Positions 1-25,897 of a DNA stretch of 25,897 bases are shown here, piece after piece. The position numbers and the translations under genes were made by a program. The notes under the pieces are model-generated. The model saw only the letters and a list, made by a program, of their open reading frames with translations, made no database searches and was not told the origin of the DNA. The stretch is from a virus, in the IMG/VR virus record IMGVR_UViG_3300008450_000392, positions 1 through 25,897 of that record. One strand, written 5' to 3'. Position 1 is the stretch's first letter. Every line of letters starts with the position of its first letter.

Positions 1-61
1 TGCCGTTCGGTGTTGGTAGGTTGGCTACCTTTCGGTCGTTAGACCGCTTGAGTCCTGCCAT
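1..61 (-). CDS. partial leftward gene, N-terminus only
   Basis: The first 20 codons of a leftward gene lie here and the rest is off the left edge. The ATG at 61-59 follows a very good ribosome binding site (AAAGGAG, about 7 nt upstream). The reading is MAGLKRSNDRKVANLPTPNG, polar and basic. The SNDRKVAN...PNG start resembles the N-terminus of a small protein that I loosely recall from actinobacterial phages, but 20 residues cannot name it. It is separated from the upstream leftward operon by the hairpin repeat at 96-124, so it probably starts a second leftward unit or follows by read-through. Confidence 0.6.
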   Translation of the reverse strand, partial: MAGLKRSNDRKVANLPTPNG

Positions 62-95
62 GGTGTTGCTCCTTTCGGTTCGGTTGGTTGCTTCC

Positions 96-124
96 TATAT
101 ATGCACAGCGAAGCTGTGCTATCT
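96..124. repeat. 29-nt hairpin repeat, copy 1
   Basis: This is an exact match to 1253-1281. The + strand begins TATATAT, then a perfect 7-bp stem GCACAGC, loop GAA, GCTGTGC, then TATCT. It overlaps the stop codon of the 123-479 gene and lies about 40 nt ahead of the leftward start at 61. Read on the minus strand the hairpin is followed by ATATATA rather than a U tract, so it is a poor intrinsic terminator. A promoter with an AT-rich -10, a processing site or a protein-binding site fits better. Confidence 0.75.
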
Positions 125-479
125 ATGACTTTGCGTATGTGGTGAAGTCATCGGGGATTTGTACTACTGCCCCGCGATTGTTTAGCGCAGAGTAGATACA
201 AGCCACTGCCAGATGGTCATTGCCACCGATGTGCCATCGATACGGAGTATCGAGGTCGATGTCTTCGTACTCTTTGTAATCGTAGATATCTGCCACGATG
301 TCGGGAATACCATTGCCCACTTCGAATAGAAGTGTCCAGTGATATTGCACCTTGTCACCCTCGTACCTGTCCACGTTTCCAAACGCTAGGTTCAAGCCAC
401 GTCGGGTTGTTGTGATGTATCCCTTTAGGGATGTGCCATTGATATCTATCTCTGGCGAATTGATTGCCTTAAGTTTCAC
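123..479 (-). CDS. hypothetical phage protein, 118 aa
   Basis: This is the last gene of the four-gene leftward operon. It starts with GTG at 479-477, directly next to the TAA stop of the upstream gene, and GGAGGA lies just before it, so translation is probably coupled. The product is acidic and soluble, with an aromatic-rich centre (YHWTLLFEVGNG) and an acidic stretch (DIYDYKEYEDIDLDTPYRWH). There is no signal peptide, membrane segment or recognisable catalytic motif. I do not recognise the family. Small leftward genes opposite the structural genes are commonly early or host-takeover genes, but nothing here shows that directly. Confidence 0.75.
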   Translation of the reverse strand: MKLKAINSPEIDINGTSLKGYITTTRRGLNLAFGNVDRYEGDKVQYHWTLLFEVGNGIPDIVADIYDYKEYEDIDLDTPYRWHIGGNDHLAVACIYSALNNRGAVVQIPDDFTTYAKS

Positions 480-752
480 TTAGTCCTCCTCGTTGTTGAG
501 CCATGGCTCAAGATGATGAGCCTCTACTATGGCGTAGGCTGGTGCTGTTGGATACCCTTTCCAAAAGATTCCTTTTGGAAGTTGGATACTCTTATGAGTA
601 TCGCCGTCATCGACTGCATAGATGGCTTCGATACATGGTTCCACCATGGTAAGTGGAACTGGCGGATAATGATTACCACGTAAGTGGTAACCGATTGATT
701 GGCGAATGTCAATGACATTCTCCACTAGGTCATGTGCTAGATTGCTACCCAT
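480..752 (-). CDS. hypothetical phage protein, 90 aa
   Basis: ATG at 752-750 with AAGGAGG about 8 nt upstream, placed inside the 3' end of the preceding leftward gene (8-nt overlap). The product contains HLRGNHYPPVP near residue 24 and WKGYPTAPAYAIVEAHHLE near the C-terminus. The His/Pro-rich central motif and the WxG..TAPA..IVE.HH pattern resemble a small conserved family that I recall from actinobacterial phages, without a known function. There is no membrane segment or signal peptide. It sits third in the four-gene operon. Confidence 0.77.
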   Translation of the reverse strand: MGSNLAHDLVENVIDIRQSIGYHLRGNHYPPVPLTMVEPCIEAIYAVDDGDTHKSIQLPKGIFWKGYPTAPAYAIVEAHHLEPWLNNEED

Positions 753-1044
753 TTAATGCCTCCTCCTTGTAGTAGTTCTTTGCGATAGCAAACCATTCAC
801 TATCGCCCCATCCACCCATGATTTGGCGGATGAGTAGTGTGGCTGGGGCATCATTGCCCCATTCACGTTCGGCTAGACCAGCCACTTGGTTGACGTAGTC
901 ATCCCATTCTTGGCGTAATACATTGACGAACTCATGAATATCTACCGACTGCTTAGCAGTCGACATGAGGTCACGCCATGCATCTTCATCGTTGTCCATT
1001 ACCAATAGGTAATCTTGTACGAATTGCTCACTTGCTGTATTCAT
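745..1044 (-). CDS. hypothetical small acidic phage protein, 99 aa
   Basis: ATG at 1044-1042 overlaps the stop of the upstream 55-aa gene in a TAATG junction. The protein is acidic and predicted largely helical, with many Asp/Glu and Trp residues. The ending (LLIRQIMGGWGDSEWFAIAKNY) recalls the 'LL..A...W.eIA..' C-terminus of small acidic proteins found in many phages, which have no assigned role. This is a resemblance from memory and not a domain call. The downstream gene's ribosome binding site lies inside this reading frame (AAGGAGGAGG encodes KEE). Confidence 0.77.
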   Translation of the reverse strand: MNTASEQFVQDYLLVMDNDEDAWRDLMSTAKQSVDIHEFVNVLRQEWDDYVNQVAGLAEREWGNDAPATLLIRQIMGGWGDSEWFAIAKNYYKEEALNG

Positions 1045-1211
1045 TATCGTTCCTCTCGGATTGTTGTTGCCCAGTGCTTCTCATCTATTGCAGACCTACG
1101 GTCTGCTATCTTGATTGCGAGTACATCCCATAGCAATGCGAGGGATAACGTGCCAGTGATTCCAATGAGGATTCCGACAGCGAGGTAATCGCCCCAATAA
1201 AGTGCATCCAT
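1044..1211 (-). CDS. small membrane protein, 55 aa, first gene of leftward operon
   Basis: This short gene has ATG at 1211-1209, GGAG 7-8 nt upstream, and a TAA stop that overlaps the next ATG (TAATG). The product begins MDALYWGDYLAVGILIGITG, followed by TLSLALLWDVLA, giving one hydrophobic helix at residues 10-33. A charged tail (KIADRRSAIDEKHW) follows. A single membrane span with a basic C-terminal tail is the only visible property. The start and stop tile exactly into the operon, which is the best evidence that it is real. A longer frame that overlaps it (1106-1369) starts within the promoter and is rejected. Confidence 0.8.
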   Translation of the reverse strand: MDALYWGDYLAVGILIGITGTLSLALLWDVLAIKIADRRSAIDEKHWATTIREER

Positions 1212-1252
1212 CTTGTTGCTCCAATCTGCCCCGATATTTTCGAGGCTCCCCT

Positions 1253-1281
1253 TATATATGCACAGCGAAGCTGTGCTATCT
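1253..1281. repeat. 29-nt hairpin repeat, copy 2
   Basis: Identical to 96-124 across all 29 bases. The stem is 1260-1266 with 1270-1276 and the loop is GAA. It lies about 42 nt ahead of the leftward start at 1211 and would fall in the 5' leader of a transcript from the promoter candidate at 1341-1369. It occupies the same relative position as copy 1 has to the gene starting at 61, which suggests a shared regulatory role for the two leftward units. Confidence 0.75.
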
Positions 1282-1340
1282 TGAGATGCGTAGCGCCCGC
1301 ATCATGGCGCTCCATCTGAGGGCTACCAATAGCCAACCCG

Positions 1341-1369
1341 CAGATACAATAGATATCATCGTTTGTCAA
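1341..1369 (-). promoter_or_regulatory. candidate leftward promoter
   Basis: The minus strand has a perfect TTGACA (1369-1364), a 17-nt spacer and TATCTG (1346-1341) as a weak -10. Transcription would start near 1334 and run into the leftward operon at 1211 with a leader of about 120 nt. The -35 is convincing and the -10 matches only at TAT, so activity may need an activator. Confidence 0.45.
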
Positions 1370-1386
1370 GTACCTTTAGGTACTTG
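1367..1386. promoter_or_regulatory. palindrome overlapping the leftward -35 (operator candidate)
   Basis: CAAGTACC, loop TTTA, GGTACTTG: a perfect 8-bp inverted repeat whose left arm shares three bases with the TTGACA box of the leftward promoter. A dimeric repressor bound here would block that promoter. It could also fold as a hairpin in RNA. There is no U tract, so it is not a terminator. Confidence 0.45.
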
Positions 1387-1425
1387 CTATTAATTGCCAA
1401 CACGTAAGTGCTATTTATTGCCAAC
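1385..1425. repeat. 17-nt direct repeat, two copies, 24-bp spacing
   Basis: TGCTATTAATTGCCAAC at 1385-1401 and TGCTATTTATTGCCAAC at 1409-1425 differ at one base and are 24 bp apart. A shorter relative (ATAGCCAAC) occurs near 1329-1337. They lie just upstream of the leftward -35 (minus-strand sense), where activator sites or iterons would be expected. Confidence 0.6.
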
Positions 1426-1435
1426 GCATATGCGT
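1424..1435. promoter_or_regulatory. 12-bp perfect palindrome
   Basis: ACGCATATGCGT is fully self-complementary without a spacer and begins at the end of the second 17-nt direct repeat. A compact perfect dyad inside an intergenic repeat cluster is a plausible protein-binding site. Function not shown. Confidence 0.35.
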
Positions 1436-1446
1436 GTATCGCGGGG

Positions 1447-1492
1447 GTGTCATGCCGTATGTGTCGCATCATGTGTCATGTCATGTGTCATG
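1447..1492. repeat. GTGTCATG iteron-like cluster
   Basis: TCATGTGTCATG occurs twice in perfect tandem (1469-1480, 1481-1492). The core GTGTCATG also occurs at 1447-1454, a GTGTCG variant lies at 1461-1466, and inverse-sense GACAC elements follow near 1504-1514. GTGTCATTCAATC just past the rightward -10 (1575-1587) is related to GTGTCATGATTCAATG at 1485-1500. This suggests one regulator binding both upstream of and at the rightward promoter, or an origin iteron array. Confidence 0.5.
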
Positions 1493-1526
1493 ATTCAATG
1501 AAAGACACGACACACCGCAATTACGC

Positions 1527-1542
1527 TCAGCCGTCGGGCTGA
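1527..1542. promoter_or_regulatory. stem-loop abutting the rightward -35
   Basis: TCAGCC, loop GTCG, GGCTGA forms a perfect 6-bp inverted repeat ending 2 nt before the TTGACA box at 1545. Without a following T tract it looks more like a regulator site than a terminator. Confidence 0.35.
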
Positions 1543-1544
1543 AT

Positions 1545-1573
1545 TTGACAATGGGGGGCTGGTCGTGTATTCT
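1545..1573 (+). promoter_or_regulatory. rightward sigma70-type promoter
   Basis: TTGACA (1545-1550), a spacer of exactly 17 nt, and TATTCT (1568-1573). The start site would be near 1580, about 45 nt ahead of the ATG at 1626. This is the clearest housekeeping-sigma promoter in the window and drives the single small gene that follows, which is closed by two terminator hairpins. Confidence 0.75.
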
Positions 1574-1625
1574 GGTGTCATTCAATCGGCAACTCCGTCG
1601 GTCGAATCAACTGAAAGGTAAGACA

Positions 1626-1895
1626 ATGAAGACAGCATGGACACACGATGATTTACTAGTAAATCTAGAGGCTGAAGTTGCTGAAGTTAAATGGGAATTG
1701 GGTATCGAATCTCTAAAAGAGATTCCAGATTTCATGGTGCTTCAGCCTCATGAAATTCATCATGCGAAGATTGGAGATATTCTCCAATTGGCAAACGGCA
1801 AGAATTGCATCATCTTCGACATAGTCGAAACACCAACGGCGTTGGAGATTTCAGCGGTAACCGAATCACTAAGAGTGATTGTGAAACGCTTCTAG
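1626..1895 (+). CDS. hypothetical small protein, 89 aa, own promoter and terminator
   Basis: ATG at 1626 is preceded by GAAAGG. A longer frame from the TTG at 1545 is excluded because that TTG lies within the -35 box. The product is an acidic N-terminal helix (residues about 6-30, rich in Glu and Leu) followed by a beta-rich part with HHAKIGDILQLANGK at about 44-58, ending in a basic VIVKRF. I do not recognise the family. Being monocistronic, strongly promoted, flanked by operator-like repeats and closed by two hairpins, it could encode an early regulator or host-interaction protein. That is an inference from context only. Confidence 0.75.
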   Translation: MKTAWTHDDLLVNLEAEVAEVKWELGIESLKEIPDFMVLQPHEIHHAKIGDILQLANGKNCIIFDIVETPTALEISAVTESLRVIVKRF

Positions 1896-1910
1896 GGATA
1901 GTCAGCCCAT

Positions 1911-1937
1911 CTCTCCACTTCTAAAGAAGTGGGGGGG
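1911..1937 (+). terminator. first hairpin after the 89-aa gene
   Basis: CCACTTC, loop TAAA, GAAGTGG gives a perfect 7-bp stem. The flanking CTCT and GGGG can extend it with G-U pairs. It starts 16 nt after the stop codon. The following tract (TGGGTTCTTCCCTTTTC) is only partly T-rich, so this may be a weak terminator helped by the next hairpin. Confidence 0.5.
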
Positions 1938-1969
1938 TGGGTTCTTCCCTTTTCAGCTGAAATTTTCGT

Positions 1970-2000
1970 GGGGCAGGGGGCAACCCTTGCCCCTTTTTTT
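1970..2000 (+). terminator. intrinsic terminator
   Basis: GGGGCAGGG pairs with CCC-T-TGCCCC (one bulged T) around a 5-nt loop, followed immediately by seven Ts (1994-2000). This is a classic rho-independent terminator. It isolates the 1626-1895 gene from the late genes. Confidence 0.85.
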
Positions 2001-2293
2001 GTGCTCACAGCCTATGCTACCCCAGGGGTTTTTAACCAGACCCCCCACCTACCCCCCACTATCATCAAAAATATTTTCACCAGAAAACCAGTGCTGACCA
2101 GGACTTTTACCAAGTTAATAAAAAAACTTTTAGAAAGCCCTTGAGAAACGCCCATGCTCTAGCCCCCTATATAAGTGTAACGGCGGAGTTCCACGAAGCC
2201 GTAAAACGCGGGCTGAACGCCCGCTTTAAGTTTGGTTATGCTTATGTGGGGATACCTCTGTCAACCCCCTTGTAGACCCCTACAACCTCTGGA
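2001..2293. other. gene-free stretch before the late genes
   Basis: No credible coding region. The first half is C-rich with runs of five or six C alternating with A/T-rich tracts. A TATATAAG box follows at 2168-2175, a candidate -10 with no good -35 at 16-18 nt. Then come two stem-loops (2180-2227). The leftover frame 1929-2144 has no ribosome binding site and low-complexity product, so it is not called. Confidence 0.6.
2180..2227 (+). promoter_or_regulatory. two consecutive stem-loops upstream of terminase
   Basis: ACGGC (2180-2184) pairs with GCCGT (2198-2202) around 13 nt. Directly after, GCGGGC (2208-2213) pairs with GCCCGC (2219-2224) around TGAAC, followed by TTTAAGTTT. The second could be a weak terminator or attenuator. 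Together they would form the 5' leader of a late transcript starting near TATATAAG at 2168. Function is inferred. Confidence 0.4.
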
Positions 2294-4189
2294 GTGACAT
2301 TGGAAAGAAATCTAAATCCCGAAGAAGCTCGGAAAGAATTAATCAGCTTGGTACGCCAAGGGCGCACCATCGCTGATGCCCTAAAGGTTGTTGGTAGAAG
2401 CCGAAGCTGGTATGACACTCAACGACGTGAAGCCCCTGGCTTTTCGGCGCTAATTGACAACGTTCGGTTTAGAACCCAAGACCTCGCACAAGATGCTCGG
2501 TCTAACCTATCTGACTTTGCTGAGTTCTCTGAGAAATACCTGGGAGCCAAAGTTTGGGACCATATGCTAAATGTGGTCGATATGTTGGAAGGTAAAGAGC
2601 CCCGCTGGATTGACCCAGCGATGACATACGAAAAAGGGTCGGCGGGTCTGTCCCGCCTCTTGGTAAATGTTCCACCAAACCACGCCAAGACGATGACCAT
2701 CACAATTAACTACGTGACCTACCGTATCGTTAAAAATCCGAATATCTCGGTTATCGTTATTTCTAAAACCCAAGAGCAAGCCAAGAAGTTTCTCTACGCT
2801 ATCAAGCAAAGACTGACACATCCTCGGTATGCTGACATGCAGGTTGCTTTTGGACCAGCAGACGGTTACAAAGCTACAGCTGACCAGTGGTCGGCAAATA
2901 AGATTTATCTCGGTGGAGACATCCGCGACAACGATGCTAAAGACCCTACGGTCGAAGCTATCGGTATGGGCGGTCAGGTCTACGGCGCACGTGCTGACCT
3001 AATCGTCCTTGATGACGTGGTCACTCTCTCTAATGCGGGAGAGTGGGCAAAGCAACAGGAATGGATTCGCCAAGAAGTTGCTTCTCGTCTTCCACCAGGT
3101 GGCGGACAGCTACTCGTTGTTGGTACACGAGTATCTGCCGTTGACCTCTACAAAGAACTGCGTAACCCGCAGCATTACACCGATGGCATATTGCCATGGT
3201 CATACTTGTCCATGCCTGCCGTACTTCAGTACGCAGACGACCCAAAGGATTGGAAAACTCTTTGGGGTAAGTCAGAACAACCTCTCACTGATGACGATGT
3301 CCCAGACGAGAATGGTTATTTTGACCGATGGACTGGACCGCGTTTAACGGCGGTCCGCAATGAGGCTGGTCCATCAAAGTGGTCTTTGGTTTACCAGAAC
3401 CTCGATATCGCGGAGAATGCAATCTTCGACCCGCTGTGCGTTAGAGGCGCAGTAAACGGAATGAGAAAAGCGGGTGCTTTGGTTGCAGGCGCAGCAGGAC
3501 ATCCTGAAAATAGTTCAAACTTTTATCGGGTTATAGGTATCGACCCAGCAATGACTGGTGATACTGCAGCTGTCGCTTATGCGGTTGACCGCAGGACACA
3601 CAAGCGCTATGTCATGGACGTTCACGTCATGAGCAGCCCCACACCTGCAGCAATCCGTTCGTTGATTAGAGAATGGACAGATGCTTACAAGCCACATACT
3701 GTCATAGTTGAGTCAAACGCTTTTCAGCTTTTCTTGACTCAAGATGAGGAAATCAGAAACTTCCTCTCCACTCGTGGAATTAATTACCGACCACATTACA
3801 CTGGTAATAATAAGCAAGACCCAGAGTTCGGCGTAGCCTCTCTGGCTCCGTTATTTGGAACCGTCATTAAGCGAGACGGCAACAATAACAACTTGAAACA
3901 TGCAGGCGATAACATGATTGAACTGCCTGACTCTTCAAGAAATGAACATATTAAAAAGCTAGTAGAACAACTTGTAACCTGGCAACCAGGAGTACAGGGC
4001 AAGCGATTAAAGATGGATGCTGTGATGGCACTCTGGTTCTGTGAAATCGTAGCTCGTGACGTTCTACTTACTTCAGCAAATGTACCGAACTTCCTCAAGA
4101 ATGAATTCACACCTCAATCTGATATCGAGTCAAGGTACATCGTCAACTTAGATGACTTAGCTGCAGCGCAGCGAATAGCGAGATTGTGA
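2294..4189 (+). CDS. terL: terminase large subunit (packaging ATPase-nuclease)
   Basis: This is the motor that pumps phage DNA through the portal into the procapsid and cuts it. The N-terminal part (about 8-45) looks like a helix-turn-helix. The ATPase has a degenerate Walker A at 125-133 (NVPPNHAKT), Walker B LIVLDD at 236-241 and a coupling motif VVGTR at 275-279. The RNase H-fold nuclease has the expected acids: D417 in GIDPAMTGD, E473 in VIVES, D575 in KMDAVMALWF. At 631 aa it is full length for the family. The start is uncertain: GTG at 2294 gives the longest frame but has no ribosome binding site, whereas TTG at 2300 has GGAG five nt ahead. No small terminase gene is seen next to it, so the N-terminal HTH may substitute or the gene lies elsewhere. 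The portal follows after 4 nt. Confidence 0.95.
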   Translation: MTLERNLNPEEARKELISLVRQGRTIADALKVVGRSRSWYDTQRREAPGFSALIDNVRFRTQDLAQDARSNLSDFAEFSEKYLGAKVWDHMLNVVDMLEGKEPRWIDPAMTYEKGSAGLSRLLVNVPPNHAKTMTITINYVTYRIVKNPNISVIVISKTQEQAKKFLYAIKQRLTHPRYADMQVAFGPADGYKATADQWSANKIYLGGDIRDNDAKDPTVEAIGMGGQVYGARADLIVLDDVVTLSNAGEWAKQQEWIRQEVASRLPPGGGQLLVVGTRVSAVDLYKELRNPQHYTDGILPWSYLSMPAVLQYADDPKDWKTLWGKSEQPLTDDDVPDENGYFDRWTGPRLTAVRNEAGPSKWSLVYQNLDIAENAIFDPLCVRGAVNGMRKAGALVAGAAGHPENSSNFYRVIGIDPAMTGDTAAVAYAVDRRTHKRYVMDVHVMSSPTPAAIRSLIREWTDAYKPHTVIVESNAFQLFLTQDEEIRNFLSTRGINYRPHYTGNNKQDPEFGVASLAPLFGTVIKRDGNNNNLKHAGDNMIELPDSSRNEHIKKLVEQLVTWQPGVQGKRLKMDAVMALWFCEIVARDVLLTSANVPNFLKNEFTPQSDIESRYIVNLDDLAAAQRIARL

Positions 4190-4193
4190 ATCG

Positions 4194-5963
4194 ATGAAAG
4201 AACTTGTACAAGCATTCGAGCAATTAAAAACTCGAAACTCCGAGCGCGATAAGCGCATGCGCGAGGTTGCCTTGGTTCGTGCTGGTCAAGCAGACCAGGT
4301 ATTCAAAGGCTTGTTCCCAGAGGGAACATGGTCACGACCAATCATTGCTAACCTCATTGACGTTGTAGCTCGTGATGTATCTGAGCAAGCTGGTGTTCTA
4401 CCTACCATTACTGCTGCTGGCGATTCATCATTAGATGATAACCAGCGTACCAAGGCTGACAAGAGAACAAAGATTGCTAACTATTACGTAGCATCCTCAC
4501 GTCTAGGTACGGAACTACTGCGTGGCGCAGACCAGTTGGGTACATACGGATTCTGTGTATTCCGTATTGAACCTAACTTCAAAGAAAAAAGACCGCATAT
4601 CCATGTAGAAAACTCTATGGGTGCGTACTATGACGTTGATAGATTTGGTGAAGTCCAAGTTTATGCACGTTCTTATTATCGTAAAGCTGGAGATTTAGCA
4701 GCACATTTCCCAGAACACGCAGATGCTATCTTGCAAACAGGTGCATTTTCACGTGGCGATACCAATGACCTTCTTGAAGTAGTCCGATGGACTGACAAGA
4801 AGCAGACAGTTATGTTTATTCCATCACGTGGGGGAACCGTCCTTGCACAGACACCAAACAAAATCGGTCGTGTACCAGTTGCGATTGCTCAACGCCCTTC
4901 GCTCGACGGCGAAGTTCGCGGGTCATTCGACGATGTTCTGCCAGTGTATGCAGCAAAAGCACGTCTTGCGTTGCTTACTATGGAGGCTGTTCAAAAATCT
5001 GTTGAAGCTCCTCTGGCTCTTCCCACCGATGTTACTCAACTATCTGTTGGTCCTGATAGTGTCATCCGTTCGAACAGTCCTGAGAAGATTCGTCGTATTA
5101 ATCTTGACGTTCCTCAGTTTGCTTTCGCGGAGAACAATGTTTTAGCAGATGAAATGAAGCTAGGCACTCGCTTTCCTCAAGCTCGTGCTGGGCAAGCCGA
5201 AGGTTCTATCGTTACAGGTCAAGGTGTTAAGGCACTTATGGCAGGTTTCGACTCACAGATTAAGGTTATTCAGTCTGTACTTGGAGAAGCCATTGGTCAG
5301 GCTCTCTCAATTGCTTTCGCAATCGACCAAGCATATTTTAATGATGTCACTCGTGAGGTATCTGCCACAGCAAACGGCGTACCTTACAAGTTAAAGTACA
5401 AGCCAGCAGTTGATATTAACGGTAACTACGGAGTTACAGTTGAATATGGACTAATGGCAGGGCTAGACCCTAACCGAGCCCTCGTCTGGGGACTACAGGC
5501 TCGTGGTGACAAGCTTATTTCACGTGGCATGCTACGTAGAAACCTACCGATTTCGCTCAATGCTGGAGAAGAAGAGCGAGCAATCGACATTGAAGAGATG
5601 CGTGACTCATTAAAAGGTTCAATCGCATCACTTGCCCAAGCAATTCCTCAAATGGTAATGCAAGGTCAAGACCCAATGCAGATTGTTGAAAAAATGGCTG
5701 CAGTTATTGATGAACGTAAGAAAGGCACACCGCTAGAAGATGCGGTTGCTAAAGCGTTCAAGCCAGAACCAGCACCAAAGCAACCTGAAATGCAACCAGG
5801 AATGCCAGGAGAACCAGCGCCAGAAGAAATGGGCGCAGAGATGGGTGGCGAATTGCCACAAGCTCCACAAGGTAGACCAGCAATGCAAGAACTTCTTGCA
5901 GGTCTTACAGGTTCAGGCAATCCAGTTCTATCAGGTCGCGTAACTCGTCAAATACCAGCATAA
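4194..5963 (+). CDS. portal protein
   Basis: The dodecameric ring at one capsid vertex through which DNA enters and leaves. The call rests on position (4 nt after terminase), length (589 aa, normal for portals) and sequence style. The N-terminus is helical and charged, then comes RPIIANLIDVVARDVSEQAG, then an alpha/beta core with GTYGFCVFRIEPNF near residue 121, typical of the portal clip/wing region. A long helical stretch (IDIEEMRDSLKGSIASLAQA) precedes a Pro/Met/Glu-rich disordered tail over the last 70 residues or so. There is no strong ribosome binding site, so it is probably translated by coupling with terminase. Confidence 0.85.
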   Translation: MKELVQAFEQLKTRNSERDKRMREVALVRAGQADQVFKGLFPEGTWSRPIIANLIDVVARDVSEQAGVLPTITAAGDSSLDDNQRTKADKRTKIANYYVASSRLGTELLRGADQLGTYGFCVFRIEPNFKEKRPHIHVENSMGAYYDVDRFGEVQVYARSYYRKAGDLAAHFPEHADAILQTGAFSRGDTNDLLEVVRWTDKKQTVMFIPSRGGTVLAQTPNKIGRVPVAIAQRPSLDGEVRGSFDDVLPVYAAKARLALLTMEAVQKSVEAPLALPTDVTQLSVGPDSVIRSNSPEKIRRINLDVPQFAFAENNVLADEMKLGTRFPQARAGQAEGSIVTGQGVKALMAGFDSQIKVIQSVLGEAIGQALSIAFAIDQAYFNDVTREVSATANGVPYKLKYKPAVDINGNYGVTVEYGLMAGLDPNRALVWGLQARGDKLISRGMLRRNLPISLNAGEEERAIDIEEMRDSLKGSIASLAQAIPQMVMQGQDPMQIVEKMAAVIDERKKGTPLEDAVAKAFKPEPAPKQPEMQPGMPGEPAPEEMGAEMGGELPQAPQGRPAMQELLAGLTGSGNPVLSGRVTRQIPA

Positions 5964-5977
5964 CTAAGGAGAAACAA

Positions 5978-6127
5978 ATGTTCGGAAAGCAAGGAAAGCC
6001 AGCTAAGGCTCCAGTAGGTTCACCAATCATGGGTAAGAAGCCTGCAGGCAAGGGTGTCGGAATGGGTCAGGTTCAACAGGGAACCACACCAAAGGGCATC
6101 AAGGGTAACAAGAACAAGCTTAAGTAA
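5978..6127 (+). CDS. small basic Gly/Lys-rich protein, 49 aa
   Basis: ATG at 5978 has a strong AAGGAGA site 7 nt upstream. The stop is at 6125-6127. The product begins MFGKQGKPAKAPVGSPIMGK and ends KGIKGNKNKLK. About a quarter of the residues are Lys and about a fifth Gly, with no acidic residues, so it is unstructured and very basic. It lies between the portal and the histone-like LysM protein. A DNA-binding or packaged role is plausible from charge alone, and no family is recognised. Confidence 0.75.
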   Translation: MFGKQGKPAKAPVGSPIMGKKPAGKGVGMGQVQQGTTPKGIKGNKNKLK

Positions 6128-6156
6128 TACTTAACGTCTTTAAGTAAAGGATAAAC

Positions 6157-7758
6157 ATGGCAGCCAAAAAAGGCAAGACCAATCGAAAGTATCGGCAGGC
6201 AAAGCAGGCTGCCAAACCTGCTGCTAAGGCAGCATTCTCTGGCAAGAAGCAAGCTTCTCGTAAAGACCCAAAGATTAAAATCAGTGCTGAAGATAAGATG
6301 GCACTAAAGGATATGAAGGATACTGCTAAAGCAGACCTTGGCAAGAATGCTTACCTCAGCAGAGCTGAATATGAAGCAAATCAGGCTAAGGCACGTGAAG
6401 CATTCCGCGAACGTATGCGTACCGAATTCGGTGAGTACGGCGGAAAGAAAGCTTCAGCAGCCGAAGCAGCAATGAAGGACACTAAAGCAGGCGGTAAGAA
6501 AACAAAGCCAAAGGCGAAAGCACCTGCTGCTAAACCATCTACTATTTCCACTAAAGGTCCATCTCTTGTGGAAAACGGTAAGGTTGTTTCTGAGCTTCGT
6601 GCTAAAGAAATTATGTCAGGGTCAGGAGAAAAACCATCTGTAAAGAAGAAGGCAGTAACAAAGAAGAAGGCTGCTGTAAAGAAAGCAGCATCATCGAAGC
6701 CATCTGCTCCTGCGACTTCGAAGTCTGCCACTGTGGCAGAGCCAGCAACCAAGCCAGCTACTAAGAAACCATCAGTTAAGAAGAAGGCTGCAAGCAAGCC
6801 TTCAACCAAAAAAGCAGCTTCTGTTGCACGTCCAACTGATGCATCTCTTACCAAGATGGAAGATGATTATCTAAAGAAGACACAAGAAAAGCTAATCAAA
6901 GAAGGAAAGCTTTCTGGGTCTAAGGAATTAGTTCTTCGTCCAAAGGGTGAAGTTGTTAGCACACGTACAGGTACAGTTGCAACAACTACATCACCAGTAA
7001 GACCAATTCCTGGCAGCGATACCGTTGTCAAGAAGGGTGGCAAGCTTAAGAAGCTTGGAAAGTTTGGTTTATATTCTGGAATACTTGCTGCAGGTTTTGG
7101 CGCAAAGGACATGGTTGAAGGGTCTAAGCGTAAAGCTCAGGCTGAAGCAGATTTGTTCTACGCTCAAAAGGGACGTAACCGCAATGTTGGAGAGCGCGTA
7201 GCAGATGTAGCTACAAAGTCATTGCCAACTTCTGCAAAGCAACTTGCTAAGTATTTTTCAATGGGTCTTGTCGGCGAAGATGTTTCAACTGCTGCAACAA
7301 AAGCAGAAAAGAAACTTGCTCAATACAAGCAAAAGAAAACCGCTGCAGCCAATAAGGGATTACGTTATGGTCCTAATGGCGAAAGCCTTGTTCCAGGAAC
7401 AGATGCTTACAAGAAGGGTTCCAAGACTCGTCCAGTAATTAAAGACGGCAAAGTCGTGGGCGGAACTTCTGGTGCAAAAGGTGGAGCAACTGGCGGAACA
7501 TCTGGCGGAACATCTGGCGGTGCATCTGGCAGTAAGTCAGGTGGTGCAACTCCAGGTGCTGGTGGTTCAACAATCACAGCAAAACCAGGCAGCACATACA
7601 TAGTTAAATCAGGTGACACACTTAGCGCAATTGCTAAAGCATCTGGCGTATCTCTTTCAGAGATTCGTAAAGCAAATAAGAAGTTTGCGACCAATCCTAA
7701 GTACAAGCAAGGCAACATGATTTGGTCAGGAACTAAGGTAAACATTCCAAAGAAGTAG
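6157..7758 (+). CDS. histone-like Lys/Ala-rich protein with C-terminal LysM domain
   Basis: 533 aa, ATG at 6157 after AAAGGA. Residues 1-240 are Lys/Ala/Pro-rich with AKKP-type repeats resembling histone H1 tails (KPSVKKKA occurs twice), then a short hydrophobic segment around 305-320 (FGLYSGILAAGFGAKD), a helical middle, a Gly/Ser linker at about 440-475 (GGTSGGTSGGASG) and a LysM domain at 479-533 (YIVKSGDTLSAIAKASGVSL...VNIPKK). LysM binds N-acetylglucosamine in peptidoglycan. The basic half should bind DNA. No catalytic domain is present. The position next to the portal suggests a packaged protein that leaves with the DNA and contacts the wall. This role is inferred. Confidence 0.8.
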   Translation: MAAKKGKTNRKYRQAKQAAKPAAKAAFSGKKQASRKDPKIKISAEDKMALKDMKDTAKADLGKNAYLSRAEYEANQAKAREAFRERMRTEFGEYGGKKASAAEAAMKDTKAGGKKTKPKAKAPAAKPSTISTKGPSLVENGKVVSELRAKEIMSGSGEKPSVKKKAVTKKKAAVKKAASSKPSAPATSKSATVAEPATKPATKKPSVKKKAASKPSTKKAASVARPTDASLTKMEDDYLKKTQEKLIKEGKLSGSKELVLRPKGEVVSTRTGTVATTTSPVRPIPGSDTVVKKGGKLKKLGKFGLYSGILAAGFGAKDMVEGSKRKAQAEADLFYAQKGRNRNVGERVADVATKSLPTSAKQLAKYFSMGLVGEDVSTAATKAEKKLAQYKQKKTAAANKGLRYGPNGESLVPGTDAYKKGSKTRPVIKDGKVVGGTSGAKGGATGGTSGGTSGGASGSKSGGATPGAGGSTITAKPGSTYIVKSGDTLSAIAKASGVSLSEIRKANKKFATNPKYKQGNMIWSGTKVNIPKK

Positions 7759-7766
7759 GGTAAACA

Positions 7767-8162
7767 ATGTCAATGATGCAGCCTTCGGGTCCAGGTAAGT
7801 TCTCAAAGAGAACTGACCGTCAGGCTCCAAAGCAACTTCCAAATGCTGCTTATGGTGAGCAAAAGCAATTCCAGGCAGAACAAGCAGGCGCACCAATGGC
7901 TAAAGCACCTAACCCAATGGCAGATGTTGTTCCATTAACTGCGCCAACACGTAGACCAGATGAACCTGTTACAGCAGGTGTTGATGCTGGTCCAGGTCCA
8001 GGTAGTGAAATCTTGGGTCTTAAAACACCAACAGATGTTACGTTAGAAGACCTTAGCAAGTTATCTCGCTACATGCCATTAATGATGGAGTATGCAGATT
8101 CACCACAATCAAGTGGAACAATGAAAGCGTTTGTAAAGTATCTGAGGAGCCAGACAGGATGA
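7767..8162 (+). CDS. hypothetical virion-module protein, 131 aa
   Basis: ATG at 7767, 8 nt after the previous stop, with GTAGGGT as a modest site. The N-terminal 80 residues are Pro/Gln/Ala-rich and look disordered. The last 40 residues (LEDLSKLSRYMPLMMEYADS...MKAFVKYLRSQTG) form a probable helical segment that could dock on a partner. The TGA stop overlaps the ATG of the next gene (ATGA), so they are translationally coupled. I do not recognise a family. Confidence 0.75.
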   Translation: MSMMQPSGPGKFSKRTDRQAPKQLPNAAYGEQKQFQAEQAGAPMAKAPNPMADVVPLTAPTRRPDEPVTAGVDAGPGPGSEILGLKTPTDVTLEDLSKLSRYMPLMMEYADSPQSSGTMKAFVKYLRSQTG

Positions 8163-8338
8163 AGATTCTCAAGAAGTTCGAAGAGAACCTTGAGTACCTT
8201 GGATTTGATTTAGCTCCTGTCGCTTGGGATATAGCAAAGATGAAGTTTGATTCTGACGATGACCGCTTAGCTTTGCTAGAGGAATTAACAACAACGAAGG
8301 AGGCTGAGCCAGTTGTCAATGACGGAATGGTGGAATGA
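8159..8338 (+). CDS. small hypothetical protein, 59 aa
   Basis: ATG at 8159 shares ATGA with the stop of the preceding gene. The TGA at 8336-8338 lies inside the next gene. The product (MKILKKFEENLEYLGFDLAP...) is mostly helical, basic at the start and acidic later (FDSDDDRLALLEEL), with no membrane segment. The ribosome binding site of the following giant gene (AAGGAGG) lies within its last codons. The double overlap with neighbours supports coding. Confidence 0.75.
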   Translation: MKILKKFEENLEYLGFDLAPVAWDIAKMKFDSDDDRLALLEELTTTKEAEPVVNDGMVE

Positions 8339-11300
8339 CCCACGTTATACTGACCAGCCTACTTCGACTCCTCCATCAAAAGTAGATGGGTTTAAGAAGA
8401 ATCAATTCGACAATACCAAGGTCGGAAAGATTGAGGAAGCAGTTGTTCCTAAAGTTATGGGAGCAATTGAATCTGCACAAAAAAGTAAGTTTGGATTTAT
8501 AGTCAATCCAGCAATGCGTGTTCTTGAATACTTTGGTGAAAATGTTGTACAGCCAATTACTCAAGGCGTATCTACTGGTCTGCTTACAGCAGAAGCTGCT
8601 CGCCAAAAGAAGGGCAGCAACATTGTAGAAAACTTTAGGTTTGCAAAAAAGCAGGCTAAAAAAGTTTCTATGGGACAGGCGTTGGCTACAACTGCAACAC
8701 GTGCCATCGCACCTGTAGTTGGTTCATTTACTAACCCTGCATTTCTTGAAGAAGATTTCAATGTATTTGATGATAAGCAACGCGACAAAGCATTCCGTGA
8801 TGAATGGTTTGGTGTGTTCGCATCTGGTGGCACTGACCTAGCGCTTGCAATGCTTGGTACTAAAGGTGCTGGCACTGTTGTTCGTGCAGGTGCGAAAAAG
8901 GTAGTTGGACCAAAAAAGATTGTAACTGGTCAAGACATGAACCAGTTCCGCAATAACCTTAACAACATTGTTAATGAGGTAGAGGCTGGCGTAGTTGCGG
9001 AAGCACGTACACGTACAGGTCTTAGCGTTCTTGTAGATGATGCAGTAGAGACACGCGACGTGTCCAAGCTTGCTGCAAACCCGCTTATTAGCGAAACATC
9101 TAACCCATACCGTACAGCAACAATCGTTTCACGATTAGATAACCACCGCGATGTAGCAGATTATCTGCTAGCAGAACGCGGTGATGCTGCTGCATTCAAT
9201 CGATTCTTTGCTAAGAATCCACTTGATGCAGACCACATTGATGACTATGGGTTTGACAAGACAACACCTATTACAGATTTTGCTGACATTGGCAAAGACA
9301 TGCTGTCACCAAAATTGGAAACTCGCTTTCAGCGAGTCATAGATGCAAAGAAAGCATCAGACCCACAATTTGCTAGAGCTCTTGAAGAGTTCGCAAGTAA
9401 CGTGCCACGTGGCGTTGGCGTTGAATCATGGCAGCCAGGACGATTTGCTGCGCTTGAATCAGTTGGTCTAGCCAAAAAGAAGCTTGCTATCCAAGCACAG
9501 TTTGGTGACTTAAAGTTATTTGGTGATGATGGTTCCAGCAATTGGAAAACCGAAGTTTATCAAAGCAAGCCTTACGACCGTGTAATCCGTACAATTGCAT
9601 GGGTTGGCTCAGGTCGCCCACAAGGTCATATTAATATTTCTAACCCACGTAAGTTCGAAGCATCAAGCGATTTGTTATCAGACCTCAACCGTCTTCAATT
9701 CCTTAGCGGAGCCGAAGGCGCTAAGTTTAAGCGACGTATGGTTGAGCAGTTCCTTAACGCACAAGATGACACACAACGTGCTATTGCACTTGGTCGCATC
9801 GAAGAACAGGTAATGGTTCGTCTTGCTAAGGCGTACGGCATTGTAGATATGCAGGACATTCGTTCTGCATCTGATGCTGTAAAAGAAATTACTCGCTGGC
9901 GTTCAAAGACTGCAGAGAATCGTGCGACCATCAAGCAGTACGCTGCTAAGAATGGTTGGGTTCCTGGCGAAGATGGTTCAATCAACGTACAGAACTTTAT
10001 CTCTGTAGCCAACGAAGCACAGACAATTCCTATGCTGGACTTCCGCAAGCTTGAGGTCGAAGTAATCTTCAACGCTCGCCGTATGGGTGGCAAAGCAACT
10101 AAAGTTACTGATGCTCAGTATTACGGAGCACGTGTATCTAAAGCGTTTATGAATACAGGTCAATTGCTTGACCTTGCCAATATGGTGTTTAGCAATTTGA
10201 ACTTGATTCGCCTTGCTTACATTCCTAAGAACTCTATCGTAGACCCTATGGCTCGTGCCAGCATGGCACTTGAGTCAATGGAATTGATTCGCAACGGCGC
10301 ACCAGCGTTGGACAATATTGTTTACAATTCAAGTCTTAGCAGAGAATCATTAAAAAGATTTATTCCAGGTACTCCAGCAGCACAGGCTCGCAAGCGAGCT
10401 AAAGATGCTAGGTTCCAAGTTGAACGCTACCAAGCCGAGATTGAACCAAAAATTGCTGCATGGGAAAAAGCACAAGATACAGAAGCTGTTGCACGTAAAG
10501 CGCTTACAGCTGCTGCAAAGCAGCGTGAATCTGCACTTAAGGTAGCAGCACGTAAGCAGGGTGACCCAGATGCACAAGCTGCAGTACATGCAGCAGATGA
10601 TGCATTATTCGAGGCGCGTACCGCTTTGGCTAACGCAGAAGCAGAACTTGGTCGCGCAGCAGATTTGCTTAACGGATATGCCAAACTTATTCAAAAGCAG
10701 CGCAGAGATTGGGTTGACTTTGAAACAACAAAGCAAACTCGCAAAGCTGGCAAGAAGAGTCTTGGAAAAGATAAAGAAGTTATCGTAAGTGCGAGTGGTA
10801 GAAAATACACAATTGATGGTCTTGCAGACCCTAACGTGCGTGGTGTTAACGCATACATGGCAGAGGTTGACTCAGCACAAAACTTCTATTCAACTGCTAT
10901 GCAGTCAGAAATTTCTCGCAGGCTTCAGGCAGACGGAACACGTTTTGTAAAGATTGACCGTAGAGACAGAGCAGAGTACATGAATGCTTTGGCTCATATT
11001 GCTAACCGACAGATTCGCAACGAAATCAATATGCCTATCGGCATGATGATGCGTGGAGATTCACCAGCAGATATTCTCAAGTGGCTTTATTCGCCAGCTG
11101 GCAAGGAATACCGTCTACGTATGCAGTCACGATTTGGTAAGGAAATGACCAAAGATGACTTTGCTGCATGGATTACACAGACAAGCGACAAGCTTGTCAA
11201 GATGTATCCAGACCCAGACCTACGCAAAATTATCTTGCAGCGCAACGTAAGCGTTGACGAAGTAGATGCAATGCTCTACGGACGTACCGACCTTCTTGAG

Positions 11301-13286
11301 TCAATTGATGGACCAAACATCAAGCTCAATGACCTTAACGTTGCAGAACGTGGACTTGTTAAGCTAGGCGGTGCAACCGACTACGCATGGCGCATACTTT
11401 CCAAGTCTGAAAACAAACTTGCACGTAACCCACTGTTCTTGTCTTACACAAGAGCAGAGATGAAAGACCTTGTTAACGCAGCAGAACGTGCTGGTATCGA
11501 TGTTAAAGATGCAGTAGTTAATAATGAGATTCGTCAGATTGCTTATCGCAAGGCACTTGCTCGCGTAGAAGAAACTCTTTACTCTTCACGTCGCTTGACC
11601 AACGGTATGTACGTGGCACGTTATGCCATGTCATTCCCGCTAGCATTCTTTAACAGCCAACTTGTTGCTCTTCGCCTAATGGCTCGTAACCCAATGAATG
11701 CCTACTGGTACAACAGTATCCAGCAAGCATTCGACAACTACGAAGCTTATGAAGATAAAGAGGGTAATACCTACAGCAAGATATCTGACGTGCCTCGTGG
11801 CACACCAGTAACTGTTAAGTATCCACTTCCGCTTGGCTGGGGCAATAAGGCACTTAAGCCGTTTATGGACCCACGTGGTGGTGGCATTAGGTTTAATCCT
11901 AAGCAACTAGAGTTTATGGTTGCCGACCCATCAGTATCTTTCTTTGGTGGCATCGCGGTATCTGAGCTTATCAAGAATGGATTCATGGAGAACACTCCAT
12001 GGGGTGTACATGGTGAAACCATTTCGCAAGCACTACGCGACTTCCTTGGCGATGACGTTTACGAAAGCAGTGTTCTCTATGGAGGATACCCAATTGAGGG
12101 GTCTAACCTATTAGAGACTACCAAGAACGCAATGCTTTCTGGGTATCAGCAATCTCTTTACGATGCAGTCTATGCGTTGTTTGATGGCGGAAAGATTCGT
12201 GCTGGAGCCAGCGACAGATATGTAGATGATGTAATGACTCACTACAAAGTAGCTTATGCTGAATGGGATAGAAACGGTCGTGTAGGTAACCCACCTAACA
12301 TGAAGTCAGCTGCAAAGTCTGCTGCTAACATGGCGTTTATCAGAGCAATCGTGCAGTTCTCTGCACCAATTTCAGCAAGCTTTGACCCAGTTACTCGTGC
12401 TGCTACAGCCTACTATGCCGACCTCGTAGAGTTGGCAAGCGGAGATTACAAGATAGCGCAAGACGTAATGATTGACGAGTGGGGTATCGACTCACTTGCA
12501 CTTATTGGCTCTAACAAAAAGAATGTTGCTGGCGTAGCCACAACATTAAATGACCTTAAGATGATTCGCAAGAATCCACAATTGCTAGAAACAATTGGTC
12601 GATTCAATACAAAGTATGCTGGATTGTTGTCTTCTGGATACGGCGATTTAGCTGGTTCAGGTAGCGGTGTAGATGATTACTCAACAGAAGTGGCAGCCAT
12701 CTATAAGAAGCTTAACTTCCCTGGTGAGTTCAATAATCCAATCACACAGCAGAAGACATCTTCAGAACTTAAGCGTAGCGTAGAAGCCCGACGTGGTTGG
12801 GGTGAATACCAAAAGGCTGTTGATTGGCGAGATGCCAAGATGGCTGAATACGGCATTGGCTCTACATACGAAACACGGTATGCAACTAGCGGTATCAAAC
12901 GAGTATTCGACGACATGGTTCAAGATGTCGAAGATGAATTCAAGGGCTGGGTTGATGAACGTGACGAGGGTCGTAAAGACTACTGGGAAGGTTTAATCCC
13001 AACAATCGATAACATCCTAAACGATACCAAGTGGAGAGCGCATGCGCTCAGCCAAGGAAGCGTTAAGTGGGAAGAGATTGCTTATTGGACTGCGCGAGCA
13101 AAGCAGTTTAAGAAAGCCTATAGCAGACCAAATGAAACAGATAAAGGAAAGCTGATTCTAAAGCAGCAATTCAATCAGTTCCATTACAACTTCTTGCAGA
13201 CAGCCTCCGAGGAATTTGCAGTATTTTCCACACGATGGTTACAGAATATGCCAGAACTAGAAACAGAATTCGTGGTGAATAAATAA
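8313..13286 (+). CDS. giant virion-associated protein, 1657 aa (probable internal/ejection protein)
   Basis: By far the largest gene of the window. TTG at 8313 is 9 nt after AAGGAGG; ATG at 8319 is 15 nt after it, so TTG is favoured. No enzyme motif is evident. Visible parts: hydrophobic Gly/Ala segments near residues 165-195, an Ala/Glu/Arg-rich coiled coil at about 690-795 (AALANAEAELGRAADLL style), a short hydrophobic helix near 1105-1125 (YAMSFPLAFFNSQLVALRLM), and a second one near 1345 (FIRAIVQFSAPIS). The C-terminus is rich in Trp, Lys and Glu. It lies between portal and scaffold where internal virion proteins sit in podoviruses. The 1060-1350 region loosely recalls a large structural protein of actinobacterial phages. 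It is not a tape-measure by position, though that cannot be excluded. Confidence 0.8.
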   Translation: MSMTEWWNDPRYTDQPTSTPPSKVDGFKKNQFDNTKVGKIEEAVVPKVMGAIESAQKSKFGFIVNPAMRVLEYFGENVVQPITQGVSTGLLTAEAARQKKGSNIVENFRFAKKQAKKVSMGQALATTATRAIAPVVGSFTNPAFLEEDFNVFDDKQRDKAFRDEWFGVFASGGTDLALAMLGTKGAGTVVRAGAKKVVGPKKIVTGQDMNQFRNNLNNIVNEVEAGVVAEARTRTGLSVLVDDAVETRDVSKLAANPLISETSNPYRTATIVSRLDNHRDVADYLLAERGDAAAFNRFFAKNPLDADHIDDYGFDKTTPITDFADIGKDMLSPKLETRFQRVIDAKKASDPQFARALEEFASNVPRGVGVESWQPGRFAALESVGLAKKKLAIQAQFGDLKLFGDDGSSNWKTEVYQSKPYDRVIRTIAWVGSGRPQGHINISNPRKFEASSDLLSDLNRLQFLSGAEGAKFKRRMVEQFLNAQDDTQRAIALGRIEEQVMVRLAKAYGIVDMQDIRSASDAVKEITRWRSKTAENRATIKQYAAKNGWVPGEDGSINVQNFISVANEAQTIPMLDFRKLEVEVIFNARRMGGKATKVTDAQYYGARVSKAFMNTGQLLDLANMVFSNLNLIRLAYIPKNSIVDPMARASMALESMELIRNGAPALDNIVYNSSLSRESLKRFIPGTPAAQARKRAKDARFQVERYQAEIEPKIAAWEKAQDTEAVARKALTAAAKQRESALKVAARKQGDPDAQAAVHAADDALFEARTALANAEAELGRAADLLNGYAKLIQKQRRDWVDFETTKQTRKAGKKSLGKDKEVIVSASGRKYTIDGLADPNVRGVNAYMAEVDSAQNFYSTAMQSEISRRLQADGTRFVKIDRRDRAEYMNALAHIANRQIRNEINMPIGMMMRGDSPADILKWLYSPAGKEYRLRMQSRFGKEMTKDDFAAWITQTSDKLVKMYPDPDLRKIILQRNVSVDEVDAMLYGRTDLLESIDGPNIKLNDLNVAERGLVKLGGATDYAWRILSKSENKLARNPLFLSYTRAEMKDLVNAAERAGIDVKDAVVNNEIRQIAYRKALARVEETLYSSRRLTNGMYVARYAMSFPLAFFNSQLVALRLMARNPMNAYWYNSIQQAFDNYEAYEDKEGNTYSKISDVPRGTPVTVKYPLPLGWGNKALKPFMDPRGGGIRFNPKQLEFMVADPSVSFFGGIAVSELIKNGFMENTPWGVHGETISQALRDFLGDDVYESSVLYGGYPIEGSNLLETTKNAMLSGYQQSLYDAVYALFDGGKIRAGASDRYVDDVMTHYKVAYAEWDRNGRVGNPPNMKSAAKSAANMAFIRAIVQFSAPISASFDPVTRAATAYYADLVELASGDYKIAQDVMIDEWGIDSLALIGSNKKNVAGVATTLNDLKMIRKNPQLLETIGRFNTKYAGLLSSGYGDLAGSGSGVDDYSTEVAAIYKKLNFPGEFNNPITQQKTSSELKRSVEARRGWGEYQKAVDWRDAKMAEYGIGSTYETRYATSGIKRVFDDMVQDVEDEFKGWVDERDEGRKDYWEGLIPTIDNILNDTKWRAHALSQGSVKWEEIAYWTARAKQFKKAYSRPNETDKGKLILKQQFNQFHYNFLQTASEEFAVFSTRWLQNMPELETEFVVNK

Positions 13287-14104
13287 TGGAAGCTCCAGTA
13301 CGTAGTGATTATCCCGCAGGTTCTGCGGGACAAAAGCAATACAACGCAGCGGTAGTTAAATACAAGAAGTACATTAAAGACCTGCAAGATAATGCAAATA
13401 ATACGGAACTTAACTATGCTCCTATCATTCTCCCTGGTATTCCAACCGATTCTGGTATTAGTGACGTACAAGCCAAGGCTTGGTTTAAGTACACCGCAGC
13501 AAAGGCTCCTAAAGGAAGCGCTGTCCGTCGGTATTACGATGACTTTGTTGCTACAGCAACTCGCATGGGTGTAGCTAAAGATAAGATTCAAGATGTTTGG
13601 GATGAGGCTGTTAACTGGACTCAGGCTATTGGTTCTGGCTCCAAGGGCGACCCAATGATGTACCTTAATTCACTTAACCCAACTGACTTTGTTGACAAGA
13701 CAGCGGTTAAGAAGTATGGAACAAGCAAGCAGAAGCAAACGACAATAACTGAGTACAGCCCTTCAAGCGCTGCTGCTGATGCCAATAAGGCAATGGAGAC
13801 GGAACTTGGTCGTACTGCTACATCTGCAGAAACTGCAGCATATCTTAAAGCGGTTAATGAAAAGGCTAAGAAAGAGCCTTCTGTATATACAGGAACTACT
13901 ACAACATCGCCAGGAAAAGGTGGAGTAGACCAGACTGTAACTACAGCAACAAATAAAACTGGGTTTGACCCAACTATATTTGCACAGAACTTTGCTCGCA
14001 GCATGCCTGACTACGCAGAATCTTTTGCTGCAAAGAATGTGTTAAAGATTATTGAAGGTCTAATTGGTTCAGACCGTACAGCAATCGGCAAGGTGGTTGA
14101 ATAA
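13286..14104 (+). CDS. hypothetical virion protein, 272 aa
   Basis: Starts in a TAATG overlap with the giant gene and ends in another TAATG with the next gene. The N-terminal 150 residues are a helical domain with repeated aromatic/Lys positions (AAVVKYKKYIKDLQDNANN; DVQAKAWFKYTAAKAP). A Thr/Ser-rich linker follows with TEYSPSSAAADANKAM and LGRTATSAETAAYLKAVNEK. It ends with FDPTIFAQNFARSMPDYAES and a helical tail. The 'GR.AT..E...Y...N' block followed by a Thr linker and 'FD...FA..FA' resembles the C-terminal part of actinobacterial phage virion proteins from memory. The operon position suggests assembly with the LysM proteins. Confidence 0.75.
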   Translation: MEAPVRSDYPAGSAGQKQYNAAVVKYKKYIKDLQDNANNTELNYAPIILPGIPTDSGISDVQAKAWFKYTAAKAPKGSAVRRYYDDFVATATRMGVAKDKIQDVWDEAVNWTQAIGSGSKGDPMMYLNSLNPTDFVDKTAVKKYGTSKQKQTTITEYSPSSAAADANKAMETELGRTATSAETAAYLKAVNEKAKKEPSVYTGTTTTSPGKGGVDQTVTTATNKTGFDPTIFAQNFARSMPDYAESFAAKNVLKIIEGLIGSDRTAIGKVVE

Positions 14105-15333
14105 TGGCTAATAAGACAGTTACCGTAAAGAAGGGCGATACGCTTAGCGCTATCGCTAAAGCTAACAAGACAACCGTTGCTGCTATCGCTAAGGCTAACC
14201 CAAGCATTAAGAATGTTAATGTAATCAAGGTCGGTCAAAAGGTTGTAATTCCTGGCGCTACATCAGCAACAACCACAAACCCAACAACGTCTGCTGCAAC
14301 AACTACACCAACAACAACAACTGCTTCAACAAACCCAGCTACCTTGAGCACAACAGCAGTACAAACAAAAGACAAGTTCTCAATGGCAGAACTTGAATCT
14401 AAGTACAAGATTGCTGCTGGTGTATTAAAGTCTAACCCATCATTACAGCAAGCGTTAGCAAAGATTCTTGGCGACCCAGTAACTGGCGAAGGAATGGTCA
14501 CAGACCCATATCTTCAAGAGCAGATTATTAAAGAAAGCGACTGGTTTAGAACACAGACTGACAAGCAACGTCAGTTTGATTACGCTAAGCAAACGAACCC
14601 TGGTCAGTTCCAGGCAGACCTACAGTCAAATGCTAGCGAAATTGTACGCAAGTTCTCATCTAATGGATTAAAGATTACTGCACAAGAAGCCATCGGCTAT
14701 GCCGAACAGATGATGAAAGAATCTGTTATTCAAAACGGCAAGGTTATTAGTTACGACAAGAACTATCTTAACCAGGTTATGGCTAATGCAATTGACTTTA
14801 CCCAGACTGGCAAGGTTGGCACTAGCGACAAAGTTGTGTATACAAAGCTAAGTGGCAATATAGAAACTCTTGCAAAGAGTTTATATAAGCAAGCATGGGA
14901 TTATGGGTACGACAGAACTATGTCTAACACTGGGTTTACCAAGTGGTTTGAAACCAGTATGAAGGGTTTAGTTGCTGGCACATTAAACGCGGAGCAGGTT
15001 GATGACCAACTTCAAGCACGAGCAAAGTCATTTGCTCCTGGTTTGTCAAACCTTATAGACCAAGGTCAGACTCTGCGTGAAGCAGCAGACCCATGGCTAC
15101 AGGCTATAGCTGATGTTTGGGAAACAGATGTTAATTCTATTGACCTTAACGATGACTATGTACAAAGAGCATTGAATGTGACAGATGAAAAGGGCAATGT
15201 TCAGCCTATTAATCTATACGATGCTAAGAAATTAGCTCGTCGTAGTGCAAAGTGGGATACCACTCAAAACGCAAAAGAAGAAAAGACAAGAATTGCAAAC
15301 CGCATTCTTCAAGACTTTGGATTCCTGGGGTAA
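14104..15333 (+). CDS. LysM-domain virion protein, 409 aa
   Basis: ATG at 14104 in a TAATG overlap. Residues 4-51 form a LysM domain (TVKKGDTLSAIAKANKTTVA...VGQKVVIPG), followed by a Thr/Ala/Pro linker (52-85). The remaining 320 residues are helical, with KESDWFRTQTDKQRQFDY, EEAIGYAEQMMKES-like segments, KSLYKQAWDYGY and KSFAPGLSNLIDQGQTLREA. This large domain resembles an internal virion protein type of actinobacterial phages (recollection, not a search). LysM binds peptidoglycan. With no muramidase or peptidase motif, it probably anchors or guides rather than cuts. Confidence 0.8.
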   Translation: MANKTVTVKKGDTLSAIAKANKTTVAAIAKANPSIKNVNVIKVGQKVVIPGATSATTTNPTTSAATTTPTTTTASTNPATLSTTAVQTKDKFSMAELESKYKIAAGVLKSNPSLQQALAKILGDPVTGEGMVTDPYLQEQIIKESDWFRTQTDKQRQFDYAKQTNPGQFQADLQSNASEIVRKFSSNGLKITAQEAIGYAEQMMKESVIQNGKVISYDKNYLNQVMANAIDFTQTGKVGTSDKVVYTKLSGNIETLAKSLYKQAWDYGYDRTMSNTGFTKWFETSMKGLVAGTLNAEQVDDQLQARAKSFAPGLSNLIDQGQTLREAADPWLQAIADVWETDVNSIDLNDDYVQRALNVTDEKGNVQPINLYDAKKLARRSAKWDTTQNAKEEKTRIANRILQDFGFLG

Positions 15334-15336
15334 CAC

Positions 15337-16935
15337 ATGGCTGCATATGATGACTGGATGGACTCAGTTCCTCTAAGACAAGCTGTAAGTCAATACACTG
15401 TTGACGAACAAACAAAGGCTGCTGCCATGCGTGAAGCTGCTGCTACTACAACACCAGCAACCCAGGCTAAGCCAGCAGTAACATATAGAGTAAAGTCTGG
15501 TGATACTGTAAGTGAAATTGCTGCAGCTAATGGCATGACCACTAAGGAACTTCTTGCTATCAACCCACAGTTGACAAGCAATCCTAAGTACAACGGTGGA
15601 AGCACAATCTTTTCTAATACAAAGATTATTCTTGAGCCAGCTGTTAAAGCATCGACTGCTTCAAGAACAGATTCTGCAGCAACTGGTCCAACAACTACAA
15701 CACCAACCACAACAACTCCGACTACTACGACTCCTACAACAACAGAGCCGACGACAACAGAGCCAACAACTACTACACCAACAACCACCACTCCTACAAC
15801 TACAACACCGACTACTACTCAGCCAACAAACATTGATAATGCTGCGTTAAATTCAGTGCTTGACCAAATTGCTGCACTTGCTCAGCAGATGGCAGATATG
15901 CAGACAGCTGCTGCAGCAGAGGCTGCTAAGCCAAAGGTTGTTGGCGTACGTACAGTACGCAAGACAGGTGGCGTAGTCGAGACAGTTCAAGTTATGTCTG
16001 ATGGAACAGATGGCTCGGTCGTAGATACTTACAAAGACTTTGGCGCTAAAGATTCCGTTATGAAGATGTTTGAAAATACTGGTCTTGGTGCTGACTTTAT
16101 TAAGACACTTACCGATTCTATTGACAAGGTATATGAAGAAAACATCATGCCAACTGATGAGCAGATTCTTAACAGCATCTACTCAAGTGATGCATATAAG
16201 ACTCGGTTTGCTGCTAACGAAACAATCAAGAAGCGTATGGCAGAAGGCAAAGGTATGCCTGGCGACCGCTTGCTCTCACCACGAGAATACATTGCAGCAG
16301 AAGCTGGATACAGAGAGATATTGCAGAACGCAAACCTTCCTGCTGGATTCTATGATACACAAGATGATTTCACCAGACTTATTGAAAATTCAATTAGCAC
16401 AGCTGAACTAACAGAGCGCGTAAATATTGCACAAAATGCACTTAACAATGCAGATGCCAATATCGTTAATGCTCTTAAGACTTATTACGGTATGAGCACT
16501 GGCGACCTTACTGCTTATCTTCTTGATAAGGATAAGGCATTTAGTGTTATTAACTCACGTTACCAATACACAAAAACAACAGAAGAAGCCAAGAAGATGT
16601 ATGGCGCTGCTGAGATTGGTGGAGCTGCATCTCGTGCAGGCATGGGTGCAACCAAGGGATTTGCCGAAGAGATTTATACAGCAGGCAAAGGCTCTATGGC
16701 AGAGCAAGCATTCCAAGGAGCAGCACGTCAGCAATCAGACTACAGCAGATTGCTTGGTCTTTATGGCGAGACTGCTGGTCAAGAAGATTTGGCTCGTGAA
16801 AATCTTGGTCTTGCAGGTGGCGCAGAGGTTGGCATTAAAACAAAGAAGCTCGCTTCTAAAGAGCGAGCAAAGTTTGCTACCCGCAGTGCTATTGACAAGA
16901 CATCACTCGGTCGCGCTACAGCAGCCGACGTTTAA
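15337..16935 (+). CDS. LysM and Thr-Pro-repeat virion protein, 532 aa
   Basis: ATG at 15337, three nt after the previous stop (GGGG ahead). A short Ala-rich head is followed by LysM at 49-101 (TYRVKSGDTVSEIAAANGMT...NTKIILEPA), a rigid PTTTT repeat at 118-164, a short coiled coil (about 170-190) and a helical C-terminal half with FYDTQDDFTRLIENSI and Gly/Ala-rich AAEIGGAASRAGMGATKGFA. The LysM shares the insert NPKY...G...I with that of the 533-aa protein, so the two LysM domains look paralogous. It is last in the block before the scaffold gene. Probable role: peptidoglycan contact during DNA entry. Confidence 0.8.
   Translation: MAAYDDWMDSVPLRQAVSQYTVDEQTKAAAMREAAATTTPATQAKPAVTYRVKSGDTVSEIAAANGMTTKELLAINPQLTSNPKYNGGSTIFSNTKIILEPAVKASTASRTDSAATGPTTTTPTTTTPTTTTPTTTEPTTTEPTTTTPTTTTPTTTTPTTTQPTNIDNAALNSVLDQIAALAQQMADMQTAAAAEAAKPKVVGVRTVRKTGGVVETVQVMSDGTDGSVVDTYKDFGAKDSVMKMFENTGLGADFIKTLTDSIDKVYEENIMPTDEQILNSIYSSDAYKTRFAANETIKKRMAEGKGMPGDRLLSPREYIAAEAGYREILQNANLPAGFYDTQDDFTRLIENSISTAELTERVNIAQNALNNADANIVNALKTYYGMSTGDLTAYLLDKDKAFSVINSRYQYTKTTEEAKKMYGAAEIGGAASRAGMGATKGFAEEIYTAGKGSMAEQAFQGAARQQSDYSRLLGLYGETAGQEDLARENLGLAGGAEVGIKTKKLASKERAKFATRSAIDKTSLGRATAADV
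15688..15822 (+). repeat. 15-bp coding minisatellite, nine PTTT(T/E/Q) units
   Basis: Nine consecutive pentapeptide units (PTTTT, with PTTTE in units 4-5 and PTTTQ in unit 9) are encoded by nine different 15-mers. Proline is cca, ccg or cct, and threonine uses all four codons. The protein repeat is conserved while the DNA repeat is scrambled. The product would be an extended, stiff linker between the LysM domain and the C-terminal domain. Confidence 0.85.
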
Positions 16936-17075
16936 TTAGGTTCCGCTTCAGACCGTCCAGCCCTGAAGTGTGTATAAGCCTGGAAGTCATCACGTCTACG
17001 AATTACTACCCCTGGTAAGGAGTACGTGTGGTGCAAACCCGATGAGGGTCAACCAACTAAAAGGGAGAAAAAACA
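16936..17075 (+). promoter_or_regulatory. 140-nt structured leader before scaffold and capsid genes
   Basis: This is the longest gap inside the late gene block. Visible pairings are CTTCAG (16946-16951) with CTGAAG (16963-16968), CACGT (16991-16995) with ACGTG (17024-17028) enclosing TACC-CCT-GGTA (17007-17017), and ACCC (17037-17040) with GGGT (17046-17049). TATAAG at 16973-16978 could be a -10, without a good -35. A strong AAGGGAGAAA site follows for the scaffold gene. It could be a promoter region for capsid genes, an RNA processing site or a cis-acting RNA. Confidence 0.45.
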
Positions 17076-17528
17076 ATGGCAGATAACTACGAATACGATA
17101 TCGAAGACGACGAAGACGACTTCAATGACACTGGTCTAGTGAAGAAACTTCGTAAGCAAATCGACGGACTTCAGAAACAATTGAAGGAAAGAGATACGCT
17201 TATTGAGGAATTCACAACCTACAGTCATGAAGCATCAGTCGGAGAAATCCTAGAGTCATTCGGACTAAATGCAAGAATCGCTCAGTTCATTCCATCAGAT
17301 GTCGAAGCCGACCCTGATGCAGTAGCTGAATGGCTAAATGAATACGGTGATGCCTTTGGTATTGAAGCCGTTGAAGAGGGAGGGGAAGCCTCCCCAGATG
17401 CTCAAGCATATGAGCAAATGTCGGACTTTGAAGATGGAGAATACAACCCATATGTCGGTCAGGACTTGCAATCTCGTATTGCAAATGCCTCATCGCCAGA
17501 AGAGTTGAAGTCCTTACTCAGAGGCTGA
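17076..17528 (+). CDS. capsid scaffold-like protein, 150 aa
   Basis: Lies directly before the major capsid gene with a strong AAGGGAG site. The protein is very acidic (start DIEDDEDDF), has a coiled coil at about 22-47 (VKKLRKQIDGLQKQLKERDT) and ends in a small charged helix (SPEELKSLLRG), the usual design of phage scaffolding proteins whose C-terminal helix touches the capsid protein. It would direct procapsid assembly and leave or be degraded before maturation. The call rests on position, charge and coiled coil. No protease motif is seen. Confidence 0.75.
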   Translation: MADNYEYDIEDDEDDFNDTGLVKKLRKQIDGLQKQLKERDTLIEEFTTYSHEASVGEILESFGLNARIAQFIPSDVEADPDAVAEWLNEYGDAFGIEAVEEGGEASPDAQAYEQMSDFEDGEYNPYVGQDLQSRIANASSPEELKSLLRG

Positions 17529-17560
17529 TAGTCCACACTCAACCCTAATAGAAGGAAATC

Positions 17561-18538
17561 ATGCCTACTACACCAGCAACGTCAACTACGACATCAACGA
17601 TGTCGAACTTGATTCAGACCTCGTATGACAAGTTCATCGAGTTCAACCTTCGCTCTGAGCCAATGTTCCGCAAGTTTGCGGACAAGCGCCCAGTCGATGT
17701 TACAAACCCAGGTAACACTGTGGTATTTCAGGTCTACAAGGACCTCTCACGTCAGACAACAGCTCTGACACAGACACAAGACCCAGATGCAGTAACACTT
17801 AACAACACCGACAAGGTGAACGTTACTGTTGATGAATACGGTAACGCAGTTATCACAACAGAGCGTTTGGCTCTTGAGTCACTTTCAGCTGTAGACCCAG
17901 CAGTTGCAGACATGCTCGCATTCAACATGCGTGATTCATTGGATGCACTTGTATGGGCTAAGCTAACAGGACTAGCAACAGGTCGCTTCACAGGAACAAC
18001 ATCTGCTGATGAGTCAACACTCAACGGTGAGAACGTTTCTTCAAGCACAACAGCACCATACATTTCTTCAGCACTTGCTCGCAAGGCTGTTGCAAAGCTT
18101 CGTGGTGCATCAGTTCAGCCACGCGATGGTGGCTTCTATACAGCGCTTATCCACCCAGATGTATCTTTCGACCTTCGTTCAGAAGCAGCATCTGCAGGTA
18201 ACGTTTCATGGCAGCTCCCACACACATACACAGAGGCTGGCGTAGCTAACCTCTGGAATGGTGAAATCGGTATCTTCGACCAGGTTCGTTATATCGAAAC
18301 ACCACGTGCTGAGTCAATCTCAGGTTCAGGAACTTCAAAGGTTTACGCAACAGTAATCCTTGGAAAGCAGGCTCTTGTTGAGGCTGTTTCATATGAGCCA
18401 AAGACTGTTATCGGTCCAGTTACAGATAAGTTGATGCGCTTCCGCCCAGCGGGTTGGAAGGGTCTTCTCGGATGGAACGTCTACCGCAAGGAAGCACGTT
18501 ACGTCATCCAGACCAAGTCAAGCATCGCATCTGCGTAA
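17561..18538 (+). CDS. major capsid protein (HK97 fold, N4 gp56-like)
   Basis: ATG at 17561 follows GAAGGA. 325 aa. After a Thr/Ser-rich start come SYDKFIEFNLRSEPMFRKFA, GNTVVFQVYKDLSRQTTALT, a long helix region (VADMLAFNMRDSLDALVWAK) and VKAKLRGA-like and HPDVSFDLRSEA segments, then GEIGIFDQVRYIETPRAE and a final strand pair with LMRFRPAGWKGLLGWNVYRKE. This order (E-loop region, spine helix, 'HP', 'G..dqvr.ietp', 'd....rp.gwk' ending) matches the N4-gp56 family as I know it. The strong hairpin 9 nt after the stop fits a highly expressed gene. Confidence 0.88.
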   Translation: MPTTPATSTTTSTMSNLIQTSYDKFIEFNLRSEPMFRKFADKRPVDVTNPGNTVVFQVYKDLSRQTTALTQTQDPDAVTLNNTDKVNVTVDEYGNAVITTERLALESLSAVDPAVADMLAFNMRDSLDALVWAKLTGLATGRFTGTTSADESTLNGENVSSSTTAPYISSALARKAVAKLRGASVQPRDGGFYTALIHPDVSFDLRSEAASAGNVSWQLPHTYTEAGVANLWNGEIGIFDQVRYIETPRAESISGSGTSKVYATVILGKQALVEAVSYEPKTVIGPVTDKLMRFRPAGWKGLLGWNVYRKEARYVIQTKSSIASA

Positions 18539-18546
18539 CTTTGACG

Positions 18547-18572
18547 GAAGGGGGAGGGCAACCTCCCCCTTC
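18547..18572 (+). terminator. strong hairpin after the capsid gene
   Basis: GAAGGGGGAGG, loop GCAA, CCTCCCCCTTC: a perfect 11-bp stem closed by a GNRA tetraloop, 8 nt after the capsid stop. The following TACTTAAGG has a poor T tract. It could be a leaky terminator that lowers expression of downstream genes, or a 3' stabilising structure for capsid mRNA. Confidence 0.7.
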
Positions 18573-18586
18573 TACTTAAGGAAGAT

Positions 18587-18775
18587 ATGCCAAAGAAAAA
18601 ACCAGAACCAGACGTAAGTTTCTTGACACCTCTTAAGCACCATGCTGTACAAGCACATGAGTTGTATACAGAGTACAAGAATGCAGGATTTACGGAAGGT
18701 GAAGCGTGGGAATTATTAATGCGACAGCTTCCAGAACTTGAATTAGAAACTATAGAATTTTTAGATGAGGAGTAA
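18587..18775 (+). CDS. small hypothetical protein, 62 aa
   Basis: ATG at 18587 after TAAGGAAG. The N-terminus is basic (MPKKKPEPD), the middle helical and the C-terminus acidic (LPELELETIEFLDEE). The central YTEYKNAGFTEGEAWELLM looks like a short helix-turn-helix seen in many small phage proteins after the capsid gene, of unknown role. Its last codons (GATGAGGAG) supply the ribosome binding site of the next gene five nt later. Confidence 0.75.
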   Translation: MPKKKPEPDVSFLTPLKHHAVQAHELYTEYKNAGFTEGEAWELLMRQLPELELETIEFLDEE

Positions 18776-18780
18776 GTAAA

Positions 18781-19164
18781 ATGGCAGCAAAGAAGCCAAC
18801 AGGCGAATTTCCAAAGAGAAACTCTAGCTTGGCAAAGTTTATTAAAAGTAGCGATAGTGGTAAAAGTTTTACTCAAGCAGAAGCACGTACAGCTGCTGGA
18901 AAATATCGTGATATGGAAAAAGCAGCAGGTCCAAAAGGATTTAGCGGAATGGGTGCGTTGGACAGGTCAGGCGTTGCTTTAGGCAAAGCAGAAGCTGCAG
19001 TCAAAGCAATGAGAAAGCCAGCAGCTAAGAAAGCAACTTTGCCAGCAGCACGAGGCGCTAAGCCACTTCTACCAGTTAAGCCAGCTCGTCCAGCACGTCC
19101 AGCTGCAACAACTCGCCAAGTTGGCAAGGCGAAGCCACTAATGCCAAAGAAGAAGGCTCGCTAA
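18781..19164 (+). CDS. basic Ala/Lys/Pro-rich protein, 127 aa
   Basis: ATG at 18781. The first 75 residues contain FTQAEARTAAGKYRDMEKAAG and look helical. The last 50 are a histone-like tail of Lys, Ala and Pro (AVKAMRKPAAKKATLPAARG...MPKKKAR). The strong positive charge suggests binding to nucleic acid or to the inner capsid surface. It is the largest of the small post-capsid basic proteins. Its stop is followed directly by the TTG of the 18-codon ORF. Confidence 0.75.
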   Translation: MAAKKPTGEFPKRNSSLAKFIKSSDSGKSFTQAEARTAAGKYRDMEKAAGPKGFSGMGALDRSGVALGKAEAAVKAMRKPAAKKATLPAARGAKPLLPVKPARPARPAATTRQVGKAKPLMPKKKAR

Positions 19165-19221
19165 TTGCCAGCAAAAATGTGCAAGAAGTGTGGCAAAGCC
19201 AAGTCAAAGTGTAAGTGCTAA
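19165..19221 (+). CDS. tiny Cys-rich ORF, 18 aa
   Basis: The frame from TTG at 19165 reads MPAKMCKKCGKAKSKCKC and stops with the TAA at 19219-19221, whose last A starts the next gene's ATG. It fills exactly the gap between two tightly packed genes (TAATTG before, TAATG after). Four Cys in a CxxC...CxC arrangement plus seven Lys resemble half of a zinc ribbon or zinc knuckle. An inner ATG at 19177 would give 14 residues. Because it is so short, it may be a coupling ORF and not a stable protein. Confidence 0.5.
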   Translation: MPAKMCKKCGKAKSKCKC

Positions 19222-19379
19222 TGCCAAAGAAGAAGCAAGTTTGGGATAAGCCAAACCCAAAGAAAGTTTCTAAACCACTTACATCAGCGCAGAAAGCATC
19301 AGCCAAGGCTGCAGCTAAAGCAGCAGGACGTAAGTATCCGAACCTCGTTGACAACATGAGAGCAGCAAAGAAGAAGTAA
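19221..19379 (+). CDS. small basic protein, 52 aa
   Basis: ATG at 19221 overlaps the preceding stop (TAATG), and its TAA abuts the next ATG. It begins MPKKKQVWDKPNPKKVSKPL and continues with an Ala/Lys helix (SAQKASAKAAAKAAGRKYPN) ending in AAKKK. The Trp-containing head plus helical basic tail looks conserved from memory in environmental phage genomes. Likely nucleic-acid or capsid binding by charge; no function known. Confidence 0.75.
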   Translation: MPKKKQVWDKPNPKKVSKPLTSAQKASAKAAAKAAGRKYPNLVDNMRAAKKK

Positions 19380-19655
19380 ATGGACCCAAGACTAAAGCGA
19401 GCAGGTGTATCTGGTTTCAATAAGCCAAAGGCTACACCTAGCCATCCAAAAAAGTCGCACGTTGTCGTAGCCAAATCTGGCTCACAAGTAAAGACTATTC
19501 GCTTTGGTCAGCAAGGTGTGTCTGGTTCACCAGAGAAATCTGGTGAAACCAGAGCATACAAACAACGTCGCCAAAGTTTTAAGGCACGTCATGCAAAGAA
19601 CATTAACAAGGGTGTCATGTCGGCAGCCTATTGGGCAGACAAGGTGAAGTGGTAA
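19380..19655 (+). CDS. conserved basic phage protein, 91 aa
   Basis: ATG at 19380 follows the previous stop without a gap. The sequence opens MDPRLKRAGVSGFNKPKATP and includes HPKKSHVVVAK, KTIRFGQQGVSGS and ends FKARHAKNINKG...AAYWADKVKW. I recognise this pattern as a widespread small protein in uncultured and cultured aquatic phages, with no assigned activity. It is strongly basic, with an Arg/His/Lys-rich C-terminal half. The stop overlaps the next start (TAATG). Confidence 0.8.
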   Translation: MDPRLKRAGVSGFNKPKATPSHPKKSHVVVAKSGSQVKTIRFGQQGVSGSPEKSGETRAYKQRRQSFKARHAKNINKGVMSAAYWADKVKW

Positions 19656-19909
19656 TGGCAAAGATTTTCCGTGGACCAACTATGAAGATAAAGCTTGGGT
19701 TGGCAAACGACCTATGGTTTGTTTCATACCCATGGGGAAAGACTGTTGTTAAAGACAACGGAACCTGGAAGACAATCGTATCCCCGCAAGATTCATCTCT
19801 TGCCGATTATGACAAGGTTCTGCGCGGTGGGTATGACAACCCAATTACAGATGCGGAAGCAGCAGAGTTAACTGCTGCTGGTTATGGGGATTACATTGTC
19901 GAATTGTAG
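19655..19909 (+). CDS. hypothetical protein, 84 aa
   Basis: The true start is the ATG at 19655 overlapping the previous stop. A longer frame from TTG at 19631 is unlikely. The product is compact and beta-rich with many aromatics (LANDLWFVSYPWGKTVVKDN, GTWKTIVSP), then a short helix (DAEAAELTAAGYGDYIVEL). No cysteine or catalytic motif is seen. Unknown function. Its last 14 nt overlap the next gene if that starts at TTG 19896. Confidence 0.75.
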   Translation: MAKIFRGPTMKIKLGLANDLWFVSYPWGKTVVKDNGTWKTIVSPQDSSLADYDKVLRGGYDNPITDAEAAELTAAGYGDYIVEL

Positions 19910-20138
19910 AAGCGGTTGCAAAACACAAGACCATGCAAACTGGGGCGAGTGTGCTCGTGCAGCCAATCTAAGTATTGGCAACGAGCAAGTTAGCAATACG
20001 TTAAAGAGTAATGAAAAAGAATTAACAGCCTATCGTGATGCTCGTAAGCTTGGTATACAACCAGCATCAACAAGGATGAAAGATATCCAGAAAGCCGTGA
20101 GGGTTTCTGAAGCTACTGGAAGGGCAGCGAAAGCGTAA
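19896..20138 (+). CDS. conserved small Cys-containing phage protein, 80 aa
   Basis: TTG at 19896 is preceded by GGGGA about 7 nt upstream, and the resulting start MSNCRSGCKTQDHANWGECA has its Cys cluster at the very N-terminus, as in the relatives that I recall. ATG at 19884 would add four residues but has no ribosome binding site. Three Cys and one His (C-x3-C...H...C) could bind a metal. The rest is a helical Asn/Glu/Lys stretch followed by a basic tail (RMKDIQKAVRVSEATGRAAKA). It is linked to the next gene by TAATG. Confidence 0.75.
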   Translation: MSNCRSGCKTQDHANWGECARAANLSIGNEQVSNTLKSNEKELTAYRDARKLGIQPASTRMKDIQKAVRVSEATGRAAKA

Positions 20139-21037
20139 TGGCAACATTAAACCAGCTAGTCGAACAGACTATTGCAGAGGTTGGTTCTTATGTAAAGAAC
20201 CAGGAATCTGTTACAGTCATTACATCATCTATGGATAATGATGACCTGACAGTTGCAATCGATGATGCATCATCTCTTAGTAAGGGCATTGTCGAGATTG
20301 ATGAAGAGCTTATCTATGTGAAGAAGTCAATCAAGGACAGCGGTACTATCCAGATTCTTGGCGTTGCAGGTAACCCTGTAGGTCGTGGCTGGCGTGGCAC
20401 AACAGCAACAAGTCACGTTGCTGGCTCAGTTGTACGTAACAACCCGCTGTTCCCAAAGACTCAGGTCAAGCGAGCCATCCTAGAAACAATCAAGGGAATG
20501 TCATTCCCTGTTATCGCTAATGAAACATTCCAGTTCAATGGGTCTGACTACTCATACATCATGCCAGATGCACTAGAAGATATCACTGGTATCTCATGGG
20601 ATGTGCCAGACTCAACAGGAGTATGGCAGATAATTAAGAACTGGCGACTAGATACAAACTACTACGATGCCACATCAGGAACTACTAAGCAGGCTTTAGT
20701 TCTAAAAGAAACCCCTATGCCTGGTCGTGATGTACGAGTTCAGTACACAAAGTTCCCAACAGTTATTACTGATAATCAAGAATTAACCGTAAGCGGTCTG
20801 CCATCTTCTTGCGAAGATGTAGTTCGTCTCGGTGCTATGTATCGTCTACTGTCAACAGTAGATGCAGGAAAGGTTACCGCAGTATCTGTATCCGCAGATG
20901 CACTTGACCAACCAGTTGCAGCTGGTGCATCAACCAGTGCTGCTAAGTATATTTTCCAGCTTTACACTGTTCGCTTGGCGGAGGAAATCGCAAAGCAGCA
21001 GGCAAACTTCCTAAACACAATCCAGTATACGAGGTAA
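20138..21037 (+). CDS. head-tail connector/adaptor-like protein, 299 aa
   Basis: ATG at 20138 overlaps the previous stop. Residues 1-20 form a helix. Residues 28-95 are a beta-rich domain with GIVEIDEELIYV and GRGWRGTTATSHVAGSVVRN. A helical and beta part follows with KRAILETIKGMSFPV and WQIIKNWRLDTNYY, and a C-terminal helix SAAKYIFQLYTVRLAEEIAKQQANF. Position between capsid/small basic genes and fibre genes, plus the fold, suggests a head-completion or tail adaptor protein. The GRGWRGTTA...H..GS.V motif also appears in the next gene, so the two share a domain. Confidence 0.65.
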   Translation: MATLNQLVEQTIAEVGSYVKNQESVTVITSSMDNDDLTVAIDDASSLSKGIVEIDEELIYVKKSIKDSGTIQILGVAGNPVGRGWRGTTATSHVAGSVVRNNPLFPKTQVKRAILETIKGMSFPVIANETFQFNGSDYSYIMPDALEDITGISWDVPDSTGVWQIIKNWRLDTNYYDATSGTTKQALVLKETPMPGRDVRVQYTKFPTVITDNQELTVSGLPSSCEDVVRLGAMYRLLSTVDAGKVTAVSVSADALDQPVAAGASTSAAKYIFQLYTVRLAEEIAKQQANFLNTIQYTR

Positions 21038-21040
21038 CGA

Positions 21041-22870
21041 ATGCCAACACCGTCACGTTATTACAGTTCTACAGCTGCTAAGACAACGCTTTCAAGTTCT
21101 GTAGATTCATCAAGCGCAAGCATCTTGCTTGCTGCTCCATCTGGTCTTCCATCCCAGTATCCGTTTACCCTAATTCTTGAAAAGGATTCAGCTAACGAAG
21201 AAATCGTAACGGTTACTGCTCTAGTTGGTTCTTCTTATAGTGTGACTCGCGGTGTTGACGGAAGCACAGCCAAGGCTCACTCAGTTGGAGCAACAGTAGA
21301 ACACGGCGTATCTGCTCGTGACTATGCCGAGTCTCGTACGCACGAAGTATCAACCAACGCTCACGGTGTAACTGGTGACATTGTCGGTACTGGTGGAACA
21401 CAAACTCTTACTGGCAAGACACTTACTACCGCAACACTTGGTTCAATCCTTGATGCTGGTGGATATAAGATTACAAACCTTGCTACACCAACATCATCTT
21501 CTGATGCAGTACGTAAAGATTTTGCTGATGCCCAGGTAGCAGCAGCTGCTACGTCTGCAACTTCTGCATCTAATTCAGCAACCGCATCATTAAACTCTGC
21601 AAATGCTGCAGCAACTAGTGCTTCTAGTGCATCAACTTCTGCAAGTTCTGCCTTAGCATCACAACAGGCTGCAGCTACTTCTGCAACCAATGCATCTAAT
21701 TCAGCACTTGCTGCAGCAACTTCAGCATCCAGCGCTTCGACATCAGCAAGCAGTGCATTAGCTAGCGCCAATGCTGCTTCAACAAGTGCAAGTAATGCAA
21801 CTGCTTCGGCTAGTGCTGCTGCAACTAGCGCAGGAGCAGCCTCTACTTCAGCATCTTCTGCATTAACAAATGCCAATAACTCTGCATCTTCTGCAGCTCT
21901 AGCAGTAACATCTGCTAACTCAGCAGCAACCAGCGCATCAAGTGCTTTAGCTTCAGCAAATAGTGCAGCAACAAGTGCATCATCTGCTAACTCATCTGCA
22001 ACTACCGTTGCTGGTCAAGTTGCTTCTGGTCTTGTTCGTGACATGGGTGACATTACATCTTCAGATACAAGCACTGGAACTTGGATATCCCTATCATCTC
22101 TTGAAACAAACACACAGGCTGCAGCGACAGCTGCTGCAACAAGTGCTACCAGTGCAGCAACCAGTGCCACAAGCGCAGGCAACTCTGCAACTGCAGCAGC
22201 AGCAAGTGCTGCAACTTCTGTAACAAGTGCAGGGCAGGCTGCTACATCAGCGACCAGCGCACTTGCTTCTCAAACCGCTGCTGCAACATCCGCTGCTAGT
22301 GCGTTAACATCACAGACTGCTGCTGCAACTTCGGCAACATCTGCTGCAGCAAGTGCAACTGCTGCTGCTACCAGCGCAACAAGCGCTGCAGCATCTGCAA
22401 CTACAGCATCTAACAGTGCAGCAACTGCAACCACATCTGCATCACAAGCAGCCACATCGGCAACTAGTGCAGCAACCTCAGCGACTTCGGCAGCAGCATC
22501 TGCTACGGCAGCAGCTGCAAGTTACGACAGTTTTGACGACCGTTATCTTGGAGCTAAGGGAACAGCACCTACATTAGATAACGATAGCAACGCACTTCTT
22601 GAAGGAGCGTTGTATTGGGATACAACAAATAAAAACATGAATGTTTACAACGGAACCGCATGGGAAGTTGTAACAACGTCTGGAGATATCACAGCGGTAA
22701 CCGCTGGTACTGGTCTTTCTGGAGGTGGAGGTTCTGGAGCAGTAACAGTATCGCTTAATACAACAAGCGTTTATGTACTACCAAGCCAAGCATCAAGTAA
22801 TGGATATTTTTTAACCACAAACGGAAGTACCGCTTCGTGGGCTAACCTCTCAGATTGGGGAACACTCTAA
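21041..22870 (+). CDS. tail fibre protein with Ala/Ser/Thr coiled-coil shaft
   Basis: 609 aa, ATG at 21041. The N-terminal part (15-100) has FTLILEKDSANEEIVTVTA and TRGVDGSTAKAHSVGATVEHG, then TQTLTGKTLTTATLG and YKITNLATPTSSSDAVRKDF, all typical of phage fibre attachment regions. Two long Ala/Ser/Thr blocks (about 165-325 and 355-495) would form a trimeric coiled-coil shaft interrupted by VASGLVRDMGDITSSD. The C-terminal 115 residues (FDDRYLGAKGTAP, GALYWDTTNKNMNVYNGTAW) are a fibre-tip-type beta region. It likely projects from the tail and touches the host. Low complexity makes domain assignment in the shaft impossible. Confidence 0.87.
   Translation: MPTPSRYYSSTAAKTTLSSSVDSSSASILLAAPSGLPSQYPFTLILEKDSANEEIVTVTALVGSSYSVTRGVDGSTAKAHSVGATVEHGVSARDYAESRTHEVSTNAHGVTGDIVGTGGTQTLTGKTLTTATLGSILDAGGYKITNLATPTSSSDAVRKDFADAQVAAAATSATSASNSATASLNSANAAATSASSASTSASSALASQQAAATSATNASNSALAAATSASSASTSASSALASANAASTSASNATASASAAATSAGAASTSASSALTNANNSASSAALAVTSANSAATSASSALASANSAATSASSANSSATTVAGQVASGLVRDMGDITSSDTSTGTWISLSSLETNTQAAATAAATSATSAATSATSAGNSATAAAASAATSVTSAGQAATSATSALASQTAAATSAASALTSQTAAATSATSAAASATAAATSATSAAASATTASNSAATATTSASQAATSATSAATSATSAAASATAAAASYDSFDDRYLGAKGTAPTLDNDSNALLEGALYWDTTNKNMNVYNGTAWEVVTTSGDITAVTAGTGLSGGGGSGAVTVSLNTTSVYVLPSQASSNGYFLTTNGSTASWANLSDWGTL
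21535..22520 (+). repeat. degenerate low-complexity repeat coding the fibre shaft
   Basis: Two tracts of GCA/GCT, AGT/TCA and ACA/ACT codons encode ATSASSAS-type units. One segment recurs almost identically in protein (TSASSASTSASSALAS near residues 192-207 and 227-242) but with altered codons. It is split by a non-repeat segment at about 22010-22110. Recombination within it could change fibre length. Confidence 0.75.
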
Positions 22871-23337
22871 TGCCATTCGCATTTCAGCGCCGTAGAGGAA
22901 CCACGGCACAACACGCTTCGTTTACTGGATTACTTGCGGAGCTAACAGTTGATACAGACAAGAAAACAGTGGTAGTCCATGACGGCTCAACAGCTGGCGG
23001 AGTACCACTATCAAAGCAGCGTTCAACAACGACATCAACATCTGGCACTACATACACCTTAGCGTTGGCAGATGCCAACAATGTGGTTGTCACAACAAGT
23101 GCATCTGCCACAACAGTAACAGTGCCAGCAAGCGTTTTTGGAGCAGGCGACCAGATTACAGTATTACAGGACGGCGCTGGACAAGTTACTTTTGCAGCAG
23201 GTTCTGGTGTAACAATAGTTTCAACTGGTGCATCAACAGCAGCACCGAAAATTCGAGCAACATATGCTGGAGCAACCGTTTACTACAAGACAGGCGGAGC
23301 TAACCCTACAGTTACAATTGTAGGAGATATTGCATAA
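22870..23337 (+). CDS. fibre-tip/tropism-determinant-like protein, 155 aa
   Basis: The ATG at 22870 overlaps the fibre gene's stop (TAATG). A longer frame from TTG 22855 is not favoured. The N-terminus RRRGTTAQHASFTGLLAELT followed by DTDKKTVVVHDGSTAGGVPL matches the N-terminal domain seen in major tropism determinant-like proteins and many tail fibres. The remainder is a beta-rich domain (VVTTSASATTVTVPASVFGA, ITVLQDGAGQVTF) like those found in tail appendages. Probable role: host-binding appendage together with the fibre. Confidence 0.78.
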   Translation: MPFAFQRRRGTTAQHASFTGLLAELTVDTDKKTVVVHDGSTAGGVPLSKQRSTTTSTSGTTYTLALADANNVVVTTSASATTVTVPASVFGAGDQITVLQDGAGQVTFAAGSGVTIVSTGASTAAPKIRATYAGATVYYKTGGANPTVTIVGDIA

Positions 23338-25049
23338 TGCCAATTATTAAAGGAGTTATTGCATCTAGTAAGTACATCCCACAAAATTTAGTTGTTGATG
23401 TACTTTTAGTTGCTGGCGGTGGTGGAGGCGGTGGTCGCGGAAACCGTGGAGCTGGCGGTGGTGGTGCTGGTGGTGTTCTTTACTACTCATCACAAACATT
23501 AAGCAACCAAACATCTACAACTATTGTTGTCGGTGCTGGTGGTGCTGCTAACGGAGATGCCGCAGCAGGAAATGGCAAGGGTACAAATTCATCTTTTGCT
23601 GCACTTACTGCAGCAGTTGGTGGTGGATTTGGACGGTCAGATAATGGTGGTCCAGGTGGTTCTGGTGGCTCTGGTGGTGGAGGTTACTCTGGAGGACCAG
23701 GTGAAGACGGTACTGCAGGCGGGTCACCAACTTCTGGTCAAGGCTATGCTGGTGGTGCTGGAACATCGAGCCAGACATTTAATTCTCCATTCGGCGGTGG
23801 CGGTGGTGGCGGTGCAGCGCAAGCTGGCTCAAACGGCGGTCAAGGTCAAGGAGGTAACGGTGGTAATGGAACCTCTACTTATTCATCATGGGGCGCTGCA
23901 ACATCAACTGGTCAGAACTCAGGTGGAACTTATTATTATGCTGGCGGTGGTGGCGGTGGTGTTGGAAGCTACAGTGGTGGCGATGCAACAACTGCTGGCA
24001 CTGGCGGTTTAGGTGGCGGAGCAAATGGAAACGGTTCAGCTTCCTCACCCGCTACAAACGGTACAGCAAACACTGGCGGTGGAGGTGGAGGCGGAAACGC
24101 TGGTGGTGGCAATGGTGGCTCTGGCATAGTTATCGCCAGATACTCTGGCGTTCAAAAAGCTACAGGAGGTTCTGTAGTAACTACTGGTGGATACACATAT
24201 CATACATTTAATGCATCTGGAAGTTTATATACTGGTCTAGCTAAAGCTAATGGCGGTGGAGTATATAAGGATGCTAACTACTGGTATCACGCATTTCGCG
24301 GTTCTGGAAGTTTCATTACAACAACTCCTGTTACAGCAGATATCTTTGTTCTTGCAGGTGGAGGTGGTTCTACATCAGATAACTCTGGTGGTGGTGGAGC
24401 AGGTGGTGCAGTTGCGTTTGCATCTCAATCACTTTCTGGAACATACGCAATCACCGTTGGCGCTGGTGGAACCAATAACAGCGGTGGCAATAACTCAACA
24501 TTTCAAGGACTAACATCTGCCATAGGCGGAGGTCGTGGTGGCGGATACTTCTATACCGCAGGCAGTGGCGGTTGTGGTGGTGGTGCTGGCTCACAAGGCG
24601 GTACAGGTCAAAACGCTGGAAGCGGAAGCCAAGGCGGTAACGGTGGCAGCAACGGTGGTTCTCCTTCATCTGCTGGTGGTGGCGGTGGTATGGGTGGAGT
24701 TGGTGGCACTGCTACTGGTTCACCTAGAGGTGGTAACGGCGGTGCAGGTATCAGCTCAATTACCAACTTCTCGAATCTCTCAACAGCTCTTTCCGTAATT
24801 GGAGTTGGGCAAAATAGCTCAGGCACTTGGTATGTTGCAGGTGGAGGCGGAGGCGCAGGTCGTACCAACCCAGGAACTACAGGAGCTGTAGGTACTGGTG
24901 GAATTGGTGGCGGTGGTAACGGCGGTTCCTATACTCAAATTGCTTCTACAGATGGTTTAATTTCTTCTGGCTCTGGCGGAGGCGGTTCAGACTTTACTAT
25001 TCCAGGTAGTGGCGGTTCTGGACTTGTTATTATCAGATACCCTATTTAA
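23337..25049 (+). CDS. glycine-rich tail adhesin-like protein, two tandem domains
   Basis: 570 aa, TAATG-coupled to the previous gene. About 40% Gly. Two repeats each start with a hydrophobic strand then a Gly run (VLLVAGGGGGGG near 22; IFVLAGGGGS near 340) and end GGSG(I/L)VI(A/I)RY (near 255-265 and at the C-terminus). Between them are two copies of an aromatic motif (YTYHTFNASGSL; YWYHAFRGSGSF). Glycine-rich domains of this kind are known from tail fibres and can form polyglycine II helix bundles as in S16 gp38 adhesin. Likely receptor-binding. There is no signal peptide. Confidence 0.82.
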   Translation: MPIIKGVIASSKYIPQNLVVDVLLVAGGGGGGGRGNRGAGGGGAGGVLYYSSQTLSNQTSTTIVVGAGGAANGDAAAGNGKGTNSSFAALTAAVGGGFGRSDNGGPGGSGGSGGGGYSGGPGEDGTAGGSPTSGQGYAGGAGTSSQTFNSPFGGGGGGGAAQAGSNGGQGQGGNGGNGTSTYSSWGAATSTGQNSGGTYYYAGGGGGGVGSYSGGDATTAGTGGLGGGANGNGSASSPATNGTANTGGGGGGGNAGGGNGGSGIVIARYSGVQKATGGSVVTTGGYTYHTFNASGSLYTGLAKANGGGVYKDANYWYHAFRGSGSFITTTPVTADIFVLAGGGGSTSDNSGGGGAGGAVAFASQSLSGTYAITVGAGGTNNSGGNNSTFQGLTSAIGGGRGGGYFYTAGSGGCGGGAGSQGGTGQNAGSGSQGGNGGSNGGSPSSAGGGGGMGGVGGTATGSPRGGNGGAGISSITNFSNLSTALSVIGVGQNSSGTWYVAGGGGGAGRTNPGTTGAVGTGGIGGGGNGGSYTQIASTDGLISSGSGGGGSDFTIPGSGGSGLVIIRYPI

Positions 25050-25062
25050 CAGAAGGAATCAA

Positions 25063-25251
25063 ATGACAAATAAAAATACAAACGTAACGCAGTGTTTTAG
25101 CTATGAAGTAAAAATGCTTGTTCATATCATTGCCGATGACGAGAAGTCAGCAAAAACACAATTAGATGAAAAGGGTGGCATTGTAACTAAACGCGACGTT
25201 AAGTTACTTAATGCATCCATTCTTTATGGCGAAGAAAAGGAAAAGGAATAA
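25063..25251 (+). CDS. small hypothetical protein, 62 aa
   Basis: ATG at 25063 is preceded by AGAAGGA; the upstream extension to 25009 lacks support. The product begins MTNKNTNVTQCFSYEVKMLV and continues as a small beta-alpha unit (HIIADDEKSAKTQLDEKGG) ending in acidic EEKEKE. No membrane segment. It overlaps the next gene by one base (TAATG) and is the first gene after the adhesins. Family not recognised. Confidence 0.75.
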   Translation: MTNKNTNVTQCFSYEVKMLVHIIADDEKSAKTQLDEKGGIVTKRDVKLLNASILYGEEKEKE

Positions 25252-25592
25252 TGGCTCATTTTGCTAAAGTAGTAGATGGGGTTGTTGAGCAAGTTATTGT
25301 TGCCGATGACCAAGCATGGTGTGAATCAAATCTTGGCGGAACATGGGTTCAGACTTCATATAATACCTACGGTGGAAAGCATAAGCTAGGCGGTACTCCG
25401 CTAAGAAAAAACTATGCTGGAATTGGTTATGAATATAATTCAGAGCTAGATGCTTTTATTGCACCAAAGCCTTTTGATTCATGGACATTGAACCAAGAGT
25501 CATGTTTATGGGAAGCCCCTACTCCAATGCCAGAAGATGGCAAGTTGTATAACTGGGATGAATCCACGTTAACGTGGGTTGAAGTTCAGTAA
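25251..25592 (+). CDS. conserved aquatic-phage protein, 113 aa
   Basis: ATG at 25251 overlaps the previous stop. The start MAHFAKVVDGVVEQVIVADD, the central GGTWVQTSYNTYGGKHK and the segment NYAGIGYEYNSELDAFIAPK followed by SWTLNQESCLWEAPTPMP closely resemble a small protein that is very common in marine cyanophages and other aquatic phages, often near tail genes. Its function is unknown. It is rich in Trp, Tyr and Gly and probably folds as a small beta structure. Located between fibre and lysis genes. Confidence 0.82.
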   Translation: MAHFAKVVDGVVEQVIVADDQAWCESNLGGTWVQTSYNTYGGKHKLGGTPLRKNYAGIGYEYNSELDAFIAPKPFDSWTLNQESCLWEAPTPMPEDGKLYNWDESTLTWVEVQ

Positions 25593-25663
25593 TATTAATT
25601 AATTAATAATAACCCCTGAGCATGGGTATAAACTGTTCTATTTTTATTTCCCAAAGGAGAATC
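25593..25663 (+). other. AT-rich gap before the holin-like gene
   Basis: 71 nt. Begins with TTAATTAATTAATAATAA, then a weak stem ACCC/GGGT (25612-25626) and a T-rich tract (CTATTTTTATTTC) directly before AAAGGAG. It may hold a weak terminator or a promoter for the lysis genes; no clear -35/-10 pair is visible. A 14-bp perfect palindrome (CCACGTTAACGTGG, 25564-25577) lies just upstream in the coding end. Confidence 0.4.
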
Positions 25664-25861
25664 ATGAAGTTATCTAAAAAGCAAGTATCAGCAATTAAGT
25701 CATACCTACGTGCAGTGCTTGCATCTGCAATCGTACTTGGCATTGCATTGTTAACAGACTTAGCCCCACAGTATGCCGTCATCATCGGTGCAGTTGCTGC
25801 ACCTCTTGCCAAGTGGGCAGATAAGAATGAGGCAGAGTTCGGAATCGGGTCTAAAGAATAA
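25664..25861 (+). CDS. holin-like small membrane protein, 65 aa
   Basis: ATG at 25664 with AAAGGAG seven nt upstream; a frame extending to 25622 has no such site. After a basic head (MKLSKKQVSAIKSYLR) come two hydrophobic segments, AVLASAIVLGIALLTDL (17-33) and YAVIIGAVAAPLAKWA (36-51), then an acidic tail. Short length, basic N-terminus, two membrane spans and position after the tail genes fit a holin, which makes holes in the inner membrane to release endolysin. No endolysin is visible before the window ends. Alternative: another small phage membrane protein. Confidence 0.72.
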   Translation: MKLSKKQVSAIKSYLRAVLASAIVLGIALLTDLAPQYAVIIGAVAAPLAKWADKNEAEFGIGSKE

Positions 25862-25897
25862 TGTCTACCAACGAATGGGCTGGTATCGCTGTTGCGG
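25861..25897 (+). CDS. partial small gene, N-terminus only
   Basis: ATG at 25861 overlaps the preceding stop (TAATG). Only 12 codons are visible (MSTNEWAGIAVA) before the window ends. The trend toward small hydrophobic residues suggests a membrane segment begins, as in spanin- or holin-type partners, but that is a guess from 12 residues. Confidence 0.5.
   Translation, partial: MSTNEWAGIAVA

Follow-up and report, generated by a model that had tools for sequence, protein, structure and literature searches.

What does the short region from which the genes of this virus diverge control, and through which elements? The window, a stretch of 25,897 bp that constitutes the whole virus record, carries terminase, portal and major capsid genes on the plus strand. 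Near its left end a preliminary description had placed two promoters facing away from each other across an array of palindromes and direct repeats, and had read the array as an early control switch or an origin. Conservation supports a control region between divergent transcription units, and conservation among relatives likewise supports the claim of more than one repeat family. Taken as a whole, the locus probably combines the divergent early control region of a lytic phage, one of the actinophages that infect freshwater Ca. Nanopelagicales, with a leftward operon tagged by hairpins. This reading is built on what is observed directly, namely sequence, conservation, base-pair covariation, strand and position.

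IMG/VR contains many close relatives of the source phage, several of them genome-length at ~41–42 kb. Genes diverge from the control region and every ORF is conserved among relatives. In a 41,866-bp relative a rightward replication arm (exonuclease, DnaB-like helicase, primase, HslV-family peptidase and sigma factor) is followed in order by a leftward small-gene block (GP88, DUF932 and unknowns), the control region, the 89-aa gene and terminase. The HslV-family peptidase or proteasome-like gene lies at 7012–7572 of L091, in the replication arm of a relative. WhiB and sigma region 4 were found in 6 of 6 relatives, and integrase PF00589 in none of the six, with a control search positive in 14 of 14 genomes. 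TerL is ~43% identical to that of Streptomyces phages and ~46% identical to that of the isolated Ca. Planktophila phages LanE43AprE7 and F5, which carry reported WhiB and sigma genes (PMC10202952). These two isolates are alike in TerL, in similar GC and in WhiB and sigma genes, and unlike in that the hairpin tags and hairpin-dense operon described below were not detected there. The relatives' lack of integrase, their WhiB and sigma genes and the TerL kinship suggest a lytic lifestyle, and TerL kinship together with the gene content of relatives points to a Ca. Nanopelagicales host. Fourteen related contigs, including the genome-length L003, L013, L019 and L070, terminate 133–298 bp upstream of the terminase start (window 1996–2161), which suggests a physical genome end or packaging site at this position. 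Tail-fibre-like genes with long Ala/Ser/Thr-rich and Gly-rich repeats occupy window positions 21041–25049.

The features of the control region and of its rightward unit are as follows.
1323–1339, plus strand: degenerate third copy of the direct repeat
1341–1346, minus strand: candidate leftward -10, TATCTG, with a 17-bp spacer; weak match to TATAAT
1364–1369, minus strand: leftward -35, TTGACA; invariant in the window and 7 close relatives
1367–1386: conserved palindrome CAAGTACC-TTTA-GGTACTTG overlapping the leftward -35
1380–1427, plus strand: two 24-nt direct repeats with core CTATTWATTGCCAA, putative leftward-side operators; core kept in the close clade
1424–1435: 12-bp palindrome ACGCATATGCGT; not conserved
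1469–1492, plus strand: tandem TCATGTGTCATG at the core of a cluster of GTGTC/GACAC sites, a putative operator array that does not vary in the close clade
1509–1530, plus strand: GACACACCGCAATTACGCTCAG element, the most widely conserved upstream element
1527–1542: stem-loop TCAGCC-GTCG-GGCTGA; conserved in the close clade, degraded in diverged relatives
1545–1573, plus strand: rightward promoter TTGACA-17-TATTCT; conserved
1626–1895, plus strand: conserved 89-aa gene, from sequence conservation and a structure model
1904–1995, plus strand: two terminator-like hairpins closing the unit of the 89-aa gene before terminase

The rightward promoter is present as it had been described. All 33 of 33 relatives keep its TTGACA, which lies at -74 to -91 relative to the 89-aa gene, even where identity in the downstream protein falls to 29%. 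The -10-like hexamers are mostly TATTCT, TAAGAT and GATAAT at a spacing of 16–18 bp. Most widely kept beside this promoter is the element at 1509–1530, absent from the preliminary description, with the pattern GACAC-CCG---TTACGCTCAG; of the 33 relatives, 24 carry its TTACGCT, placed at -87 to -108 relative to the 89-aa gene. The stem-loop just before the rightward -35 had been said to touch it; the stem-loop exists and ends two bases short of this hexamer. The 89-aa protein is modelled mainly as a small beta-barrel with two helices (pLDDT 93.7), for which a fold search of solved structures gave no significant match, SH3/Tudor-like matches being sub-significant. It has one unnamed viral homologue, and neither its gene nor the small leftward ORFs match a Pfam or PHROG family. 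That the protein may bind polymerase or nucleic acid is only a guess.

On the leftward side the reported TTGACA at 1369–1364 is also present, and is invariant in the close clade only; in diverged relatives the segment is absent. CAGATACA at the leftward -10 is invariant in 8 close sequences and the spacer bases vary. Both the poor match of TATCTG and the absence of this promoter from diverged relatives speak against our reading of the locus. The palindrome at the leftward -35, described as 8 bp, has 9-bp arms and a 2-bp gap, and relative L085 carries a compensating two-sided change within it. The direct repeats, likewise present, are 24 nt each rather than 17 (1380–1403 and 1404–1427, 20 of 24 positions identical), with the additional copy near 1323–1339; the CTATTWATTGCCAA repeats are largely kept in the close clade, and related TGAATAGCCCATGCG-type copies occur in some diverged relatives. 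Between the two sides, the tandem repeat that had been claimed was found as TCATGTGTCATG at 1469–1492. The 8 closest sequences all carry the TCATGTGTCATG block unchanged; across the close clade the TCATGTGTCATGTCATGTGTCATGATTCAAT block likewise shows no change, whereas its flanks vary. The 12-bp perfect palindrome exists and is broken in 5 of the 6 relatives compared, so that the proposed comparison with close relatives bears out the leftward direct repeats as well as the TCATGTGTCATG block, but not this palindrome.

Dinucleotide shuffles of the 233 bp at 1341–1573 provided the chance baseline. Three hairpins are found here against 0.27 expected (0 of 300 shuffles reach 3), the best 24-mer repeat has 20 matches against at most 17 in shuffles (0 of 100), and the longest exact repeat is 12 against at most 11 (0 of 300). 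GTGTC/GACAC occurs 7 times in 1441–1600 against 1.1 expected (0 of 300 shuffles). TTGACA occurs 18 times on both strands of the whole window, and positions 1–2600 contain 2 promoter-like sites where shuffles predict 3.8. Since consensus matching by itself does not rise above chance, the promoter calls are based on conservation. Palindrome density in 1341–1573 (12.9/kb) is no higher than in neighbouring coding sequence (11–22/kb), so the palindromes do not single out this region; hairpin density is 11.0/kb in leftward coding sequence, 22.2/kb in the 89-aa gene and 3.2/kb in structural genes.

From these elements we infer transcription starts, binding proteins and early timing. A host-sigma-type promoter would read rightward into the 89-aa gene, with the terminators ending this unit before the packaging genes, and a second, leftward promoter would drive the small-gene operon. 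Putative sites on the rightward side comprise the GTGTC/TCATG array and the TTACGCTCAG element, and those on the leftward side the ATTGCCAA repeats. The two site arrays would most likely be bound by two different regulators, the candidates being WhiB and sigma proteins encoded by the phage itself, or else factors of the host. The palindromes of the control region would mostly belong to the wider hairpin richness of the leftward transcription unit.

Because the relatives have no integrase, and do have genes for WhiB and sigma factors, the region is better read as a lytic early control region than as a lysogeny switch. A lysogeny switch or immunity region would also present divergent promoters and repeats of operator type, but integrase is missing from all six relatives under a working control search, no recognisable repressor adjoins the region and the adjoining 89-aa protein is modelled mainly as a small beta-barrel rather than as a typical repressor fold. 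The switch of the preliminary description, in its lysogeny sense, was consequently rejected and is in our view barely tenable. The same description's other suggestion, a replication origin with the TGTGTC/TCATG and ATTGCCAA repeats as iterons, is very unlikely. Such an origin would account for two direct-orientation repeat families that are local and not enriched elsewhere in the window; however, cumulative GC skew over a full-length relative, the check that had been proposed, simply tracks gene direction, and an origin called from skew was rejected for this reason. Helicase and primase moreover sit kilobases away in another arm, and no initiator gene was identified among the neighbours, which match no family.

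Leftward of the divergent early control region lies a set of genes with the following features.
123–1211, minus strand: hairpin-dense leftward genes, 4 ORFs in the window, with hairpins in excess over synonymous-codon shuffles
1249–1281, minus strand: tag 1, TCAAGATA-GCACAGC TTC GCTGTGC-ATATATAAGG, 48 nt upstream of the leftward start at 1211
1079–1114, minus strand: tag 2, GATA-GCAGACC GTA GGTCTGC, within ORF 1044–1211 and 45 nt upstream of the start at 1044
92–124, minus strand: tag 3, TAGATA-GCACAGC TTC GCTGTGC-ATATATAGG, 40 nt upstream of the leftward start at 62

Counting as perfect any hairpin with a stem of at least 7 bp, and shuffling synonymous codons within each gene as the null, the leftward genes in the window contain 10 perfect hairpins against 1.4 expected and the whole leftward operon of a relative contains 41 against 3.9 (sd 1.9), with loops of 3–4 nt most enriched. 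Among close relatives the substitution rate per site is 3.5% for arms, 6.0% for loops and 6.5% outside the hairpins, and pairing survives in 123 of 182 double changes, these counts being taken over pairs of related sequences and thus non-independent. In an incomplete run, folding of the leftward operon was stronger on the sense than on the antisense strand (-1.95 vs -1.63, -2.28 vs -1.77 and -1.66 vs -0.99); this advantage was absent from structural genes in the same incomplete run. Near-perfect hairpins prefer G:T over A:C on the sense strand in several of the genomes (11:1 and 9:3 in two related ones) and show no preference in L042 (4:4). One-sided changes in conserved hairpins give 76 G:T vs 69 A:C on the sense strand, a lack of difference that does not favour RNA. 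RNA-level selection on the hairpins of the leftward operon is likely but not proven.

Elsewhere, phages E7/F5 show a slight hairpin excess (29 against 21, and 38 against 21 with AT repeats making up part of the second count), and a long (AT)n palindrome cluster at 31547–31640 of E7 (L100) makes up much of its count. Streptomyces phage WRightOn (L101) has 150 hairpins vs 29 in shuffles, distributed evenly genome-wide; this is about five times the shuffle expectation, mostly with loops of 3–6.

The tags have a common architecture in which GATA is followed by a 17-nt hairpin, RCANANC-nnn-GNTNTGY (7-bp stem, 3-nt loop), and then by an AT-rich box such as ATATATAAGG. In the window this appears as an exact 29-nt repeat at 96–124 and 1253–1281 and a related copy at 1079–1114, the hairpin of which (1090–1106) falls within the last part of the preceding gene. 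Genomes carry up to 5 tags, and most tags end 32–60 nt upstream of a leftward start codon. The search used flanks and outer stem bases only, in homology-selected loci, where all 57 of 57 distinct tags form seven Watson-Crick pairs. When pattern-found loci are added 112 of 123 tags are fully paired; the 11 unpaired exceptions all come from pattern-scan contigs and are without the usual flanking context of the tag family. Control tetramers replacing GATA returned 0–7 distinct hairpins vs 61. All 116 of 116 occurrences lie on the leftward coding strand, including three in L096, the record of which is oriented oppositely.

All four Watson-Crick pairs are found at stem positions 4 and 6, and G:U pairs are absent from the 112 tags. 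Across 23 distinct tags four of the seven pairs change on both sides, with 37 two-sided vs 0 one-sided changed cells, and the covariation score is 0.567 vs 0.139 when shuffled and no more than 0.086 when slid. Less common variants carry a TTTA tetraloop or a stem of 6 bp, and the AT boxes flanking the hairpin are mostly 17 apart, mainly 15–19. Tags were not found in the distant relatives L055 and L079 (TerL 73% and 48%) nor in E7/F5. The close relative L084 (~1134–1140) is without window positions 1135–1294, and both the start of a 55-aa ORF and tag 1 are gone; this gap is either a deletion or an assembly chimera. A known RNA family was rejected, as Rfam gave one sub-threshold match only (E 0.86, far below gathering score), and in bacterial genomes one isolated Treponema match was found, close to the estimated chance number.

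Lying 32–60 nt upstream of leftward starts, the tag would most likely act as an element by which those genes are recognised or processed. Its position and strand fit either a transcribed 5' element, acting in stability, processing or translation, or a promoter, and we lean towards action as RNA. The first tag lies downstream of a TTGACA footprint, folding in the leftward operon favours the sense strand, and a nuclease could plausibly cut in AT-rich single-stranded sequence that follows a hairpin.

It is possible, though unlikely, that the tags are instead DNA-hairpin (cruciform) promoters or promoter spacers in the manner of phage N4, where either an RNA polymerase or sigma factor reads the extruded 7-bp/3-nt hairpin, or supercoiling-driven extrusion silences a promoter whose spacer is the hairpin. 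This proposal bears on the tags alone and can stand beside the control-region reading of 1341–1573. The tag loops are of DNA mini-hairpin type (GAA/TTC, GTA, AAA, TTTA), and loops of these types are known to be stable in DNA. The lack of G:U among 112 tags and the centring of the AT-box spacing on 17 point the same way, as does a GAA-to-TTC loop inversion at two tag loci, for which recombination between copies is an alternative cause. The dimensions and the logic of fixed plus free-but-paired stem positions are also as in N4 (PMC4496689). Against a DNA hairpin, the AT box (TATATA, TTGATAA) is without the final T of a canonical -10, the window's first tag sits downstream of a conventional TTGACA footprint, and the largest virion protein (1657 aa) yielded neither an RNA-polymerase motif nor a PDB structural match, so that it was not recognised as an N4-like virion RNA polymerase; PF00940 was also unmatched, but its control matched nowhere either. 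A start signal of non-N4 type, in which an extruded, sequence-constrained 7-bp/3-nt DNA hairpin between two AT-rich boxes, upstream of several leftward genes, would recruit or gate a multi-subunit RNA polymerase composed of host core and a phage factor, with no virion RNA polymerase involved, is rather doubtful. The wider hairpin excess might, for its part, be a functionless product of template switching during replication, at quasi-palindromes within genes under weak constraint, an explanation to which we give a minor chance. Some hairpins were indeed gained in one lineage via several clustered changes (946–962, 1707–1725), and hairpin density is lowest in structural genes. Yet arms evolve slower than loops and surroundings, both-side changes restore pairing more often than chance, the Ca. 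Planktophila phages E7/F5 show little excess, and the tags are fixed in position, strand and partial sequence.

The control region is comparable to divergent early regions of tailed phages in its back-to-back sigma70-type promoters, the several operator-like repeats between them and small early-type genes on one side. It differs in having no integrase or recognisable repressor, and in a rightward unit that consists of a single 89-aa gene and terminators before terminase. For the tag, the closest parallels are of two kinds. In actinophages a repeated inverted-repeat element, the ESAS, lies upstream of many small-gene starts, as the tags do; the SAS that accompanies it is 13 bp long and lies at the start codon, and no repeat of that kind was noticed here. 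The ESAS of Cluster K mycobacteriophages is an imperfect 17-bp inverted repeat with a spacer of mostly 4–13 bp, beside a SAS near the start codon (PMC3203893), whereas the tag has perfect 7-bp arms and a 3-nt loop and lies 32–60 nt from the start. N4 virion RNA polymerase promoters have a stem of up to 7 bp and a 3-nt loop, and in their stems some bases are fixed and others matter only for pairing (PMC4496689). The tags share the short stem, the 3-nt loop and the free-but-paired stem positions; unlike in N4, no N4-type virion RNA polymerase was recognised here and the tags are flanked by GATA and an AT box. The tag thus resembles both N4 hairpin promoters and mycobacteriophage ESAS, membership in neither being established. 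A tetranucleotide followed by a hairpin is also the arrangement of REP/REPIN elements, from which the tags differ in being strictly coding-strand and start-associated. A REP-like mobile hairpin was rejected, as the Y1 transposase PF01797 was found in 0 of 6 relatives and its control matched in 5 genomes.

Taken by itself, the divergent promoter region is a new but ordinary instance of a familiar kind. Of greater interest are the hairpin tag and the hairpin-dense operon, which appear not to have been described in the literature searched, where no account of the tag was found under incomplete coverage. Together the tag and the operon represent a signal conserved among phages whose hosts probably belong to one of the most abundant groups of freshwater bacteria; the leftward genes of these phages encode structure through synonymous codon choice, and a covarying hairpin stands at a set distance from genes. 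As distantly related phages have already been isolated (PMC10202952), isolating and testing a member of this clade is realistic. If the tags act as DNA, hairpin-promoter biology would extend beyond N4; if they act as RNA, they would represent a new phage signal for mRNA processing or stability.
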